DNA from: a bacterium | GTDB taxonomy: Bacteria > JAMCPX01 | Length of the DNA stretch: 64,000 nt | Direction of reading: 5' to 3' | Assembly: GCA_021787665.1 (NCBI GenBank) | Contig: JAJYLN010000010.1 | Coordinates: 1 to 64,000, forward strand | Part shown: positions 1-64,000 of the stretch, piece after piece | How positions within the stretch are numbered: the first letter of the stretch is position 1 | Layout: each line of letters begins with the position of its first letter | Program-made: the position numbers and the translations under genes | The notes under the pieces: generated by a model | The model's database searches: none | Told to the model about the DNA's origin: nothing | Seen by the model: the letters and a program-made list of their open reading frames with translations, nothing else

Positions 1-51
1 AGAAACTACGGGAATGGTAAGGATGATGGTAACATCAAAGCAAGGAACAGC

Positions 52-74
52 CGTGAGAAACTCCGTTTCTCACG
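52..74. other. Perfect short hairpin beside the IS remnant
   Basis: A 10-bp perfect inverted repeat (CGTGAGAAAC / GTTTCTCACG) surrounds a 3-base loop. No T-tract follows on either side, so it is not a convincing terminator. It lies just beyond the broken end of the istA fragment and could be a repeat or a regulatory hairpin; its role is unknown. Confidence 0.4.
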
Positions 75-101
75 ATAGGGATGATCTTTTCCCTTGACAC
101 G

Positions 102-133
102 GGCACTTTAAATGGGTGACCCCGTTACTCCCC
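102..133 (-). repeat. Copy 1 of a dispersed GGGGTCACCC repeat
   Basis: On the minus strand this reads GGGGAG, a short A-rich spacer, GGGGTCACCC, then ATTTAAAGTG. A similar arrangement in the same orientation occurs at 1431-1463. The copy starts exactly where similarity to IstA ends, so the istA stub appears fused to it. Short GC palindromes of this form are common around IS200/Y1-type transposase remnants, but I cannot assign it to a family. Confidence 0.4.
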
Positions 134-400
134 GTGGGGATGCTTGAGTTCCTGATATACAGATAACCAGTTAGGCTCTATCCGCTGTGGGAAAACACTA
201 TCCCTTGGTGCAGGAAACAGGAGCCTCTCCAGTTGGGCATCATCCATATCTTGGGGAATCGGCCAGCTGATACCTGCAACTTTAGCCCGATTGATACACT
301 CGAAAACCGTACTCCGGGCTATACTCAAGCTCTGAGCTATCTTACTATCACTCAGTGCATTGTCGTACTTTAAACGCAATACCTCTTTTATCTTACGCAT
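125..400 (-). pseudogene. istA: IS21-family transposase IstA, N-terminal fragment
   Basis: The 91-residue product begins MRKIKEVLRL and carries an IstA-type helix-turn-helix (LSDSKIAQSLSIARSTV), then a segment like the WPIPQDMDD...LLFP stretch that follows it in IS21 transposases. Full IstA proteins have roughly 350-500 residues with a DDE catalytic core; here the frame stops soon after the DNA-binding part, so it cannot transpose. A GGAGAGG ribosome site supports the ATG used rather than one five codons upstream. The IS21-type terminal repeats lie just upstream of its start, as expected for the left end. No istB is visible; the rest of the element is deleted or lies outside the window. Confidence 0.75.
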
Positions 401-505
401 GGTCAACCTCTCCATCGATACCTGAACCTCCTCTTTTCGATTTTAAGAGGTCCAAAATACCACTTCTTGGGTTCAACCAGCGTTCGCTGATGCCCCTATT
501 GGAGG

Positions 506-576
506 GGTGCCGAATGCGTCGGAATCAGGTGCCGAATGAAATCGGAATCACCTGCCGAATGTGGTTGGAATATACA
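506..576 (-). mobile_element. Left terminal repeats of the IS21-family element
   Basis: Three tandem imperfect repeats of about 22 bp (506-527, 528-550, 551-572) share the core TGCCGAATG, a short spacer, then GGAAT. Multiple terminal repeats that bind transposase are a hallmark of IS21 ends. Read on the minus strand the outer tip begins TGTATATTCC at position 576, matching the TG start expected for this family. The tip falls inside the neighbouring coding frame, so it marks the insertion point. No matching right end was found. Confidence 0.7.
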
Positions 577-896
577 CCGGAAGGGGTTAAGTAGCTTCGG
601 AATGCTGATAAAATATGATTCGTAGGCACAGATGCCCTGTTTTTAAAATGGCAGAAGTCGCGAAAGGACCTTGTGACTTTTATTTCCCTACAAATCTTAT
701 TGAAGGATGCAATTCCTTTGATCATGGTCAACACATGCAATCGGTAAAGCTGACTTGATTTGTATTCTCTTACTCTTCCCTGAATGTTGTAGTTTCTGAA
801 GGGAAAGCGCAAATCAATTTCTTCGTCAGGTATATGAGGAGATATCTTCGCTAATACAGGATCAACATCGAATCGTTGTTTCGTATCACCGCTCAT
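577..896 (-). pseudogene. Transposase-like gene interrupted by the IS21 insertion
   Basis: About 107 codons of native sequence start at an ATG with a good AAAGGAG ribosome site. The frame then runs into the IS21 terminal repeats and stops there, giving a chimeric 123-residue reading frame. The native part has the look of an IS4/IS5-type transposase N-terminus (a hydrophobic stretch, then RSFRDFCHF and a proline-bearing segment with LSAFRSYL). The catalytic part is missing. The family assignment is tentative; interruption by the IS is directly visible. Confidence 0.5.
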
Positions 897-1000
897 TGGT
901 TTACTCCTTTCGGAATAAATCGTAGCAGATGTAAAGGCTTGAAGCAGTGAATTTTACCTTTTTATTAGACAGATCAAAAATTAGGTGGTTTAGCTATATA

Positions 1001-1183
1001 TTATAATTGGTTATACGGTTTTTCGTAACAGTCTCTATTATAATCTGTTTCAGTGTATGTACTGCCAGAAATAGGTACGATCACCTGCTTAGTCTCTTCA
1101 GCAAATGACAAACCTTGTAAGGAGAGAACGTTCAGATATATTACACTCAATACAAGCTGACACATTATAGATCTTCGGTTCAT
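1001..1183 (-). CDS. Small putative secreted peptide or gene remnant
   Basis: The frame gives 60 residues: MNRRSIM, a hydrophobic segment, and a plausible signal-peptidase site near LSFAEE, followed by a short polar tail with one cysteine. I recognise no family. It lies in an AT-rich patch among mobile-element debris and has no convincing ribosome site, so it may be the start of a degraded exported protein rather than a working gene. Confidence 0.25.
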   Translation of the reverse strand: MNRRSIMCQLVLSVIYLNVLSLQGLSFAEETKQVIVPISGSTYTETDYNRDCYEKPYNQL

Positions 1184-1196
1184 ACTCGTCTCAGCG

Positions 1197-1361
1197 TCAC
1201 TTAAGTTTATCGATATTACGATATCTAAGCTGAAGATTAGCATGCTCCATTATGGCATTATCATATACAAAATTGGCGGGCATAGATTGCCCTTCTAAAG
1301 CTTTAGAGAATATAGTCGATACCCAATCCTGTAAAAATTCAGCGATATCTTTACTCCCCAT
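1197..1361 (-). pseudogene. Short coding-like fragment of unknown origin
   Basis: An open frame of 54 residues begins MGSKDIAEFLQDWV; the frame remains open for a few codons upstream without a start until a stop. The composition (amphipathic, no low complexity) looks like a piece of a real protein. It has no ribosome site, sits between other remnants and has no recognisable domain. Most likely a decayed fragment. Confidence 0.2.
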
Positions 1362-1430
1362 GCCTAAATATCCATGGGCTTGGCCATAATTTTTTCCCTA
1401 CTGTGTTCTCCATCTCTTTGTCAACGTATT

Positions 1431-1463
1431 TCACATTTCAAGGGTGACCCCATTTTTCTCCCG
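1431..1463 (-). repeat. Copy 2 of the dispersed GGGGTCACCC repeat
   Basis: On the minus strand this reads CGGGAG, an A-rich spacer, GGGGTCACCC, then TTGAAATGTG, similar to the copy at 102-133 and in the same orientation. The two copies bracket the IS debris, so they may be endpoints of a past rearrangement or remnants of one element. Confidence 0.35.
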
Positions 1464-1488
1464 CTTCCAGTCCCTTTTTCTCCTCTAC

Positions 1489-2076
1489 TTACGGCCCTAT
1501 TGTGAAACATATTAATTGAGACGAAGGAAGCCGCCCTAAGACTGTGTAGGTAGAATAAGTGGAGCCTGTAATCCATTCACCACCAGATGCTTCTGCTACA
1601 GCACAATACTTCCCAACCGGGACTTGACGGTCATTCTTATCTTTCTGATCCCATACTACAGAACTTGAAATAGACTGGCCTGTCGACATTGTGAAAGTTG
1701 GAGGTATAAGAGATGCGAAGCAATCTGGTGGCCAAACTCCAGTAGATGTTGTAAATACAAGGCCGTCGTTATCACATATATCTATATACTGCCAGCAATT
1801 ACCAGCTATTGCTGATTGAGTGGTTGTTGAGGTGTTCGACCATGAAACAGTAAAACTTATCGGTTCCCCTTGTGTAAATGTTGTAGTCGAAACCCCTGCC
1901 TGATCGGCTATCGATAAGGTAGTGACAAACGGGGTTTTGTTTTGTTGTGTTACTTCTCCAATGCATTTATTCGTTGTTTGTGTGCCTTGAGATTTTGCAG
2001 GCTCTTTGCATCCCCCTATCGTTGCCAGTAAAAAAAATGCTAAAAGGGAAACAATTGTAATGTTGATCTGTTTCAT
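1489..2076 (-). CDS. Lipoprotein with BsuPI-like proteinase-inhibitor fold
   Basis: The 195-residue product has a lipoprotein signal (hydrophobic stretch ending ATIGGC, lipid-modified Cys23) and a Ser/Thr-rich linker. The C-terminal part (about 50-190) has the pattern of the BsuPI domain: a GEPISFTVSW strand and a late VVWDQKDKNDRQVPVGKY segment. That domain is known from a Bacillus intracellular proteinase inhibitor but is widespread in exported proteins as an immunoglobulin-like module, so inhibition is not proven here. A GGGGAA ribosome site precedes the ATG. It is 14 bp downstream of the large propeller gene and probably cotranscribed with it, suggesting both act at the cell surface or in the periplasm. 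Confidence 0.65.
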   Translation of the reverse strand: MKQINITIVSLLAFFLLATIGGCKEPAKSQGTQTTNKCIGEVTQQNKTPFVTTLSIADQAGVSTTTFTQGEPISFTVSWSNTSTTTQSAIAGNCWQYIDICDNDGLVFTTSTGVWPPDCFASLIPPTFTMSTGQSISSSVVWDQKDKNDRQVPVGKYCAVAEASGGEWITGSTYSTYTVLGRLPSSQLICFTIGP

Positions 2077-2090
2077 AACGTATTCCCCTT

Positions 2091-5000
2091 TTACTTTTTT
2101 TTAATCTCGTTTATTATAGCCCGGAACGGCATGCCCTTCCATCGGCTTAAATCATCCCGCTCCCAGCTTGTAAGCGAATCCTTTAATGATTGATCATCTG
2201 TCAGAGCCTTTATGCTTTCGGCAAATTGATACAGTTGCTCAACCTGCTCCTGCGTCATTTGTTCATCGAGCTCATTACCGTCATTGTTCTGATATGCAGT
2301 TATTACGGTTATCGCCTCACCAAGCAATGATTGGGCCCGTTGCCTTATGTCGCTGTTGGTAGATATTATCCATGCGACCTCCGGGGTGTACTTGTCATAC
2401 GCCTCTATCAATCCCTTGCCCTCTTTGCCCTGCCCCATGTCTTTGTCTCTGAATGCCCGTATCGTATCGAGCTCGCTTGTCTGGGTAGGGTCAGCGGTAA
2501 CAGCCGCCGCGCATGGCGGTGAAAACCTACCTCCAAATACTATTCCATTGTCATCTCCGACTGCGAAATACAGGGGTGTAAATGCAGGGGACGATTTAAT
2601 TGCACCCGTGGTTGTAACCATAGTATATCCCATACCTCCCCACATTTGGAAGGCGTATATCTTTCCATCATCGGAGCCTACTGAAAGCCCAACATCGTTT
2701 AAAGCAATAGAGCCTTCTATCGGGCCCACTGCCGGAGATGTGGATGCGATGAAAGACCCCGTTACCTCATTATAATAATAGATTTTCCCATCCATGGAGC
2801 TTACATAAACAATCCCATTGTGGACTGCCGGTGTACTGACTATGGCTCCACCGGTCGTATGGCTCCATAGTACACTGCCGTTTGAGCCATTCAGTCCGTA
2901 GATCGTTCCATCATCGCTGCCCACCATAACTATGTCGTTATCACTATCTACAGATGGGGAAGAACTCGTTGTGCTGGATAGGGTTCTTCGCCATAGATAA
3001 GCTCCACCTGTGCTAAGAGCATAAACATACTTGCTCACCGTAAAGTAAACCCGGCTGTTCGCAACATCCACTGCGGGTGAGCTATTTATGGGTGTGGGAG
3101 TATAAGTAATAATCGGGAAATCGATACAGATCTGGAACCACAATATTGGTATACATATCTGCTGGAAAGTAACACCCCAGTTTGCAAGGTGAGGACTCCA
3201 TCTCCATTTAAGGCTACCAGTATGGGTATCCAATGCATACAAATAGGTATCCGATGAGCCTATGTAGATAGTTCCATTGTCGTACGTACCTACCAATGCT
3301 GGTGATGAATTTATAGCACCGCCCGTCTGATACGACCATGCAATCAAAGGAATGATGATCCATGATAGTGCATATACTTTTCCATCTTGAGAGCCGACAT
3401 AAACGACCGGAACACCTGTATCAGCTATCGACACGGCGGGCGAGGAAGTAACCGCCCCGTTTGTCTTCCATTTCGTAATCAGGTTGCCTGTTGTGGCATC
3501 GAACCAATAGACATTGCCATCGTCTGAGCCAATAAAGATGTTGGTGCCCAAAATTGCTGGTGAAGATTCTACCGCACCGCCTGTCTGGTATGCCCAGAAA
3601 GGCTTGGGTATCTCACCGCTTATGAAATTATTATATCCTGTTCTTGCAGGATTATCGTGAAATTGGGTCCACTCATATTGTAACAAATCCGTTGTCGCAA
3701 AATAGACATTCTGACCACCTGTTAAAGAATCTCCCCAGACACTGTAATCCTTTGTAAGATCTGACATGAGTTGATTATAATCACCCATATAACATTTACT
3801 ACTATGAGGAGGATTGGTTGGAGCAGGCGTAAAACTCTGACATGTAACCCTTATATTGGGCTCAAAACTTACTCCACCATTGTAAGATATTGCTTCGTAG
3901 ACATCTATCAAAAGATTGTTGGTCGGATCGTTTCTTCGATCATACCACATCACTGTTACTTTACCCGTTGGATTTACTGTTACCCACGGCATAAAGCTAT
4001 CTGTATTGGTTGTATTATCATTTACCCTTATGGGACTTTCCCATGTCGCTTCACCATCGGTTGATCTTGAGAGCATAACATCAGAATAACCATTGCTATT
4101 CTGACTATTCCAAACTACATAAATATTTCCTTGTGTAACCCCACTGCTTGTATCAACCGCTATTGATGGAAAATCATTGACACGGATGTTTCCATTGAGG
4201 GCTGGTTGTGGACTACAGTAAGTATAGGCTGCTGTATTTAAGCCAATCATGTTGACATTGCCAACCCTTACAGGCGAACTAAAGGTTTGACCACCATCTG
4301 TCGATTTTGCTATCCAGATATTATGATTGTTAGGATAATTTGAACTAATTGGCCAATCTGCCCAGGCTACATATATAACTCCACCAGGACCTACAGCTGG
4401 CATTGGCCCAGAACCAACAATTTGACTTAATACTAGAGGAGATGAAAAGCTATTGCCTCCATCAACAGAGCGGACAAATTCTATAGAAGGGAACTGACCC
4501 AAATAAAAATCACTATAACTAATATAAATATTATTTTTATAGGGACTATCCTTTATGGTATCTATTGCCATCATTTCTTTATCAAAAGAATATGATGATG
4601 AACTTGGCGCTATAACTATGCTTGGATTCCCAAATGTAACACCATTATCAGTTGATTTAGACAAAGTAACAAACGCCGCTGACCCATTTGAAGCTAACGA
4701 GGCGTAATAAACATTGTGTGCTGCATCTACTGCCAAACTTGGATCTCCCAAAAGCCATCGTATATTCCCTATTGGTGTTGCCCCTGCATCTACAAATGTC
4801 TTACCCCCATCAAGTGAATAAGCATATCCATCCATCGAATTTGAGTAAAGATAATCATATGTATCATTGAAACCAATGATAATGTTGGTTTCTGACTTTA
4901 CAATACTCGTTTCACTCACTGGGTAGTCGACTGTTCCATCTGTTGTTACGTTAATATTTGACCCAATCAAGCTATTCGCATAACAGGCATTAGTATTGGT

Positions 5001-5294
5001 TTTATTGCTGTTAACAAATGATACTATCGGAGAAGAATTACCCTGCTCTGTTGACGGATTATCAATTACAAGCTTGCCATCGGACGAAATATGATAAGGG
5101 AAAGCATATGATAGGTATCCATAAGGGTTAGGTATGGATGAGGATGTAAAATGGTTGCTCGCAACAGGAGTTGATGGATTCGGACTACCGGCGTATAGCG
5201 CGTTAGAGAACAACAAAAGACCTGCGACTAACCCCAAAACTGCACACAACACGGTGTGTGTGTGTGTCGAACACACAGCCTTCGACTGCTTCAT
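2091..5294 (-). CDS. Large secreted double beta-propeller (BNR/sialidase-like plus PQQ-like)
   Basis: The 1,067-residue protein starts at an ATG 9 bp after AAAGGAGG; an in-frame extension of 40 codons upstream lacks such a site. A signal peptide ends near ALYAGS. The first half (about 140-540) carries six Asp-box motifs of the form SxDxGxxF (SLDGGKTF, STDNGVTF, SVDGGNSF, STDGGQTF, STDGEATW, SYNGGVSF) typical of sialidase-fold propellers. After a WTQFHDNPARTGY motif, the second half has seven or eight PQQ-type blades (GSDDGNVYWFD, GSQDGKVYALS and relatives). A charged helical C-terminal domain of about 110 residues follows. No sialidase arginine triad was identified, so enzyme activity should not be assumed; a ligand-binding or surface role is likelier. 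Confidence 0.75.
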   Translation of the reverse strand: MKQSKAVCSTHTHTVLCAVLGLVAGLLLFSNALYAGSPNPSTPVASNHFTSSSIPNPYGYLSYAFPYHISSDGKLVIDNPSTEQGNSSPIVSFVNSNKTNTNACYANSLIGSNINVTTDGTVDYPVSETSIVKSETNIIIGFNDTYDYLYSNSMDGYAYSLDGGKTFVDAGATPIGNIRWLLGDPSLAVDAAHNVYYASLASNGSAAFVTLSKSTDNGVTFGNPSIVIAPSSSSYSFDKEMMAIDTIKDSPYKNNIYISYSDFYLGQFPSIEFVRSVDGGNSFSSPLVLSQIVGSGPMPAVGPGGVIYVAWADWPISSNYPNNHNIWIAKSTDGGQTFSSPVRVGNVNMIGLNTAAYTYCSPQPALNGNIRVNDFPSIAVDTSSGVTQGNIYVVWNSQNSNGYSDVMLSRSTDGEATWESPIRVNDNTTNTDSFMPWVTVNPTGKVTVMWYDRRNDPTNNLLIDVYEAISYNGGVSFEPNIRVTCQSFTPAPTNPPHSSKCYMGDYNQLMSDLTKDYSVWGDSLTGGQNVYFATTDLLQYEWTQFHDNPARTGYNNFISGEIPKPFWAYQTGGAVESSPAILGTNIFIGSDDGNVYWFDATTGNLITKWKTNGAVTSSPAVSIADTGVPVVYVGSQDGKVYALSWIIIPLIAWSYQTGGAINSSPALVGTYDNGTIYIGSSDTYLYALDTHTGSLKWRWSPHLANWGVTFQQICIPILWFQICIDFPIITYTPTPINSSPAVDVANSRVYFTVSKYVYALSTGGAYLWRRTLSSTTSSSPSVDSDNDIVMVGSDDGTIYGLNGSNGSVLWSHTTGGAIVSTPAVHNGIVYVSSMDGKIYYYNEVTGSFIASTSPAVGPIEGSIALNDVGLSVGSDDGKIYAFQMWGGMGYTMVTTTGAIKSSPAFTPLYFAVGDDNGIVFGGRFSPPCAAAVTADPTQTSELDTIRAFRDKDMGQGKEGKGLIEAYDKYTPEVAWIISTNSDIRQRAQSLLGEAITVITAYQNNDGNELDEQMTQEQVEQLYQFAESIKALTDDQSLKDSLTSWERDDLSRWKGMPFRAIINEIKKK

Positions 5295-5506
5295 AGAGCC
5301 TCCTTTATTGTCTATATCGTCCGACCCACTGAAGGGTTCCAACAATCTAAACCAATCTGTCAGGAGATAGTCAAAAACGGTGCTGATTCGCTTTTCGTTA
5401 CTTATTACACACAAAAGTTAGTATTGTCAAGATAAATTTTAGAGACAAATTTTAGAGACCCCCCTTGTTTCGATAAGATTGTTGTCTGATTCACCAGGCG
5501 AGGGAT

Positions 5507-5537
5507 AATAAAAATGGCGGCAGGAATCTGCCGCCAT
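5507..5537 (-). terminator. Intrinsic terminator of rpoH
   Basis: A perfect 10-bp stem (ATGGCGGCAG / CTGCCGCCAT) with a 4-base loop is followed on the minus strand by TTTTATTATC. It lies 25 bp past the rpoH stop codon. Confidence 0.85.
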
Positions 5538-5562
5538 CAGGATAGTAAAGCGTTCAGGGTTT

Positions 5563-6372
5563 TTACGCCAGCGCAGGGACGATGGAGTGCTTGAGCTTGG
5601 TCAGGGCTTTCTGCTCGAGCTGTCTTACCCGCTCCTTCGATATGTTGTACCGCTCGCCGATCTCCTGCAGCGAGAGTGGCGTGTCGGACATGACCCTGAA
5701 CCTTATGATGTACTGCTCTCTCTCAGGCAGAGTCTTCACGACCTTGCTGACTGTCTGCTTCAGTACCATGTCTTCCTCCTGCTTGCTGATGCGCTCCTCG
5801 ATGTTCTCATCCTCGTCTATCAGCTGATCGAGGTGGGACTCCCTGCTCTCGTCATCCAGGGTAACGTCGAGGGAGACGTCCCTGAGCCTGAGCCTGTTCT
5901 CGAATTCCTTCGCCTTCTTCTCTATCTTTCTCTCGTCGATCAGCATGTCCGGGTTGTTCTCCGGCTGGGTCTTGTTGAGGGAATAGAAGAGTTTCCTCTG
6001 AAGCTGGGTCGTGCCAATTTTTACCAGACTCCAGGCCTTCATGATGTAGTTCTGGATGTAGGCCCTTATCCACCACACGGCATAGGAGATCAATCTGAAC
6101 CCCTTGTAAGGGTTGAACTTCTTCACAGCCATCATAAGCCCCAGGTTGCCCTCCTGGATCAGATCCATGAGTTTCACATTGTAATGTCTGTATTCCAGTG
6201 CTATCTTGACGACGAACCGCATGTTTGCCGTCACGAGCCTATGGGCCGCGTGTATGTCCTTCTTTTCGTAGTACCGCATGGCCAGTCGCTTTTCCTCTTC
6301 GGGAGATAAAAGAGGGTACTTATCTATCTGAGCCAGATACTTCGTCAAGTTGTCATTTAATACCATTTGCAT
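5563..6372 (-). CDS. rpoH: RNA polymerase sigma-32 factor
   Basis: The 269-residue sigma-70-family factor directs RNA polymerase to heat-shock and stress promoters. Region 2 is clear (LIQEGNLGLMMAVKKF, then YAVWWIRAYIQNYI for -10 melting), followed by the RpoH box QRKLFYSL, which distinguishes sigma-32 from RpoD and RpoS, and region 4 (LSLQEIGERYNISKERVRQLE) for -35 binding. Length is near the family norm of about 285. The ATG used follows AAGGAGGAGG; an upstream in-frame codon has no such site. A sigma-70-type promoter and an intrinsic terminator flank it, so it is monocistronic. It diverges from lgt. Confidence 0.93.
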   Translation of the reverse strand: MQMVLNDNLTKYLAQIDKYPLLSPEEEKRLAMRYYEKKDIHAAHRLVTANMRFVVKIALEYRHYNVKLMDLIQEGNLGLMMAVKKFNPYKGFRLISYAVWWIRAYIQNYIMKAWSLVKIGTTQLQRKLFYSLNKTQPENNPDMLIDERKIEKKAKEFENRLRLRDVSLDVTLDDESRESHLDQLIDEDENIEERISKQEEDMVLKQTVSKVVKTLPEREQYIIRFRVMSDTPLSLQEIGERYNISKERVRQLEQKALTKLKHSIVPALA

Positions 6373-6400
6373 GGTTACCTCCTCCTTTCTTGAACATTGT

Positions 6401-6428
6401 AGTATATACACGGATCAGTAAAAGTCAA
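6401..6428 (-). promoter_or_regulatory. Sigma-70-type promoter of rpoH
   Basis: On the minus strand TTGACT and TATACT are separated by 16 bp, and the -10 element lies about 30 bp before the rpoH start. A housekeeping-type promoter for a heat-shock sigma gene is usual; no additional sigma-32 or sigma-E promoter is evident. Confidence 0.6.
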
Positions 6429-6525
6429 GTGCTTTCCGCCGGGGGAACCTGCAGCAGGGCGCTCCCAAAACAATTGAACTATTCCTGAATATATGATTAA
6501 GCTTCCTTAATAAAAAGGAGAGTGT

Positions 6526-7320
6526 ATGTACCCTATTCTATTTCACTATGGGCCGATTACCATCCACACCTATGGCGTCGCCATGGCCACGGCGTTTATC
6601 GTGGCCATCTACCTCGCAACGAGGAAGGGCAGGAAGCTCGGCATGGACCCGAACATCGTACTCGATATGAGCTTCTGGATCATGATAGGCTCGATCATCG
6701 GCGCACGGATTGTGTTCATCATTACCATGTGGGGCTATTATATGCAGCACCCGCTCGAGATGTTCGAGATATGGAAGGGAGGGCTCGTGTTCTACGGTGG
6801 GCTGTTCGGCGCTATACTCGCCATGTACCTGTACCTGAGATGGGTGAAGAAGGAGTTTTTCAAATATGGAGATCTGATATCTCCCTATCTGGGGCTCGGC
6901 TACGCAATTCATCGGGCGTTCGGCTGCTACATGAACGGCTGCTGCTTCGGCAAGCCAACGACGCTTCCCTGGCCCCTCGGCTCGGTGTTTGCACCGGACA
7001 GCGATGCAGGACTTGCCTACCCGGGACAGAGGCTGCTGTCGACCGAGCTGTTCGAGGCCGTCAACGGCCTGATCCTGTTCTTCTTCCTCCTGTGGTACGA
7101 AAAGCACCTAAAGAAGCACAACGGCGAGCTCGTGGGCCTCTTCCTGGTACTCTATTCGTTCAACAGGTTCATCATCGAGTTCTTCAGGGGCGACATCATC
7201 AGGGGGTTCGTTGGCCCGCTGTCGACTTCCCAGTTCATAGCGATACCCACGTTCATTGCCGGCGGGATAATATTTGTGTGGGCGAGGACCAGAAGGGATG
7301 ACGAAAAGCCTGCCAAGTAA
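6526..7320 (+). CDS. lgt: Prolipoprotein diacylglyceryl transferase
   Basis: The 264-residue, multi-pass inner-membrane enzyme transfers diacylglycerol from phosphatidylglycerol to the lipobox cysteine of prolipoproteins, the first step of lipoprotein maturation. Seen: the early HTYG motif, GGLVFYGGLFG, the Lgt signature region around HRAFGCYMNGCCFG, and a C-terminal NRFIIEFFRGD arginine-bearing motif. About seven membrane helices are apparent. The ATG follows AAGGAGAG. It diverges from rpoH. The many lipoproteins in this window (for example at 1489, 24512, 37185 and 62693) would be its substrates. Confidence 0.94.
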   Translation: MYPILFHYGPITIHTYGVAMATAFIVAIYLATRKGRKLGMDPNIVLDMSFWIMIGSIIGARIVFIITMWGYYMQHPLEMFEIWKGGLVFYGGLFGAILAMYLYLRWVKKEFFKYGDLISPYLGLGYAIHRAFGCYMNGCCFGKPTTLPWPLGSVFAPDSDAGLAYPGQRLLSTELFEAVNGLILFFFLLWYEKHLKKHNGELVGLFLVLYSFNRFIIEFFRGDIIRGFVGPLSTSQFIAIPTFIAGGIIFVWARTRRDDEKPAK

Positions 7321-7398
7321 CCGGGAACTAACTAAGGCACGTGCAGAACTTCCAACAGCTCTTTACCGAGGAGGCATGCACATATCAGAATACCGTGT

Positions 7399-7418
7399 CC
7401 GCGGTGAGCGGGTTTTTT
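7399..7418 (+). terminator. Weak possible terminator between lgt and the acyl-CoA synthetase
   Basis: A short CCGC / GCGG stem with a GGTGA loop is followed by six T residues. The 4-bp stem is weak and it ends only 16 bp before the next start codon, so it may attenuate rather than stop transcription. Confidence 0.3.
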
Positions 7419-7434
7419 AAGCAGATCCGGTAAT

Positions 7435-9540
7435 ATGCTGGACACGATATTCAGGCCCTCGAGCATTGCGCTCATAGGAGCTTCCAAGGTCCCTGGCAAG
7501 GTTGGCTACAGTCTGCTGAAGAACCTTGCCGCAGGAGGCTACAGCGGCAAGGTATACCCGGTCAATCCGACCGCCTCGGAGATACTCGGCAGAAAAGTCT
7601 ATCCGGACATAAAAAGCATCCCGGACACTATAGACCTCGCGGTGTTCATGATACCGCCTAAAGCTATCCTGTCATCGATCGAGGATTGTGCTGACAAACA
7701 TACGAAATTTGCGGTTGTCATCTCCGCCGGGTTCAAAGAGGTCGGGGCCGAAGGAGCGCTGCTCGAGAAACAGCTCAAAGAGCAGGCCGATGCCCATGGT
7801 ATACGGATCATCGGCCCCAACTGCCTGGGCATCATCGATACGAAGGTCCGGCTGAATGCTTCGTTCGCAGCGGACATGCCATTGCCAGGCGACATCTCCA
7901 TCATGTCTCAGTCCGGCGCCCTGCTTACGGCCATACTCGACTGGGCGCTCGCGAACGGCATGGGCTTCTCGAAGTTCATAAGCCTCGGGAACAAGGCAGA
8001 CCTCAACGAGTCGGACTTCATAGAATACCTTGCTGACGACCCGGACACGAAAGTCATCCTCGGTTATATCGAGGGCGTCTCGGACGGCAGGGCGTTCATC
8101 GAGAAGGCGTACAGGGCATCCAAGAAAAAGCCTGTGATCCTGATCAAAGCCGGCGGGACCACGGTCGGTGCGCGGGCTTCCTCCTCCCATACGGGTACAC
8201 TCGCAGGATCAGACGCGGCATTCGACGCCGCGTTCAAACAATCCGGCGTCATACGGGCGCACACGATCGAGGAGCTCTTCGATATCGGGAAGCTGCTCGA
8301 GAGCCAGCCCCTGCCCGGGCAGGGCGGGCTGGCCATCATAACCAATGCCGGAGGGCCGGGGATCATCACAGCGGATGCGACAGAGCGGGCCGGCATACGG
8401 CTCGCGCACCCGGACGACAACAGCATTCTCGCCCTGAAAAAGGTCCTGCCGCCCTCGGCGGCGTTCGGGAACCCGTTCGACATCATTGGCGATGCGCTGG
8501 CGGACAAGTACAAGGCAGCCCTCGACATACTGGTGAAGGACAGGGACGTCGCCGGCGTGTTCGTACTGCTTACGCCGCAGGACATGACCGAGATTGACAA
8601 AACGGCGCAGGTGGTCGTCGACGTCGCACATGGTCCCGCGCGGCAGCTTGGTAGGATGACGCTCGCCGGTTTCATGGGCGGGAAAGACGTCGCGTCCGGC
8701 ATCAGGATACTCAACAGCGGCGGGGTGCCGAACTATGTGTTTCCTGAAGCCGCAGTACGGGCTTTTCGGACCGCCGTTGACTACCGAGACTGGCTCTCGA
8801 AGCCGGAGAAATCGTACCGGCGCTACGCTATCGACATCGCCAAGGTAAGGCAGGGCCTGGAGACCGTGCGGGCCTCCGGCAGATCGAGCCTCGTGGACGT
8901 CGAGGCTCGGCGCATCGTGGAGTACTACGGGTTCAGGACCCCGAAGAGCATGCTCGCCCGTACCAGGGAGGAGGCGGGCATCTTTGCAGCGTCGATAGGC
9001 TATCCCGTCGTCATGAAGATAGCGTCTCCGGACATCCTGCACAAAACGGATGTCGGAGGCGTTGCTGTTGGTATTAAGGACGCGCGGGAGCTCGAGGCTA
9101 CCTTTTCGAATATTACGAATAATGCGGGAAAGTTCATGCCCTCGGCGAGGATATGGGGTGTCGTGATACAGGAAATGATCGGCGGAGGCATCGAGACGAT
9201 CGTGGGCATGCACATCGATCCGAATTTCGGGCCGCTCGTCATGTTCGGGCTCGGTGGCATCTATGTCGAGGTGCTCCGGGACGTCTCGTTCCGGGTGGCC
9301 CCGGTGTCGGAGGACGAGGCCCTTGAGATGATACAGGAGATCCGATCGTACCCCCTGCTGCTCGGGGTACGCGGGGCGAAGAGGATGGATATATCCGCGG
9401 TAGCAGACGGCATCATGCGCATATCGCAGCTCGTTATCGACAACCCGGACATAGCGGAGCTGGACATAAACCCCCTCCTCGTTCAGGAAGAGGGTCTGGG
9501 TGCCGTGGCGGTCGATGCCCGTATCGCGATCAAACATTGA
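7435..9540 (+). CDS. ADP-forming acetyl/acyl-CoA synthetase (fused alpha-beta)
   Basis: The 701-residue protein converts acyl-CoA, ADP and phosphate to acid, CoA and ATP, conserving energy in anaerobes; the reverse reaction activates acids. Order: CoA-binding Rossmann domain (about 1-130, beginning IFRPSSIALIGASKVPGK), succinyl-CoA-ligase-like domain with the phosphorylated-histidine loop SHTGTLAGSDAAF (about 244-256), then an ATP-grasp domain from about residue 480 (KIASPDILHKTDVGGV). Both subunits are fused as in many bacterial forms. Substrate (acetyl or longer acyl) cannot be read from sequence; protein acetyltransferases with the same core carry an extra GNAT domain, absent here. Only 12 bp separate it from the next gene, so the two form an operon. 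Confidence 0.88.
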   Translation: MLDTIFRPSSIALIGASKVPGKVGYSLLKNLAAGGYSGKVYPVNPTASEILGRKVYPDIKSIPDTIDLAVFMIPPKAILSSIEDCADKHTKFAVVISAGFKEVGAEGALLEKQLKEQADAHGIRIIGPNCLGIIDTKVRLNASFAADMPLPGDISIMSQSGALLTAILDWALANGMGFSKFISLGNKADLNESDFIEYLADDPDTKVILGYIEGVSDGRAFIEKAYRASKKKPVILIKAGGTTVGARASSSHTGTLAGSDAAFDAAFKQSGVIRAHTIEELFDIGKLLESQPLPGQGGLAIITNAGGPGIITADATERAGIRLAHPDDNSILALKKVLPPSAAFGNPFDIIGDALADKYKAALDILVKDRDVAGVFVLLTPQDMTEIDKTAQVVVDVAHGPARQLGRMTLAGFMGGKDVASGIRILNSGGVPNYVFPEAAVRAFRTAVDYRDWLSKPEKSYRRYAIDIAKVRQGLETVRASGRSSLVDVEARRIVEYYGFRTPKSMLARTREEAGIFAASIGYPVVMKIASPDILHKTDVGGVAVGIKDARELEATFSNITNNAGKFMPSARIWGVVIQEMIGGGIETIVGMHIDPNFGPLVMFGLGGIYVEVLRDVSFRVAPVSEDEALEMIQEIRSYPLLLGVRGAKRMDISAVADGIMRISQLVIDNPDIAELDINPLLVQEEGLGAVAVDARIAIKH

Positions 9541-9552
9541 GGAGGTAGGCGT

Positions 9553-10623
9553 ATGATTCCCTTTTTTATCGGTTCAACGAATGGCTATTCCGGGAAAACA
9601 CTCCTGTCAACGGTGCTCGGCAGGATGCTCCTGGAGCAGGGGTATAAGATCGGTTACATGAGGATTATCGGGAAGTCTGTAGGCGGGAGGGGCACGACGC
9701 TCTATGATGTCGACGCTGCATTCATCAAAGAGGTACTCGGGATCACGGATCCGGTGGAAAAGATGTCGCCCGTTGTTCTGACACACGACCTCAGGGTATC
9801 GGTGCTCAAGGGGAAGGACTTCGACGGGATGGCACTGTTCCGGAACGCATACGACCAGCTCTCTGCCGGGAAGGACGTGATGATCGTCAGCGGCGCCGCG
9901 AACCTCTACGAGGGCCTGACGATGCGGATCAGCAGCCTTATCACGATCAAGGCGCTCAACGCGAAGGCGGTGCTTATCGATCCCTACCGGGACGAGGTCT
10001 GCGTGGACTGCATACTCTCTGCAAAGGAGCTCCTCGGGGACAGGCTCGCCGGGATTATCATCAACAGGGTCACGACGGACGACCGGGACTTCGTGGTAAA
10101 CGAAATCATTCCCTATCTCACGAAGAGAGGCGTTCGGGTGTTCGGTGTCGTGCCGAGAGAAATGGCACTCGAATCGGTCTCGGTACGGCAGATCATGGAC
10201 GCTGTCGGCGGGGAAATGCTCTCCGGGCAGCACAAGCTCGACGATCTCGTGGAAAACCTTGTCGTTGGCGCCATGGATGTCGAGAACGCGCTGAAGAACT
10301 TCATCAAGAGCAAGAACAAGGCCGTAATCACCGGCGCAAACAGGGGGGACATCATCATCGCTGCGCTCGAGACATCGACGAGGTGCCTTGTGCTCACCGG
10401 GGACATTTTGCCCAACGAGATCGTGCTCGGGAGGGCACAGTCGATGGGCATGCCGGTCATTCACGTGAAATACGATACCCTTACGACCCTGTCGAAGATA
10501 GAGTCTATCATCGGTAAGGTGAGGATCGCCAGGAACGATCAGATCAAAAAGGGCTACGAGTTGATCACGAAGTACGTCGACGTCAAGGGACTGTTCACCT
10601 CTGTCGGCATCAGGGGGAAATAA
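9553..10623 (+). CDS. P-loop/DRTGG-domain protein (phosphotransacetylase N-domain-like)
   Basis: The 356-residue protein has an N-terminal BioD/cobyrinate-synthase-type ATPase domain (P-loop GSTNGYSGKT at about 7-16, and MIVSGAANLYEG) and a C-terminal DRTGG domain (about 210-320, with VVPREMALESVSVRQIMDA at its start). The same two modules form the N-terminal regulatory part of long Pta phosphotransacetylases, but the catalytic Pta domain is absent. A GGAGG ribosome site precedes the ATG. Being paired with an ADP-forming acyl-CoA synthetase, it may sense nucleotides or acyl-CoA and regulate that enzyme; this is inference. Confidence 0.75.
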   Translation: MIPFFIGSTNGYSGKTLLSTVLGRMLLEQGYKIGYMRIIGKSVGGRGTTLYDVDAAFIKEVLGITDPVEKMSPVVLTHDLRVSVLKGKDFDGMALFRNAYDQLSAGKDVMIVSGAANLYEGLTMRISSLITIKALNAKAVLIDPYRDEVCVDCILSAKELLGDRLAGIIINRVTTDDRDFVVNEIIPYLTKRGVRVFGVVPREMALESVSVRQIMDAVGGEMLSGQHKLDDLVENLVVGAMDVENALKNFIKSKNKAVITGANRGDIIIAALETSTRCLVLTGDILPNEIVLGRAQSMGMPVIHVKYDTLTTLSKIESIIGKVRIARNDQIKKGYELITKYVDVKGLFTSVGIRGK

Positions 10624-10964
10624 TCCGCCGGGTTTGATACGGATTGTTGGGTATACTGGTTGAGGCGGGGAGGGGTAAAGCCTGCCTTTATACTAAAAGA
10701 AAAGAGGAAATGAGAAGGTCCTTATTCGGCCTGTCCGTTAGGAGGAGGCATCTTGTTCTTCAGAACGTCGGGGACCCGCCTGTTTGTTTAGGTAAACTAT
10801 GCCCCCGTCTTGGACAGCTTTGGTGGTAACAGCGCACAGAGCGTAAACTTCGATCTGGATTCATGTTCCGTATATGATGGCCTCAGATCACGAAGATGCA
10901 CCATGGTCCTTTCTATAAAGAAATTACACAGGCCATGCATCCGGTGCCATGGTCGGAAGTCAGA
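10624..10964. other. Gene-free stretch between convergent genes
   Basis: About 340 bp between two convergent genes. An AATCCG / CGGATT inverted repeat sits just after the upstream stop codon but lacks a T-tract. Short open frames are present on the plus strand; none has recognisable content, a good ribosome site or family similarity. No RNA gene was recognised. Confidence 0.4.
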
Positions 10965-13457
10965 TTATCTCGCCGGGTACTGTTCCAACATCTGCCGGAT
11001 CCGGAGACTCCCGGGTATCGCTCTTCTGCCCCTCCTCAGTACGGCGAGCGCCCGTGCAGGCATGTCATGGCTTTTGAAGATCAGAGCCATTTGAACGTAC
11101 CCATCCTCGTATGCAGGGTCGAAGATGACCGCCATCCTGTAAGATTCGACGGCGTTGTACCAGTCGTTGTCACGGGCATAATAAGCGCCGAGCATTGCGT
11201 AGAGCCCGGAGTCGGAGGGCAGGTAGTAAAGGCCGGTCTTCAGGGTCGCTATCGCATCTTCTCTGCTGCCCTCTGATGCATAGATCTCCGCCAGCAGCGT
11301 ATACGCCTTCCGATACCTGCTGTCCATGCGGATGACACGCTCCAGCGTTTGTATGGCCGCCCGGTTGTCACCGGTGCTGTTCTGGAGCGATGCAATGTAG
11401 TACAGCATACACGCGTTCTTTACAGGCAGGGACTCGAGTTGGGCCAGCGCGTCCTTATTGTCAGCCGTTAGAGAGATGAAAAGGGGGACGTACCTGTCCA
11501 GGCGTGCCCGGTCGGTCACCATCAGGCTCTTGAGGATCCCGGCTGCCCTATTATGCAGGTCCTCTTCATCAGTGCCCGACCGGGCCCTCTCCTCTATCAG
11601 CCCGTTCGCGAGCTCCCATGCGCCGTCCGGCACGCTGTCCGCAAACCGCGTAAGCCTGCTCATAGCGATACCGTTTCGCAGGAGTTTACGGACCGCATCG
11701 TGCACGTACCCCGGGTATATCCTGCACGCCTTTGTGTAGTAAGCGATTGCATCGTCGGTCCTACCCTGCTCGATATCCAGGTCTGCCACACGCATACAGA
11801 GGGAAGCGTTCGAAGGGTCAAGCGACAGAGCCTCTCCCGTATAGAGGACCGCGCGTTTCACATCGCCTCTGTACAGGTAGAGCCCCCCGATGTCTTCCGG
11901 ATAATAGGGATTCCACGGACAGAGTGCTCTGGCGCGTTGAAACTGTTGTATGGCGTTGTTAAGAGCTAACGGGGTACCGGAATCCACGAACGCGAGGAAC
12001 CATGCCCTCCCGGACTCATAGTGTACGAGGTCCGTATCTATGAACCTCTGCGCCGTGGAAAAGTCAGCAACCGCCCGCACGACCGGACAAGAGGACCGAC
12101 TGTCGGCCAAACAGACCTTCCCCTTCTCGAGGCAGTATTCACCGTACAAGGCCTTTGAGCACACGGCCGCGATGGTCAGGAACAGTATAAACGCCCCGGC
12201 GGCAATGGCAACGCGCTGTCTTGTCGAAAGTTTCGTAAAGTAGTCGAGCGGTAACGCATGGCCATGGCTCTGTGCTACGGAAGCGGTGGCTGCCATCAGC
12301 AGGACCGCGGATACGGCATTCGAGGGGACGAAAATCCCGAAGTCCACCATATTGTGGAATATCAGATAGAGCGAGGACGTCAGCCCGGCCCACAGCACCG
12401 CCTTTCTAAGGCTCGACGATGCCCGTCTCAGGTCCTTCACTATGAGCGTGATCCATGCAACGATGAGCCACAGGAACAGGGCCAGCCCTACGATGCCTGT
12501 ATCGTCAGCGATCTCAAGGAAGATGTTGTGCGCATGGTTGACGAGGTTCAGGATGTCGGAAGGCCTGAACCTGTGGAACGCATCTTCGTAGGTGCCGATG
12601 CCCCAGCCGAACACCGGGTGGAGCAGAAACATCCTGAGGGAACCCAGCCATATGCCGACCCTCTGCGAGGCACTAAGCAGGAACAGACTGCTGAAGATCC
12701 TGTGCGAAAAAGTGTAGAGGTTCAAGACGAAGATGCCCAAAGCAATCGCGGCCCCGAACAGTGACAGAGCTGTCTTCCTGCTGTACACGCCGAGCCATGC
12801 GCCGGCAAGGAGCGTCACCGAGATCGCCGCTATAAAGGACAGATAGCCGCCCCTGGATACCGAGAGCATGAATCCGGCAAGCAGGACGAACAGGGCACAG
12901 AGCCAGAGTACCCTATCCCTGCGACCCTGGTGGTTGTACGCGGCCATCGCCATCGGGAAGGGCATGAGCATGCCCGCGAGCATGGCCAGGTGATTGTGGT
13001 TGACGAGCCATCCCGAGAACACGGCCCCCTGCCGTCTGATCAAGGCACTCCGTATCAGAAACACGAGCATCAGCGCCGCGTTCGTATAGACGACCGACTT
13101 TATAAGGGAGAGGCCGTTTTCCCTCTCCCCGTAGCCCGCATACAGGTAGACGAAGAACAACAACACCAGCGATCCCGCGAACAGCGCTTCGAGCGAGTAT
13201 CTTTGGTTTGCCGGGCCGAGGAAGATCGTTCGCATGGATAGATAAAAAAGCAGGGCTGCTGCCGGCGCGTACACGGCCGGAACGAGCCGCGGAAACGTGA
13301 ATACGCCGTCGTATACCCATACCGTGACGACCAGCGCGGCGAGCGCAGACACGGCAATCACGATCGCGAGCTTATCGATGAGGAATGGGGAACCGTAGTG
13401 CAGGGACGTACCCAGAACCAGCGCTGCGCTTAATAAAATCAATATCTTCCTTACCAT
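10965..13457 (-). CDS. O-antigen ligase/Wzy-type membrane protein with C-terminal TPRs
   Basis: The 830-residue inner-membrane protein has about a dozen hydrophobic helices in residues 1-450. The Wzy_C region (about 190-340) contains MLSVSRGGYLSFIAA and the loop HPVFGWGIGTYEDAF...NHAHNIFLEI, typical of WaaL/Wzy glycan ligases and polymerases, with conserved arginine and histidine in the periplasmic loop. Residues from about 490 to the end are tetratricopeptide repeats (YPEDIGGLYLYRGDVKRAV, AYTLLAEIYASEGSREDAI). Such O-antigen ligase-TPR proteins may transfer O-antigen or glycosylate proteins. No other polysaccharide genes are adjacent, so the substrate is open. It is transcribed alone, diverging from the dksA-like gene. 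Confidence 0.85.
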   Translation of the reverse strand: MVRKILILLSAALVLGTSLHYGSPFLIDKLAIVIAVSALAALVVTVWVYDGVFTFPRLVPAVYAPAAALLFYLSMRTIFLGPANQRYSLEALFAGSLVLLFFVYLYAGYGERENGLSLIKSVVYTNAALMLVFLIRSALIRRQGAVFSGWLVNHNHLAMLAGMLMPFPMAMAAYNHQGRRDRVLWLCALFVLLAGFMLSVSRGGYLSFIAAISVTLLAGAWLGVYSRKTALSLFGAAIALGIFVLNLYTFSHRIFSSLFLLSASQRVGIWLGSLRMFLLHPVFGWGIGTYEDAFHRFRPSDILNLVNHAHNIFLEIADDTGIVGLALFLWLIVAWITLIVKDLRRASSSLRKAVLWAGLTSSLYLIFHNMVDFGIFVPSNAVSAVLLMAATASVAQSHGHALPLDYFTKLSTRQRVAIAAGAFILFLTIAAVCSKALYGEYCLEKGKVCLADSRSSCPVVRAVADFSTAQRFIDTDLVHYESGRAWFLAFVDSGTPLALNNAIQQFQRARALCPWNPYYPEDIGGLYLYRGDVKRAVLYTGEALSLDPSNASLCMRVADLDIEQGRTDDAIAYYTKACRIYPGYVHDAVRKLLRNGIAMSRLTRFADSVPDGAWELANGLIEERARSGTDEEDLHNRAAGILKSLMVTDRARLDRYVPLFISLTADNKDALAQLESLPVKNACMLYYIASLQNSTGDNRAAIQTLERVIRMDSRYRKAYTLLAEIYASEGSREDAIATLKTGLYYLPSDSGLYAMLGAYYARDNDWYNAVESYRMAVIFDPAYEDGYVQMALIFKSHDMPARALAVLRRGRRAIPGSLRIRQMLEQYPAR

Positions 13458-13503
13458 AATTTTTCTTTACAAGGTCCTTTGTTTATAGCATATATTATCC
13501 AAT

Positions 13504-13896
13504 ATGGAAAAAGAGAAACTGAGGGAGTTCAACCGGATCCTGCTGGGTATGAAGCGAAACATACTTGAAGCGTCCGGAAAGCTTTCCGACCATTTCCAGA
13601 GTGAGGGAAACAAGAACCTGATGCTCTCCGATCCCAATGACAGGGCCTCGCAGGAGACGAACTCGAGCGTGATGCTGAGGCTCGGGGACAGGAACAGGAA
13701 GTTGCTGCTTAAGATAGAGGGGGCCCTGAAGAAGGTCAAGGACGGAACGTACGGACTGTGCGAGGTTTGTGGAGAGGAGATCTCCGAGGAGAGGCTGCGG
13801 CTCAGGCCGGTGACGACCCAGTGCATCAAGTGCAAGACCGAGCTCGAGAGCGAGGAGGACCTCGTACAGAAGAAGCTGAAACGATGGAGGCGATGA
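13504..13896 (+). CDS. DksA/TraR-family zinc-finger transcription factor
   Basis: The 130-residue protein has an N-terminal coiled coil, a DPNDRASQ motif matching the acidic coiled-coil tip of DksA that reaches the RNA polymerase secondary channel, and a C-terminal C-X2-C-X17-C-X2-C zinc finger (CEVC ... CIKC). Both DksA tip aspartates are present, so a ppGpp-linked role in stringent control is plausible. It is slightly shorter than E. coli DksA (151). The LemA gene follows 48 bp later. Confidence 0.88.
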   Translation: MEKEKLREFNRILLGMKRNILEASGKLSDHFQSEGNKNLMLSDPNDRASQETNSSVMLRLGDRNRKLLLKIEGALKKVKDGTYGLCEVCGEEISEERLRLRPVTTQCIKCKTELESEEDLVQKKLKRWRR

Positions 13897-13944
13897 GCCG
13901 ATCTCGCCACGGCTGTACTATAATGTTGAAAAGAAGGAGGTAGT

Positions 13945-14505
13945 ATGGGAACAGGCGCAATAATCGTGATCGTCCTGATCGTCGCATTGGTTTTCTGGTT
14001 TGTGGCGATCTACAACAGCTTCGTGAGGATGAACGCGGGCATAGATAACGCCTATAAGCAGATAGATGTCCAATTGAAGAGACGGTATGATCTGATACCG
14101 AACCTCGTTGAGGCTGTGAGAGGGTATATGAAGTTCGAGAAGGAGACCCTCGAAGCCGTTATCAGTGCCCGCTCGAAGGCAATGTCTGCGCAGCCAGGCG
14201 CAGAGAAGTTCGCCGCTGAGGGCGCCCTCTCGGGTGTGCTCGGGAAGCTGATGGCAGTCGCAGAGAATTACCCGGACCTTAAGTCCAACCAGCAGGTTGC
14301 TACTTTGATGGAAGAGCTGCGCACGACGGAGAACCAGCTCTCCTTTGCCCGGCAGTACTATAACGACAGCGTGATGACCCTGAACACGAAGGTAGGACAG
14401 TTCCCTTCGAACATCATTGCCGGGATGTTCAATTTCAGGGCCAAGACGTACTTCCAGATAGAGGAAGCAGCGCGGGCAACGCCGAAGGTGGACCTGAATC
14501 TATAG
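13945..14505 (+). CDS. lemA: LemA family membrane protein
   Basis: The 186-residue protein has one N-terminal membrane helix (about 4-24) followed by the LemA signature (YNSFVRMNAGIDNAYKQID, then RRYDLIPNLVEAVRGYMKFE) and a long helical bundle ending FNFRAKTYFQ. AAGGAGG precedes the ATG. Its stop codon directly abuts the start of the HtpX-like protease gene (TAG-ATG). LemA and M48 protease genes are paired in many bacteria, suggesting a shared envelope quality-control role; LemA biochemistry is not settled. Confidence 0.92.
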   Translation: MGTGAIIVIVLIVALVFWFVAIYNSFVRMNAGIDNAYKQIDVQLKRRYDLIPNLVEAVRGYMKFEKETLEAVISARSKAMSAQPGAEKFAAEGALSGVLGKLMAVAENYPDLKSNQQVATLMEELRTTENQLSFARQYYNDSVMTLNTKVGQFPSNIIAGMFNFRAKTYFQIEEAARATPKVDLNL

Positions 14506-15483
14506 ATGGATTTCTTTGAGGAACAAAGGAAAAACAGAAGGACCACGGTCCTCCTCATTGCCTTTTTTATCACCATAGATCTGCTCATGGGTTACTTTAT
14601 CGACCACGAGTATCTGGGGTTCAATATAAGGACGGGGCCGTTCCCCTTCGCCACGGCCGCTGCCCTCGTGATAGCAGTAAGCTGGTCGCTCATATCCTAC
14701 TACAAAGGGAGTGGCATCGTGCTCGCGTCCGTTAACGCCGTGCCCGTTGACCCGGAGCACGAGGACGAGAAGACGAGGGTCCTCATGGACGTCGTGAGGG
14801 AGATGAGCATAGCATCGGGCAACCGTATGCCCATCGTCTATGTGATACCGAGCGAGCAGCCAAACGCATTCGCGACGGGCAGGGATCCGGAGCACGCGAG
14901 CATAGCAGTGACGCAAGGCCTGCTCGATACGATGGACAGGGCGGAGTTGCAGGCCGTGATCGCGCACGAGATGGGGCATATCAAAAGTCACGACATGCAG
15001 ACGATGACCGTCATCGCCGTGTTGCTGGGATTCATCGTGCTGATAAGCGATTGGCTCTGGCGCACCGCGCTGTACGCGCCGAGGAAGCGTGGAAGCAAGG
15101 ACAACGACTTTCAGGGGACGATTATCCTTATGGTCGTGGCCTTCGCACTCGTGGTGGTCGCACCCATGGCCGGACAGATCATAGCGATGACCGTGTCCCG
15201 GGAACGCGAGTATGCTGCGGACGCCGCGTCCGTGGAGTTTACGAGAAACCCGCTGGCGCTTGCATCGGCCCTCGAAAAGATCAAAAAGAACTTCGTCCCT
15301 ATGAGGAATGCGACGCGGGGAACCGCTCATATGTTCATCATGGACCCGCTGGTCAAGACAATGGGAAACAAGGAGGGTTTCTTTGCGGACCTGTTCGCAA
15401 CACACCCCCCTATTGACAAGCGCATAGCGCGGCTTAAATTTTCAGGGCACGTCGTGAGCGTAGAGGGGTACGGCCGGCGGTGA
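14506..15483 (+). CDS. HtpX-like M48 zinc metalloprotease
   Basis: The 325-residue inner-membrane peptidase has two N-terminal helices (about 16-60), the zinc motif HEMGH (HEXXH) in AVIAHEMGHIKSHD near 155-168, two further helices, and the third-ligand glutamate in REREYAADAASVEF. It would degrade misfolded membrane proteins in the cytoplasmic membrane. It immediately follows lemA with no intergenic base, so translational coupling is likely. Confidence 0.88.
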   Translation: MDFFEEQRKNRRTTVLLIAFFITIDLLMGYFIDHEYLGFNIRTGPFPFATAAALVIAVSWSLISYYKGSGIVLASVNAVPVDPEHEDEKTRVLMDVVREMSIASGNRMPIVYVIPSEQPNAFATGRDPEHASIAVTQGLLDTMDRAELQAVIAHEMGHIKSHDMQTMTVIAVLLGFIVLISDWLWRTALYAPRKRGSKDNDFQGTIILMVVAFALVVVAPMAGQIIAMTVSREREYAADAASVEFTRNPLALASALEKIKKNFVPMRNATRGTAHMFIMDPLVKTMGNKEGFFADLFATHPPIDKRIARLKFSGHVVSVEGYGRR

Positions 15484-15587
15484 GTAACCCGAAGACGGGT
15501 AGGCGCCGTGACCGGAGACCCCGCGGCGGTTGACTTGTTGCGAATTCTATGGAACTGTTTTACTATTAACACACTAAAGGAGGCTAC

Positions 15588-16652
15588 ATGTCTGATACAG
15601 AAACGAACAATGAGACTAAGAACCAGGAGCAAGGCCCTCAGCCGAAGGATCGGACGACCTTTATCGTCCTGTCGAGCGTGCTGCTTGTCGTCGTGGTGGT
15701 TGCGGGCGTGCTGCTGTGGAAGACCAATATACTGAAAACGGGGCCAAAGCCTCTCGCACTCATCAGCGGGACCGGGCCTGCCATCATCATAGGCAATAAG
15801 ACCATTTCCAAGGCAGAGCTGAACAGACAGATCAATCTTCAGGTCGCCCTGCTCAAGCAGTTCTTCGCCACACAGGGGAAACCCTTCGATCCCTACAGCA
15901 AGGCGAACGCCCGGATAATTGACCAATTGAAGCAGAACGTGATCCAGGGGCTTGTGACCTTGACCCTGCTCGTAGACTATGCAAAGCAGAAGGGCATTAC
16001 CGTAAGTGATGCGGAGGTAAACGCCACGCTCTCTGGACTCGAACAGAGGTTCGGCAAAGACAAATTCTCTGCCGTACTGAAAGAGTCAGGGATGACCATG
16101 GACGAGATCAAGCAGCAGATCAAGGCCCAGCTCATAGCGAAGGACATATTTACCGGTCTGGAGAAGGCGGTGAAGGTTACCGACGCGGATGAGAAGGCGT
16201 TCTACAACCAGCACAAGGACCAGTTCAATGTGCCCGAGGAGGTCAACGCGCGGCACATACTGGTCAAGACAAGGGCAGAGGCGGAAAAGATCGAGGGGCA
16301 GCTCAAGGCGGGCAAGTCCTTTACCGAGCTTGCGATGAAGGACTCCATTGACAAGGCAAGCGCTACGAAGGGTGGAGAGCTCGGATTCTTCAGCGCGAAA
16401 CAGATGGTGCCGGCGTTCTCGAAAGCGGCGTTCGCCCTCAAAAGGCCGGGACAGATCAGCCCTATTGTCCAGACGCAGTACGGCTTCCACATCATCCAGC
16501 TCATTGCGAGAAAGCCAGGCAAGGTCATGACCTTCGCCCAGATCAAGCCGCAGCTCCAGCAGATCCTCCTCCAGCAGAATACCAAGGGCAGCTTCGAGAA
16601 GCTGATCAACGACCTGAAGGCGAAAACGAAGATTGACATTAAAGTCCAATGA
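15588..16652 (+). CDS. SurA/PpiC-type parvulin peptidyl-prolyl isomerase
   Basis: The 354-residue protein has a short cytoplasmic tail, one membrane anchor (about 25-45), a SurA-like helical chaperone domain (about 70-220) and a parvulin rotamase domain (about 225-325: NARHILVKTRAEA, GGELGFFSAKQMVPAF, QYGFHIIQL). It would assist folding of exported and outer-membrane proteins on the outer face of the inner membrane. AAAGGAGG precedes the ATG. Its 3' end overlaps or abuts the helicase gene. The N-terminal anchor resembles PpiD or PrsA topology more than soluble periplasmic SurA. Confidence 0.88.
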   Translation: MSDTETNNETKNQEQGPQPKDRTTFIVLSSVLLVVVVVAGVLLWKTNILKTGPKPLALISGTGPAIIIGNKTISKAELNRQINLQVALLKQFFATQGKPFDPYSKANARIIDQLKQNVIQGLVTLTLLVDYAKQKGITVSDAEVNATLSGLEQRFGKDKFSAVLKESGMTMDEIKQQIKAQLIAKDIFTGLEKAVKVTDADEKAFYNQHKDQFNVPEEVNARHILVKTRAEAEKIEGQLKAGKSFTELAMKDSIDKASATKGGELGFFSAKQMVPAFSKAAFALKRPGQISPIVQTQYGFHIIQLIARKPGKVMTFAQIKPQLQQILLQQNTKGSFEKLINDLKAKTKIDIKVQ

Positions 16653-18648
16653 TGTGTACAGAGAATATCTTTCCAAAGAACCTCTCAACGATCGCGGCGT
16701 AGAGTTTGAAAAAGAGCTCAACGAGGAGCAGCTTCGGGTAGTCTTCTCGGAAGGCGGCCCGTGCCTCGTCATAGCGGGCGCTGGCAGCGGCAAGACCAGG
16801 ACCCTCGTTTACAGGGTAGCAAAGCTCGTGCAGGACGGCGTTCCGCCGTCCGGCATCCTGCTGGTCACTTTCACGAACAAGGCGGCGCGGGAAATGCTCT
16901 CCCGGGTTGAGAGACTTCTGTCCATCGACGAGACGGGCGCGTGGGGCGGGACGTTCCATCATATCGCGAACCTCATCCTGCGCAGGCACATAGGACTCCT
17001 TGGATTCAGGAACAACTACACGATCCTTGACGAGGAGGACCGTGGGGATCTCGTCTCTATGGCGATCACGGAGTTCAGCCTGAACGAGAACAGGCGGTTC
17101 CCCAAGCCGGCCACGGTCTCCGCTATACTCAGCCTCGCTGCCAACCTCTCGGTAGGTATCGACCGAATTGTTGCTGACAGGTTCCCGTTCATGGCAGACC
17201 TGATCGACGACCTTATGCTGATACACGAGCATATCACGGAAAGGAAGCTCAAGCTCAATGCGCTCGACTTCGACGACCTGCTCCTGTTTCTGAAGCGGCT
17301 CCTCGTCGAGCATGACGATGTGCGGACGCACTACGTGCAGCTCTTCAGACATATCCTTGTGGACGAGTATCAGGACACGAGTAAGCTGCAGGCGGACGTC
17401 GTAGATATTCTGGTAGGCGGGCAGAGGAACATCATGGTCGTTGGCGATGATGCACAGAGCATCTACGCGTTCCGTGGCGCCAACTACGAGAATATACTCG
17501 GATTCACCGACCGGTACCCGGACGCGGCCGTGTACAAGCTCCAGACCAACTACAGGAGCACCCAATCGATACTCGATCTCGCGAACGTGAGCATCATGAG
17601 GAACAAGAAGCAGTACCTGAAGCAACTGACGGCAACGCGGGGGACCGGAGACCTGCCCGTCATCGTACGGTGTGCCAGCACCGAGGAGCAGGCGGGCTTT
17701 ATCGCAAAGCACATACTCTCCGCGGACGCTGGCCTGGACGAGATCGCCGTGCTCTACAGGTCCCACTATCATTCGATGGAGATACAGATGGAGCTGACGC
17801 GGCGCGGCATCCCGTACGAGGTGAGATCCGGCGTGAGATTCTTCGAGCAGGCGCACATCAAAGACATCCTCAGCTTCCTGAGGTTCGTAAACAACCCCAA
17901 GGACGAGCTCGCCTTCAAGAGGGCCCTGAAGCTGTACCCGGGCATAGGCATGAAGACGGCCGCATCTCTGTGGAGCGCCTTTACCATGCAGGAGTATCGC
18001 ATTCCCTCTCTCGGTGCGGACGGGATCGTTCAGGAGCTGTCTTCCAGGGCGAAAAAAACCTTCCGCGACTTCTATGGCCTCCTATTCCTGCTGGCTGAGA
18101 CGGGCGCGGACGTCGGGTCAAAGCTGCCCTCCGATATGCTGATGATGATCCTGAAGTCGGAGTACGAGGAGTATATGAAGTTCACGTACACGAACTTCGA
18201 GTCCAGACTCGAGGACATAAAGCAGTTGATAAACTATTCGACGAGGTTCAAGACCTTGACGGAGTTTCTGAGTGAGATGGCGCTCGTGGCGGTCACGGTA
18301 TCTCCCGGTACCGGGGAGAGCGAAAAGGAGCGCGTTGTCCTCTCGAGCATCCATCAGGCAAAGGGCCTGGAGTGGAAGATCGTTTTTGTCCCCTGGCTTG
18401 TTGACGGGAAGTTTCCCGTCATCAGGAGCGGCAGGAACGATCCGAGCGACGCTACGCCTGATATAGACAGCGACGCGATAGAAGAAGAAAGGAGGCTGTT
18501 TTATGTGGCTGCTACCAGGGCGAAGGACCGGCTCTACCTGTCCTATCAGGGATGGCTGCCGGATAAGGGAAGCTACCGGAATGCCCTGATAAAACCTTCG
18601 AGGTTCTTACGGGAGTTGCCTTCCTATGCCTACGAAACACAGGAATAA
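16633..18648 (+). CDS. UvrD/Rep-family superfamily 1A DNA helicase
   Basis: The 671-residue ATP-dependent 3'-5' helicase has all UvrD motifs: Q motif LNEEQ, Walker A GAGSGKT, VDEYQDTSKLQ (motif II), GDDAQSIYAFRGA (III), TNYRST (IV), HQAKGLEWKIVF (V) and EERRLFYVAATRAKDRLYL (VI). It is close to Rep/UvrD/PcrA in length and acts in repair or replication restart. The TTG used overlaps the upstream gene by 20 bp; a GTG at 16654, 1 bp after the upstream stop, is an equally possible start. No nuclease domain is present. Confidence 0.9.
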   Translation: MTLKSNDVYREYLSKEPLNDRGVEFEKELNEEQLRVVFSEGGPCLVIAGAGSGKTRTLVYRVAKLVQDGVPPSGILLVTFTNKAAREMLSRVERLLSIDETGAWGGTFHHIANLILRRHIGLLGFRNNYTILDEEDRGDLVSMAITEFSLNENRRFPKPATVSAILSLAANLSVGIDRIVADRFPFMADLIDDLMLIHEHITERKLKLNALDFDDLLLFLKRLLVEHDDVRTHYVQLFRHILVDEYQDTSKLQADVVDILVGGQRNIMVVGDDAQSIYAFRGANYENILGFTDRYPDAAVYKLQTNYRSTQSILDLANVSIMRNKKQYLKQLTATRGTGDLPVIVRCASTEEQAGFIAKHILSADAGLDEIAVLYRSHYHSMEIQMELTRRGIPYEVRSGVRFFEQAHIKDILSFLRFVNNPKDELAFKRALKLYPGIGMKTAASLWSAFTMQEYRIPSLGADGIVQELSSRAKKTFRDFYGLLFLLAETGADVGSKLPSDMLMMILKSEYEEYMKFTYTNFESRLEDIKQLINYSTRFKTLTEFLSEMALVAVTVSPGTGESEKERVVLSSIHQAKGLEWKIVFVPWLVDGKFPVIRSGRNDPSDATPDIDSDAIEEERRLFYVAATRAKDRLYLSYQGWLPDKGSYRNALIKPSRFLRELPSYAYETQE

Positions 18649-18652
18649 AGAC

Positions 18653-18958
18653 ATGTTCAGGATCATAAAGTACATCATCCTCCTCCTGCTCGTGATTGCG
18701 CTCATCTATTTCCTCAGGGTGAGCTTTCGGAACAACTCGATGGAGATAAAGCTGAAGAACCCCGGGAAGATCGAGGATCTGAAGCAGCGAACGATCAAGT
18801 TAAAAAACGAGTTTGACCTGTTCAAAAAGGAAGGGGAACAAGAGACGGAAACAGCACGTGAAAGGCGTCAGGCCCCGTTTGCCGGCGCCAAGGAAAGAAG
18901 CAGGCACGGGATGGACAAAGAGGAGCTCGACAAGTTCATACGGGAGCATTCGAACTGA
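18653..18958 (+). CDS. Small single-span membrane protein
   Basis: The 101-residue protein has one N-terminal membrane helix (about 6-24) and a charged cytoplasmic or periplasmic tail rich in Lys, Glu and Arg. AGGA precedes the ATG, which lies 4 bp after the helicase stop; an earlier ATG would overlap that gene. No domain was recognised. It ends the helicase operon. Confidence 0.6.
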   Translation: MFRIIKYIILLLLVIALIYFLRVSFRNNSMEIKLKNPGKIEDLKQRTIKLKNEFDLFKKEGEQETETARERRQAPFAGAKERSRHGMDKEELDKFIREHSN

Positions 18959-19001
18959 GCGTATCGTGCGCGGGTTCGATTCCCTCCGATTCGTTTGACT
19001 G

Positions 19002-19250
19002 TTGTTTCCGCGATGTGTTACCCACAGAATTACTTTGTTAGGGTTTAATCTCCAAAAGGTGGCGACGGTATTCGCCCTGAGTATTGAGGCGGGACTGTCT
19101 GTGGTGGTAGGCATCTTCATTGGGTATTATGCGGACAGGTACTTCCACACGACACCGTGGCTCATGCTTGCCTGTACCGGTCTCGGCTTTGTGGCAAGTA
19201 TCATGAGGCTGCTGGAGATAAGCAAGCGTATAGGATCGGATAAAAAATGA
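19002..19250 (+). CDS. AtpZ/AtpI-like small membrane protein
   Basis: About 82 residues with two membrane helices. The pattern ALSIEAGLSVVVGIFIGYYAD followed by TPWLMLACTGLGFVASIMRL matches the AtpZ/AtpI (F0F1-ATPase subunit 1) family, whose members assist c-ring assembly or cation transport. No ATG exists in frame; the longest reading starts at TTG, and a TTG or GTG a few codons later are alternatives, so the N-terminus is uncertain. It overlaps the next gene by 4 bp and leads the F0 operon. Confidence 0.7.
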   Translation: MFPRCVTHRITLLGFNLQKVATVFALSIEAGLSVVVGIFIGYYADRYFHTTPWLMLACTGLGFVASIMRLLEISKRIGSDKK

Positions 19251-19609
19251 ATCGCAAGGTATACAGGGTATGGACCGTTGCTGCGGCTCTGATCTTCTTT
19301 GCGGGGATTCTGCTGTTTGCGGCACACGGGGCCGATATCGTGTCATTCGTGGCAGGTGCCGGCATAGCGGCCGCGAACGTGCTGCTGCTCGGCAAGGGCG
19401 TGGCGGCGCTGTTCGGTTACACCGGGAAAAAAGCAGTCTACCTGTTTCTCCTGGTACTAAAATATGCATTTTTGTTGACAACACTTTATATAGCAATGGT
19501 AATAGTCAAGGTGAACCCTGTACCGTTTGTGTCTGGCATAACGGTACTGCCGCTGAGCAGCATGGCGATGGCGGTTTTTATGATGGTAAGGAGAGATGAC
19601 GATGCATGA
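19247..19609 (+). CDS. AtpI-like ATP synthase accessory protein
   Basis: The 120-residue protein has four membrane helices and little else; position and topology match the ATP synthase subunit I family, found just before atpB in many operons. It overlaps the preceding gene by 4 bp (ATGA) and the subunit a gene by a few bases. Sequence similarity alone would not identify it; the call rests on context and topology. Confidence 0.65.
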   Translation: MNRKVYRVWTVAAALIFFAGILLFAAHGADIVSFVAGAGIAAANVLLLGKGVAALFGYTGKKAVYLFLLVLKYAFLLTTLYIAMVIVKVNPVPFVSGITVLPLSSMAMAVFMMVRRDDDA

Positions 19610-20303
19610 GCAATTGACATGGTTTAGCTTTATACCCGGATTACGGGACGTACCCAGCTACATGATAACATACCCTTTGACGGGCATGGTGCTGATTGTT
19701 TGCGCTCTGCTTGTCTCCAGGACGCTAAGGCGCAGGAACTACCCGGAAGTGCCTGATGAAGGGTTGACACTATCCTCGCTGTTCGATAGCATCTACGAGG
19801 CATTGTACAACTTTACTGCCTCGGTCATTCCGGATGAGCCGGAGAGATACCTGCCCTTGATCGGTACCCTGTTTATACTGATATTTTTCTCAAACCTATG
19901 GGGCGTAATACCGGGGATGGCCCCTCCTACGGACAAGCTCGACACCAATGTTGCCATGGCGTTAACGGTATTTATGGCCTATAACTACTACGGGTTCAGG
20001 TCGCACGGGATAAAGTATTTGAAGCATTTTATGGGGCCCATATGGTGGCTTGCACCTATCATGGTGGTCGTGGAGCTTATCAGCAATGCGGTCAGACCCG
20101 TATCTCTTTCCCTCAGGCTTTTCGGGAACATGCTCGGCGACCATACGGTACTTGGCATCTTCTCACACCTGCTCCCGATAATTGTTCCCATATTTTTTAT
20201 GGCGCTCGGCATATTCGTGTCTTTTATTCAGGCTCTGATATTTTCGATACTAAGTGCAATTTACATCGCACTTGCAGTGGCACACGAAGAAGAAGAACAT
20301 TAA
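19602..20303 (+). CDS. atpB: ATP synthase F0 subunit a
   Basis: The 233-residue membrane protein forms the proton or sodium half-channels beside the c-ring. The essential arginine region is present ([17 protein letters not shown]), together with [25 protein letters not shown] and a C-terminal [17 protein letters not shown] helix. Five to six membrane helices are evident. Two ATG codons lie six bases apart; the second (used here) is 8 bases from AAGGAG, the first only 2. The product ends in an acidic HEEEEH tail. The gene for the c subunit follows 20 bp later. Confidence 0.93.
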
Positions 20304-20323
20304 CTATAAAAGGAGGATTGAGG

Positions 20324-20653
20324 ATGGTGAGAAAGTTTTTGAGTATGGCTGCATCAACGATACTGCTGGTGCTGACAGCAATCCCTGCTTTCGCTGAGGC
20401 TACACCTGCCCAGGCACAGGGAACGGACGTTAAAGGGTGGCTCGCTATTGCGGCTGGCATAGGTATAGGCATAGCCGCGTTCGGCGGAGCACTCGGTCAG
20501 GGCAGGGCGATCGCTGCTGCACTCGATGGGATAGCGAGAAACCCCGGGGCATCAGGTAAGATTGTGACGCCAATGATTATCGGTCTTGCCCTTGTAGAGT
20601 CCCTCGTTATCTACGCCTTTGTCATAGCATTCTTGCTTCAAGGGAAGATATAG
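20324..20653 (+). CDS. atpE: ATP synthase F0 subunit c
   Basis: The 109-residue proteolipid has a leader-like N-terminus (hydrophobic stretch then [11 protein letters not shown]) ahead of two c-subunit helices: [20 protein letters not shown], the polar loop ARNPGASGK, and [18 protein letters not shown]. The ion-binding carboxylate is Glu92. Gln59, Ser93 and Tyr97 sit where sodium-binding c subunits place their other ligands, so sodium coupling is possible. AGGAGG precedes the ATG. A strong terminator follows; F1 genes are not in this window. Confidence 0.92.
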
Positions 20654-20659
20654 TTGCAG

Positions 20660-20699
20660 GGGCGGGCGAAGGATTGCTGGGTGCCCGCCCTTTCCTTTT
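20660..20699 (+). terminator. Intrinsic terminator of the F0 operon
   Basis: A perfect 8-bp stem GGGCGGGC / GCCCGCCC with a 15-base loop is followed by the T-rich run TTTCCTTTT. It lies 6 bp after the atpE stop codon. Confidence 0.85.
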
Positions 20700-20879
20700 A
20701 CCTTTTTAACCAATAATGAGTCATCCTTTAATGATAAGGTTGGGTGAAAATGCGCACTATCTGTAGGCCTGTGGGTTAAAACACCCATACTGCCACCTTG
20801 GCACACGCCGTGGCCCTGATGTGTCACCGCGGTAACCTGGCATGATTCCTGATTAATTAATTATCTAAGGACATAAAAC

Positions 20880-21593
20880 ATGACAAATAGCGTTAAGTAT
20901 TTGGCTATACTGATGATGCTGGCACTGTACCCTGCCACGGGGTACGCTAAACAGAGCGCGTGTGTGGTCTGCCACAGCTCAATCTCTCAGGAAAAGGACA
21001 AGACCGTTATGGACTGCTGGCTGCGCTCCATCCACAGACAGAACGGCGTGACGTGCGATGCGTGTCATGCGGGTAACCCGGACGTCCATGTGGGCAGTAT
21101 AAAAGGCATCTCGGCCAAACAGTTCGAAGCCTTAAAGTCGCTTTCCATGTCCAGGGCCAAAGGGTTCATCGGTATTCCCTCGCCTATGCAGATGTTCGAT
21201 ATGTGCGGCCAGTGTCACAGTGATTCGGTAAACCGGTACAAGGGCAGTATCATGGGCATCGCATTCCTCAATAAGAAGGGCGGCCCTTCCTGCACGGACT
21301 GTCATTCAGCACACTATGTCATCATCCCGGATGTCCCCAAGACGTGCGAGAAGTGTCACAAGGATACGACCGGGTTCGACCAGATAGACCCCATGAACGT
21401 CAACGATGCAACGGTAACAGAGCTCTCGAGGCTCAGAATAAAGATCGCCGAGGAGAAAATAAAGGGCAAAGAGCCACCCCTCTTTCCCGAAGAGCTGGGC
21501 TCGTTCCAGATTGGGTTCGTGGCGTTCGGTGCTATTATTGTATTGTTCATCATCGCGTATATCCTGTACCTATTGATTGAGAGAAGGAGGTAA
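20880..21593 (+). CDS. Membrane-anchored pentahaem cytochrome c
   Basis: The 237-residue protein has a signal peptide (to about residue 23), five CXXCH haem-binding motifs (from residues 28, 59, 109, 138 and 156) and one C-terminal membrane helix (about 208-230) ending in ERRR. It therefore faces the periplasm, anchored in the inner membrane. It begins a five-gene cluster with Rieske and cytochrome b genes and lies 2 bp before the next gene after AAGGAGG, so it is probably a structural electron-exit subunit of a quinol-oxidising complex. It differs from NapC/NirT by having the anchor at the C-terminus. Confidence 0.85.
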   Translation: MTNSVKYLAILMMLALYPATGYAKQSACVVCHSSISQEKDKTVMDCWLRSIHRQNGVTCDACHAGNPDVHVGSIKGISAKQFEALKSLSMSRAKGFIGIPSPMQMFDMCGQCHSDSVNRYKGSIMGIAFLNKKGGPSCTDCHSAHYVIIPDVPKTCEKCHKDTTGFDQIDPMNVNDATVTELSRLRIKIAEEKIKGKEPPLFPEELGSFQIGFVAFGAIIVLFIIAYILYLLIERRR

Positions 21594-21595
21594 CG

Positions 21596-21859
21596 ATGGG
21601 CTTTGAAGTCATCAACAGCAAAAGACCGTCCTATGCTATGGCAGCGGCCGTAGCCATAACGCTCCTGTCCGTCCTATCCCTCTGCATCAGCGTGCTGTTC
21701 GCCTATCTCTTCATAACGGGAAAGGGAAACAATCTGATAATGGGCACGATGGTCTCGGCGGAGTTTCTGATAGCGGCAGCCGTCGTCACGCTCTATATTC
21801 GGTATTTCCTCGAGTTCAGGGAGGTCTCCGAAGACAGAGAGGAGGAATTGCTATGGTAA
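21596..21859 (+). CDS. Small two-helix membrane protein of the bc-type cluster
   Basis: The 87-residue protein has two membrane helices (about 15-42 and 47-69) and an acidic C-terminal tail (EDREEELLW). No family was recognised. AAGGAGG precedes the ATG, and the 3' end overlaps the Rieske start by 7 bp, so production is likely coupled to the complex. It may be a small accessory subunit like those in bc1 and b6f complexes; this is inferred from context. Confidence 0.65.
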   Translation: MGFEVINSKRPSYAMAAAVAITLLSVLSLCISVLFAYLFITGKGNNLIMGTMVSAEFLIAAAVVTLYIRYFLEFREVSEDREEELLW

Positions 21860-22473
21860 ACGAACCCGGAAAAACGGCGGACAGAGGGAACGAAACGGGC
21901 ATAACGAGGAGACGGTTCATCCTGGGGACGATCGTCGTCGCCGTGATCGGCGCTTTCGGATCGCTGTTATCCATGCTGAAGCTGCTCTCGCCTTCAAAGA
22001 AGGGCAGCGGGTATATGTCCACTATCGCCCCGGGCGACGTCCTCGTCTATGCAGCGGGCAGCAATATCGGTACAGAGATAAAGGCAAGCTCGCTCAACGT
22101 CGGGGATGCCGAGCTCGTGTATCCAAAAGGCAAGTCATCGAATCCTGCAAACCTCGTACAATTGATAAAGCTGAACGAAGTGGACTTCAAGAAGCCGACC
22201 GACAGGAAGCTCACCGATAAAGGCTTCCTTGCCTACAGCGCCATATGCACGCACCTCGGCTGTACGGTCTCCTGGGTAAAGAATCCTGCCTCACCGGACT
22301 TATCCTACACCGAGTGCTTCTGCCATAACAGTATCTTTAACCCCGCACGGGGGGAGATCGTCGAAGGCGGGCCAGCACCCATACCGCTCGCACAGATAGG
22401 GGTAAGGGTGAACGAAAACGATACGATCGTCTTCACCGGCACTTTTACGGGCCCGATCGGCCCACAGGTCTGA
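21853..22473 (+). CDS. Rieske [2Fe-2S] subunit
   Basis: The 206-residue protein has a Tat-type signal anchor (TRRRFILG then a hydrophobic helix, about 24-42), as expected for a Rieske protein folded before export. Box 1 CTHLGC (Cys132, His134, Cys137) and box 2 CFCHNSIF (Cys155, Cys157, His158) give both cluster ligands pairs and the disulfide. It would accept electrons from quinol bound at the cytochrome b subunit, encoded 18 bp downstream, and pass them to the pentahaem cytochromes. Confidence 0.92.
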   Translation: MVNEPGKTADRGNETGITRRRFILGTIVVAVIGAFGSLLSMLKLLSPSKKGSGYMSTIAPGDVLVYAAGSNIGTEIKASSLNVGDAELVYPKGKSSNPANLVQLIKLNEVDFKKPTDRKLTDKGFLAYSAICTHLGCTVSWVKNPASPDLSYTECFCHNSIFNPARGEIVEGGPAPIPLAQIGVRVNENDTIVFTGTFTGPIGPQV

Positions 22474-22491
22474 GGGAAAGGGGAGCATACG

Positions 22492-23730
22492 ATGTTTTCA
22501 TGGCTTGACGAGAGACTCGAACTGAAAAAATTCAAGGAAAAGTTTTTGTCCAAGACCTTCCCGACGCACCCGACATTCCTGATCGGAGAGATAGCCCTGT
22601 TCTCCTTCATCATACTCATCGTGACGGGAATATTCCTCGGCCTGCTCTACGAGCCGTCGACAAAGGCGGTCTCGCTGTTCGGTGCCATGGTTCCGGCGGC
22701 CTATGCGAGCGTGGTCAGAATAGATCTGATGTCCATGGGCATGCTCGTGCGACGCATCCACCACTGGAGCGCTATGATCATGATAGCTGCCGTGCTCGTC
22801 CACCTCATGAGGGTCTACTTTACGTCAGCGTACAGGAACCCCAGGGAGATAAACTGGTTCATCGGACTCGCCCTGTTCGGGATCTCGCTGTTCGCCGCGT
22901 TCACCGGCTACCTGCTCCCGTACAGCAATTTCTCGGTGACCGCGACATCCATAGGATACTATATCGCAAAATCCGTGCCTTGGATCGGTAACTGGGTATC
23001 CAGACTCCTCTTTGCCGGGGACTTCCCCTCGAATGCAACGGTACCGCGATTCTTCTTCCTCCATGTTATGTTCATTCCGGTACTGCTCCTCGGCCTCATC
23101 GGGCTGCACATGGTCGTCCTGGTAAAACAGAAGCACACGGAACCGTCCTCCAATGAGGGAAGGCCGGAGGCGAAGCATGGAAAGCGCCTCATCGGCATAC
23201 CTATCTGGCCGGAGCAGGCGCTCATCAGCACCGTATTCTTCTTCTTCCTGATCTTTATGGTCGTCCTGATAGCGACCTACATACCTTTAAACCCCATCGA
23301 AACCTATGGACCGCCTTCCCCCGGAACACCCGTGATGAGACCGGACTGGTATTTTCTCGTCGTATACGGGTTCCTGAAGCTCATACCCGGCAATCTCTCG
23401 TTTTCCATTTTGGGGGGCAAGATTACGCCGGAGACCATCGGTGGAGTCATCTTCCCGACGTTTTTGATTCTCGTGTTTTTGCTCGTGCCACTGATAGACA
23501 GGGCGAAAGGGCCGCAGCACTACATCGTCAACCCCCTCCGGAGGCCCTTCATGACCTCGTTCGGTGTCACCGGCGGTGTCTTTCTGACCATGCTGGTAGT
23601 GTCGGGGTATATCGACGTCCTCCATATCAAGCCGAAGACGATGATCGTCTACGTCGTCCTTGCGACAGCCATTGCCGCGGTCGTCTCGTACACGCTGCTC
23701 AGGCTCTACAATAAAAAAGGGGAGGGATAA
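22492..23730 (+). CDS. Cytochrome b subunit of a bc-type quinol oxidoreductase
   Basis: The 412-residue protein fuses the N-terminal b6-like and C-terminal subunit IV-like halves. Haem ligands are His90 and His104 (13 residues between) and His191 and His206 (14 between, the b6f-type spacing). The Qo motif is PDWY at 284-287 rather than PEWY, a variant common in menaquinol-oxidising complexes. Seven to eight membrane helices are apparent. It lies between the Rieske gene and a second pentahaem cytochrome gene. It would oxidise menaquinol and contribute to proton motive force. Confidence 0.92.
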   Translation: MFSWLDERLELKKFKEKFLSKTFPTHPTFLIGEIALFSFIILIVTGIFLGLLYEPSTKAVSLFGAMVPAAYASVVRIDLMSMGMLVRRIHHWSAMIMIAAVLVHLMRVYFTSAYRNPREINWFIGLALFGISLFAAFTGYLLPYSNFSVTATSIGYYIAKSVPWIGNWVSRLLFAGDFPSNATVPRFFFLHVMFIPVLLLGLIGLHMVVLVKQKHTEPSSNEGRPEAKHGKRLIGIPIWPEQALISTVFFFFLIFMVVLIATYIPLNPIETYGPPSPGTPVMRPDWYFLVVYGFLKLIPGNLSFSILGGKITPETIGGVIFPTFLILVFLLVPLIDRAKGPQHYIVNPLRRPFMTSFGVTGGVFLTMLVVSGYIDVLHIKPKTMIVYVVLATAIAAVVSYTLLRLYNKKGEG

Positions 23731-23731
23731 C

Positions 23732-24469
23732 ATGATGAGGTCCAGGTTTGCCGCAGTATTGTTCATGGTGGCTGCAACGTCTGTTTTTGGGGCACCGTCT
23801 GCCTTTGCCGTAAATTCGTGTGTCAGATGTCACTCCGCTCTTACCGGACAGAGCTTTGTAGGGACGAAATCGCATAGCTGGAAGGGCTCCGTACATCAAG
23901 AGCACGGCGTGACCTGTGATAAATGTCACGGAGGAGACCCGAAAGCAGTCATGGAGAAGCTTGCGCACATCGGCGTCTTCAGCTCGAGCAACCCGGACAG
24001 CAAGGTTTACTACAAGAATATCCCTTCGACGTGCGGCAAATGTCATGGTGCGGAGTTCTATAAGTTTACACAAAGCTACCACTACAAAAAACTCGAGTCG
24101 ACCGGACAGGGCCCCAATTGTGTGACATGCCACGGATCCATGGTGACGACGATCCTGAATCCGAACGATATGGCAAGCGTATGCGACCGGTGTCACAATA
24201 ACAGGATGGGTGTCCTCCCCTACATACCCAAGAAAGCAAAGGCCGTACTTCTCCTCCTCCAGCAGGGGAACCTGCTCATGAAGGCCGACGGGAAACTCTA
24301 CACCTCAAAGGCTGATGAGAAAGTACTCAGCGCGGCACGAGCAGACCTATCCTCGGCACGAATGGAATGGCATACCTTCGACCTCGACGTCATCGTCAAG
24401 GATTTAGAGGGAGCATACAACAACTTCCAGAAGCTGCCGGCACAGAGGCATGTACCAAAACAACAGTAA
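23732..24469 (+). CDS. Periplasmic pentahaem cytochrome c
   Basis: The 245-residue protein has a signal peptide cleaved near SAFAVN and five CXXCH motifs (from residues 30, 62, 101, 130 and 151), with a haem-free helical C-terminus. It lacks a C-terminal anchor, unlike the first pentahaem protein of the cluster. GGGGAGGG precedes the ATG, which lies directly after the cytochrome b stop. It may shuttle electrons from the complex to a periplasmic acceptor or terminal reductase, none of which is encoded nearby. Confidence 0.87.
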   Translation: MMRSRFAAVLFMVAATSVFGAPSAFAVNSCVRCHSALTGQSFVGTKSHSWKGSVHQEHGVTCDKCHGGDPKAVMEKLAHIGVFSSSNPDSKVYYKNIPSTCGKCHGAEFYKFTQSYHYKKLESTGQGPNCVTCHGSMVTTILNPNDMASVCDRCHNNRMGVLPYIPKKAKAVLLLLQQGNLLMKADGKLYTSKADEKVLSAARADLSSARMEWHTFDLDVIVKDLEGAYNNFQKLPAQRHVPKQQ

Positions 24470-24511
24470 CATCATTAGCGGCCGGAAAGACGATCCGCAG
24501 GGAAGAGTGCC

Positions 24512-24985
24512 TTAATAGGACTTGTTTATCTCTTCCTTCCTGAGGATTTGCACGATGTCCATATGCTTTTCCCCTGCTGCCCATGACAGGGCACTGTCTC
24601 CGTACTTATCAATGACATTGATAGAGGCACCGTGCCGTATCAGGAGCTTAACCGTGTCTATGTGGCCGCTGTACGCCGCAAGCATCAGCGCTGTCTGGCC
24701 ATCGTTGTTCTTAACGTTCGGATCCATACCCGCCTGAAGGAACAGCGCAACGACCTTCGTGTTGCCCTCCTTTGCGCTGGTGAGGAATTGCTTCTGGGTG
24801 TACGGTACGTTCAGGGTGGTCAGCTCCCGGCGCGCACTGCCCTGACTTTTGGTGCAGCCTATCAGGGGAATCAGCACGAAGATAAGCGAAAGCATGATCG
24901 CAAGGCGAAACACCGCTGTTGGTTGCCACGTATACCCGGTCATGTCCGCGGGTCCCATGAAAGATACAGTATCTTTTTGTTTCAT
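24512..24985 (-). CDS. Ankyrin-repeat lipoprotein
   Basis: The 157-residue product has a hydrophobic segment ending LIPLIGC (lipobox; lipidated Cys near 44) after an unusually long 25-residue polar N-terminus; a later start is possible. Residues 70-150 form about three ankyrin repeats (DGQTALMLAAYSGHIDTVKLLI is the clearest). It is likely an envelope protein-binding lipoprotein. A TTGACA promoter lies upstream. The gene is convergent with the bc cluster. Confidence 0.75.
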   Translation of the reverse strand: MKQKDTVSFMGPADMTGYTWQPTAVFRLAIMLSLIFVLIPLIGCTKSQGSARRELTTLNVPYTQKQFLTSAKEGNTKVVALFLQAGMDPNVKNNDGQTALMLAAYSGHIDTVKLLIRHGASINVIDKYGDSALSWAAGEKHMDIVQILRKEEINKSY

Positions 24986-25011
24986 TTTATGCCCCCCCTT
25001 TTATACGTCCT

Positions 25012-25040
25012 TTGTATCCATAATATTTTATAAATGTCAA
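25012..25040 (-). promoter_or_regulatory. Probable promoter of the ankyrin lipoprotein gene
   Basis: On the minus strand TTGACA is followed after 17 bp by ATACAA, about 30 bp before the start codon. The -35 element is perfect, the -10 is moderate. Confidence 0.45.
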
Positions 25041-25152
25041 TAGTATAGAGTGGCTTGCACGGTCGATGTATCTCTCTTCCTTTACGGTAATAATATCTTG
25101 ACTACAGGCAAGGAGGTGCAATAGAGTTATCTTAACATGACAGGAGGACTCT

Positions 25153-26376
25153 ATGGAACAGGTCAGGTACAGTTCTTACAGGTGGCTGGTTCTTGTTGTA
25201 TTCATGTTTCAGGTCGTACTCACGCAGTTTCTCTGGTTGAACTTCGCTCCGATACAGCCCACGATTGAAAGGTTGCTGAACATATCGGATTTCCAGTTCG
25301 TCCTGCTCTTGTCTGTCTTCAATATATTCAACCTGCTCCTTTCCTTGCCTGTGGGCGCCATTCTTGACTCCAAAGGCTTCAGGTTTACCGTGGGACTCGG
25401 ATCGATCATCATGGCACTCGCCGTACTGATCAGACTCAAGTCCAACAGCTATTCATGGATCCTTGCGGGGCAACTTGGTGTCGCCGTGGCCCAGCCCTTT
25501 ATCGTGAATAGCGGGGCAAAGCTCGCTTCCACGTGGTTCAATAAGAATGAAGAGGCCCTCGCAAACGGATTCGCATCGATGGCGATGTTCATCGGTATGA
25601 TAGCAGCACTCATCATTACGCCCATCATCATCCAGTACACAAGCCTGTTCCACATCATGGCACTATATGCCGGCGTGACCCTCGTGGGGTCCACGATGTT
25701 CCTCGTATGTGCCCGGGACAACCCTTCGCTGCTCACGACCCTGAAAAGCGAGGGGCAGGGATACCACCCTGTACAGGCATACAAGCAGCTTTTAAAAAGG
25801 AAAGATATGCTCTTGCTCGCATCGATTATGTTTATAGGCGTCGGCTTCTTTAACGGCATCACGAACTGGCTGGACAAGCTCCTGGGGCCGCAGGGGTTTT
25901 CTGAACAGCAAAGCGGCGTGATCGTCGGCCTCCTGATAGCCGGGGGCATTGCCGGTGCCATCGTCATGCCGCTCCTGTCCGATCTCATAAAAAGGAGAAA
26001 GCCGTTTCTTATCATAGGGACGATCTCGGCCGGGATCTTCCTGTATCCGCTCATACGGACAAAGGACTACGCCACGGCAATCATACTGGCCGTTATCCTC
26101 GGGTTCATGGTAATATCACTGCTCCCGATCCTGTTTCAGATGGTCATAGAGGTCGTCGGCGAAAGATTGACCGGCAGTGCAACCGGTATGATGTGGGTGT
26201 TCGGCGCGACGGGTGCCATCATCACGATCTACGGCATGGAGGTTATCGGAGAGTCGACAGCAGACTACCGCAACGGCATATGGCTGCTCATGGGTATGTT
26301 CGTCGTTGCATTTCTTTTTTCTCTGGCCTTACCGGAGACCTACGGCAGAACGACAGGCAGGCCGTCAGGGAACTAA
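25153..26376 (+). CDS. Major facilitator superfamily transporter
   Basis: The 407-residue protein has about twelve membrane helices and a central cytoplasmic loop (about 195-215). The loop between helices 2 and 3 (GAILDSKGFRFTVGLG) matches the MFS A-motif. The general layout resembles the FLVCR/organic-acid branch, but the substrate is not readable from sequence. AGGAGG precedes the ATG. The lipid kinase gene follows 13 bp later, so they are probably cotranscribed. Confidence 0.8.
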   Translation: MEQVRYSSYRWLVLVVFMFQVVLTQFLWLNFAPIQPTIERLLNISDFQFVLLLSVFNIFNLLLSLPVGAILDSKGFRFTVGLGSIIMALAVLIRLKSNSYSWILAGQLGVAVAQPFIVNSGAKLASTWFNKNEEALANGFASMAMFIGMIAALIITPIIIQYTSLFHIMALYAGVTLVGSTMFLVCARDNPSLLTTLKSEGQGYHPVQAYKQLLKRKDMLLLASIMFIGVGFFNGITNWLDKLLGPQGFSEQQSGVIVGLLIAGGIAGAIVMPLLSDLIKRRKPFLIIGTISAGIFLYPLIRTKDYATAIILAVILGFMVISLLPILFQMVIEVVGERLTGSATGMMWVFGATGAIITIYGMEVIGESTADYRNGIWLLMGMFVVAFLFSLALPETYGRTTGRPSGN

Positions 26377-26389
26377 CAGGTATGCACGC

Positions 26390-27322
26390 ATGAAAGCGCA
26401 TCCGAAGACCTTTGCTGTCGTCAACCCGAACTCCGCAAACAGAAGGACCAAAAAGCTCTGGCCCGAAATACACAAGGCATTGTCGGAGGCCATCGGCACG
26501 TTCGAGACCGCTTTCACGACCGGTCCGTACACCGCGCCGGACATCACCAGGCAGGCCCTGAACAACGGGTTCGACTGCATCGTCTCCATAGGGGGAGATG
26601 GGACCCTGAACGAGGTCGTGAACGGCTTTTTTGAGAACGACAAACCCTTAAATACCGAGGCAATGCTGGGAGTCATATCGATGGGTACCGGTGCAGACTT
26701 TATAAAGACGGTCGGTGTGCCGAAGCCCTATCAGGAAGCGGTAACGACGATAGCGCGGGCAAAGACCAGGACGCTCGATGTCGGGAAGATACAGTTCTCG
26801 TCGCACGCCGGCAGAGAGACGATTCGGTACTTCATAAACATTGCGGATGCGGGGATCGGGGGAGAGACAGTCGACAAGGTGAACCGGACGACAAAAGTGT
26901 TCGGCGGTTTTGTGTCTTTTCTCTGGGGGACTGTCGCCACGCTGCTCACCTATAAAAACAAGCATATCACCATAACCCTGGACAGCAGCGAGCCTTATGT
27001 AGCCGAAATCAACATGCTCGCCATAGCGAACTGCCAGTTCTTCGGCGGCGGCATGCACATTGCACCCCGGGCAGACCCGTGCGATGGTACCTTCGACATC
27101 GTGACAATCGGCAAGGCGGGGTTTATCGACTTTCTCAGAAACTCATCGAAGATTTACAAGGGCACCCATATCGATGACCCCCTGGTCGGGTACACGCATG
27201 CACGCCACGTGGAGCTTGTATCGAAAGACAGGGTACTCCTCGATGTCGACGGGGAGCAGCCGGGTATGCTGCCCGCGATCTTCGATCTTCTGCCTGCAAG
27301 CATAAAGGTGATTGTACCGTAG
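26390..27322 (+). CDS. Diacylglycerol/lipid kinase (YegS/DagK-like)
   Basis: The 310-residue soluble kinase has the nucleotide-binding motif SIGGDGTLNEVVNGF near 64-78, GTGADFIKTV (the usual GTGNDFAR position) and a C-terminal GGGMHIAPRADPCDGTFDIV segment typical of the family. It would phosphorylate diacylglycerol or a related lipid at the membrane surface, recycling it to phospholipid synthesis. The start follows AACAGG; the frame is open farther upstream, but that part overlaps the transporter gene. Confidence 0.87.
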   Translation: MKAHPKTFAVVNPNSANRRTKKLWPEIHKALSEAIGTFETAFTTGPYTAPDITRQALNNGFDCIVSIGGDGTLNEVVNGFFENDKPLNTEAMLGVISMGTGADFIKTVGVPKPYQEAVTTIARAKTRTLDVGKIQFSSHAGRETIRYFINIADAGIGGETVDKVNRTTKVFGGFVSFLWGTVATLLTYKNKHITITLDSSEPYVAEINMLAIANCQFFGGGMHIAPRADPCDGTFDIVTIGKAGFIDFLRNSSKIYKGTHIDDPLVGYTHARHVELVSKDRVLLDVDGEQPGMLPAIFDLLPASIKVIVP

Positions 27323-27390
27323 GCGCCCTGCGCCCCTCAACAACACTTTCGTTTTTTCTATTTCTGTGCATAAGAAAGAACAGAGGGACT

Positions 27391-28545
27391 ATGCCAGAGA
27401 CACGGAACATGACATTTGCGGATAGAGAAGAATACGGAAAACTCAGGGACGCGGTAAGGAGGTTCAACCTCAAGGAGCTCTCCCCGGTTGCGTCCGACTG
27501 CGACGAGAGAGAAGCTTTCCCTGTCGATGTGCTGAGGAAGGCCGCTTCGCTCGGCTACGTCGGCCCCCATCTCCCGGAACAGTACGGAGGCTCGGGCGAT
27601 TACTACGCGAAGGCCGTCGTCTACGAGGAGAACTGCAGGGTGTCATTCGGCTACAACCTGTCGTTGAATGCGTCCGACCTGCTCTTTGCAAACAACGTGG
27701 CCAGGCACGGCAGCGAGGAACAAAAGCAGCGCTATCTCCCGCCGGTGATACGGGGTGAGAAGATAGGGTGCTGGGCACTGACAGAGCCGGATGCGGGCTC
27801 CGACGCCCTGTCCATCACGACGACATGGCAGAAGGACGGCAGCAATTACCTCATCCAGGGGAGGAAGACCTTTATAACGAATGCGCCCATAGCCGATTTC
27901 TTTATCGTAATCGCCCGGAAGCCAGGCTCCTCCAAGGTGGACGGAGGTTGCGCCTTCATTCTGGAGAGGGGTATGAAGGGACTGGAGACCGGCAAGCCCT
28001 TCAAGAAGCTGGGGGGCAGGTGCTCTCCCACCGGAGAAATCGTGCTCGATGGCGTGAGGATCCCGAAGGACCAGCTCCTCGGCACAGAGGGTAGCGGATT
28101 CAGGGACATGTTTTTATCGCTCGATGTTGAGAGGTCGTACACGCCGCTCTCGAGCATCGGGCTCGCACAGGCCTGTCTCGACGAGGCGGTCGAATACGCC
28201 AAGCAGAGAAAGCAGTTCGGGAAGTCCATAGCCGAGTTCCAGCTCATCAAGGAAAAGCTCGCTGTCATGTCCGCCGAGCTCGAGGTCGCCCGCCGATACG
28301 TATACTACCTCATTGAGCTCGTGGCCCAGGGCAAGAGGGTGTCGAAGGAGGCCTCCATTGCGAAGCTCTTTGCATCGAACATGGTGAACAAGGCAGCGAG
28401 AGAAACCATCCAGATTATGGGCGGGTACGGCTACATGCGCGAGTACAAGGTGGAGAGATACTTCAGGGACGCAAAGCTGCTCGAGATAGGGGCTGGCACC
28501 TCAGAGATCCAGAAGCTGATCATAGCGAAGGAATTGCTGAAGTAA
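27391..28545 (+). CDS. Acyl-CoA dehydrogenase (isovaleryl/long-chain type active site)
   Basis: The 384-residue FAD flavoprotein would introduce the trans-2 double bond into acyl-CoA. Family signatures are seen: CWALTEPDAGSDALSI and the C-terminal GGYGYMREYKVERYFRDAK. The usual catalytic glutamate of short/medium-chain enzymes (the E of EGTxEIQ) is Ala here (EIGAGTSEIQ), exactly as in isovaleryl- and long-chain dehydrogenases, where a glutamate in helix G takes over; SLDVERSYTPL supplies that candidate. Branched or long substrates are therefore likely. It is 6 bp upstream of a GlcD-like flavoprotein gene. Confidence 0.9.
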   Translation: MPETRNMTFADREEYGKLRDAVRRFNLKELSPVASDCDEREAFPVDVLRKAASLGYVGPHLPEQYGGSGDYYAKAVVYEENCRVSFGYNLSLNASDLLFANNVARHGSEEQKQRYLPPVIRGEKIGCWALTEPDAGSDALSITTTWQKDGSNYLIQGRKTFITNAPIADFFIVIARKPGSSKVDGGCAFILERGMKGLETGKPFKKLGGRCSPTGEIVLDGVRIPKDQLLGTEGSGFRDMFLSLDVERSYTPLSSIGLAQACLDEAVEYAKQRKQFGKSIAEFQLIKEKLAVMSAELEVARRYVYYLIELVAQGKRVSKEASIAKLFASNMVNKAARETIQIMGGYGYMREYKVERYFRDAKLLEIGAGTSEIQKLIIAKELLK

Positions 28546-28551
28546 CGCGAG

Positions 28552-29922
28552 ATGATCCTGGCAAGAGATGTCATCTCGGCATTGGATCGCATCTGTACCA
28601 ACCGGTGCTTTACAGACCCGGAGTCTCTGGCCCTGTATGGCTACGACGCGACGAGGATAAGCCATACGCCGGACGCGGTCGTGTTCCCGCAAAATACTGC
28701 AGAGATAGCCGACATCGTAAAGCTTGCGGGAACCCGTGCGATTCCCCTTATTGCGAGGGGGGCCGGCACCGGGCTCTCCGGTGGCTCGGTGCCGATCAGC
28801 GGAGGCATCGTCGTGTCCATGGAGAAGATGGACAGGATCGTGTCTATCAGCAGGACGGACCTCATAGCAGAAGTGGAACCGGGCGTCATTACCGGTGAGC
28901 TCAAAAGGCGGGTGTCCGAGGTAGGCCTCTTCTATCCGCCGGACCCGGCAAGTAGCGAATTCTCCAGTATCGGCGGTAACATCTCCGAGAATGCCGGTGG
29001 CCTGAGGGCAATCAAATACGGGTCAACCTCCAACTACGTACTCGGACTCGAGGTCGTACTGCCCACCGGCGCGGTCCTGTGGATCGGCAGGCACACGCAC
29101 AAGGGCGTCGTCGGGTTTAGCCTGAAGGACCTCTTCATCGGCGCGGAAGGCACCCTCGGCATCATTACGAGAGCCGTGCTCCGGCTCATCCCCAGGCCAC
29201 GGACATCGTCGGTGTTGTTCGCGACCTTCCGTGACGCTGTCGCGTCGGCGTCTGCCGTCGAGGATATACTCGGCACCGGTATCCTGCCTTCAGCGCTCGA
29301 GTTCATGGACCATGCTTCCATGAGCGCCGTTGCAGCTTATATGGGTACCGGGGTTTTCGGCGATGGGGCAGGAGCGGCCCTGCTCATTGAGGTCGACGGT
29401 ATAGAAGAAGAGACAGCGAGGGCCATCGATACGATGCGGGCGGCGTGCGGGAAGGAAGCCGTATCTACAGAGGTTGCGCACGGTCAGGACGCTGAAAGGC
29501 TCTGGACGGCGAGGAGGGCCCTGTCCCCGGCACTGACGAAGATAAAACCCTTCAGACTCAACGAGGACGTCGTCGTGCCACTCTCCAAGCTACCGGATCT
29601 CGTTGCCGGCGTACACCGGATCGCGATGTCCCTAAACCTGAGCTACGCGAACTTCGGACATGCCGGTGACGGCAATATCCATGTCAACGTGCTCTACGAC
29701 GAGAAAGATGCCGACGAGCACAAGAGGGCGCTGATGGCGGTGGACCTCCTGTTCGACCTCGTGATAGGCCTCGGCGGTACCCTGTCCGGTGAGCACGGCG
29801 TGGGGATCACAAAGCTCATGTACATTACGAAGGAGCTTTCGCCTGCGGCACACGGGCTCATGAAGGAGATCAAGAGACTCGTTGACCCGAACAACATTAT
29901 GAACCCCGGCAAGGCGATTTAG
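28552..29922 (+). CDS. GlcD-like FAD-linked oxidase
   Basis: The 456-residue protein belongs to the VAO/PCMH flavoprotein family. The FAD-binding domain (about 35-215) contains IARGAGTGLSGGSVPISGG and PPDPASSEFSSIGGN; the C-terminal FAD-oxidase domain ends with NFGHAGDGNIHVN, GEHGVGITK and DPNNIMNPGK. Such enzymes oxidise glycolate, D-lactate or other 2-hydroxy acids to 2-oxo acids. The usual iron-sulfur partner (GlcF-like) is absent nearby. Close linkage with an acyl-CoA dehydrogenase suggests electrons may enter a shared carrier. Confidence 0.87.
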   Translation: MILARDVISALDRICTNRCFTDPESLALYGYDATRISHTPDAVVFPQNTAEIADIVKLAGTRAIPLIARGAGTGLSGGSVPISGGIVVSMEKMDRIVSISRTDLIAEVEPGVITGELKRRVSEVGLFYPPDPASSEFSSIGGNISENAGGLRAIKYGSTSNYVLGLEVVLPTGAVLWIGRHTHKGVVGFSLKDLFIGAEGTLGIITRAVLRLIPRPRTSSVLFATFRDAVASASAVEDILGTGILPSALEFMDHASMSAVAAYMGTGVFGDGAGAALLIEVDGIEEETARAIDTMRAACGKEAVSTEVAHGQDAERLWTARRALSPALTKIKPFRLNEDVVVPLSKLPDLVAGVHRIAMSLNLSYANFGHAGDGNIHVNVLYDEKDADEHKRALMAVDLLFDLVIGLGGTLSGEHGVGITKLMYITKELSPAAHGLMKEIKRLVDPNNIMNPGKAI

Positions 29923-29935
29923 CCACTCGGGTCAT

Positions 29936-30217
29936 CTACCTGACTATCAAAAAGTCCTGCGGGCCCGCCCCCTGCCCGAGCTCCTTGATATCCGTCCTCG
30001 TGACACGGGCGCCCGGCGGGCCATGGGAGCACCATCCGATGAAACTTTCCACGGCCTCCGCTCCTCCCCAGGCATCGATCTCTACGCCCCCTTCGGGCAG
30101 GTTCTTTACCCAGCCCTTCACGCCGAGCTGGTCCGCTGTCTCCTTTGCGCTTGCCCGGAACCAGACACCCTGGACCTTCCCCTGCACCGAAAGGCGGACG
30201 TGTCTCATCCCGTCCAT
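29936..30217 (-). CDS. acyP: Acylphosphatase
   Basis: About 93 residues. The active-site loop GKVQGVWFR contains the phosphate-binding arginine, and GWVKNLPEGGVEI supplies the catalytic asparagine and the second signature; HGPPGARV follows. It hydrolyses carboxyl-phosphate bonds such as acetyl phosphate or carbamoyl phosphate in the cytoplasm. The ATG used lies 4 bp after the stop of the upstream membrane-protein gene; a methionine three codons later is also possible. It is convergent with the GlcD-like gene. Confidence 0.9.
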   Translation of the reverse strand: MDGMRHVRLSVQGKVQGVWFRASAKETADQLGVKGWVKNLPEGGVEIDAWGGAEAVESFIGWCSHGPPGARVTRTDIKELGQGAGPQDFLIVR

Positions 30218-30221
30218 GACA

Positions 30222-30677
30222 TCAGACAGCGCCGTGCTGCGTCTGTTCCCGGGACTCGTTCTTGACGGGCAGATAGAACGCAAGGACGATGACGACGATG
30301 GAGCCGTCTATGAGAAAGTTGGAGAAGTAGAGCAGGGACCTCTGGTACGCTATGAAACTCACCAGGGATATCAGTGATGAAGTAACCTTGCCGACGATGA
30401 GCACAGGCGTCAGGTTCAGATTCTTCCTCACGTCCTTCTGGATCAGGTATGCGATCGCCGTGACACACGCCATATACGCGACAGCGAGGTCGATAAAAAA
30501 CTTCTCCGTACTCGGCGGGGTGGCCTGGAAATGGCCCACTTTTGCTGCTATCAGGTTGAACAGGTTTATCATCTGGTTCGGCACGATATAGAACAATGCA
30601 CCGACGACGAGGAACGTCCAGAACAGCAGAATCATGAGTACCCTGTAGTTACCCTGTCTGTTTGTGAGGGCTTCCAT
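30222..30677 (-). CDS. Four-helix membrane protein of unknown function
   Basis: The 151-residue protein has four predicted membrane helices (about 14-32, 58-76, 88-108 and 118-138) and short polar ends. No family was recognised. AAGGAGG precedes the ATG. It lies between the sirtuin and acylphosphatase genes in one minus-strand operon. Confidence 0.65.
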   Translation of the reverse strand: MEALTNRQGNYRVLMILLFWTFLVVGALFYIVPNQMINLFNLIAAKVGHFQATPPSTEKFFIDLAVAYMACVTAIAYLIQKDVRKNLNLTPVLIVGKVTSSLISLVSFIAYQRSLLYFSNFLIDGSIVVIVLAFYLPVKNESREQTQHGAV

Positions 30678-30705
30678 AAAACCTCCTTGGTTATTGTTGT
30701 GACGA

Positions 30706-31512
30706 TCAGAGGAGGGCCCTGACCTCCTCCATGAGCTGCGGTATGACCGCGCCTGCCGGGCCTTTCAGGAAGTAGTCATCGATGTCCGCGTAGAAGGTCT
30801 CCCTGGGGTTCACATCGATGACGAGAGCGCCTGATTTTTTGCCGTACCGCGGAATCTCGGACGCCGGATAGACCGTACCCGAGGTACCCACGATGAGCAC
30901 TACCTTCGCCCCTTCAATCCTGCGGTAGGACTCCGGGATCATCTGGACCTGCTCGCCAAACATCACGATATCGAGTCTGGCCTTGCCTCCGCATTTGCAT
31001 GAGGGCATCGCCTCGATGAGGTTCTCGAACGAGTGCGAGGTCAGTCCGGTCACGGCCCTGCCCAGAAATTCAAGGAAGTCGTGTCTTGAAAACTTCATCC
31101 TCTCGCCGCACTGCGTGCATTTGAACCTATAAACGTTCCCATGCAACTCTATCACGCTTTCGCTGCCGGCGAGCTGGTGCAGGTTGTCCACGTTCTGTGT
31201 AATCACAGCGTCGAGCAGGCCCAGCCTCTCCATCTCCGCTATCGCGAAGTGCGCCGGGTTCGGGGAGGCTTTGCTCAGAGTGGCTATGGTATCGTTGATG
31301 AAGCTGATGAGCTTCTCGGGGCTTCGTGTTACGACCTCGATGATGCCCTGCACCGTGCCAAACTCAGCCGGGCTGAACCTGTCCCACAGCCCTCCGGGGT
31401 CCCTGAACGTGGCAATCCCGCTTTCCTGCGATATGCCCGCACCCGTGAAGGCAACGACGTGTTTCCTCCTGACGATTTCTCTCGCCGCATGTTTCAGCGC
31501 GTCTCTAATCAG
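30706..31512 (-). CDS. NAD-dependent protein deacylase (sirtuin) with probable CTG start
   Basis: Read from a CTG codon the product has 268 residues and is a complete Sir2 protein: FTGAGISQESGIATFRDP (NAD-binding), QNVDNLHQLAG, the catalytic histidine in IELHGNVY (about 124), a four-cysteine zinc site (CTQC then CKC), and late GTSGTVYPAS. It would remove acyl groups from lysines, for example on acyl-CoA synthetases. The frame has no ATG, GTG or TTG before a GTG at 31353, which would discard the NAD-binding motif. The CTG overlaps the upstream ligase stop as CTGA and follows AAGGAAAG at normal spacing; an ATT one codon later is the other choice. Confidence 0.82.
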   Translation of the reverse strand: MIRDALKHAAREIVRRKHVVAFTGAGISQESGIATFRDPGGLWDRFSPAEFGTVQGIIEVVTRSPEKLISFINDTIATLSKASPNPAHFAIAEMERLGLLDAVITQNVDNLHQLAGSESVIELHGNVYRFKCTQCGERMKFSRHDFLEFLGRAVTGLTSHSFENLIEAMPSCKCGGKARLDIVMFGEQVQMIPESYRRIEGAKVVLIVGTSGTVYPASEIPRYGKKSGALVIDVNPRETFYADIDDYFLKGPAGAVIPQLMEEVRALL

Positions 31513-33068
31513 ACTTTTCTTTCCTTTATCGCCCGTTCTTTTTCTTTTGCCCTCAGTTCTTTCTTCAAGACCTTTCCTATAATGTTCTTCGGCAGATCGT
31601 CAATGAATTCGATGTACTTGGGGACCTTGAACTCGGCAAGCCTTGACTTCGTGTACGCCCGTATCTCGTCCTCCGTGGCCTTTTCCCCGGGCTTCAGAAC
31701 GACGAAGGCCTTTGCCTCCTCGCCCATGACCTTGTCCGGGACGCCGATGACCGCTGCATCCATGACCTTCGGGTGTTCGTAGAGGACGTTCTCTATCTCC
31801 TTCGGGTATATGTTCTCTCCCCCGCGTATGACCATATCCTTTTTCCGGTCCACGATAAAGTAATAGCCGTCCGCGTCGAAATAGCCTATGTCGCCGGTGT
31901 GGAGCCAGCCGTCGATCACGGTCTGCGAGGTCTCTTCCGGCCTGTTGTGGTAGCGTTTCATGATCGCGCCGCCCTTGATGACCAACTCGCCTGTCTCGTT
32001 GACGCCGAGCTGTTTCCCGTTATCGTCCACGATTTTTACTTCCTGTCCGGGCAGGGACTTTCCTATGGAGCCGATCTTCCGAACGCCGTCCAGCGGGTTG
32101 AGCGTACTTACCACGGTCCCCTCAGTGAGACCGTAGCCCTCGACGATCTTTATACCGTACGTCTCCTCGAACTTCCTGAAAGTCTCCTCCGCGAGGGGTG
32201 CTGCGCCGCAGACACCGAACTTCAGACTGCTCAGGTCGTGCTTCTTCACGTCGTCCGCGATGAGAATCAGGATGTTGTAGACCGCGGGCACGCCGCTGAA
32301 GAACGTGACCTTGTATCTCTCGACGACCTCCCCGAACTCAGAGGCGGAGAAGGTAAGTCGCAGCGCGACCGTGACGCCGGAGTACAGCGCGCTGACCATG
32401 GACATCATGGCGTTGACATGGAACAGCGGAAGGAAGATCAGGGCGACCTCGTCTCCCCTCTCCTCGTCCGAGTGCAGCACGGACCTCACTCCCATGACTG
32501 CGTACAGGGCATTCGAGTGGGTCAGCAGCGCCCCCTTCGGCTTGCCGGTGGTGCCCGACGTGTAGAAGAGGTACGCGTCGTCGCCCGGGGCTATGGCCAC
32601 GGGACCGAGCACGTCCGAAGACTTCATGAGCTCCGCAAAGGGTATCGTTTCTTTGGGAGGGTCGTCGCCTAGGAAGACGATCTTCTTCAGGGTCTTCAGG
32701 GAGGGCCTCATGGTCTCAATGTTCGAGTAATAGGCCGACTCGACGATGAGGTATGTGCCCCCGGAATCGTTCAGCAGGAATTTCACCTCGTCCGGGCTCC
32801 ACCAGCAGTTAATGGGCCCGGCGATGGCCCCGAGCTTGTTCACGGCGAGCGCCGCGTACAGGAACTCCGGCGAGTTGTTCATATAGATGTGGACGGTGTC
32901 CCCCTTCTTCACCCCTATGGACTTCAGCCCGTTGGCGAAGCGGTTGATCCGCTCGTTAAACTGCTTGAACGTCACCGCTTCGTCGTAAAAGTGGATGTAG
33001 ATCTTGTCCTTGCTCTCCTCCGCCCTTTTCTCGACCATGTCCCTCAGATCTTTGTACGCCAGCTCCAT
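31509..33068 (-). CDS. AMP-forming acyl-CoA ligase (FadD-like)
   Basis: The 519-residue adenylating enzyme activates a carboxylic acid to acyl-CoA with ATP. Motifs: YTSGTTGKPKGALLTH (P-loop), GYGLTEGT, and GWLHTGDIGYFDADGYYFIVDRKK with GGENIYPKEIE in the C-terminal domain, and the acetylatable/catalytic lysine region near PKNIIGKVLKKEL. AAGGAGG precedes the ATG. It heads the minus-strand operon with the sirtuin, overlapping it by 4 bp; sirtuins reactivate acylated CoA ligases, so a functional link is plausible. Substrate (fatty or aryl acid) is not determined. Confidence 0.9.
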   Translation of the reverse strand: MELAYKDLRDMVEKRAEESKDKIYIHFYDEAVTFKQFNERINRFANGLKSIGVKKGDTVHIYMNNSPEFLYAALAVNKLGAIAGPINCWWSPDEVKFLLNDSGGTYLIVESAYYSNIETMRPSLKTLKKIVFLGDDPPKETIPFAELMKSSDVLGPVAIAPGDDAYLFYTSGTTGKPKGALLTHSNALYAVMGVRSVLHSDEERGDEVALIFLPLFHVNAMMSMVSALYSGVTVALRLTFSASEFGEVVERYKVTFFSGVPAVYNILILIADDVKKHDLSSLKFGVCGAAPLAEETFRKFEETYGIKIVEGYGLTEGTVVSTLNPLDGVRKIGSIGKSLPGQEVKIVDDNGKQLGVNETGELVIKGGAIMKRYHNRPEETSQTVIDGWLHTGDIGYFDADGYYFIVDRKKDMVIRGGENIYPKEIENVLYEHPKVMDAAVIGVPDKVMGEEAKAFVVLKPGEKATEDEIRAYTKSRLAEFKVPKYIEFIDDLPKNIIGKVLKKELRAKEKERAIKERKV

Positions 33069-33447
33069 ACGCCCTCCTTTTTGATTATAATGTCAATTTT
33101 TAAGGCTGCGCGGCGCAAATGTCAAATGGTTTTTATAGGCGGTCTTTCTTCTTTAAATCAGTCACGATGCTGGTGTCGGGAAGGGTGACGCTTATCGGTA
33201 ACGATAACATCAAATGTTTCTAGAGGGATTGAAGGATTGTATGAAACCTGCAAGGGCGATCCCTGAATCGCTCCGCCGTTGAACAATGACTGTTCTTCGG
33301 GTTTCATGCATGGACTATGAGCATATCTGGCTCTGTTTTTCCATTAATAACAGCTCAAGGTCGTGTACTACGGACAAAGAGTATGCTACACTTCTGACGA
33401 TCCGCCTCGGGAAGGGGGGCGAAAGAAACAGAAGGAGTGAAACGACG
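33069..33447. other. Divergent intergenic region with an inverted repeat
   Basis: About 380 bp separate the acyl-CoA ligase (minus) and aminotransferase (plus) genes. The inverted repeat TTATCG-GTAA-CGATAA at 33192-33207 is a possible regulator site. On the minus strand TATAAT lies close to the ligase start without a clear -35 element. No coding or RNA gene was recognised. Confidence 0.4.
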
Positions 33448-34656
33448 ATGGCGAAAGACAAGACCATAACACTTACCGACGAGTTCATCATGCACACCTA
33501 CAAGAGGGTGCCCCTCGTCATAATCAAGGGCAAGGGCATATACCTGTGGGACAGCAGGGGAAGAAAGTACATCGATTTCCTCGGGGCGCGGGGTGCGGCG
33601 AACATGGGATACTCGGACCCGGAAGTTGTAAGGGCCATAACAACCCAGGCAAGGGAACTCATACTCGTTACAAACGATTTTTATACCCGGCCGCAGGCAG
33701 AGCTTGCGCGGCTGCTGGTAAAGTACTCCTTTGCCAAAAAGGTCTTCTTCTGCAATAGCGGTGCTGAGGCGAACGAGGCCGCCATCAAGCTCGCGAGGCT
33801 CTCCTCGTACCGGAAGCACGGCCCCGGGAGGTACGTCGTCGTGAGTGCGATCAATTCCTTCCACGGGAGGACCTATGGGGCACTGTCCGCTACCGCGCAG
33901 AAGAAGTATCAGGCGGGGTTCGAGCCGATGGTGCCGGGCTTCCGGTACGTGCCGTTCAACGATACGGACAGCATGAGAGCTGCACTGGGAGACGACGTCT
34001 GCGCGGTTATACTCGAGCCGGTTCAGGGCGAGGGCGGCGTATACCCTGCCACCGCGGAGTACATGGAGTCCGTTCGGGATCTGACGCGCAGAAAGGATAT
34101 CCTCTTCATCGTGGACGAGGTGCAGGTGGGGCTCGGCAGGACCGGCAGGCTGTTCGCGTACGAGAGCTACGGCATTGAGCCGGACATCGTTACTGTGGCA
34201 AAGTCGATCGCAGGCGGCGTACCGATGGGTGCCGTGCTTGCGACCGGACCCGTGGCCGGCGTGTTCGACCATGGGACGCACGGGACCACCTTCGGGGGAG
34301 CGCCGATCGCCGCGGCAGCAGGGCTGGCGGCAATGGGCGCCATCATCAGACGCAGGCTGCCCGCCAACGCAAAACGTCTCGGGGACATCGCGCTCAGGAG
34401 ACTTTCGAAGCTCAAGGAGACGTACGGCACGATCATAAAAGATGTCAGAGGCATAGGGCTGATCATCGGTATAGAGTTCCACGACGCCGCGTTCGCGGCC
34501 GCTGTATATGACCGGTGTCTGGAGGACGGCCTTCTCACCAACCTCACCAACGGTACCATCATCCGCTTTCTTCCGCCCCTCATCATAACGGTGCAGGAAT
34601 TGGCCCGCGGCCTGGACATATTCGAAGGCGCGTTAGCTCACAGGCACTTCGAGTAG
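33448..34656 (+). CDS. Class III aminotransferase (acetylornithine/ornithine type)
   Basis: The 402-residue PLP enzyme has FCNSGAEANEAAIKLAR, SFHGRTYGALSATAQ, the metal/PLP region FIVDEVQVGLGRTG and the PLP-lysine motif TVAKSIAGGVPMGA. This is the profile of acetylornithine aminotransferase (ArgD) and its relatives (ornithine or 4-aminobutyrate aminotransferases); the exact substrate is uncertain and no arginine genes adjoin. GAAGGAG precedes the ATG. Its 3' end overlaps the convergent nrdJ gene by 19 bp. Confidence 0.87.
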   Translation: MAKDKTITLTDEFIMHTYKRVPLVIIKGKGIYLWDSRGRKYIDFLGARGAANMGYSDPEVVRAITTQARELILVTNDFYTRPQAELARLLVKYSFAKKVFFCNSGAEANEAAIKLARLSSYRKHGPGRYVVVSAINSFHGRTYGALSATAQKKYQAGFEPMVPGFRYVPFNDTDSMRAALGDDVCAVILEPVQGEGGVYPATAEYMESVRDLTRRKDILFIVDEVQVGLGRTGRLFAYESYGIEPDIVTVAKSIAGGVPMGAVLATGPVAGVFDHGTHGTTFGGAPIAAAAGLAAMGAIIRRRLPANAKRLGDIALRRLSKLKETYGTIIKDVRGIGLIIGIEFHDAAFAAAVYDRCLEDGLLTNLTNGTIIRFLPPLIITVQELARGLDIFEGALAHRHFE

Positions 34657-37013
34657 CCGCAGCTCGGGCACGTGTAGCACCCCTCGGTCGGCATCATGAC
34701 GCTGCCGCACTCCGGGCACGACGGATAGAGCGTGTCCCCCTCCAGGACATAGGGGGTCTCCTTGATGTTGTGTTTGGGACTGACGTTGGCAGAGCCGGCC
34801 GCTTCGAGGGAGAACGTGGGCTTGTCCGCGGAACGGTCGCTCTGCTTCTCCTCGAGGTGCCTCTCGATCGCTTTCGCGATGGCGTCGGCGCAGGAAAGTA
34901 TGACGCCCCCTCCCCGCTCCCTGGCGGGCGCAGGGCACCGCACGCCTTTTAACTGCTTTACAATCGTCTCCCGGTCGACCCCGGACCTCAACGCGAGCGA
35001 TATAAGTCTTGAGATGGCCTCGGTCTGGGACGAACTGCACCCCCCGGCCTTGCCCATGGCGGCAAACACCTCGAAGGGTCCGTCCGCGTCTTCGTTGATC
35101 GTCACATAGAGGTTGCCGCAGCCCGTGATCATCCTTCTCGTGGTACCGGATATGACCTCCGGCCTTGGCTTTGGTCCGGGCGAGGTCCTTGCCTGCTCTG
35201 CCACTGCCTTCTGCTTACGGCTGTCGCCCATGATCGTAAGTACCTGGCTTTCCCTGCTGCCGTCCCGGTACACGGTGACGCCCTTGCACCCGAGCTTGTA
35301 GGCGAGCCCGTACACTTCCTCCACGTCATGCTCGGTCGCGTCCCGGTGAAAATTGACCGTCTTGCTGACCGCATTGTCCACGTACTTCTGAAACGCAGCC
35401 TGCATCTTGATGTGCCAGACGGGCGTAATGTCGTGGGCCACGCCGAAGATCTGCTGCCAGCCCGCCGGTACCTCTGCAAGGCCGCGCACGCTACCCTTTT
35501 CGAGCACCTTCTTAACGAGGGCGTCCGAATAGAAATGCTTCCGCTTCGCTATATCGAAGAACAGCGGGTGTACCTCGGGCAGCTCGGTATTATCGAGAAC
35601 GTTCCTCATGTAGGCGAGTGCGAAGATGGGTTCTATGCCGCTCGATACGCCGGCGATGATGCTCAGTGTGCCCGTGGGCGCAATCGTGGTGATCGTCGCG
35701 TTGCGTAAAGGCCTGGCTCCAGCGGTATCGTAGATGCTGCCCTTGAAGTTCGGGAAGGAGCCCCTCTTTTCGGCAAGCACGTGCGACTCCTCTTTTCCCG
35801 CATCGAGGACGGTCTTCATGACCCTCCCGGCGATTTCGATGGCCCCATCGGAGTCGTAGGGTATCCCGAGCATGATAAGCATATCGGCAAACCCCATGAC
35901 CCCGAGCCCTATCTTTCTGTTCGCTTTCGTTATCTGTCCTATCCTCGGGAGCGGGAACCTGTTGGCATCAATCACGTTGTCGAGGAAGTGGACGGCGTCC
36001 CGTGCCATCTGCTCGAGCCTGTGCCAGTCGACCTCATGGGTCTGGACTTCCGACCCGCCGTCCCGCTGTCTCTGCGTCTCATGCACCATCCGGGCAAGGT
36101 TTATTGAGCCCAGGTTGCACGACTCGTAGGGTAGCAGCGGCTGCTCGCCGCAGGGGTTCGTGCTCTCTATCTCGCCGATGTGCGGGGTAGGGTTGGCCCT
36201 GTTGATCCTGTCGAGGAATATGATGCCCGGCTCTCCGGTAAGCCATGCGTGATGCACGATGCTGTCGAAGACCTTCCTCGCGTTCAGTTTGCCGGCCGCC
36301 TGTCTCGTCCTTGGGTTCAGGAGGTCGTAGTCTCCGTTGTCCTCCACGGCCTTCATGAAGGCATCCGTCAGTGCAACGGATATGTTGAAGTTGTTGAGCC
36401 TGTCGGTCTTTTCCTTCGCATGGATGAACTCAAGGATGTCCGGATGATCGACGCGGAGGATGCCCATGTTCGCACCCCTCCTCGTGCCGCCCTGTTTTAT
36501 CGTCTCCGTGGCTGCATCGAATACGGTCATAAAAGATATCGGTCCGCTCGATATGCCCTTTGTGGACAGAACGACGTCGTTTTTCGGCCTTACCTTCGAG
36601 AAGGAGAAGCCGGTGCCCCCGCCGCTCTTGTGGATGAGGGCGGTGTTCTTGATGGTCTCGAAGATACTTTCCATCGAGTCTTCCACGGGCAGGACAAAAC
36701 ACGCCGATAGCTGTCCGAGCTCCCTTCCCGCGTTCATGAGCGTGGGAGAGTTGGGCAGGAACTCGAGGTTAGCCATCATCCCGTAAAACCGCTGCGCAAG
36801 TTCCTCTATGTCCACAGCAGGGTCGTATGCGGCATCTACGCCGGCTATCGTGGAGGCCACCCTCATAAACATCTGCTCGCTCGTTTCCACGGGAACGCCG
36901 GCCTCGTCCCTTTTCAGGTATCTCTTCTCGAGCACTTTTATTGCGTTGTCGGTCAGCCTGGGCTCGAATGGGGGCACCGCTCCCCTTAGCGCTACGGTAG
37001 TATGCTTCGCCAT
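34638..37013 (-). CDS. nrdJ: Adenosylcobalamin-dependent (class II) ribonucleotide reductase
   Basis: The 791-residue oxygen-indifferent enzyme makes deoxyribonucleotides using coenzyme B12. Seen: NSPTLMNAGRELGQLSACFVLPVEDS (first active-site cysteine), SGGGTGFSFSKVRP, NPCGEQPLLPYESCNLGSINL (radical cysteine region), APTGTLSIIAGVSSGIEP, and a C-terminal zinc-ribbon-like tail CPECGSVMMPTEGCYTCPSC. There is no N-terminal ATP-cone: the polypeptide begins close to the catalytic fold. The ATG used follows GGGAGG; one 4 codons upstream is part of the same site. Two NrdR-type boxes sit immediately upstream. A B12 source is therefore required. Confidence 0.94.
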   Translation of the reverse strand: MAKHTTVALRGAVPPFEPRLTDNAIKVLEKRYLKRDEAGVPVETSEQMFMRVASTIAGVDAAYDPAVDIEELAQRFYGMMANLEFLPNSPTLMNAGRELGQLSACFVLPVEDSMESIFETIKNTALIHKSGGGTGFSFSKVRPKNDVVLSTKGISSGPISFMTVFDAATETIKQGGTRRGANMGILRVDHPDILEFIHAKEKTDRLNNFNISVALTDAFMKAVEDNGDYDLLNPRTRQAAGKLNARKVFDSIVHHAWLTGEPGIIFLDRINRANPTPHIGEIESTNPCGEQPLLPYESCNLGSINLARMVHETQRQRDGGSEVQTHEVDWHRLEQMARDAVHFLDNVIDANRFPLPRIGQITKANRKIGLGVMGFADMLIMLGIPYDSDGAIEIAGRVMKTVLDAGKEESHVLAEKRGSFPNFKGSIYDTAGARPLRNATITTIAPTGTLSIIAGVSSGIEPIFALAYMRNVLDNTELPEVHPLFFDIAKRKHFYSDALVKKVLEKGSVRGLAEVPAGWQQIFGVAHDITPVWHIKMQAAFQKYVDNAVSKTVNFHRDATEHDVEEVYGLAYKLGCKGVTVYRDGSRESQVLTIMGDSRKQKAVAEQARTSPGPKPRPEVISGTTRRMITGCGNLYVTINEDADGPFEVFAAMGKAGGCSSSQTEAISRLISLALRSGVDRETIVKQLKGVRCPAPARERGGGVILSCADAIAKAIERHLEEKQSDRSADKPTFSLEAAGSANVSPKHNIKETPYVLEGDTLYPSCPECGSVMMPTEGCYTCPSCGYSKCL

Positions 37014-37018
37014 AAACC

Positions 37019-37065
37019 CTCCCATATATAGTATCAGGCGATACAGGAGTAACTATATATAGTTA
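37019..37065 (-). promoter_or_regulatory. Pair of NrdR boxes upstream of nrdJ
   Basis: Two sites match the NrdR core CWATATATWG: a perfect palindrome AACTATATATAGTT (core 37053-37062) and CCATATATAG (37022-37031). Their centres are 31 bp apart, three helical turns, the known spacing of tandem NrdR sites. The downstream box touches the ribosome-binding region, the upstream one covers the -10 element. Repression by NrdR when dATP is plentiful is expected. No nrdR gene lies in the window. Confidence 0.75.
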
Positions 37066-37082
37066 TTTCTGCCCGTTGTCAA
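37054..37082 (-). promoter_or_regulatory. Sigma-70-type promoter of nrdJ
   Basis: On the minus strand TTGACA is followed after exactly 17 bp by TATATA, about 40 bp before the start codon. The -10 element lies wholly inside the upstream NrdR box, so repressor binding would occlude polymerase. Confidence 0.7.
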
Positions 37083-37184
37083 TAATAATTTAGTGCCAAA
37101 ACAGGCGCTCAAAAATAACCAATTTTTATAGTATGTTACCAATAAATGCTTGCAGGTCGAAGCCTTTTATACTATTCGTCTTCT

Positions 37185-39659
37185 ATGAAGAAGATATACA
37201 CTGTTGTGCTGATCGCCACCATGGTTCTGGGGTGTCAGAGGAAAGCGCCGGTAGTGATCTCTTCTTCCGTTTCCCTGACGCCCCCACCCGGCGTGTATAA
37301 CCATCCGATAGTCATCTCGATGGCGAGCGCTTCGGGCAGGGCCATTTTCTATGCGGTAAACGGTCAGCCGGTCAGGCGATTCTCAGCGCCTTTCACCGAA
37401 GGTCAGCAGGGCACGTACGATATACGGTACGGCGCGAGTGACGGGCTCTCCCTGCCAACACGCTGGTCGTACGCCGTGTTCACGATCGACACGGTACCGC
37501 CTGTCGTCTCGCTGAGTCCGGTCCCGGGTACGTACGCCGCGCCCGTAACCGTTACGATCGTGTCCGACAAGCCCGCGACCATCTATGTCAGTACCGGGGC
37601 GTCTCCGTTCAGCGTCTACACATCTCCGATCGCGGTTCCTTTGTCGGCATACTTTACGGTCGAGGCGTACGCCGTGGATATAGCGGGCAACCGCAGCGCC
37701 ATTACCGGCGGCACATACCTGGTCGATATGCCGTTCGTCAGCGTCACATCGCCGGCAGACGGCAGCGCTTTGCCATCGGGTATTCCTATCCCGTTCTCCG
37801 CAACCGCGTATGACCTCAACGGCGCACTGACCGGGAGCGAGGTAACGTGGTATACCTCGGATAATGCCTTTCTTGGGTACGGCACGGCAGTCTCGGAGAG
37901 TTTCTCCGACGGCACCTATGCCGTGTACGCTGTCGCCAGGAACGGTACCGGTGCCTACAACACGGCTTCTGTACGGATAACCGCGTCCTCGACCCTGTTC
38001 TCATCGCTGACAAACCCCAATATTCTGCTCGATGTGTGCTCCGACGGCCCGTACCTCTACGCTACCGGGAGCGGGGGGCTCGCCATTTTCGACACGGCCA
38101 GCGGTAGCCCGGTCTCATTTCTGACGGTGGATCAGGGCCTGCCCACGAACGACCTGTCCCACTGCGCCTTCGAAAGCGGCAGCCTCTTCATAAGCTCCGA
38201 CCGGGGTCTGATTGTCTCGTCATCATCAGGCATAGCGGTGTCTGACACCACGAACAGCGCCATCCTGTCGGACCAGATCGGCACTCTGTACCCAGCACCG
38301 GACGGCAACCTATGGATCGGCTCGCCGGCCGGCGATATGTACCTCGACGGCAGCGGGTTCCACGCATGGCCGGTACCGCTGCTCTTCACGTACAGCTTCC
38401 TGACGGACATGACCGATAGCACCATGTGGTTCGGCGGTTTTACCGGCCTCGTGCACTCGACGTCCACGGGCTGGGTGACCTACACGACATCGGACAGCGG
38501 CATGCCATCCGATGCCGCGCTGTCGTTGACCCAGGACGCGGCAGGGGACATCGCGGTTGCCGGGTTCCCGGCCCTGGGTGTTTCGGGCGGTGTGGGTGTC
38601 TTTACCCCGACGACGAACACGTGGATGACCATAACGACCGCGGACGGGCTCCTGACTGACACCGTATCGTCGGTCCTGTACGATCAGGACAACAGGCTCA
38701 TTATCGGTACGGGCAGCGGCGTATCCGTGTTTACCAATGGCACGGTCGCACAGAGCTTTACAACGCAGGCCCCGGTATTGTTCGGCACGACGATGTCCGG
38801 CACCTCATGGCTCGCGACCTCAGGGCAGGGGGCCCTGAAGTATGATGGCTCGTCCGTCACGGCCCTTGCCATACCCGGCAGCTTCCCGATCAGCAATGAT
38901 GTCCGCTCGGTGTGCATCAATCCCGACGGTACCGTATTCATCGGCACAGACCGGGGCATCAATGGGATAGGGGGAGCAGGCATAGCATTTACCGTAGGGT
39001 CCCCTTCTATCATAGATACGCTCGAGTACACAGACGGCTGCCTGTGGGCTGGCATGGCTTCCGGGCTCTTCAGCGAATGCTCTACCCAGCATCCGATATA
39101 CCTGTCGGACACGCAGGTCAATGCCCTCCTGATCCCGTGGGTGGGCACGAGCTCAGGCCTGTATTATTGGACCGGCAGCGGGTTTTCCGAGTTTACCTAT
39201 GCAAACACTTCCGGCGGACTTCTGAGCGATACCATAAACGGCCTTGCGTACGACGCCAGCGATGGCGTCCTGTACATAGGCACACAGGAAGGCTTGTCTG
39301 CCTTCAACGGGGCGCAGTTTTATCCGGCACCAGCCCCCTATAGCCAGGTCGGAACGATGGCGTCCGCAGGGGGAAACGGGGTTTGGATGCTGACGGACCA
39401 GGGGCTGTGCCTGTACAGGAACACGGTATCGGTATGCTACTCGCTGCCGCAGTCTCCTACCGGCATAGCTGTTGACGGCAAGGGGTCCGTCTGGGTGTCC
39501 ACCGGCAACGGGTTCTACAGGTACGACGGGTATACGTGGCTGTACTATCCTCCGACACTCCCACTGCCGGACAGCTTCATCAACACCATAGCGGTCGCAC
39601 CGAACGGTACAAAGTATATCGGTACCCGTGCGGGCCTCGGTATCTACCGGGGCGACTGA
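37185..39659 (+). CDS. Propeller-repeat lipoprotein with chitobiase-like N-terminal modules
   Basis: The 824-residue product has a lipoprotein signal (ATMVLGC, lipidated cysteine near residue 17). Residues about 25-185 contain two CHB/HEX-type beta modules (LTPPPGVYNHPIVISM; LSPVPGTYAAPVTVTI), then an Ig-like segment. From about 270 to the end are many short repeats of the two-component-regulator propeller type (NLWIGSPAGDMYLDG, TKYIGTRAGLGIYRG). In hybrid sensors such propellers are the periplasmic input, but no membrane helix, kinase or regulator domain is present, so this is a surface or periplasmic binding protein. The ribosome site is weak; the upstream frame has no better start. Confidence 0.75.
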   Translation: MKKIYTVVLIATMVLGCQRKAPVVISSSVSLTPPPGVYNHPIVISMASASGRAIFYAVNGQPVRRFSAPFTEGQQGTYDIRYGASDGLSLPTRWSYAVFTIDTVPPVVSLSPVPGTYAAPVTVTIVSDKPATIYVSTGASPFSVYTSPIAVPLSAYFTVEAYAVDIAGNRSAITGGTYLVDMPFVSVTSPADGSALPSGIPIPFSATAYDLNGALTGSEVTWYTSDNAFLGYGTAVSESFSDGTYAVYAVARNGTGAYNTASVRITASSTLFSSLTNPNILLDVCSDGPYLYATGSGGLAIFDTASGSPVSFLTVDQGLPTNDLSHCAFESGSLFISSDRGLIVSSSSGIAVSDTTNSAILSDQIGTLYPAPDGNLWIGSPAGDMYLDGSGFHAWPVPLLFTYSFLTDMTDSTMWFGGFTGLVHSTSTGWVTYTTSDSGMPSDAALSLTQDAAGDIAVAGFPALGVSGGVGVFTPTTNTWMTITTADGLLTDTVSSVLYDQDNRLIIGTGSGVSVFTNGTVAQSFTTQAPVLFGTTMSGTSWLATSGQGALKYDGSSVTALAIPGSFPISNDVRSVCINPDGTVFIGTDRGINGIGGAGIAFTVGSPSIIDTLEYTDGCLWAGMASGLFSECSTQHPIYLSDTQVNALLIPWVGTSSGLYYWTGSGFSEFTYANTSGGLLSDTINGLAYDASDGVLYIGTQEGLSAFNGAQFYPAPAPYSQVGTMASAGGNGVWMLTDQGLCLYRNTVSVCYSLPQSPTGIAVDGKGSVWVSTGNGFYRYDGYTWLYYPPTLPLPDSFINTIAVAPNGTKYIGTRAGLGIYRGD

Positions 39660-39773
39660 TCCGCGGCTTTCTGGTCTGAAAATCCCCGGCCCATTCTTTC
39701 GGGTGGACACCCCGTCCCTCTGTGTCAAAGCGGGGAAAAGGAGGTATTCATGTTTGTGCGGATGAACGGCGAC

Positions 39774-42700
39774 TTAAGGATAGAGGTATGTGCTGTAGAC
39801 CTTGCGTATCATGGACGTCTTTGCCATGAGGGTATCGAGGATTTCCTTACCGCAGCCCCCGTTCTTGAGGCCCATCCTCAGGGCGATGGGGTAGAGGTCC
39901 TTCTCGTTCCTGGCTACCTTTTCCACGGAGAAATCCCTGTCTATCCTCATCCGGTTTTCGATCTTCCTCAGAAACATGTAGCCGTCCTTCAGTCTGTCCA
40001 TGTCCTTCTTGCTGATGTATCCCTTCTCCATGAGCACCTCGATCGCCAAAAAGGTGTTCTTCTCGTAGAGGGAAGGGTCCTGGGCACCGTAGAGCAGCTC
40101 GAGGTACTGCACGATGAACTCGATGTCCATCAGGCCGCCGACGCCCTTCTTGAAGTTGAAGTTGGCCGTATCATCCTGCACGCTCTTCTCGAGACGCATG
40201 CGCATATCGTGGATGTCCTTCCGGAGGAGATCGTCCTTCTCCACGGAGGCGAGGACATCGTTTATGGCCGAAGAAAACCTGCGTAACAGCCCGTCCGGGC
40301 CGAAGACCCCCCTCGCCTTTAACAACGCCTGCTTCTCCCAGAGCATCGAGCTCTCCTTATGGTACCGGACAAAGGAGTCGATGTGTGCGACGAGCGGACC
40401 GAGATTGCCGGAGGGCCTGAGACGCGTGTCTATGTTGTAAGCGTGTCCGCTCTCCGTGGACACGCTGATGGCGGTTATGAACCGCTGCACCACTTTGGAA
40501 AAGTACTCCTGCGCGGACATCTGCTTCGTCGTTTGCCGGTCGCTGCCGTAGATGAAGATGAGGTCCAGGTCGGAGTTGTAGTTGAGCTCCCTGCTCCCGA
40601 GCTTTCCCATGCCGATGACGGCGATGCCGTTCTCTTTTATGTCCGGCAGGGTGCCGTACGCGGGCTCGAGTTCCTCGATAACGGACTCCAGGGTTATGTT
40701 GATGATAACGTCCGCGAGCATGCTGAGCTGCTCCGATACCTCCACGATGTTCAGGTCGCCGTTTATATCGTTGATGCCGATCCGCAGCGTCTCTTTGATC
40801 CGAAACTCCCTGATCAGGCGCAGCCTGTCCTCGTAGTCGGTAAGCTGGCGGTAGGCGTTGCGGAGCTCGTCCTCCATGTCCTGATAGGTCCGCTCGAGCG
40901 AGACATAGCGTGCGAGTACGAGCGAGTCCAGATACTCCGGGTAGTTTATCAGCAGGTGCGACAGGTAGTCGGACATGCTGAAGAACTTGATGAGGGTCGA
41001 CAGGGTCTTGGGGTTCTCCTTGAGCAGGGAGAAGAAGATTCCCCGGGCCCCGATCTTCTTCATGAACTCAACGAGGTGCTCCAGGGCTGCATCCGGGTCC
41101 GTGGTCTCGGAAGCGCTCTTGAGGAAAACCGGGGCGAGCCAGTTGAACATGCGCTTCGTCCTCTCACTGTAGCGGGTGTTCGGCACGCCGTCTCTCAGGA
41201 ACTTCATGTATTCGATGGCCCGGTCGATGTCTCTGAACCCCATGGACGAAAGCTTCTCCCGTATCGGAGATTCAGGGGTGTCAGTGAGGAACAACTGGAC
41301 GATGTCTCTAGGCCTCTGCGTCTCGATGAGCCTCTCCTGCTCGTAGAACATCTCCTCGAAAAAGCCGTGCACGGCATCTTTCGCCCGGGAGAGCCGTGCA
41401 GAGGCCGTGCTCTGGGCGTCCGGCTGGAGACGTTCCTTCGGCGTCATGATGCCTCTCAGGACCCTCCTCTCGTCCTTGCGGTCCGCCGGCATCCGGTGGC
41501 TCTGGATCATCTGGTATTGCTGGATCCTGTGCTCCAGTGTCCTGAGCAGGATGTACGATTGCATGAGCTCCGCAGCGCGGTTGTCCTCCAGCATACCATA
41601 ACGGTTGAGTGTCTCGATGGTCTTCAAGGAAGGTCTTACCCTCAGGCCTTTCTCCTTGCCCCCCCGGATCAACTGCATGACCTGGATGGAGAACTCCAGC
41701 TCCCGTATGCCGCCCTCCCCGAGCTTGACGTCCCACGTCTGCTCCAGTCCTTTGATGAGGGAGAGCTGGATGCGCTGCTTGATATCCTTGAGCGCATCTA
41801 TCGTGGAAAAGTCCAGGTACCTCCTGAAGACGAACGGCTCGACTCCCCTGAGGAAGGCAGACGATACCGTGTCATCGCCGGCACAGTGCGAGGCCTTTAT
41901 CAGGGCCAGCCTCTCCCATGTCTCTCCCCAGGACTCGTAATATGTCAGCATCCGCGAGAGCGAGGGCACGAGCATGCCGTGCCTGCCGTCAGGCCTGAGG
42001 TCCAGGTCTATCCTGTAAAGAAGGCCACCGGACATCTGGGATGAGAGAAAAGAGGTGAGCTGCTCCGCAAATCTCGTTATCTTCTGTACGCCGACGCGCT
42101 CGTAGAGGTGGTCCGACGCGGTGTAGATGATGTCAAGGTCAGAAGAATAGTTGAGCTCGTCCGCGCCGAGCTTGCCCATCCCGATGACCGCAAAGCCTTG
42201 CGCGATATCCGTGCCTGTCGCGGAGGCCGTATACCCCACGGAGTACCGCAGTACCTCCCGTGCGAGAGAGGATATGCCGCTGACCGTCGTGGCGAAGTCC
42301 GCCAGTCCGGCGACGTCCCTGAGCGCGATCTGCGCGATCAGGCCATTCTTGAGCTGCCTCAGCAGCAGCGGGGTGTCCTGCTGGTGAGGTATCGACGAAC
42401 ACGCCTTCAGGTATTCCTCCTCGGCCAGCGGCTGGTCGCCGGGGTGTCCATCGTTCTGCGCCAGGTAGCCCGCGAGAAGCGGGCTTGCGCCTGCCAGTCG
42501 TATGACATCGGGCGCTGCCTTCAGCGCGGGGGGAAAGCCGTCCTCCAGATGGGTCTGGGCGAACTCGGCCGCGCCGAGCTCGTCGGGTGCAGACAGGACT
42601 GCGGTCACGAATGCCTCCAGGGGCATCCGCCGGCTCATGCTGATGGCGGTTTCTATGAATTTCGATGCCCATCCGTCGGACACGTCCGCGTCATCGATGC

Positions 42701-42785
42701 CCCTCTCCATCATGGCGCTCCGTACGGTGTTCCGATCCCTTTCCTTTATGGCCTTGATCAGGACGGCCGTCTGATCTCTTTCCAT
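39774..42785 (-). CDS. glnE: Glutamine synthetase adenylyltransferase/deadenylase
   Basis: The 1,003-residue bifunctional enzyme attaches and removes AMP on glutamine synthetase under PII control, setting nitrogen assimilation. Two nucleotidyltransferase domains are seen, each with the GMGKLG...DLD signature: GADELNYSSDLDIIY (about 203-221, removal domain) and GSRELNYNSDLDLIFIY (about 722-740, transfer domain), separated and followed by helical regulatory regions. Length matches the family (about 950). The gene stands alone; glnA and glnB are not in the window. Long antisense open frames over it reflect GC-rich codon use. Confidence 0.94.
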   Translation of the reverse strand: MERDQTAVLIKAIKERDRNTVRSAMMERGIDDADVSDGWASKFIETAISMSRRMPLEAFVTAVLSAPDELGAAEFAQTHLEDGFPPALKAAPDVIRLAGASPLLAGYLAQNDGHPGDQPLAEEEYLKACSSIPHQQDTPLLLRQLKNGLIAQIALRDVAGLADFATTVSGISSLAREVLRYSVGYTASATGTDIAQGFAVIGMGKLGADELNYSSDLDIIYTASDHLYERVGVQKITRFAEQLTSFLSSQMSGGLLYRIDLDLRPDGRHGMLVPSLSRMLTYYESWGETWERLALIKASHCAGDDTVSSAFLRGVEPFVFRRYLDFSTIDALKDIKQRIQLSLIKGLEQTWDVKLGEGGIRELEFSIQVMQLIRGGKEKGLRVRPSLKTIETLNRYGMLEDNRAAELMQSYILLRTLEHRIQQYQMIQSHRMPADRKDERRVLRGIMTPKERLQPDAQSTASARLSRAKDAVHGFFEEMFYEQERLIETQRPRDIVQLFLTDTPESPIREKLSSMGFRDIDRAIEYMKFLRDGVPNTRYSERTKRMFNWLAPVFLKSASETTDPDAALEHLVEFMKKIGARGIFFSLLKENPKTLSTLIKFFSMSDYLSHLLINYPEYLDSLVLARYVSLERTYQDMEDELRNAYRQLTDYEDRLRLIREFRIKETLRIGINDINGDLNIVEVSEQLSMLADVIINITLESVIEELEPAYGTLPDIKENGIAVIGMGKLGSRELNYNSDLDLIFIYGSDRQTTKQMSAQEYFSKVVQRFITAISVSTESGHAYNIDTRLRPSGNLGPLVAHIDSFVRYHKESSMLWEKQALLKARGVFGPDGLLRRFSSAINDVLASVEKDDLLRKDIHDMRMRLEKSVQDDTANFNFKKGVGGLMDIEFIVQYLELLYGAQDPSLYEKNTFLAIEVLMEKGYISKKDMDRLKDGYMFLRKIENRMRIDRDFSVEKVARNEKDLYPIALRMGLKNGGCGKEILDTLMAKTSMIRKVYSTYLYP

Positions 42786-42890
42786 GCGCCTAACCGATGT
42801 TCCGGTCTTTACCGGTCATAGGTGTGATGTCTCCCTCTGGACCCGGGAAGCTGCATACGGGCGCGGCCTCTCGCGACGGACAGGCGCACG

Positions 42891-42927
42891 AAAAGGAGCG
42901 GACCAGGGATTCCTGGGGGCCCGCTCC
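42891..42927 (-). terminator. Intrinsic terminator downstream of ssb
   Basis: On the minus strand a long GC stem (GGAGCGG paired with CCGCTCC, extended inside by CCAGG / CCTGG) is followed by TTTTCG. It lies about 30 bp after the ssb stop codon and separates the ssb transcript from glnE. Confidence 0.75.
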
Positions 42928-42959
42928 CTTACAAACTTCTCGTCGCATCCCCGGACCAA

Positions 42960-43394
42960 TCAGAACGGCACGTCGTCGTCCTGCCCGGCGCGCGCCGTAT
43001 CATCGCCGGTTACCGGCTCTGCCGGCGGCTCCGCATATTCTTCCTGGGCGGGCGCGCCTTGCGCTGCCTGACCGAGCATCTGAAGTGTAAACGCCACGAT
43101 CTCCGTGGTGCTGTGCTTTTGGTTGTTGTTGTCCTCCCACTGTCTCGTCCTGAGCTTGCCCTCGATATACACCTGCTTGCCCTTATGCAGATACTTGCCA
43201 GCGATGTCGGCGATCTTTCCGAAGGCCGTAATACGGTGCCATTCTGTTTGCTTGATCTTCTCTCCTGCCTTGTTGATGTAGTTCTCGCTCGTTGCGAGCG
43301 TAAACGATGCGACGTTTTGTCCGCTCGGGAGCTGTCTGATCTCCGGGTCCCTGCCGAGGTTCCCGATCAAAATCACCTTGTTCACATACCCCAT
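42960..43394 (-). CDS. ssb: Single-stranded DNA-binding protein
   Basis: The 144-residue protein has the OB fold of bacterial SSB ([70 protein letters not shown]) and a Pro/Gln/Ala-rich linker ending in the acidic tip DDDVPF, the docking site for partner proteins. It protects single-stranded DNA during replication and repair. AAAGGAGG precedes the ATG, and it lies 16 bp downstream of uppP. Confidence 0.95.
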
Positions 43395-43410
43395 ACAACC
43401 TCCTTTCTGG

Positions 43411-44244
43411 CTATCTCGTCCATCTCGTAAGATACATGAAGATCAGAAAACTTCCAAATAATACCCGATACCATACGAAGGGAACGAAGCTGTGCTTCTT
43501 CAGATACTGCAGCAGTACGCCGATGACGACGTAGCTGACGAGGGCGGAGCCGGCGATGCCCCACAGGAAGGGAGCGACTTCCGAGGCAGGGAAATGATGC
43601 ACCAGCCGGGGTAGCTTGAGCACAGAGGCCCCGAGCAGTATCGGCAGGGCAAGGAGGAAGGAGAAGTGCGCTGACGTCTCGCGGTCGAGCCCGAGGAACA
43701 GGGCCGCGGTCATGGTTATGCCGGACCTCGAGACGCCAGGGACCAGTGCTAGGGCCTGCGCCGTCCCCACGGCGACACTGTCCTTCAGACCCACCTGCCC
43801 GTAGTTCCGCGTGTTCGAGCGGGCCCTTCTGTCGGCGAAATAGAGGACGATGCCGAAGACAATCAGCGCGACCCCCACGTTCAGCGGGTTCCTCAATACC
43901 TCTTTGACCTGCCGCTCGAAAAGATAGCCCAGCAATGAGCCGGGTATCGTAGCTATAACGACATACCACACGAGCCTTCTCTGAAAATTGTCAGAGATGC
44001 GCCTCTCCAGTAAACCCAGGATGAACTCCTTTATCAGCGTATGCCACTCCTTCCAGTAAAAGCCGATCAGGGCAATCACGGAGCCGAGCTGGAGGGCCAC
44101 CTGGAACGTCAGACTGTTCAGGAATGTGTTGTTCCAGTGCAGCAGCCAGGGAACGACTATCAGATGTGACCAACTGCTGACCGGCAGAAATGCGGTAAGC
44201 CCCTGGACCGCACCGAGGATAAAGGCATGAATGGACTGTGTCAT
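43411..44244 (-). CDS. uppP: Undecaprenyl-diphosphate phosphatase (UppP/BacA)-like
   Basis: The 277-residue inner-membrane protein would recycle undecaprenyl diphosphate for cell-wall and polysaccharide synthesis. The PGXSRSXXT motif is intact ([11 protein letters not shown]), and the N-terminal loop reads [13 protein letters not shown], with the conserved histidine. The (E/Q)XXXE motif is altered: Gln14 is acceptable, but the second position, normally glutamate, is Ala18. Activity may be lower or substrate different; related variant forms may be natural. Eight membrane segments are apparent. Coupled to ssb. Confidence 0.82.
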
Positions 44245-44300
44245 GGGCAGAACGTACGGATAAAACGCGTGCCTGTCAATGTGTTTTTACAGCGCGGACG

Positions 44301-45566
44301 CTACCACACGAACCTGAACTGCACGCCCGCATCGAAGACCTGGCCGCCGAACGAGTAGCCCTGCTGGTACTGGTCCACGGGCTGCGTCTTTTGGACGTCC
44401 CTCGTCTGGAAGATCGTGTCTTGCGCGTACGCGCTCAGCGTAATCGGGTTCTTCCAGAACCCTGCCTTCCCGAAGGTATAGCTCCCGCCCACGGACACAA
44501 GGTCCTTGTTGCTGTCCATGAAGTTCGTCACGCCGGTCTGGTCCCGCACCGGGCTCCTCAGGAACGCGTACCCGGCCGACACGTTTGCGTTGTTGTTGAT
44601 CGAGTACCGGAAGCCGACCCTCGGCACGACGGTGTCGAACAGCCTCGTCTGGGGCCTGCCGTCTCCCTCTTCATCGACGTAAGCGGACCAGTTGATGTAG
44701 GTCGCATCTGCGCTCAGCAGGAGGGCCTTGACTATCGGGTACGAGAACCCGATCGCATATTGCTGGGGATAGAAAAACTTCATCCAGTCGAACGACTCCG
44801 TTATCAACTGGTTGCCGGAGGCGTAGAGAGCCACCTTGCCGTAGTCGTTGAACTTGATCTCTCCCCGGTAGGTGAATCCGATCTTCAGGTCGCTGAAGTC
44901 CAGCATGAGTCCGGCCACCGGCGCAGCCTGGATGATGATCACGCTCGACTCGTTGTGGGTGAAGCCGCCCTGACCGAAGTCGACGTTCGTGTCCGTGTTC
45001 GCGCCTGCAAGCACGTTCGCTCCTGCGCCGAGCGACACGTACTTGCTGAACTTGTACGCGACATCGGCAAGGAAGCCGAACTTCCTGTTTTCGTTGTCGT
45101 AGAAGACGAAGAACCTGTCGATGGACGAGTTACGCATCCTGTAGCCTATCAGCTCGTCCGTGGGGGAGTAGAGCGCGAAGCCAAAGTAGACCCGCCGCTC
45201 AGGGAGGATGCCGCCGAGCGCGGATGGGCCTATCGTCATGCCGAGCTGCGCAAAAGACAGAAGCGGGATGGGCTGGTACGCGGAGGAGGAACCCGGGTCC
45301 TTCACCCACAGTCTCGAATCGGCGATGCCCACGCCGAAATAGGCGGCGGTGCCCTTTCGGTCGTGCGCAAACACAGGCCTCTGCTGATAGGCGAGCCCGG
45401 CCGGGTTGTAGTAGCACGCCGAGAAGTCGTCCGCAAGGCCCGTGTAAGCGCCGGCCTGGGCCAGGGCATTTGCGCCGAGCCCGAAGTTGGACGCCATGTC
45501 GCCCAGGGCCGTGCCTGCTGTCCAGAAAAAGACAAACGCAATGATAAGTGTCCGCTGTATCTTCAT
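44301..45566 (-). CDS. FadL/TodX-type outer-membrane hydrocarbon or fatty-acid porin (second of pair)
   Basis: The 421-residue protein has a signal peptide cleaved near ALGD and the FadL hallmark ACYYNPAGLAYQQ (NPAG) in the N-terminal hatch, followed by a 14-strand-like pattern and a terminal aromatic FRFVW. It would take up hydrophobic molecules across the outer membrane. The ATG overlaps the stop of the upstream paralogue (ATGA), so the two are translated from one message. Confidence 0.82.
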   Translation of the reverse strand: MKIQRTLIIAFVFFWTAGTALGDMASNFGLGANALAQAGAYTGLADDFSACYYNPAGLAYQQRPVFAHDRKGTAAYFGVGIADSRLWVKDPGSSSAYQPIPLLSFAQLGMTIGPSALGGILPERRVYFGFALYSPTDELIGYRMRNSSIDRFFVFYDNENRKFGFLADVAYKFSKYVSLGAGANVLAGANTDTNVDFGQGGFTHNESSVIIIQAAPVAGLMLDFSDLKIGFTYRGEIKFNDYGKVALYASGNQLITESFDWMKFFYPQQYAIGFSYPIVKALLLSADATYINWSAYVDEEGDGRPQTRLFDTVVPRVGFRYSINNNANVSAGYAFLRSPVRDQTGVTNFMDSNKDLVSVGGSYTFGKAGFWKNPITLSAYAQDTIFQTRDVQKTQPVDQYQQGYSFGGQVFDAGVQFRFVW

Positions 45567-46813
45567 AGCTTGAATGTCAACGCTATCCCCATGCTCCACA
45601 CCGAGCCGCCGCTCGAATAGCTCTCGTACGCGGGCTGTTTTGCGTTGTTCCTGCCGGTGAGCTGCTGAAGCTGGACGAACAGGTCCAGCACCGACCGTAT
45701 ATTCGGGCTGAACCATCCGAACCCGTACCCGGCCCCCAGCGAGATGATGTGCCGGTCGCTGTCGATGAAGTTTGTCTGTCCGGTCTGTGCCGGGAGTGGC
45801 GAGGGCGCATACCGGTACCCTCCCCTCAGCGCCCAGTCTTTGGTGAGCTGGTACTGTACGCCAATGGATGGCTCGAGAGTATCGGTTGCGCTGAGAGGAT
45901 CGCCCTCGGTGTCCGTCACGTCACTATCTGACCATAGGCTGTAGGTGAGGTCCGCATTGATGCGGAGTCTGGCAGACGGCTTTACGGAGACGCCTGCGAC
46001 AATCTGCGAGGGCGTCGTGACGACCTTCTCGTCGTTGGTCTCCGAAGTGATCTGCTTCCCGTTCAGCGAGAACGTGGTGACCCCCTTCAGTCCTGAGGCG
46101 TTACGCGCCCGGTACGCGAGGCCGATGTCCACCATGCGCGAGGGCTTCCCGATGATGCCGATCTCAGGTGTCGCCATGATGACGAGCCCCCGGTCCACCT
46201 TTCCGATCGTCTGGATGGGGTTCTGGCTCGTATCGACGTAGTAATCGGTCCTCATCGTGCCGGGCATGTACAGGAGCGAAGACACGCCGATCTGGAGGTA
46301 GTCCGTGATTCTGTACCCGATCCCCAGCAGGAGCATGAGCTGGGAAGCGGTGTCCTTGTACAGAGGGAACGACGGCGTATCAGGGGGTATCGCGTGTACG
46401 GTGTATGCCCTGTCCGGCGGCGTATAAAGCAGGATGCCGATGGAGAAGTCCGAGAGCTGATGGTAGCCGGTCAGGTGCCCGAGGTTGCTCGCTATGCCGA
46501 GCGTCAAGCCAACCACTTTGTCGTTATCGATATACTGTTTTTTGCCGTCGATGCCCTGCATCCAGAGTGCCGGATAGTAGTAGGACAGGCCGAGCGATAT
46601 CCTGTTGCCCCTCTCAAGGGCGAGCCCGGCCGGGTTGTAATACGTCGCCGAGGGATCGTCCGGGTGGGCAGTGAACGCGCTGCCCATCGCTATCGCCTTG
46701 TTGCCGATCCCGTAGATGCTGGCAAGGTTGGCGTACGTCACGGTGCTCAAGGAAAGGATGAGCGCTATGGAGACAAAGCACAGGAACCCTCTCCCCAGCC
46801 CCTTCAAGCTCAT
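45563..46813 (-). CDS. FadL/TodX-type outer-membrane porin (first of pair)
   Basis: The 416-residue paralogue has a signal peptide ending near TYAN, the hatch motif ATYYNPAGLALER and a beta-strand pattern ending in LTFKL. Both proteins of the pair have a late DSDRHIISLG or DSNKDLVSVG strand, supporting common ancestry by tandem duplication. The first methionine with a plausible cleavage site was chosen; an open frame of 29 codons upstream has no signal-like content. Confidence 0.82.
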   Translation of the reverse strand: MSLKGLGRGFLCFVSIALILSLSTVTYANLASIYGIGNKAIAMGSAFTAHPDDPSATYYNPAGLALERGNRISLGLSYYYPALWMQGIDGKKQYIDNDKVVGLTLGIASNLGHLTGYHQLSDFSIGILLYTPPDRAYTVHAIPPDTPSFPLYKDTASQLMLLLGIGYRITDYLQIGVSSLLYMPGTMRTDYYVDTSQNPIQTIGKVDRGLVIMATPEIGIIGKPSRMVDIGLAYRARNASGLKGVTTFSLNGKQITSETNDEKVVTTPSQIVAGVSVKPSARLRINADLTYSLWSDSDVTDTEGDPLSATDTLEPSIGVQYQLTKDWALRGGYRYAPSPLPAQTGQTNFIDSDRHIISLGAGYGFGWFSPNIRSVLDLFVQLQQLTGRNNAKQPAYESYSSGGSVWSMGIALTFKL

Positions 46814-46986
46814 TTTGCAGGCCCCGAGCTTTCCGAATGTACCTTCGCGGTCATGTCCACGTCCCCTCCACCATGTCCCTGATGGGTACAGGTACACCAT
46901 AGATTGACGCGGTTGTCAATACCCTGGCACGGAGATGCAACTACTTGGTGACAGGTGAAGGGAGAACGTGTATTCTCTCGCCATAT

Positions 46987-47811
46987 ATGAAAAGATCTCG
47001 GGTGATACTCGGTGACATAGGCGGCGCCGCCGTACGTGCGGGTGAGTCCCTGGGCAGGGAGATCGTACGGAACTACCGCAAGATAGATCCGGACGTGGTG
47101 CGACATCTCGCACAGCTTCCCCTGCTGAGCTGCTCGCTGTTCGTCTCGAAGCACGAGCGGATCGATCCCGGCACGCCGGACGGTCACCCGCCGCTCATAT
47201 TCGTTCATGGGCTCGGCGGCAACAGGGGAAACTTCCTGCTCATGGCCTGGTACCTGTGGCTGCTCGGCAGAAGGCGCAGCTACCGGGTGCACTTCGATGC
47301 CGGACAGTCCATCGGAGACATGACCGACGTGCTGGCCCGCTTTATTCGCGATGTGCGGAAGGCCACCGGCGAGGATCGGGTGGACATCGTGGCCCACAGC
47401 CTCGGCGGTATTGTCGTCAGGCTCGCTCTGGATAAGTACAGGCTCGCGCGCCGCGTGGGCACGTTCGTCACGCTGGGTACCCCGCACCACGGCACGTATT
47501 CCGCGCGCTACGCCAATACGACCATTACCAGAGAGATCCGGCCCGGCAGTGGGCTGATCAGGAGGCTGGAGCGAAAGCCCTGGCCTGCCGGCGTGCGCGG
47601 GGTGACGTTCTGGAGCCGCAGCGACCTCATGGTTTTGCCTCCCCAGTCCGCGGCCATGGAGGGGACTGAACGGATCGAGGTAACGCCGTTCACGCACTAC
47701 AGCTACCTCATCGACCCGAAGAGCTGGGCTGCCGTGGGAAGCGCTCTTGGGGCGGGTGCCGGCACAACGGCAAGACGTAAAGGGCATCGGCGGGCTGGGG
47801 AACGGCCATGA
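46987..47811 (+). CDS. Alpha/beta-hydrolase, lipase-like
   Basis: About 274 residues. PLIFVHGLGGNRGNFLLMA gives the oxyanion loop, VDIVAHSLGGIVVRLAL carries the nucleophilic serine, followed by LGTPHHGTYSA, as in triacylglycerol lipases and PGAP1-like esterases; a late Asp (WSRSDLMVLPP) and His (THYSYLI) complete a plausible triad. No signal peptide is evident, so it may be cytoplasmic or peripheral. An in-frame start 14 codons earlier is possible. It overlaps the PilZ gene by 4 bp. Confidence 0.78.
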   Translation: MKRSRVILGDIGGAAVRAGESLGREIVRNYRKIDPDVVRHLAQLPLLSCSLFVSKHERIDPGTPDGHPPLIFVHGLGGNRGNFLLMAWYLWLLGRRRSYRVHFDAGQSIGDMTDVLARFIRDVRKATGEDRVDIVAHSLGGIVVRLALDKYRLARRVGTFVTLGTPHHGTYSARYANTTITREIRPGSGLIRRLERKPWPAGVRGVTFWSRSDLMVLPPQSAAMEGTERIEVTPFTHYSYLIDPKSWAAVGSALGAGAGTTARRKGHRRAGERP

Positions 47812-48542
47812 GTAAGGATTTCGAGATCGCCCTGATCGTGCCCTATGTGTCCGGAAAGGTAGAGTCAGTTGAGGGCTTTTTAACAGGATTGAGGAGGGAG
47901 TATGCGCCGTCTGTGCTGAAATCGATCAGCCTGTACTGCTGGTCAGCGAGCGATTCCCTGGGCATCATCTTGTCGTTCGATTTCTATTCCTTTCTTCCCA
48001 GCTCCTTCGACGCGATCAGGCGATGGGCAGAAAAGGCGGAAGCGAAGATCTTCGAGCTCATGGCGTCCGTGGAAGAGCAAAGGAAAGAGTTCAAGGCCAA
48101 GTTCATGTTGACCTCGGATCTGAAGTTCACCGGCGCTTTCGATATCTCCCGTGCACTCGAGAGTATCCTGAAGAGGATTGGTACGACGACCGGCAGGAAG
48201 TCTCCGCGGTATGTTGCGACCATCGAGGTCAGGTTTAAGACCAAAGAGGAGTTCGTAAAGGAATATACCAAGGACATCTCCAAGGGCGGGATATTCGTTG
48301 CCACGGAGAAGCCCCTGCCGGTGAAAACGCGGGCTGAGCTCGTCCTGATCCTCCCGGACTCCCCTGAAGAGGTAAAGGTCACGGGCGAGATAGTGCACGC
48401 CGTGGGCCCGGAGCAGGCAAGGCTTGCCGGCCACGGAAACACGTCCGGCATGGGCATCCAGTTCATAGAGTTCCAGAAGGACGGAGCAAAGATCCTGGAG
48501 AGCTATTTCAAGTCCATCGTGGGCAATCCACAAGGTCACTGA
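47808..48542 (+). CDS. PilZ-domain protein
   Basis: The 244-residue protein has an N-terminal region of unknown fold (about 1-130) and a C-terminal PilZ domain (about 135-230). The cyclic-di-GMP ligand motifs are both visible: RKSPR (RXXXR) and the DISKGGIF (DXSXXG-type) strand, so nucleotide binding is likely. It lies directly upstream of the tad promoter. A role in coupling cyclic di-GMP to pilus assembly or motility is inferred from position. Confidence 0.82.
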   Translation: MSKDFEIALIVPYVSGKVESVEGFLTGLRREYAPSVLKSISLYCWSASDSLGIILSFDFYSFLPSSFDAIRRWAEKAEAKIFELMASVEEQRKEFKAKFMLTSDLKFTGAFDISRALESILKRIGTTTGRKSPRYVATIEVRFKTKEEFVKEYTKDISKGGIFVATEKPLPVKTRAELVLILPDSPEEVKVTGEIVHAVGPEQARLAGHGNTSGMGIQFIEFQKDGAKILESYFKSIVGNPQGH

Positions 48543-48584
48543 ACCGCCTCTCCCTGCAATAATATACCCGTCCGTAAAAAGTGC

Positions 48585-48616
48585 TTGACAAGCGTTTGCG
48601 CAGTGCAGTATACGAT
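48585..48616 (+). promoter_or_regulatory. Probable sigma-70-type promoter of the tad locus
   Basis: TTGACA is followed after 18 bp by TATACG, overlapping TACGAT, about 30 bp before the first pilin start. The -35 element is perfect, the -10 is moderate. Confidence 0.55.
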
Positions 48617-48642
48617 AGTATATCGTTTGTATGGAGGATAGT

Positions 48643-48873
48643 ATGGTTTATATCAATGTAGCCCGCGCAGAGACTAAAAGGCCTGGACAAAGGGGACAAA
48701 GCATGACGGAGTATATTCTGATCGTGCTGCTCGTCGCTATAGCGCTCATCGCTGTGTTTGGTGTATTCCGTAATAAGCTCATCAAAGGGGTCAAGACCGC
48801 GGGTCAGCAGATAGAGAACGTAACGAACCAAAGCAACGAGACCGCGCCGGACAAAGAAAGCGCCGGTCAATAG
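48643..48873 (+). CDS. Flp-type pilin (prepilin-like)
   Basis: About 76 residues. The processing motif RGQSMTEYILIVLL (cleavage after Gly18, Glu at +5, Tyr at +6) is followed by a hydrophobic core, the type IVb/Flp pattern. The Gln-, Ser- and Asn-rich tail may be surface-exposed. GGAGG precedes the second of two ATG codons. It is the first gene of the tad locus and the best candidate for the major pilin. Confidence 0.75.
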   Translation: MVYINVARAETKRPGQRGQSMTEYILIVLLVAIALIAVFGVFRNKLIKGVKTAGQQIENVTNQSNETAPDKESAGQ

Positions 48874-48881
48874 GCAGGCAC

Positions 48882-49658
48882 ATGAATCACCCAGATCTTG
48901 AGCGCGGCCAGGCAATGACCGAATTCATAATTGCCTTTCCGCTCGTGCTGATAGCGGTGCTCTCGATCGTACAGATTTCACTGCTTGCGCAGGCAAAGCT
49001 GTTCGTGGAGTACGCTGCCTTCACTGCTGCACGCGTTGCCGTTGTCCAGCCAGACAACCCGGACGACATCGCAGAGGCGGCAAAACTGTCCATGACCCCG
49101 GTGTCCCCGCGTATCGATGCCCTGGCGGGACTGTCCGTTCTTTCAAGTGCCGTGAACACCATTGCCGGTCTGTTCGGAGACGCCGGGGCGCTGGTAGTAC
49201 GGTACGCCTATGCGCGGGAGTTTACGAACGCAAAGATCGTGGTGAACCCCCGACAATCGGATGATGATATCACGGTCCATGTGGATTATCTTGCCCTGCT
49301 CTCCATCCCCTTTGTGAACAGGCTCATAGGCACAAGGGGGTCTGGCGTTCTGCGCGTGTTGTCATCGTATACGGATGGCGACAACGATTGGATAAACGCC
49401 ATTGCATCCATTGTCGGCAACGATTATTTTTACCCGCTGTCCTCGGAAGCGACGCTCACGGTGGAAACGCTCGGCGGACGGGCCCCGGAAGACCCATCGA
49501 AGTGTATCTACACCTATGTGGATAACCAGGGGGTGAGGCATACCTATACCAACGGCGAGGTGTATCAATCGGGAACCTATAAGAACGGCAGGCCGCAGTA
49601 TCACACGGACAAAGACAAGACCGGCATAAGCAGGATCGTACACCAGGAGTGCCCATGA
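48882..49658 (+). CDS. TadE-like pseudopilin
   Basis: The 258-residue protein has an N-terminal prepilin motif RGQAMTEFIIAFPLVLI and the TadE pattern VEYAAFTAARVAVVQ, where TadE-family helices continue. The C-terminal half is a polar extracytoplasmic domain with one cysteine pair. A TadE-type minor pilin that helps assemble or stabilise Flp fibres. It overlaps the next gene by 4 bp (ATGA). Confidence 0.75.
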   Translation: MNHPDLERGQAMTEFIIAFPLVLIAVLSIVQISLLAQAKLFVEYAAFTAARVAVVQPDNPDDIAEAAKLSMTPVSPRIDALAGLSVLSSAVNTIAGLFGDAGALVVRYAYAREFTNAKIVVNPRQSDDDITVHVDYLALLSIPFVNRLIGTRGSGVLRVLSSYTDGDNDWINAIASIVGNDYFYPLSSEATLTVETLGGRAPEDPSKCIYTYVDNQGVRHTYTNGEVYQSGTYKNGRPQYHTDKDKTGISRIVHQECP

Positions 49659-51106
49659 GCATACGGGCTTTCCGGTATGGGGGCGGCGGGGACACGGGGC
49701 AGGCCGCAGTGTTCGTGGTGATCACTCTCGTGACCCTGCTTGTGTTTGTTGCCACCGTGGCCAATGTGGGAAGGGAACTCTCCTATAAGATGGAGATGCA
49801 GAATACAGCAGACAGCGCATCGATGGCTGGCGCTGTATGGGAGGCGCGAGGATTGAACCTTATAGCCGGCCTGAATCAGGGCATTGTATTGTGCATTGAA
49901 TTGATTATCATCATTGTGGCAGCCATCGCGATATTGGGGGTGTGTGCGGGCACGCTATGGTGGGCCGGCATAGGCGAGGCGTGCGCGAGCGCGTTACCGG
50001 TTGTTATAAATTTTGCGAACAAGGTAATACGGCGTCTTTGGAACACCGCCGTGGAGATGTCCAAGTTAGAAAAAAAGATAGCCGAAATAGTTCCTTTCAT
50101 AGTGCCTGTTGCCGTTGGTCTGGCCGGCGGTGCAAACCCGCATAGTCCGGTGGCCATTCCCTATCCCTATCAGCCGTCCGACAAGGTACCACCTCCGCTT
50201 AAACCGCAGGAAATTTCACTGAACGTAGACAAAGGTGGCTTCCAGGACCTTATTAAGGCCATTATGGAGGACATCAGCAAAACGCTCGATAAGGTCTTTC
50301 CCCTGTTGTCCAAGGCCCTTGGCTTGCTTGGGAGTGCGATACAGCCGGGCAGTCTATCATCATCCGGGTCCATAACGACGACGTTTAAGGACAGCCACAG
50401 CTACGATAAGTATCCTGAGGCCGTTGACGCAAACAAGAAAGCACATGAGCCTGCTGCCCCGGCAAACGACGTTAGCAGTACAAAGAAAACCCAGGCGCGC
50501 TGGTTTTATATGACCACAACCTACCACATGCCGGACCCCTGTGATTATTGCTCAACCGCCTTGAAAGATCGGCATCCCTGTAGCGATATCGCATGGTCAA
50601 AGAAAGAAGAGCCACCGGAGGTGATGAAATCGGCCTTTGTAAGCTGTTCTCCGAAAGATTGTACCGGAGGCGCCGGGAGTGGCGCTGGCGGTACGGTATC
50701 CGTCCCTCTCAAAGAAGAGACGTTTTGCAGGCTTGATTTATCAGTGGACACGACGACCAAGACTAGTCCACCGTCACAACTGCCCTTTCCGATGAAGCTT
50801 CACCCGAGATCGGATGAATTCCTTTACCTTGCAGTCGCCACTACCGATCTGGGGAGAAAAAGGTCCCCGATATTTATAAACAATAAGAGCCTGCTTCCTG
50901 AAGACAAAAACCCATGGGGCTTTCTTGCGCTTTCTCAGGCAAGGCCACAAAGTCCGAGTACCAGACCGGGTGACATTCTGCTCGAAATGGACTGGGACGC
51001 ACATCTTACACGGTTTACAGCATTAAAGGCCATAGCTGAGCAGCTTGGCATAAAATCAACGAACAAAGTGATCGAGTGGATAGATGATAAACTTATACTC
51101 CATTGA
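49655..51106 (+). CDS. TadG-like protein with prepilin-type N-terminus
   Basis: The 483-residue protein has a short polar N-terminus, a GQAAVFVVITLVTLLVFVATV helix (like TadG, lacking the +5 glutamate), and ADSASMAGAVWEARG, a segment typical of TadG. The large remainder is extracytoplasmic, with a central hydrophobic stretch near 75-100, a Pro-rich linker and a cysteine-rich region (CDYCS, CSPKDC). No von Willebrand domain was recognised, unlike many TadG proteins. It could anchor the pilus to the envelope. Confidence 0.6.
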   Translation: MSIRAFRYGGGGDTGQAAVFVVITLVTLLVFVATVANVGRELSYKMEMQNTADSASMAGAVWEARGLNLIAGLNQGIVLCIELIIIIVAAIAILGVCAGTLWWAGIGEACASALPVVINFANKVIRRLWNTAVEMSKLEKKIAEIVPFIVPVAVGLAGGANPHSPVAIPYPYQPSDKVPPPLKPQEISLNVDKGGFQDLIKAIMEDISKTLDKVFPLLSKALGLLGSAIQPGSLSSSGSITTTFKDSHSYDKYPEAVDANKKAHEPAAPANDVSSTKKTQARWFYMTTTYHMPDPCDYCSTALKDRHPCSDIAWSKKEEPPEVMKSAFVSCSPKDCTGGAGSGAGGTVSVPLKEETFCRLDLSVDTTTKTSPPSQLPFPMKLHPRSDEFLYLAVATTDLGRKRSPIFINNKSLLPEDKNPWGFLALSQARPQSPSTRPGDILLEMDWDAHLTRFTALKAIAEQLGIKSTNKVIEWIDDKLILH

Positions 51107-51163
51107 TGCGTTACGATATTCACGAGCCATAAGGTTCAATATAGCAGAAGGCAGGGGAGCTTT

Positions 51164-51739
51164 ATGAATCTATGCAACAGAGAAGGTCAGGCCTTCACGG
51201 AATTTATCATCATCTTTCCTGTCCTCGTACTCATGCTGAGCAGCGTCATATTCTTTGCGAGGCTGCTCATTTTAAAAGAACGTACTGTTATGGCGACACG
51301 GTATGTTGCATGGTATGCCGGCAGGCATGAAGAGCATGAGCCGTCCAAAGATACGATCAGAGCCCTGTTCTTTAATCATGATTCCGCGCTTGGCATAAGT
51401 CACCCGGATCCCTCTCTGGGATTTGCAGGCGTTACGCTGGGAGATCTCGGGGGCGTGTTAGGCGCGGTTACGGGTATAAAAGGCACCGCTCTTGATGTGT
51501 CCGGTTATACCTATCCTTTTTCCTCTGAAATCGCCCATACGGGTGCACAGCATTTCGTGTTCATGGGTACATGGAAAGGGAGCAGTGTTACGGGGAAGCT
51601 ATTGAAATATGGACTGTGGTCTATTGCAATTGCAAAAGGCTTTAAAAACAGCGGTGGTAGCAGCGGAGATAGTGAAGGGAGTGACAGCGGCAGTAGCTCA
51701 ACTATTGATCTCACCAATCCATCGATCTTAGGCAAGTAA
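51164..51739 (+). CDS. Second TadE-like pseudopilin
   Basis: The 191-residue protein begins with the prepilin motif EGQAFTEFIIIFPVLVLML (cleavage after Gly8, Glu at +5), followed by LKERTVMATRYVAWYAG as in TadE helices, and a polar C-terminus ending in a Ser/Gly-rich tail. It lies between the TadG-like gene and an unrecognised gene, and may be an additional minor pilin. Confidence 0.72.
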   Translation: MNLCNREGQAFTEFIIIFPVLVLMLSSVIFFARLLILKERTVMATRYVAWYAGRHEEHEPSKDTIRALFFNHDSALGISHPDPSLGFAGVTLGDLGGVLGAVTGIKGTALDVSGYTYPFSSEIAHTGAQHFVFMGTWKGSSVTGKLLKYGLWSIAIAKGFKNSGGSSGDSEGSDSGSSSTIDLTNPSILGK

Positions 51740-51740
51740 C

Positions 51741-52463
51741 ATGCGCAGAAGTCACAAAAAGCGTTTACTGTTCATACTTTCAGCGTCTCTGCTGGTACTA
51801 TTATTTTTTGTGTCCATCGGCAGGGGGACGGTCTATGATCTGTTTTCCTATAGAGACATCCTCGGCAGCGTGGCCCAGGAAGCACTGCATTTTAAGGTGA
51901 ATGATCAAGATATGGATATGTTTATCGGAAAGCAAGATGACGGCGGTGCCCTCCTTACGATGGCACGTAACGACCGGTCACTTCCGTTTTATCGTGATAA
52001 AAACGGGGGGCTGGCAGTGCATCTCCACGGGCAAATTGGCAAGGCGAGTGTATCGGCACCGGGCACGCTCATGTCCATGATTGAGCCTTTGCTTGGCTTT
52101 AATAATGGGAGCAACCGCACCACAAAGTACGTAGCCGTAAGGCTTCAGAAAGGGTTTGATATCAACAAGTTTATGGATGAAACCGTTCATGACTCAAAGG
52201 ACCTCCCGGTTTACCCATCTGCTATTAAAATTAATACCATGCAGACAATGAAATTTTCCCTTGGGCACTATAAGGCGGAAGCTACCATGGATGCAGTAAA
52301 GCTTTATTATAACGCGAGGCTTCAATCGGAAGGGTACAAAAAAGTGCATGAAGAAAAGGGACTGACAGCATATCAGACACGCACACAACTATGTATCGTG
52401 GATGTTGAAGAAAAGGAGCCGGGGCATGTTTCGATTATTACCTATACAGTTACAAATAAATAA
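51741..52463 (+). CDS. Membrane-anchored protein of unknown function in the tad locus
   Basis: The 240-residue protein has one N-terminal membrane helix (about 9-25) and a soluble domain of about 200 residues with two copies of a loosely similar strand-helix pattern (around 60-140 and 150-230). No family was recognised. It starts 2 bp after the second TadE-like gene and overlaps the following small pilin gene, so it is part of the locus. It has no lipobox. A periplasmic assembly role is possible. Confidence 0.6.
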   Translation: MRRSHKKRLLFILSASLLVLLFFVSIGRGTVYDLFSYRDILGSVAQEALHFKVNDQDMDMFIGKQDDGGALLTMARNDRSLPFYRDKNGGLAVHLHGQIGKASVSAPGTLMSMIEPLLGFNNGSNRTTKYVAVRLQKGFDINKFMDETVHDSKDLPVYPSAIKINTMQTMKFSLGHYKAEATMDAVKLYYNARLQSEGYKKVHEEKGLTAYQTRTQLCIVDVEEKEPGHVSIITYTVTNK

Positions 52464-52602
52464 AGGACAGGCCATGGTCGAATATCTTATAGTGACTGCC
52501 GTATTTGCAATAAGCGCCGCTCTTGCCGTCAGATTGCTTGGCAGCGCGATGAGCAGGTATTTTGGATTTCTCATCGCCTTTATAGCACTGCCGATGCCCT
52601 AG
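52426..52602 (+). CDS. Second Flp-type pilin
   Basis: The 58-residue protein carries KGQAMVEYLIVTAVFAISAA, with cleavage after Gly14, Glu at +5 and Tyr at +6, then a hydrophobic core. The mature part (about 44 residues) is shorter than the first pilin. AAGGAG precedes the ATG used, which overlaps the upstream gene by 38 bp. It may be a minor pilin or an alternative fibre subunit. Confidence 0.68.
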   Translation: MFRLLPIQLQINKGQAMVEYLIVTAVFAISAALAVRLLGSAMSRYFGFLIAFIALPMP

Positions 52603-52610
52603 GAGACCCT

Positions 52611-53399
52611 ATGAAGCTGGATAGAAACAAAAAGTTGATCATTGGTATCGCAAGCGGAGTCGTAGCAATCGTGCTGATACAGCTTTATCTGGCTGCATTC
52701 AGGCATGCTGTTTACAGCGAACTGGAGACCGTTGATGTGCTTATTGCAAAAGCGGACATAAAGCCCGGCACGGTCATCACCCCGGACCATCTTACCTCGG
52801 TGCCGCAGCCGAAGCGGTATCTTTCCCACAATACAATCCTGCAGAAGAACGAGGACGCGGTCGTGGGACACAGGGCCGTGATGCAGATAGAGAAAGGAGA
52901 ACCTCTTCAATGGACCATGCTCGGAGCCGCAAGAGGCTCAGGTTTTACCTCCTTGATAAAGGAAGGTGAAAGGGCAATATCCATTGCAGTCGATAACCAG
53001 ACGAGCGTGTCCGGCCTCATAAGGCCCGGGGATCACGTGGACATACTCGGTACGTTTTCACTTCCGGGTCCGGGCGGGGCGATGAGGCTCGCGACGATCA
53101 CGCTGCTCCAGAACGTTACCGTGCTTGCGACCGGCGGTATATGGGGCAGGGGGCTGCAGGAGTCGGAGCCTTACAGCTACCATGGCCTGACGCTCGCCGT
53201 ATCGCTGGTAGAGGCGGAACTGCTCACCTTTGCCTCCGAGCGGGCCAGGCTGAACTTCGTCCTGAGAAACGTGGACAACATACGAACGGAAGAAGACCTC
53301 CCCGTCATAGGTTGGGAAGACATCATGAGGATCGGCAACCTGAAACAGATCCAGCACGAGCGCAACATCAGGATCATAAAAGGCAAGGGCGGAGAATAG
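52611..53399 (+). CDS. cpaB: Flp pilus assembly protein CpaB
   Basis: The 262-residue protein has one N-terminal membrane helix and the SAF/CpaB domain (VDVLIAKADIKPGTVITPDHL, GHRAVMQIEKGEPLQWTML) followed by the RcpC-like region (ISIAVDNQTSVSGLIRPGDHVDILGTF). It acts in the periplasm, where it helps form or stabilise the outer-membrane channel. The secretin gene follows 5 bp later. Confidence 0.88.
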   Translation: MKLDRNKKLIIGIASGVVAIVLIQLYLAAFRHAVYSELETVDVLIAKADIKPGTVITPDHLTSVPQPKRYLSHNTILQKNEDAVVGHRAVMQIEKGEPLQWTMLGAARGSGFTSLIKEGERAISIAVDNQTSVSGLIRPGDHVDILGTFSLPGPGGAMRLATITLLQNVTVLATGGIWGRGLQESEPYSYHGLTLAVSLVEAELLTFASERARLNFVLRNVDNIRTEEDLPVIGWEDIMRIGNLKQIQHERNIRIIKGKGGE

Positions 53400-53404
53400 G
53401 AAAG

Positions 53405-54706
53405 ATGAGGCAGCGCCGGGGGCATAGGACCGGAAAGTCTTATAAGGCCCATAAGACCTGTTTTCTTCTGAGGGCTTGTTTTCTTTTACTGCTTGCCTTT
53501 TCCATGCCGCACGTCGTACAGGCGGGCCAGGACATCATCTCGCTTGTTCAGGGTCAGAGCAGGGTTATAGAGCAGCCGAACCTGTCGAAGGTCGCTATCG
53601 GTGATGCGACGATCGCGAGCGTAAAGGTGATCAACGGCAGCCAGCTCATGGTCACGGGCATCTCGAGGGGCATAACGAACCTCTCCGTCTGGCAGATTTC
53701 CGGCAAAAAAAGAGACTATGCCATACGGGTGACCGTGGAGGACCTGAAACTCGTCGCTCTGGATATCCGGGAGCTCCTGCACGACGTCGAAGGGGTGAGC
53801 GTGAACGTCATCGGCAACAGGGTCGTGCTCGAGGGGCAGGTGATACGGGCCGACGACTACGACAAGCTGGACAAGGTGATAGCTCTGTACCCCCAGGCGA
53901 TCAACTTCGTGAGAAAGAACGAAGTTCGTCTGGACAAGATGGTACAGATCGACGTCAAAATGATGGAGGTCGATAAGGGGTTTGCAAAGAACATTGGCAT
54001 CGGCTGGCCGCAGACCCTGCCGCTGTCGGCACAGTTCAAGGGCTCTTATCCGGCGATGGAAGGCCAGTCAAAGATCGGCGCATTATCGGCCGGCGGCTCG
54101 ATTCTCACCGGCTTCGACTTCATCTTCAACATGATGGTCACCGATAACTTGGGCAGGGTCCTGAGCAACCCGGTGCTCGTCTGCCGCTCCGGAGACAAGG
54201 CGAGCTTCATAGGAGGCGGCGAGATACCGATACCCACGACTTCTTCGCTCGGACAGACGAACGTCAACTGGAAGGAGTTCGGCATTATCATCAACATCGA
54301 GCCTGCCACCGATGAGTTCAACAACATAAGCTTGAAGATACACGCAGAGACGAGCGATATCGACATGAGCAACGCTGTCTCTACAAACGGGATAAACTTG
54401 CCCGCGTTCGTGACGCGGAAGACCGAGACCGTCGTCAACATGGCGCAGGGCGAGACACTGGTACTGTCTGAGCTCCTGAACGAAAAAGGTACCAAGAGCG
54501 TCGTCAAGTTTCCCCTGATCGGCAGCATCCCCATTATCGGTGAACTCTTCAAATCGAGGAAGTATCAGCAATCGCAATCGCAGTTCCTCGTGTTCATAAC
54601 GCCGGTAATCATACGGCCGGGCAGCATCGACGGTACGAAGATCAAAGAGATGAAGAGGCGGTACAGCGGCACGGGCGAGTCGATAGGCTATGATCCGATG
54701 GATTGA
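53405..54706 (+). CDS. cpaC: Secretin CpaC/RcpA
   Basis: The 433-residue outer-membrane channel protein has a signal peptide (to about residue 40), the CpaC N-terminal domain (SRVIEQPNLSKVAIGDATIA, then GITNLSVW), a BON-like segment (IGNRVVLEGQVIRADDYDKL), and the secretin core (about 170-400: KMMEVDKGFAKNIGIGW, VLSNPVLVCRSGDKASFIGGGEIP, LLNEKGTKSVVKFPLIGSIPIIGELF). It forms the gated ring through which the Flp fibre leaves. Confidence 0.9.
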   Translation: MRQRRGHRTGKSYKAHKTCFLLRACFLLLLAFSMPHVVQAGQDIISLVQGQSRVIEQPNLSKVAIGDATIASVKVINGSQLMVTGISRGITNLSVWQISGKKRDYAIRVTVEDLKLVALDIRELLHDVEGVSVNVIGNRVVLEGQVIRADDYDKLDKVIALYPQAINFVRKNEVRLDKMVQIDVKMMEVDKGFAKNIGIGWPQTLPLSAQFKGSYPAMEGQSKIGALSAGGSILTGFDFIFNMMVTDNLGRVLSNPVLVCRSGDKASFIGGGEIPIPTTSSLGQTNVNWKEFGIIINIEPATDEFNNISLKIHAETSDIDMSNAVSTNGINLPAFVTRKTETVVNMAQGETLVLSELLNEKGTKSVVKFPLIGSIPIIGELFKSRKYQQSQSQFLVFITPVIIRPGSIDGTKIKEMKRRYSGTGESIGYDPMD

Positions 54707-54708
54707 CC

Positions 54709-56376
54709 ATGCTTGAAATAGAAATTGTCAAACAGGGTGAACAGGTGCGTAGGGCCACCGTCGAGGTCCAGTGCATCGTCGGCAGGTCGCCGGACGCAGA
54801 CGTCAGGATCGACGACGGCTTGTGCTCGAGGAGACACCTCAGGCTCTACAGACAGGGCGGAGCGTGGCTGGCGCTTGATCTGAACAGTTCGAATGGCACG
54901 ACGTACAATGAACGGCCTCTTTCCGGGCCTACGGTCCTCACTGCAGGCGACAGATTGAGGATAGGCACCCACGAGATCCTCGTACGAGGTGACACGATCG
55001 GCGGTCAGGGCCATGAGACACCGCAGGATCAGGGGGGGCATGCAGCCGGCCACGACAGCTTCGGGGGGCCGGGAAGTCAGCACGCCCTGTCCCCGGCACT
55101 GGATGCAGAGGAACAGGACGGAATAAAGCGGGAGATACACAAACAACTGCTCGATGAGCTCGACCTTAAAAGCATCGACCTTTCGAAATTAGATACCGAG
55201 GAGGTGCGACACAAGGCCGGTGATGCTGTGCGAGGAATTATAGCAGGACTGAAGGCCCACGGTACGCTCGATGCGCAGGCAGACGAGACCGGCCTGCTCA
55301 AGGAAGTGATCGACGAGGCACTCGGGCTCGGCCCCTTGGAGCCGCTGCTCGAAGATGCGACGGTAAGCGAGGTCATGGTGAACGCGAAGGATCAGATATA
55401 CATAGAGAGGGACGGCAGGATCGAGAGGACGCCGCTGCGGTTCTCGTCCGACAGGGCAATGCTGAACGTTGTCGAGAGGATCGTTTCCCCGATCGGGAGG
55501 AGGATAGACGAGGGCTCACCGACCGTGGATGCCCGCCTGAGGGACGGATCGCGTGTCCATGTCATCATCCCGCCCCTCGCGATAAAGGGCCCTACAATCA
55601 CGATACGAAAGTTTTCAAGGAGGCCGTACACCATCGACGACCTGATCCGGTTCGGGACCATGACTGAGAAGATGTCCCAGTTTTTGAGGATAGCGATAGA
55701 GACAAGGAAAAACATCGTCGTTTCCGGCGGGACCGGTTCCGGCAAGACGACGCTGCTCAATGTGCTCTCGGGCTTTATCCCGGGAGACGAGCGCATCCTT
55801 ACCATCGAGGACGCTGCAGAACTGAAGCTGGTCCAGCCGCATGTCGTTTCGCTCGAGGCAAGGCCCGCGAACATCGAGGGCAGGGGCGCGATAACGATAC
55901 GGGAGCTCGTGCGTAACGCCCTGCGGATGAGGCCGGACAGGATCATCGTCGGTGAGTGCAGGGGAGGCGAGGCGCTCGATATGCTTCAGGCGATGAACAC
56001 CGGACACGACGGATCGCTCACCACCCTCCACGCTAACGGCCCCAGGGACGCCCTGTCGAGGCTCGAGACGATGGTACTGATGTCCGGCATGGAGCTTCCG
56101 GTGAGGGCAATACGAGAGCAGATCTGGTCGGCCCTGGACCTCATCGTACAACAGACGAGGTTCAGGGACGGCTCGCGGCGCATAGCGGCCATAACGGAGG
56201 TGCAGGGCATGGAGGGCGATACCATCGTGCTGCAGGACGTCTTTTCGTTCGAAATGTCCGGGACCGATTCAGCCGGCAAGGTGCTCGGCGTGTTCAGGCC
56301 AACCGGCTTCGTTCCCCGGTTCGTTGAGGAGCTCAGGGCGCACCACATGGAAGTACCGCAGGACATCTTCACATGA
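54709..56376 (+). CDS. cpaF: FHA-CpaF fusion: pilus assembly ATPase
   Basis: The 555-residue protein joins an N-terminal FHA phosphothreonine-binding domain (about 1-95; GRS at 25-27, SRRH at 40-43, NSSNGT at 59-64, all key residues present) to a CpaF/TadA hexameric ATPase. In the ATPase half, GLGPLEPLLEDATVSEVMVN leads the N-domain; the Walker A is SGGTGSGKTTLLN near 338-350; the Asp box and Walker B lie in MRPDRIIVGECRGGEALDML; the histidine box is near TLHANGPRDALSRLE. It powers pilus assembly at the inner membrane. Start is ATG; a TTG 6 bp upstream is the alternative. The next gene overlaps by 4 bp. Confidence 0.9.
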   Translation: MLEIEIVKQGEQVRRATVEVQCIVGRSPDADVRIDDGLCSRRHLRLYRQGGAWLALDLNSSNGTTYNERPLSGPTVLTAGDRLRIGTHEILVRGDTIGGQGHETPQDQGGHAAGHDSFGGPGSQHALSPALDAEEQDGIKREIHKQLLDELDLKSIDLSKLDTEEVRHKAGDAVRGIIAGLKAHGTLDAQADETGLLKEVIDEALGLGPLEPLLEDATVSEVMVNAKDQIYIERDGRIERTPLRFSSDRAMLNVVERIVSPIGRRIDEGSPTVDARLRDGSRVHVIIPPLAIKGPTITIRKFSRRPYTIDDLIRFGTMTEKMSQFLRIAIETRKNIVVSGGTGSGKTTLLNVLSGFIPGDERILTIEDAAELKLVQPHVVSLEARPANIEGRGAITIRELVRNALRMRPDRIIVGECRGGEALDMLQAMNTGHDGSLTTLHANGPRDALSRLETMVLMSGMELPVRAIREQIWSALDLIVQQTRFRDGSRRIAAITEVQGMEGDTIVLQDVFSFEMSGTDSAGKVLGVFRPTGFVPRFVEELRAHHMEVPQDIFT

Positions 56377-57224
56377 TGGCCCTGATGCTCGGTGCGACCG
56401 TGTTCGCGGCTATCGGGGCGTTCGTCATCGTCTTCGAAGGCATGGCCTTCCTCGGACAGGGCGTTGACGCGTATAGAGGGAAGGTCGCTGACCAGGTCAG
56501 GCAGCTCGATGGGCTCTATGTTAAGGCGGAGCCACACAAGTTGTTCTTCCTGAACATCGTCTCCTCGTTCGTGATGTTCGTCGTCGTGTTCGTATCGACC
56601 GGGAGCGCCGTCGTGAGCCTCGCCGTCTGTCCGATCGGCATGTTTGTCTCAAAGCTGTGGATAGGCCTGGCGAGAAAAAGGCGGCTGCGCCTGTTCGATG
56701 AGCAGTTCGTCGATGCGGTGGGCGTCATCAGCAGTGCCCTGAAGTCCGGACTTTCCCTCCAGCAGGCGATCGCACGGGTAGCTGCGCAGTATCCACCGCC
56801 CCTGTCGCAGGAGCTCTCCATGGTGGGTAAGGAAGCTGCGCTCGGGGTGCCGCTGGAACAGGCGCTCATAAACCTGGGCAGGAGGGTCGGGAGTCAGGAC
56901 CTGGACCTGTTCGTGACGGCGACGAACGTGGTCAGGGACGTCGGGGGCAACCTGTCCGAGATGTTCGACACCATCGCGGACACGCTCAGGGAGCGGAATA
57001 CCATCCAGGGAAAGATCAGGGCATTGACATCGCAGGGCCGCATGCAGGGGATCGTGATCGGGCTTATGCCCGTGGCGCTCGGCGTTATTCTGTACCGGCT
57101 CGATCCGAACCTGGTCGCTCCCCTGTTCAATGACCCCATCGGCTGGACGATACTGTTCGTGATCGTGCTGTTCGAGGCCATCGGTGCCTTCGTTATAGCG
57201 AAGATCGTCAGGATCGACGTATGA
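56373..57224 (+). CDS. tadB: Inner-membrane pilus platform protein TadB
   Basis: The 283-residue type II secretion F-type protein has hydrophobic helices at about 1-22, 55-90 and near the C-terminus (two), with the T2SF domain between (VDAVGVISSALKSGLSLQQAIARVA, then VVRDVGGNLSEMFDTIADTLRERNTI). It forms the platform that works with the ATPase and TadC. It overlaps both neighbours by 4 bp, so the three are translationally coupled. Confidence 0.88.
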   Translation: MMALMLGATVFAAIGAFVIVFEGMAFLGQGVDAYRGKVADQVRQLDGLYVKAEPHKLFFLNIVSSFVMFVVVFVSTGSAVVSLAVCPIGMFVSKLWIGLARKRRLRLFDEQFVDAVGVISSALKSGLSLQQAIARVAAQYPPPLSQELSMVGKEAALGVPLEQALINLGRRVGSQDLDLFVTATNVVRDVGGNLSEMFDTIADTLRERNTIQGKIRALTSQGRMQGIVIGLMPVALGVILYRLDPNLVAPLFNDPIGWTILFVIVLFEAIGAFVIAKIVRIDV

Positions 57225-58096
57225 GCTCTGTTTATACCATGCTCTCGAGCCTGTTCGCAGGCGTGTGCGGATACATGGTGGCAGCGGCGCTGCTCGACGG
57301 GCGCGCGGTGGAGGGGCAGGCGAGGGCAAGGCCGGCCCGGGAGGCACTCATGAGATCGCCACTGTACCGGCTCTTCGTGGCGGCAGCCGCTCTTCTTATA
57401 AACGTACACCCCAAAAAGGACAGCCTCGCAGGCTATTTCAACAGGGCACGCAAGAGACTCCTGCTTGCAGGTGGCCCGCTCTGCCTGTCGCCGGAGGAAT
57501 TCCTTGCGTTGAAGGAACTCGCGTGTCTGTGCATGTTCGTTGTCTCGCTGGTACTCGGGCTTTCGGCTACCGTTATCCTGATACTTTCTACGGCAGGATT
57601 CCTGTATCCTGACCTCTGGCTCAGGGAGCTTTACCGGAAGAGAAGGCTCGCGATTCTCAGGGAGCTACCTTACGTTCTCGATCTCCTGACCCTGTCTATC
57701 GAGGCCGGGCTCGATCTCACCGGTAGCATGAGCAGGGTTGCCGGGAAGTCGAAGGAAGGCATCCTGCGCAGCGAGCTCCTGCAGTTCTTACAGGAGCTGA
57801 AGATGGGCAAAGCACGCAGACAGGCCCTGACGGACATGGCGAGTCGCGTCGGTGTACCGGAAATCACCTCGATCGTAAACGCTATCATACAGTGTGACGA
57901 GCTCGGGTCCGGTCTCGCGAGGACCCTGCGGGTGCAGTCGCAGGAGTACAGGACAAAGCGGTTTCAGAGGGCGGAAAAACTCGCTATGGAGGCGCCGGTG
58001 AAGATGACCTTTCCCCTGCTCTTCATCTTCGTGTCCGTGTTTCTTCTCCTTTTTGGTCCCTTCGCGGTCCAGGCGCTCAGAGGCAGGCTTTTCTGA
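57221..58096 (+). CDS. tadC: Inner-membrane pilus platform protein TadC
   Basis: The 291-residue protein is the second T2SF platform component, with helices near the N-terminus, at about 100-130 and at the C-terminus, and the domain core LPYVLDLLTLSIEAGLDLTGSM, followed by ELLQFLQELKMGKARRQALTDMA and QCDELGSGLARTLRVQSQEYRTKRFQRAEKLA. It closes the recognised tad set; no TadD, TadV or TadZ follows. Confidence 0.88.
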   Translation: MSSVYTMLSSLFAGVCGYMVAAALLDGRAVEGQARARPAREALMRSPLYRLFVAAAALLINVHPKKDSLAGYFNRARKRLLLAGGPLCLSPEEFLALKELACLCMFVVSLVLGLSATVILILSTAGFLYPDLWLRELYRKRRLAILRELPYVLDLLTLSIEAGLDLTGSMSRVAGKSKEGILRSELLQFLQELKMGKARRQALTDMASRVGVPEITSIVNAIIQCDELGSGLARTLRVQSQEYRTKRFQRAEKLAMEAPVKMTFPLLFIFVSVFLLLFGPFAVQALRGRLF

Positions 58097-58182
58097 GAGG
58101 GTGTCGGTCGTCGTTCGGGGCCTTGCCTTGTGGACATTTCCGAAATACTAGTGTATAGAAGGTGTCGAAGGAGGAAATCTAT

Positions 58183-58701
58183 ATGAAGCTGACCCCGCTC
58201 GATATCCAGCAGCAGCGGTTCAGGAAAAAGCTGTTGAAGGGCTACGATAGAAGGGAAGTCGACATGTTCATGGAACTCATCCGCAACGAGATGGAGGAGC
58301 TCATCACCGACAATATGGACATGAAACAGCAGCTCAAAGAGAAGAACGAGAGCCTTGACGGGTACAAGGACAGGGAGCAAACTATAAAGGAGACCATGAT
58401 CACCACCCAGCAACTGAAAGACGATATCCATTCCAATGCGCTCAAAGAGGCTCAGCTCATCATCGCGGACGCAAAGATAAAAGCCGAAGAAATTGTCAAC
58501 AGCTCACAGAACAGGTACATGGAGATCGCCAATGATATCAAGGAGCTGAAGAAGCAAAAGATTCAGCTCGAGGCGAACCTGAAGGCCGTGCTCGAGACGC
58601 ACCTGAAGATACTCGATACCGAATCCGTACAGAGACAAAAGGACATCGACGACACGCTGGCGGTCATCGCGGGCAAGTCGAAGAGCTCCAATGGCAAATA
58701 G
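58183..58701 (+). CDS. DivIVA-domain coiled-coil protein
   Basis: The 172-residue protein begins MKLTPLDIQQQRFRKKLLKG, the DivIVA N-terminal lipid-binding motif with GYDRREVDMF, followed by a long coiled coil rich in Lys, Glu and Gln. It would bind negatively curved membrane at division sites or poles. AAGGAGG precedes the ATG; a GTG seven codons earlier is in frame but lacks such a site. It overlaps the DUF167 gene by 11 bp. Confidence 0.82.
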   Translation: MKLTPLDIQQQRFRKKLLKGYDRREVDMFMELIRNEMEELITDNMDMKQQLKEKNESLDGYKDREQTIKETMITTQQLKDDIHSNALKEAQLIIADAKIKAEEIVNSSQNRYMEIANDIKELKKQKIQLEANLKAVLETHLKILDTESVQRQKDIDDTLAVIAGKSKSSNGK

Positions 58702-58933
58702 CAGGCAGAGCATGTATGTCCAGGTCAGGCCTTCATCAAACACGAGCGAGGTACGACAGGAAGAGGACAGCCTGAAGGCCTATCTCAAGTCCCCCCCCAT
58801 TGACGGGAGGGCAAATGAAGAATTAATATATCTATTGAGCCGCTATTTCCACGTTCGGAGGTCCGCTATTACGATAAAGAGCGGCAGATATGCAAAGAAG
58901 AAGCTTATACAGATTAGCAGGAAGGTAGAATGA
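58691..58933 (+). CDS. DUF167 (YggU) family protein
   Basis: The 80-residue protein has the DUF167 pattern VQVRPSSNTSEV, LKAYLKSPPIDGRANEELI, a central helix, and ITIKSGRYAKKKLIQI. The function of the family is unknown. It is commonly encoded near DivIVA and YggT genes, consistent with this setting. Confidence 0.85.
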   Translation: MANSRQSMYVQVRPSSNTSEVRQEEDSLKAYLKSPPIDGRANEELIYLLSRYFHVRRSAITIKSGRYAKKKLIQISRKVE

Positions 58934-58936
58934 GCG

Positions 58937-59194
58937 ATGCCGACATACGAATATGAGTGCACCACATGCGGGTACCGGTTCGAGATGCTCCAGAAGATAT
59001 CCGAAAACCCCATCTCCGCGTGTCCTAAGTGCAGCGGAAAGGTCAAGAGATTGATATCCGACAGCAGTTCCTTTATTCTCAAGGGCAGCGGCTGGTACGA
59101 GACGGACTATGTCAAACACGATAAACCGCAGACCAAGAGCGGGGGCAAGTCGGCCGGTCAGCCCGCTGACAAGGCGCCGCCCGGCAATAAATAA
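58937..59194 (+). CDS. FmdB-type zinc-ribbon protein
   Basis: The 85-residue protein begins [16 protein letters not shown], with CTTC and CPKC knuckles forming a zinc ribbon, then [14 protein letters not shown], the FmdB family signature, and a Lys/Gln/Pro-rich tail. Members were named from methylamine or formamidase gene clusters; a general regulatory role is assumed but not established. Confidence 0.88.
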
Positions 59195-59249
59195 GCCCTT
59201 CAACAGGGCCCCTTTCTTCGGGGGGCGACCTCTGCCCTCCGTACCCATC

Positions 59250-60137
59250 GTGCTCGTGGCGGTAGTGCTGGTACTGCTTTTCCCCACCACAGGCCTGTGC
59301 TGGGGACCGATCTCCCATATCGATATTGCAACCGAGGTGCTGAACTACGCGCAACTGCTCGCGCCCCAGGTCATGGATCTTGTCCGCAACTTTCCCTACG
59401 ACTATCTGTATGGCAACATCGGCGCCGATATCGTCATCGGGAAGAACTTTACCGAGTACGAGTACCACTGCCACAACTGGCTCGTGGCCGATCAGGTGTT
59501 CAGGTCAGCGCGGAACGAACACCAGCGGGCCTTTGCGTACGGGTACCTGAGCCACCTCGCGTCCGATGTCATAGCGCACAACTACTTTGTCCCCCGCATG
59601 ATCATCACGATGTACAGGAAAAGGGTATTTTCCCACACGTACTGGGAGATGAGGTTCGATAAGCTGGTGAACGAGCGGACTGCCGCCGTTCTGGGAAAGA
59701 CCCTGAAGCTGCGGCACAGGGACGACAACGAGATATTGAAACACACCCTGGAGAAGACGCTGTTCTCTTTCTCGACAAACAAGAACATCTTCAACGGCAT
59801 GATGCTCATGAACAGAAGGAGGCTGCTGAGAAATATCTACAACGGCTTTACGTCCGAGAGGAAGTGGCTGCTCTCCCGCGAAGAGTTCGAAAGCTACAGG
59901 AGCCGGGCCGTGGATGCGGTGTTCGATGTCCTCAACGAGGGGGACAAGTCCTCCTATACCAGATTCGACCCGACCGGCCGTGAGGCCCTGCGGATAGCAT
60001 CGGGTGTGCGCAAAGAGCTGAACAAACTGCACGCGAGAAAGCGCATAGCGCAGAGGGACATCTCCGAGATAGCTCAGACGATAGTGCCGCCTATCGGTGC
60101 CGGGATCTACACCCGCGTACGCGGCTCGCAGCCATAA
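59250..60137 (+). CDS. Zinc-dependent phospholipase C-like protein
   Basis: About 295 residues from a GTG start: MLVAVVLVLLFPTTGLCWG gives a hydrophobic signal followed by a tryptophan as the first residue of the mature zinc-phospholipase C fold. Metal ligands are plausible in HIDIAT, GNIGADIVIGK, EYHCHNW and YGYLSHLASDVIAHNYFVP, the last closely matching that family (zinc-dependent PLC/S1-P1-like). An ATG at 59109 would extend it by 47 residues but overlaps the FmdB gene by 86 bp, so the later start is preferred; the true start is uncertain. Phospholipid hydrolysis is inferred, not shown. Confidence 0.72.
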   Translation: MLVAVVLVLLFPTTGLCWGPISHIDIATEVLNYAQLLAPQVMDLVRNFPYDYLYGNIGADIVIGKNFTEYEYHCHNWLVADQVFRSARNEHQRAFAYGYLSHLASDVIAHNYFVPRMIITMYRKRVFSHTYWEMRFDKLVNERTAAVLGKTLKLRHRDDNEILKHTLEKTLFSFSTNKNIFNGMMLMNRRRLLRNIYNGFTSERKWLLSREEFESYRSRAVDAVFDVLNEGDKSSYTRFDPTGREALRIASGVRKELNKLHARKRIAQRDISEIAQTIVPPIGAGIYTRVRGSQP

Positions 60138-60141
60138 TCAC

Positions 60142-60158
60142 GAAGAAAGGGTTTCTTC
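60142..60158. terminator. Weak possible bidirectional hairpin between convergent genes
   Basis: GAAGAAA and TTTCTTC form a 7-bp AT-rich stem around GGG, in the 41-bp gap between convergent stops. It is weak by itself and lacks a clean T-tract. Confidence 0.25.
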
Positions 60159-60178
60159 TCCCATTCTTTCCTTGCTGC

Positions 60179-62506
60179 TCAGAACTTCACGCTGACCCAT
60201 CCCATGATCCTTCTGTCGATCTGCTCTCCTCCGAAGGCTTCCTGGTCGCCGTAGGGGTTGTTCTGTGTCCACATGATGCCCGGGAACTCGTAGTGGACGT
60301 CGTTGAAGAGATTGAAGAAGGAAATGCCGGCCTGAAAGATGTCTTTCACGAAGGCGTATTTGAGCTGTCCGTTGACCGTGGTGTACGGGGCGAGGGTCAT
60401 CTGCTTCGACTGTTGGAGGAGGATGTTCGTCGTGTTCGGATCTACGATGGTCCTTTTGGTCTTTGAGACGAAGTCGGCCCACATCATCAGGGTCAGACGG
60501 TCGAAGAGCCTCAGGGTGAAGCCGGCGTTTACCTTATGCTTGGGGAACAGCGCGGAGAGGTCATAGCTGTACGAGCCCAGCGGGCGCGCTTCTAGGTACG
60601 AGTAGTTTGCAAAGAGACTGAGCTGCTGCATAGGGATGTATTCTAGCGCGAGCTCGCCGCCCATGCTGTCCGAGCCGTTGGTCGTAGTCGTGTACGATTC
60701 CGTGGCCGCATCGAAGTCGATGTAGTTCCTGAACTGCTCATAGAAGAGGTCCGCGGTGATCTTCAGGGGCCTGGCGGGTCTCGTGGTGTAGCCGAGTTCA
60801 TAGTCGGTCACGTACTCGTTGTCCAGGTTCCTGTTGCCGATCTTGAACCCATACGGCGCCAGCGAGGCGATCTGGAAGCCATACTCGAGGAATGACGGCT
60901 TTCGGAACGCCCTCGCGATGGAGAGCCTCAGGGTGTTGGTCGGATTGATATCATAGACAATCGCGCCCCGCGGGCTCAGTGCCGGCTTGGTAACGGAGTT
61001 GTAGTCGTACCGTGCCCCGATCGTCAGGATCAGCGGGTCTACCGGTCTTAGCTCGTCCTGCATATAGCCGCTGGCCCTGTACTCCTGCGTGTGCGGTTGT
61101 GTCAGGATCGGTACGGAGTAGACGTTGGCCAGCCCTTCCAGCCCCACGATGAGCCTGTTCAGGTCCCCGTTGACCAGGGTGTACTGCCCGTTGAAGTCGT
61201 AGGTGTTCGTATTGCCGCTGACCGATGAGACGAGGTTCAGGAACTGGGGAGGGATCCCCGGCATATGGAAGTTGACCGTGGTGTCCATACCGACCCAGTA
61301 CAGGGTAAACCGCCACGGCTTGGCGTTCCAGTCGATTCTGGCATAGTTCTCCTCGGCGTCGAACAAAATGTTCCCGAACGTCGAGAATGCGGTCCCGGTG
61401 CCCGCGGCGTCGAAATAATTTAGCGTGAGGGCCCTGTCTTTTCCGGGGCTGTAGATGAACGTCATGTCCGCCTTTCGGTCGTTCAGGGCGGAGGATTCCG
61501 AATTATACCAATGCCCGACCTTCGTGGTATTGGCGGACACCATATAAGACAGCTCGCCGCTGTGACCGGCGGCAAGTCCGGTGAGGTAGAGCAGGGCCGG
61601 GTCGCTCGTGGTCTGGTTCGAGTAGAAGCCAGGCTCGGCCTTGACATATCCCTCTTTCATATGCTGCGGGGACTTGGTCGTGATGTTGATGACACCGGAG
61701 TAGGCGTTCGCACCGTACAGCGCCGAGCCTGGCCCCCGGATGATCTCTATCCTGTCGATGTCCTCGAGCGAGATAGGGAAGAGCTCGTAGAACGGCAGGC
61801 CGGCCAGCTCGACGTCTGCAAGCATACCGTCTATCAGGACGAGCATGGTCGTATTGGACTCGTATGCGTACCCTCGCGCGCTGACCACGTCGTAGGAGGG
61901 GTTTACCTGCAGCACGTCCAGTCCGGGAACGGTCCTGAGGATGTCCGTAATCGAGAGCGCGCCGGAATCCTCTATCGTCTCGCTCGTTATGACGGAGATG
62001 GCCGACGGCGACTCCTTTGCCTTTTGCGCATGCTTCGCAGCGGAATAGACGATGTCCTCGGAGCCGAACAGCGCAAGCTCCTGCTCGAGTTCGGACGACT
62101 CCTCAGCGGCCTTGATGTTCGCGGTACCGACGTCGATGGCCTGCGGGTCGTTCGCTCCCATGAACAGCACGTGGGTCTGGCCCTCCGTGTCCATGACGGT
62201 TATATAGTACTGCAGCCGGGGAGGGACGACATACTTGGCAGGTATCGTGCCAACGAAGACGTCCTCTTTCCCCTTCTTCAGGAAGGCGGTCCTGTAGAAC
62301 TTATCGGACGGAGCTTTGTATAATACCGATGCGTAAGCCACTTCATTGGCAGGGTCTATCGTTGCAGAGACGGTGATGGACGTACCCTGTTTCACGCTGA
62401 GGATGGGCTTATGAAAGAATTGGAATGATATAAGGCGTTGCGAAGCAAGCGTATTGCCAGCGGCCGCCAGAACAAGGCATAGCGCAACAAGTATGCGTGG
62501 TCTCAT
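60179..62506 (-). CDS. TonB-dependent outer-membrane receptor
   Basis: The 775-residue receptor has a signal peptide (to about residue 21), a 100-residue beta-rich N-terminal domain not part of the usual receptor, a plug domain (about 160-275: SPSAISVITSETIEDSG, LRTVPGLDVLQV, LVLIDGMLADV, IEIIRGPGSALYGANAYSGVINI) and a 22-strand-type barrel ending in WVSVKF. It imports a chelate, cobalamin or other large substrate; a class II ribonucleotide reductase in the window makes B12 possible, but nothing in the sequence fixes the ligand. AAGGAGG precedes the ATG. No TonB/ExbB/ExbD adjoin. Confidence 0.87.
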   Translation of the reverse strand: MRPRILVALCLVLAAAGNTLASQRLISFQFFHKPILSVKQGTSITVSATIDPANEVAYASVLYKAPSDKFYRTAFLKKGKEDVFVGTIPAKYVVPPRLQYYITVMDTEGQTHVLFMGANDPQAIDVGTANIKAAEESSELEQELALFGSEDIVYSAAKHAQKAKESPSAISVITSETIEDSGALSITDILRTVPGLDVLQVNPSYDVVSARGYAYESNTTMLVLIDGMLADVELAGLPFYELFPISLEDIDRIEIIRGPGSALYGANAYSGVINITTKSPQHMKEGYVKAEPGFYSNQTTSDPALLYLTGLAAGHSGELSYMVSANTTKVGHWYNSESSALNDRKADMTFIYSPGKDRALTLNYFDAAGTGTAFSTFGNILFDAEENYARIDWNAKPWRFTLYWVGMDTTVNFHMPGIPPQFLNLVSSVSGNTNTYDFNGQYTLVNGDLNRLIVGLEGLANVYSVPILTQPHTQEYRASGYMQDELRPVDPLILTIGARYDYNSVTKPALSPRGAIVYDINPTNTLRLSIARAFRKPSFLEYGFQIASLAPYGFKIGNRNLDNEYVTDYELGYTTRPARPLKITADLFYEQFRNYIDFDAATESYTTTTNGSDSMGGELALEYIPMQQLSLFANYSYLEARPLGSYSYDLSALFPKHKVNAGFTLRLFDRLTLMMWADFVSKTKRTIVDPNTTNILLQQSKQMTLAPYTTVNGQLKYAFVKDIFQAGISFFNLFNDVHYEFPGIMWTQNNPYGDQEAFGGEQIDRRIMGWVSVKF

Positions 62507-62630
62507 GGTTACCTCCTTGGCCCACGATGTAGCATGGATATGCCGGCTTTACAAGAAACCCTTGAGCGGGCCTGTTTTGTGGCCGACGTGCCTGCAAAAG
62601 CTGTCCCACAGCCACAATCAAACTTTTATA

Positions 62631-62658
62631 TTGACATGCGTATTATATGTGCTATAAA
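62631..62658 (+). promoter_or_regulatory. Strong sigma-70-type promoter of the terminal lipoprotein gene
   Basis: TTGACA is followed after 16 bp by TATAAA, about 34 bp before the start codon. Both elements are near consensus, so strong expression is expected. Confidence 0.7.
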
Positions 62659-62692
62659 GAGGACTCATCAACTTAAAAAGGGAGAAAATGTC

Positions 62693-63892
62693 ATGAAAAA
62701 GTTAGCTTTGCTTCTCAGTCTCGCGCTGATAGCGGGGATGTTCGCCGACTGTGGTTCGAAGAACACCACGAACACGGCAGCCACGAATACCATCCAGTAT
62801 TATAACGTCACTGGTACGCTGCAGGGGAGGATCATGGACGCCGTTACCGGCGCGCCCATTGGGGGCAGCGACCTGAAGGTGTTCCTGATCCAGGGGACGT
62901 CTGACCGCTCGCCGAACAAGCTGATAACGAGCGTGAGCGACCCGCTGGTCGGTGAGTACGCCTTCAGCGGCATCCCGGCAGAGATATACAACGGCGATAT
63001 TACCTTCGAGGTCGTCGTCGTGAAGCCCGGGTACCAGGGGTTCGAGGCCGATGTGCACTTGAACGCAGATAGCAGTTGGTTTTATTACGGTATACCGCTT
63101 GTCGACAATACCATTAACTTTATCAAGAACATCTACCTCTTTCCGCTGGGGACTGCGCCCGGCGATGCAAACATATATGTATACGACCCCAATGGCCTGC
63201 CCATTCCGAATGCGGAGGTCATGCTTGAGCAGAACGTGAACAACAACACAGCCACTGCACTCCGGGGAGACACGCTCTATCCGGCGACTGGTCTGTATCC
63301 GAATCTGATGGCAACTACCAACGCCTCGGGTCTGGCGACATTTACCGCCGGGAGCCTGACGCTCGGTGGCTACTACAATATCGCAGTTCCGGCCCTGACC
63401 TTCAATGGCGAATATCTTCAGACTTTCATCTCTGCTCCAGGGTTTGTCGTCGGCACAGACTCCTCGACACAGTATGTATACATGTCGACTGTCAACGCCC
63501 TCAATACGCTCTACGTCGTCTCCGCATCCAACCAGGCACCGGGCACGATCACCCCGAGCGGGGTCCTGACGATCACCTTTAGCCAGCCCATCACCGTGAG
63601 TACCGGGACCTTCGGCGTGGCCCTGTCCAACGGAGGTACCGGCGCAGTCGCACCGACGACCAGCGCGGTCATCTCGAACAACGATACTACGCTCACGATT
63701 ACGCCGATCTTCACGACCGCGGTACCGTCAACACAGGTAGACGCGTACATCACCTACTCATTCGGCGGAACGATCATCCTGAAGAACTCGCAGACACCGA
63801 CCACGTACACCATGTTCATCGGTTTCAACGCGGTGCAAGACATAGCCACAGGCGGGAATGTCAACAATGTGGTGCAGTTGACGAGCTACTGA
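62693..63892 (+). CDS. Surface lipoprotein with carboxypeptidase-regulatory-like and Big-type domains
   Basis: The 399-residue product has a signal ending GMFADC (lipidated Cys20) and a Thr/Asn-rich linker. Residues about 40-160 fit a carboxypeptidase-regulatory-like fold (GTLQGRIMDAVTGAPIGGSD, GEYAFSGIPAE), 160-260 a second similar module, and 270-395 a Big/immunoglobulin-like domain (GTITPSGVLTITFSQPITVS). Likely exposed or periplasmic and binding-related. GGGAGAA precedes the ATG. It diverges from the TonB receptor and has a strong promoter and terminator. Confidence 0.75.
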   Translation: MKKLALLLSLALIAGMFADCGSKNTTNTAATNTIQYYNVTGTLQGRIMDAVTGAPIGGSDLKVFLIQGTSDRSPNKLITSVSDPLVGEYAFSGIPAEIYNGDITFEVVVVKPGYQGFEADVHLNADSSWFYYGIPLVDNTINFIKNIYLFPLGTAPGDANIYVYDPNGLPIPNAEVMLEQNVNNNTATALRGDTLYPATGLYPNLMATTNASGLATFTAGSLTLGGYYNIAVPALTFNGEYLQTFISAPGFVVGTDSSTQYVYMSTVNALNTLYVVSASNQAPGTITPSGVLTITFSQPITVSTGTFGVALSNGGTGAVAPTTSAVISNNDTTLTITPIFTTAVPSTQVDAYITYSFGGTIILKNSQTPTTYTMFIGFNAVQDIATGGNVNNVVQLTSY

Positions 63893-63928
63893 TAGACACA
63901 GGCCCACATCATAGATATAGAATGTTCA

Positions 63929-63959
63929 GGGGCCCCGCCTTCGGCGGGGCCCCTTTTTT
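63929..63959 (+). terminator. Strong intrinsic terminator
   Basis: A perfect 11-bp GC stem (GGGGCCCCGCC / GGCGGGGCCCC) with a TTC loop is followed by six T residues. It lies 37 bp after the lipoprotein stop codon. Confidence 0.95.
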
Positions 63960-64000
63960 ATCACACTGTCGTAACCCCCTTCCCTCATCTATTGCTTTTC

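Follow-up and report, generated by a model that had tools for sequence, protein, structure and literature searches.

A conserved Rieske/cytochrome b gene cluster in which an anchored pentahaem cytochrome probably stands in for cytochrome c1 or f

What accepts the electrons of a Rieske/cytochrome b complex whose gene cluster encodes two pentahaem cytochromes and nothing that resembles cytochrome c1 or f? The question is raised by a five-gene cluster at positions 20880-24469 (+) of the window, the 64,000-nucleotide stretch of DNA analysed here. We consider it likely, with a probability of roughly 70%, that the cluster encodes a complex of the Rieske/cytochrome b class, a menaquinol:multihaem-cytochrome c oxidoreductase in which the first cytochrome, P1, replaces c1/f. 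The genes are as follows.

20880..21593, + strand: P1, pentahaem c-type cytochrome with signal peptide and C-terminal membrane anchor (five CXXCH; 237 aa)
21596..21859, + strand: S2, two-helix membrane protein, DUF7318 (PF24002; 87 aa)
21853..22473, + strand: Rieske [2Fe-2S] protein with Tat-type N-terminal anchor (PF00355; 206 aa)
22492..23730, + strand: cytochrome b, b6-like and subunit-IV-like parts fused, with PDWY (PF13631, PF00033, PF00032; 412 aa)
23732..24469, + strand: P5, pentahaem c-type cytochrome of the periplasm, soluble and paralogous to P1 (five CXXCH; 245 aa)

The open reading frame calls agree with the original prediction in number, order and coordinates. The genes lie head-to-tail with intergenic distances of +2, -7, +18 and +1 nt, the start of the Rieske frame overlapping the end of S2 by 7 nt, and distances between -7 and +18 nt are as in a single transcription unit, which all five genes may form. 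Promoter and terminator scans of the cluster region returned no more sites than shuffled sequences did. The first ATG was taken as the start of P5, and a longer frame with a TTG start is possible. Within the window the cluster is flanked by ATP synthase genes upstream and an ankyrin-repeat lipoprotein gene downstream, neither of which names a partner.

P1 and P5 each contain exactly five CXXCH motifs, all ten of them invariant among relatives (35 P1 sequences), and the two proteins are homologous to each other (hhalign probability 99.9%, E 1.4e-31). The difference in localization that had been read from the window was borne out: besides its signal peptide P1 has a single hydrophobic helix at the C-terminus (residues 205-237), whereas P5 has a signal peptide and no other membrane helix. 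Both proteins would bind haem at these motifs, and the products of the cluster would form a complex. Outside the motifs, two His (H52, H145) and three Met (M90, M125, M172) are conserved in P1, and four or five His (H48, H55, H79, H117, H214) and one Met (M137) in P5. Such spare residues can act as haem ligands, His/Met haems having the higher potential and spare His residues giving bis-His haems. P1 could carry some His/Met haems of higher potential, which would suit a role as Rieske acceptor, and the haems of P5 could be mostly bis-His. A sequence search of the PDB with P1 found no match, and the matches of P5, all weak, were to one unrelated-looking chain and to reaction-centre cytochromes in their multihaem stretches. 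Single-chain structures predicted without haem were of fair quality (pLDDT 81 for P1 and 71 for P5). Foldseek searches with these two models gave no significant match, and the alignments of the P1 model with HAO/NrfA-type multihaem cores, whose Z scores did not exceed 5.6, gave no firm fold match.

The other large proteins have the features of the Rieske/cytochrome b class, namely the Rieske ligands, four haem His and a PxWY motif. The Rieske box is complete in the window (CTHLGC...CFCHNSIF) and a twin-arginine motif is present; the cluster ligands CTHLGC and CxCH are kept in 35/35 sequences, PF00355 scores above its cut-off, and the closest solved relative is of the Thermus thermophilus Rieske type. 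Cytochrome b is above the cut-off for PF13631, PF00033 and PF00032, and its closest solved relative is actinobacterial QcrB. The haem His pairs 90/104 and 191/206 enclose 13 and 14 residues, a b6f-type spacing, and the Qo motif PDWY lies at 284-287. The fused chain, the spacing and the motif had all been seen in the window beforehand; the four His and the motif hold in 35 of 35 sequences. The protein differs from cytochrome b6f in being a single 412-aa chain rather than separate cytochrome b6 and subunit IV, and in its lack of the Cys35 that holds haem cn covalently: the window's cytochrome b has no Cys, and column 35 is Ala/Val. Nor is this an actinobacterial bcc complex, as each pentahaem protein has five motifs where QcrC has two haems, and neither P1 nor P5 gave a QcrC match. 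We infer that the complex would act as a quinol:cytochrome c reductase with a Q-cycle.

The lack of cytochrome c1 extends beyond the cluster. A profile search (PF02167) found no match in the window's genome and none above the cut-off in nine genomes of its phylum, so the subunit that marks a cytochrome bc1 is missing, and no protein of the cluster matched cytochrome f. The original prediction had held that the cluster contains no c1- or f-like protein, and had named a c1 gene elsewhere as a point that could overturn it; no such gene was found. The same genome does encode a second Rieske/cytochrome b complex (G000:C5, locus L051), made up of a GltD-like NAD(P)H dehydrogenase, a Rieske protein, a cytochrome b, a cytochrome that combines five motifs with class I domains and, apart from it, a monohaem c. 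It too has no c1 and supplies none to the window's cluster; in another genome (G001, locus L053) the two clusters are adjacent and divergently transcribed. This second complex resembles those described in the anammox bacterium Kuenenia (PMC12954380). As for the quinone, the window's genome has two PF02621 genes of the MqnA/MqnD type (futalosine pathway), so menaquinone is likely. PDWY is typical of menaquinol-type complexes. Rieske box 2 has Phe in place of the usual Tyr in 33/35 sequences, an exchange that lowers the Rieske potential. Together, the MqnA/D genes, PDWY and this Phe are fitting for menaquinol and a lower potential, in agreement with the proposed low-potential menaquinol type.

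P1, S2, Rieske and cytochrome b occur in the same order in all 34 homologous loci compared, which come from the window's phylum, Nitrospirota, Desulfobacterota and one Acidobacteriota MAG. Scanning genome contigs with cytochrome b brought up 33 loci in which that protein is 67-90% identical, and the order is kept also in L096, whose cytochrome b is 60% identical. The suggested search for the same gene order found it in more than 30 genomes, a recurrence that argues against a chance association of the five genes. Trees of the five proteins, compared as gene pairs, have 12-19 of 27 splits in common (shuffles, at most 3), with at most one strongly supported conflict. Phylogenetic unlinking of the multihaem proteins, which had been named as a possible refutation, was thus not seen; since the gene trees agree and the order is kept, the unit appears to have been inherited and transferred together. 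The copy in the Acidobacteriota-labelled MAG (L027) is nested among Nitrospirota copies, and about 395 other genomes sampled from its phylum hold none. The unit is present in 17/395 sampled genomes of the L022 group (labelled Nitrospirota), in 2/395 of the L037 group (labelled Syntrophobacteraceae) and in six of nine genomes of the window's phylum, where one genome without it is 99% complete. Judged by gene order and trees, P1-S2-Rieske-b is a conserved, horizontally spread unit.

P5 is less constant. It directly follows cytochrome b in most loci, lies on the opposite strand in three (L039, L044, L045) and is absent near four (L030, L043, L047, L050). Genome-wide searches for P5 in those four genomes (G009-G012) found similarity at the level of P1 only; all four are MAGs, so assembly gaps may lie behind the missing gene. 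The ten haems per Rieske/cytochrome b core that had been counted are indeed present in the window as ten CXXCH motifs, but they are not a property of the family because P5 is absent or inverted in some clusters. Similarly, the two pentahaem cytochromes do accompany the Rieske/cytochrome b genes and are co-inherited with them, but they are not equivalent, P1 being in every cluster and P5 not. P1 is, on these comparisons, the invariant subunit and the probable substitute for c1/f, and P5 looks like an exit module, as some relatives lack it or carry it on the opposite strand.

In the mechanism that we favour, the fused cytochrome b would oxidise menaquinol at its Qo site, marked by PDWY. Of the two electrons, one would reach the Qi site by way of haems bL and bH in a Q-cycle, and the other would pass from the Rieske cluster to P1, held at the membrane by its C-terminal helix in the position of c1 or f. 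S2 would be a small structural subunit, and P5 an optional soluble exit carrier from P1 to periplasmic partners that differ between lineages. We infer an outward direction of flow.

The neighbourhoods of relatives suggest what these partners may be. In L096, P1-S2-Rieske-b is followed in the same operon by genes for an NrfC-type FeS protein, NrfD, a Tat-exported molybdopterin oxidoreductase (most like PhsA/DmsA, below curated cut-offs) and a 12-haem cytochrome, with P5 a few genes further on. Upstream of the unit in five Nitrospirota loci are a tetrahaem cytochrome, a DsrO-like protein and DsrP (421.9 bits, cut-off 350), and in L035 two 12-haem cytochromes adjoin it. Of the 24 loci whose upstream DNA extends for 2.5 kb or more, six, in two phyla, have within 2.5 kb of the unit a protein of 448-483 aa with the published Cyc2 signature (A.P.[FY]AR[QK][TY]...C..CH...P.L, more than 440 aa, C-terminal Phe; PMC8406198), often accompanied by a monohaem c. 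Five of these six loci belong to one clade, so the adjacency reflects few independent events. A Phs/Dms-like molybdoenzyme with a 12-haem c, a DsrJOP-like set and a Cyc2-motif cytochrome-porin are therefore the candidate partners that relatives suggest. A constant core with varying partners supports a general quinol-to-periplasm hub. It is a rather doubtful step further to picture an exchangeable inner-membrane hub in which P5 and the neighbours are swapped and which, beside a Cyc2-like porin, would serve extracellular uptake by a reversed Q-cycle in largely anaerobic bacteria. For the proposed connection with periplasmic or extracellular reductases, support comes from the gene surroundings of relatives only, and a Cyc2-like neighbour would equally allow electrons to enter.

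The Cyc2-like proteins beside six clusters also fit inward electron flow and count against the outward reading; where such a protein is the partner, reverse flow is possible. If flow were mainly reversed, electrons from Fe(II) or another extracellular donor would pass through the Cyc2-like porin, a monohaem c and P5/P1 to the Rieske/cytochrome b core, the proton motive force would drive the reduction of menaquinone, and the second, NAD(P)H-linked complex would make reductant. Within the window's phylum, eight of nine genomes have Cyc2-like genes, those of the window's genome being fragments that lie at the ends of contigs, and such genes are also found beside the second Rieske/cytochrome b complex. 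However, most clusters have no Cyc2-like neighbour, the other neighbours are reductase or sulfite-pathway modules, and the function of such divergent Cyc2-like proteins is putative. Mainly reverse flow is unlikely.

It is even less probable that P1 and P5 are a separate NapC/NrfH-like relay and have no more than the operon in common with an ordinary Rieske/cytochrome b complex whose c-type acceptor is encoded elsewhere. P5 is sometimes detached or absent, and P1 has weak similarity to NrfH and DmsE; but its score against the NrfH profile is 25.3 bits where the cut-off is 134.2, it has five haems rather than the four of NapC/NrfH quinol dehydrogenases, and its anchor is C-terminal rather than N-terminal. 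Moreover, P1 is never apart from the Rieske/cytochrome b genes, and the genome is without c1. Electron bifurcation, in which the low-potential branch would depart from the membrane and not lead back to quinone, a scheme put forward for the anammox complexes, seems very improbable here. The genome's other Rieske/cytochrome b complex, with its GltD-like NAD(P)H dehydrogenase, does recall the Kuenenia arrangement (PMC12954380), but the window's cluster contains no gene linked to NAD(P)H or ferredoxin, none is conserved beside it, and its cytochrome b offers no Cys for a covalent haem cn.

The concept of such complexes is already published (PMC4683180, PMC2825233, PMC12954380). In Methanoperedens nitroreducens, MPEBLZ_00816-00823 is a co-expressed Rieske/cytochrome b cluster with two pentahaem c and small hypothetical proteins, proposed to oxidise menaquinol towards a periplasmic nitrate reductase (PMC4683180). 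As far as its published description goes, this cluster shares Rieske, cytochrome b and two pentahaem c with the window's; it differs in being archaeal and in an additional cytochrome that is counted as the c1/f counterpart. The Geobacter cytochrome bc cluster GSU2937-GSU2930 has Rieske, cytochrome b and several multihaem c and is thought to feed periplasmic transfer, but its cytochromes have 2, 10, 12 and 5 haems and are not two pentahaem paralogues (PMC2825233); close relatives of the window's cytochrome b occur in only those 2 of 395 L037-group genomes. In Kuenenia (Kustd1480-1485 and Kuste4569-4574) a multihaem c likewise replaces cytochrome f, but cytochrome b is b6-like and split, the cytochromes are hexa- and octahaem and an NAD(P) oxidoreductase subunit is present (PMC12954380), features closer to the complex at G000:C5. 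Among the systems compared, actinobacterial bcc (QcrCAB) shares the fused cytochrome b, of which it is the nearest solved example, and the menaquinol substrate; it differs in its dihaem QcrC, where the window has pentahaem P1, and in its three-helix Rieske protein. No description of the five-gene unit in Nitrospirota or relatives was found in a literature coverage that took in few subscription papers, and this form, like its connections with partner enzymes, seems to be undescribed. The cluster would represent a discrete, mobile cytochrome bc type in at least four phyla in which an anchored pentahaem cytochrome appears to replace c1/f, and its partner genes point to specific, testable routes by which uncultured Nitrospirota and their neighbours may conserve energy. 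It supports published proposals of multihaem cytochromes as Rieske acceptors in anaerobic chains, among them that of multihaem c as early acceptors cited in PMC5317091.

Finally, we looked for the unit's components outside these genomes. Viral contigs contained no relatives of cytochrome b, and a tblastn search of plasmid records with S2 found no match. The nearest cytochrome b found outside the family is on haloarchaeal plasmids (L062, L063, L133; 38-41% identity over the aligned part), where the Rieske and cytochrome b genes are followed by a molybdoenzyme gene. These clusters resemble the window's in that Rieske adjoins cytochrome b and the gene directly upstream encodes a DUF7318-like protein (score below the cut-off), so the order S2-Rieske-b seems to hold in haloarchaea; they differ in having no c-type cytochrome. 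We also considered the haloarchaeal pre-Rieske protein as a fusion of the P1 anchor and S2. The S2 part had weak support and the P1-anchor part did no better than shuffled sequences, so the idea was dropped. The window's S2 scores 29.4 bits against DUF7318 (cut-off 27), and of six genomes of its phylum with a match, four exceed the cut-off. With its two helices S2 is present in all clusters compared, and R75, E79, R81, E83 and W87 are kept in at least 97% of sequences. DUF7318 is likely to be a small subunit of Rieske/cytochrome b complexes in bacteria, and perhaps in haloarchaea.

Besides the five-gene unit, the window's genome encodes a second Rieske/cytochrome b complex, which resembles anammox complexes. 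Its genes include one for a GltD-like NAD(P)H dehydrogenase and one for a cytochrome that has both multihaem and class I parts. A DoxX-like protein, recognized by eye, and a Cyc2-like gene follow this complex. Cytochrome-porins carrying the Cyc2 signature adjoin Rieske/b clusters at L052, L037, L040, L041, L046, L049 and L055. In the window's own genome, genes with this signature are present only as fragments at contig ends, which suggests repeated copies at which the assembly broke.

L051 (contig C5 of G000, the window's genome), 4699-9705: second Rieske/cytochrome b complex, also in L053 and L055
L052, 4656-6101: Cyc2-signature cytochrome-porin adjoining a Rieske/b cluster
L055, 6197-7672: Cyc2-signature cytochrome-porin adjoining a Rieske/b cluster
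L106 (genome G019), 9153-9923: additional paralogue of the pentahaem cytochrome P5, ~31-37% identical
Window, 20042-20653: c subunit of ATP synthase, a short way upstream of the five-gene unit

At locus L028, positions 1805-4863 form an exact 3059-bp direct repeat (second copy at +3940) that contains P1-S2-Rieske-b and leaves P5 outside, reflecting either a recent tandem duplication or an assembly artefact. The P5 paralogue of G019 stands apart from any Rieske/b genes.

Among nine genomes searched in the window's phylum, dsrA scored above the cut-off in seven, and in neither the window's genome nor G007. A search of the window's genome for COX1 found none. The window's ATP synthase may use sodium, since Gln, Glu-Ser and Tyr of its c subunit (GQGR...VESLVIY, read by eye) occupy the known Na+-binding positions.
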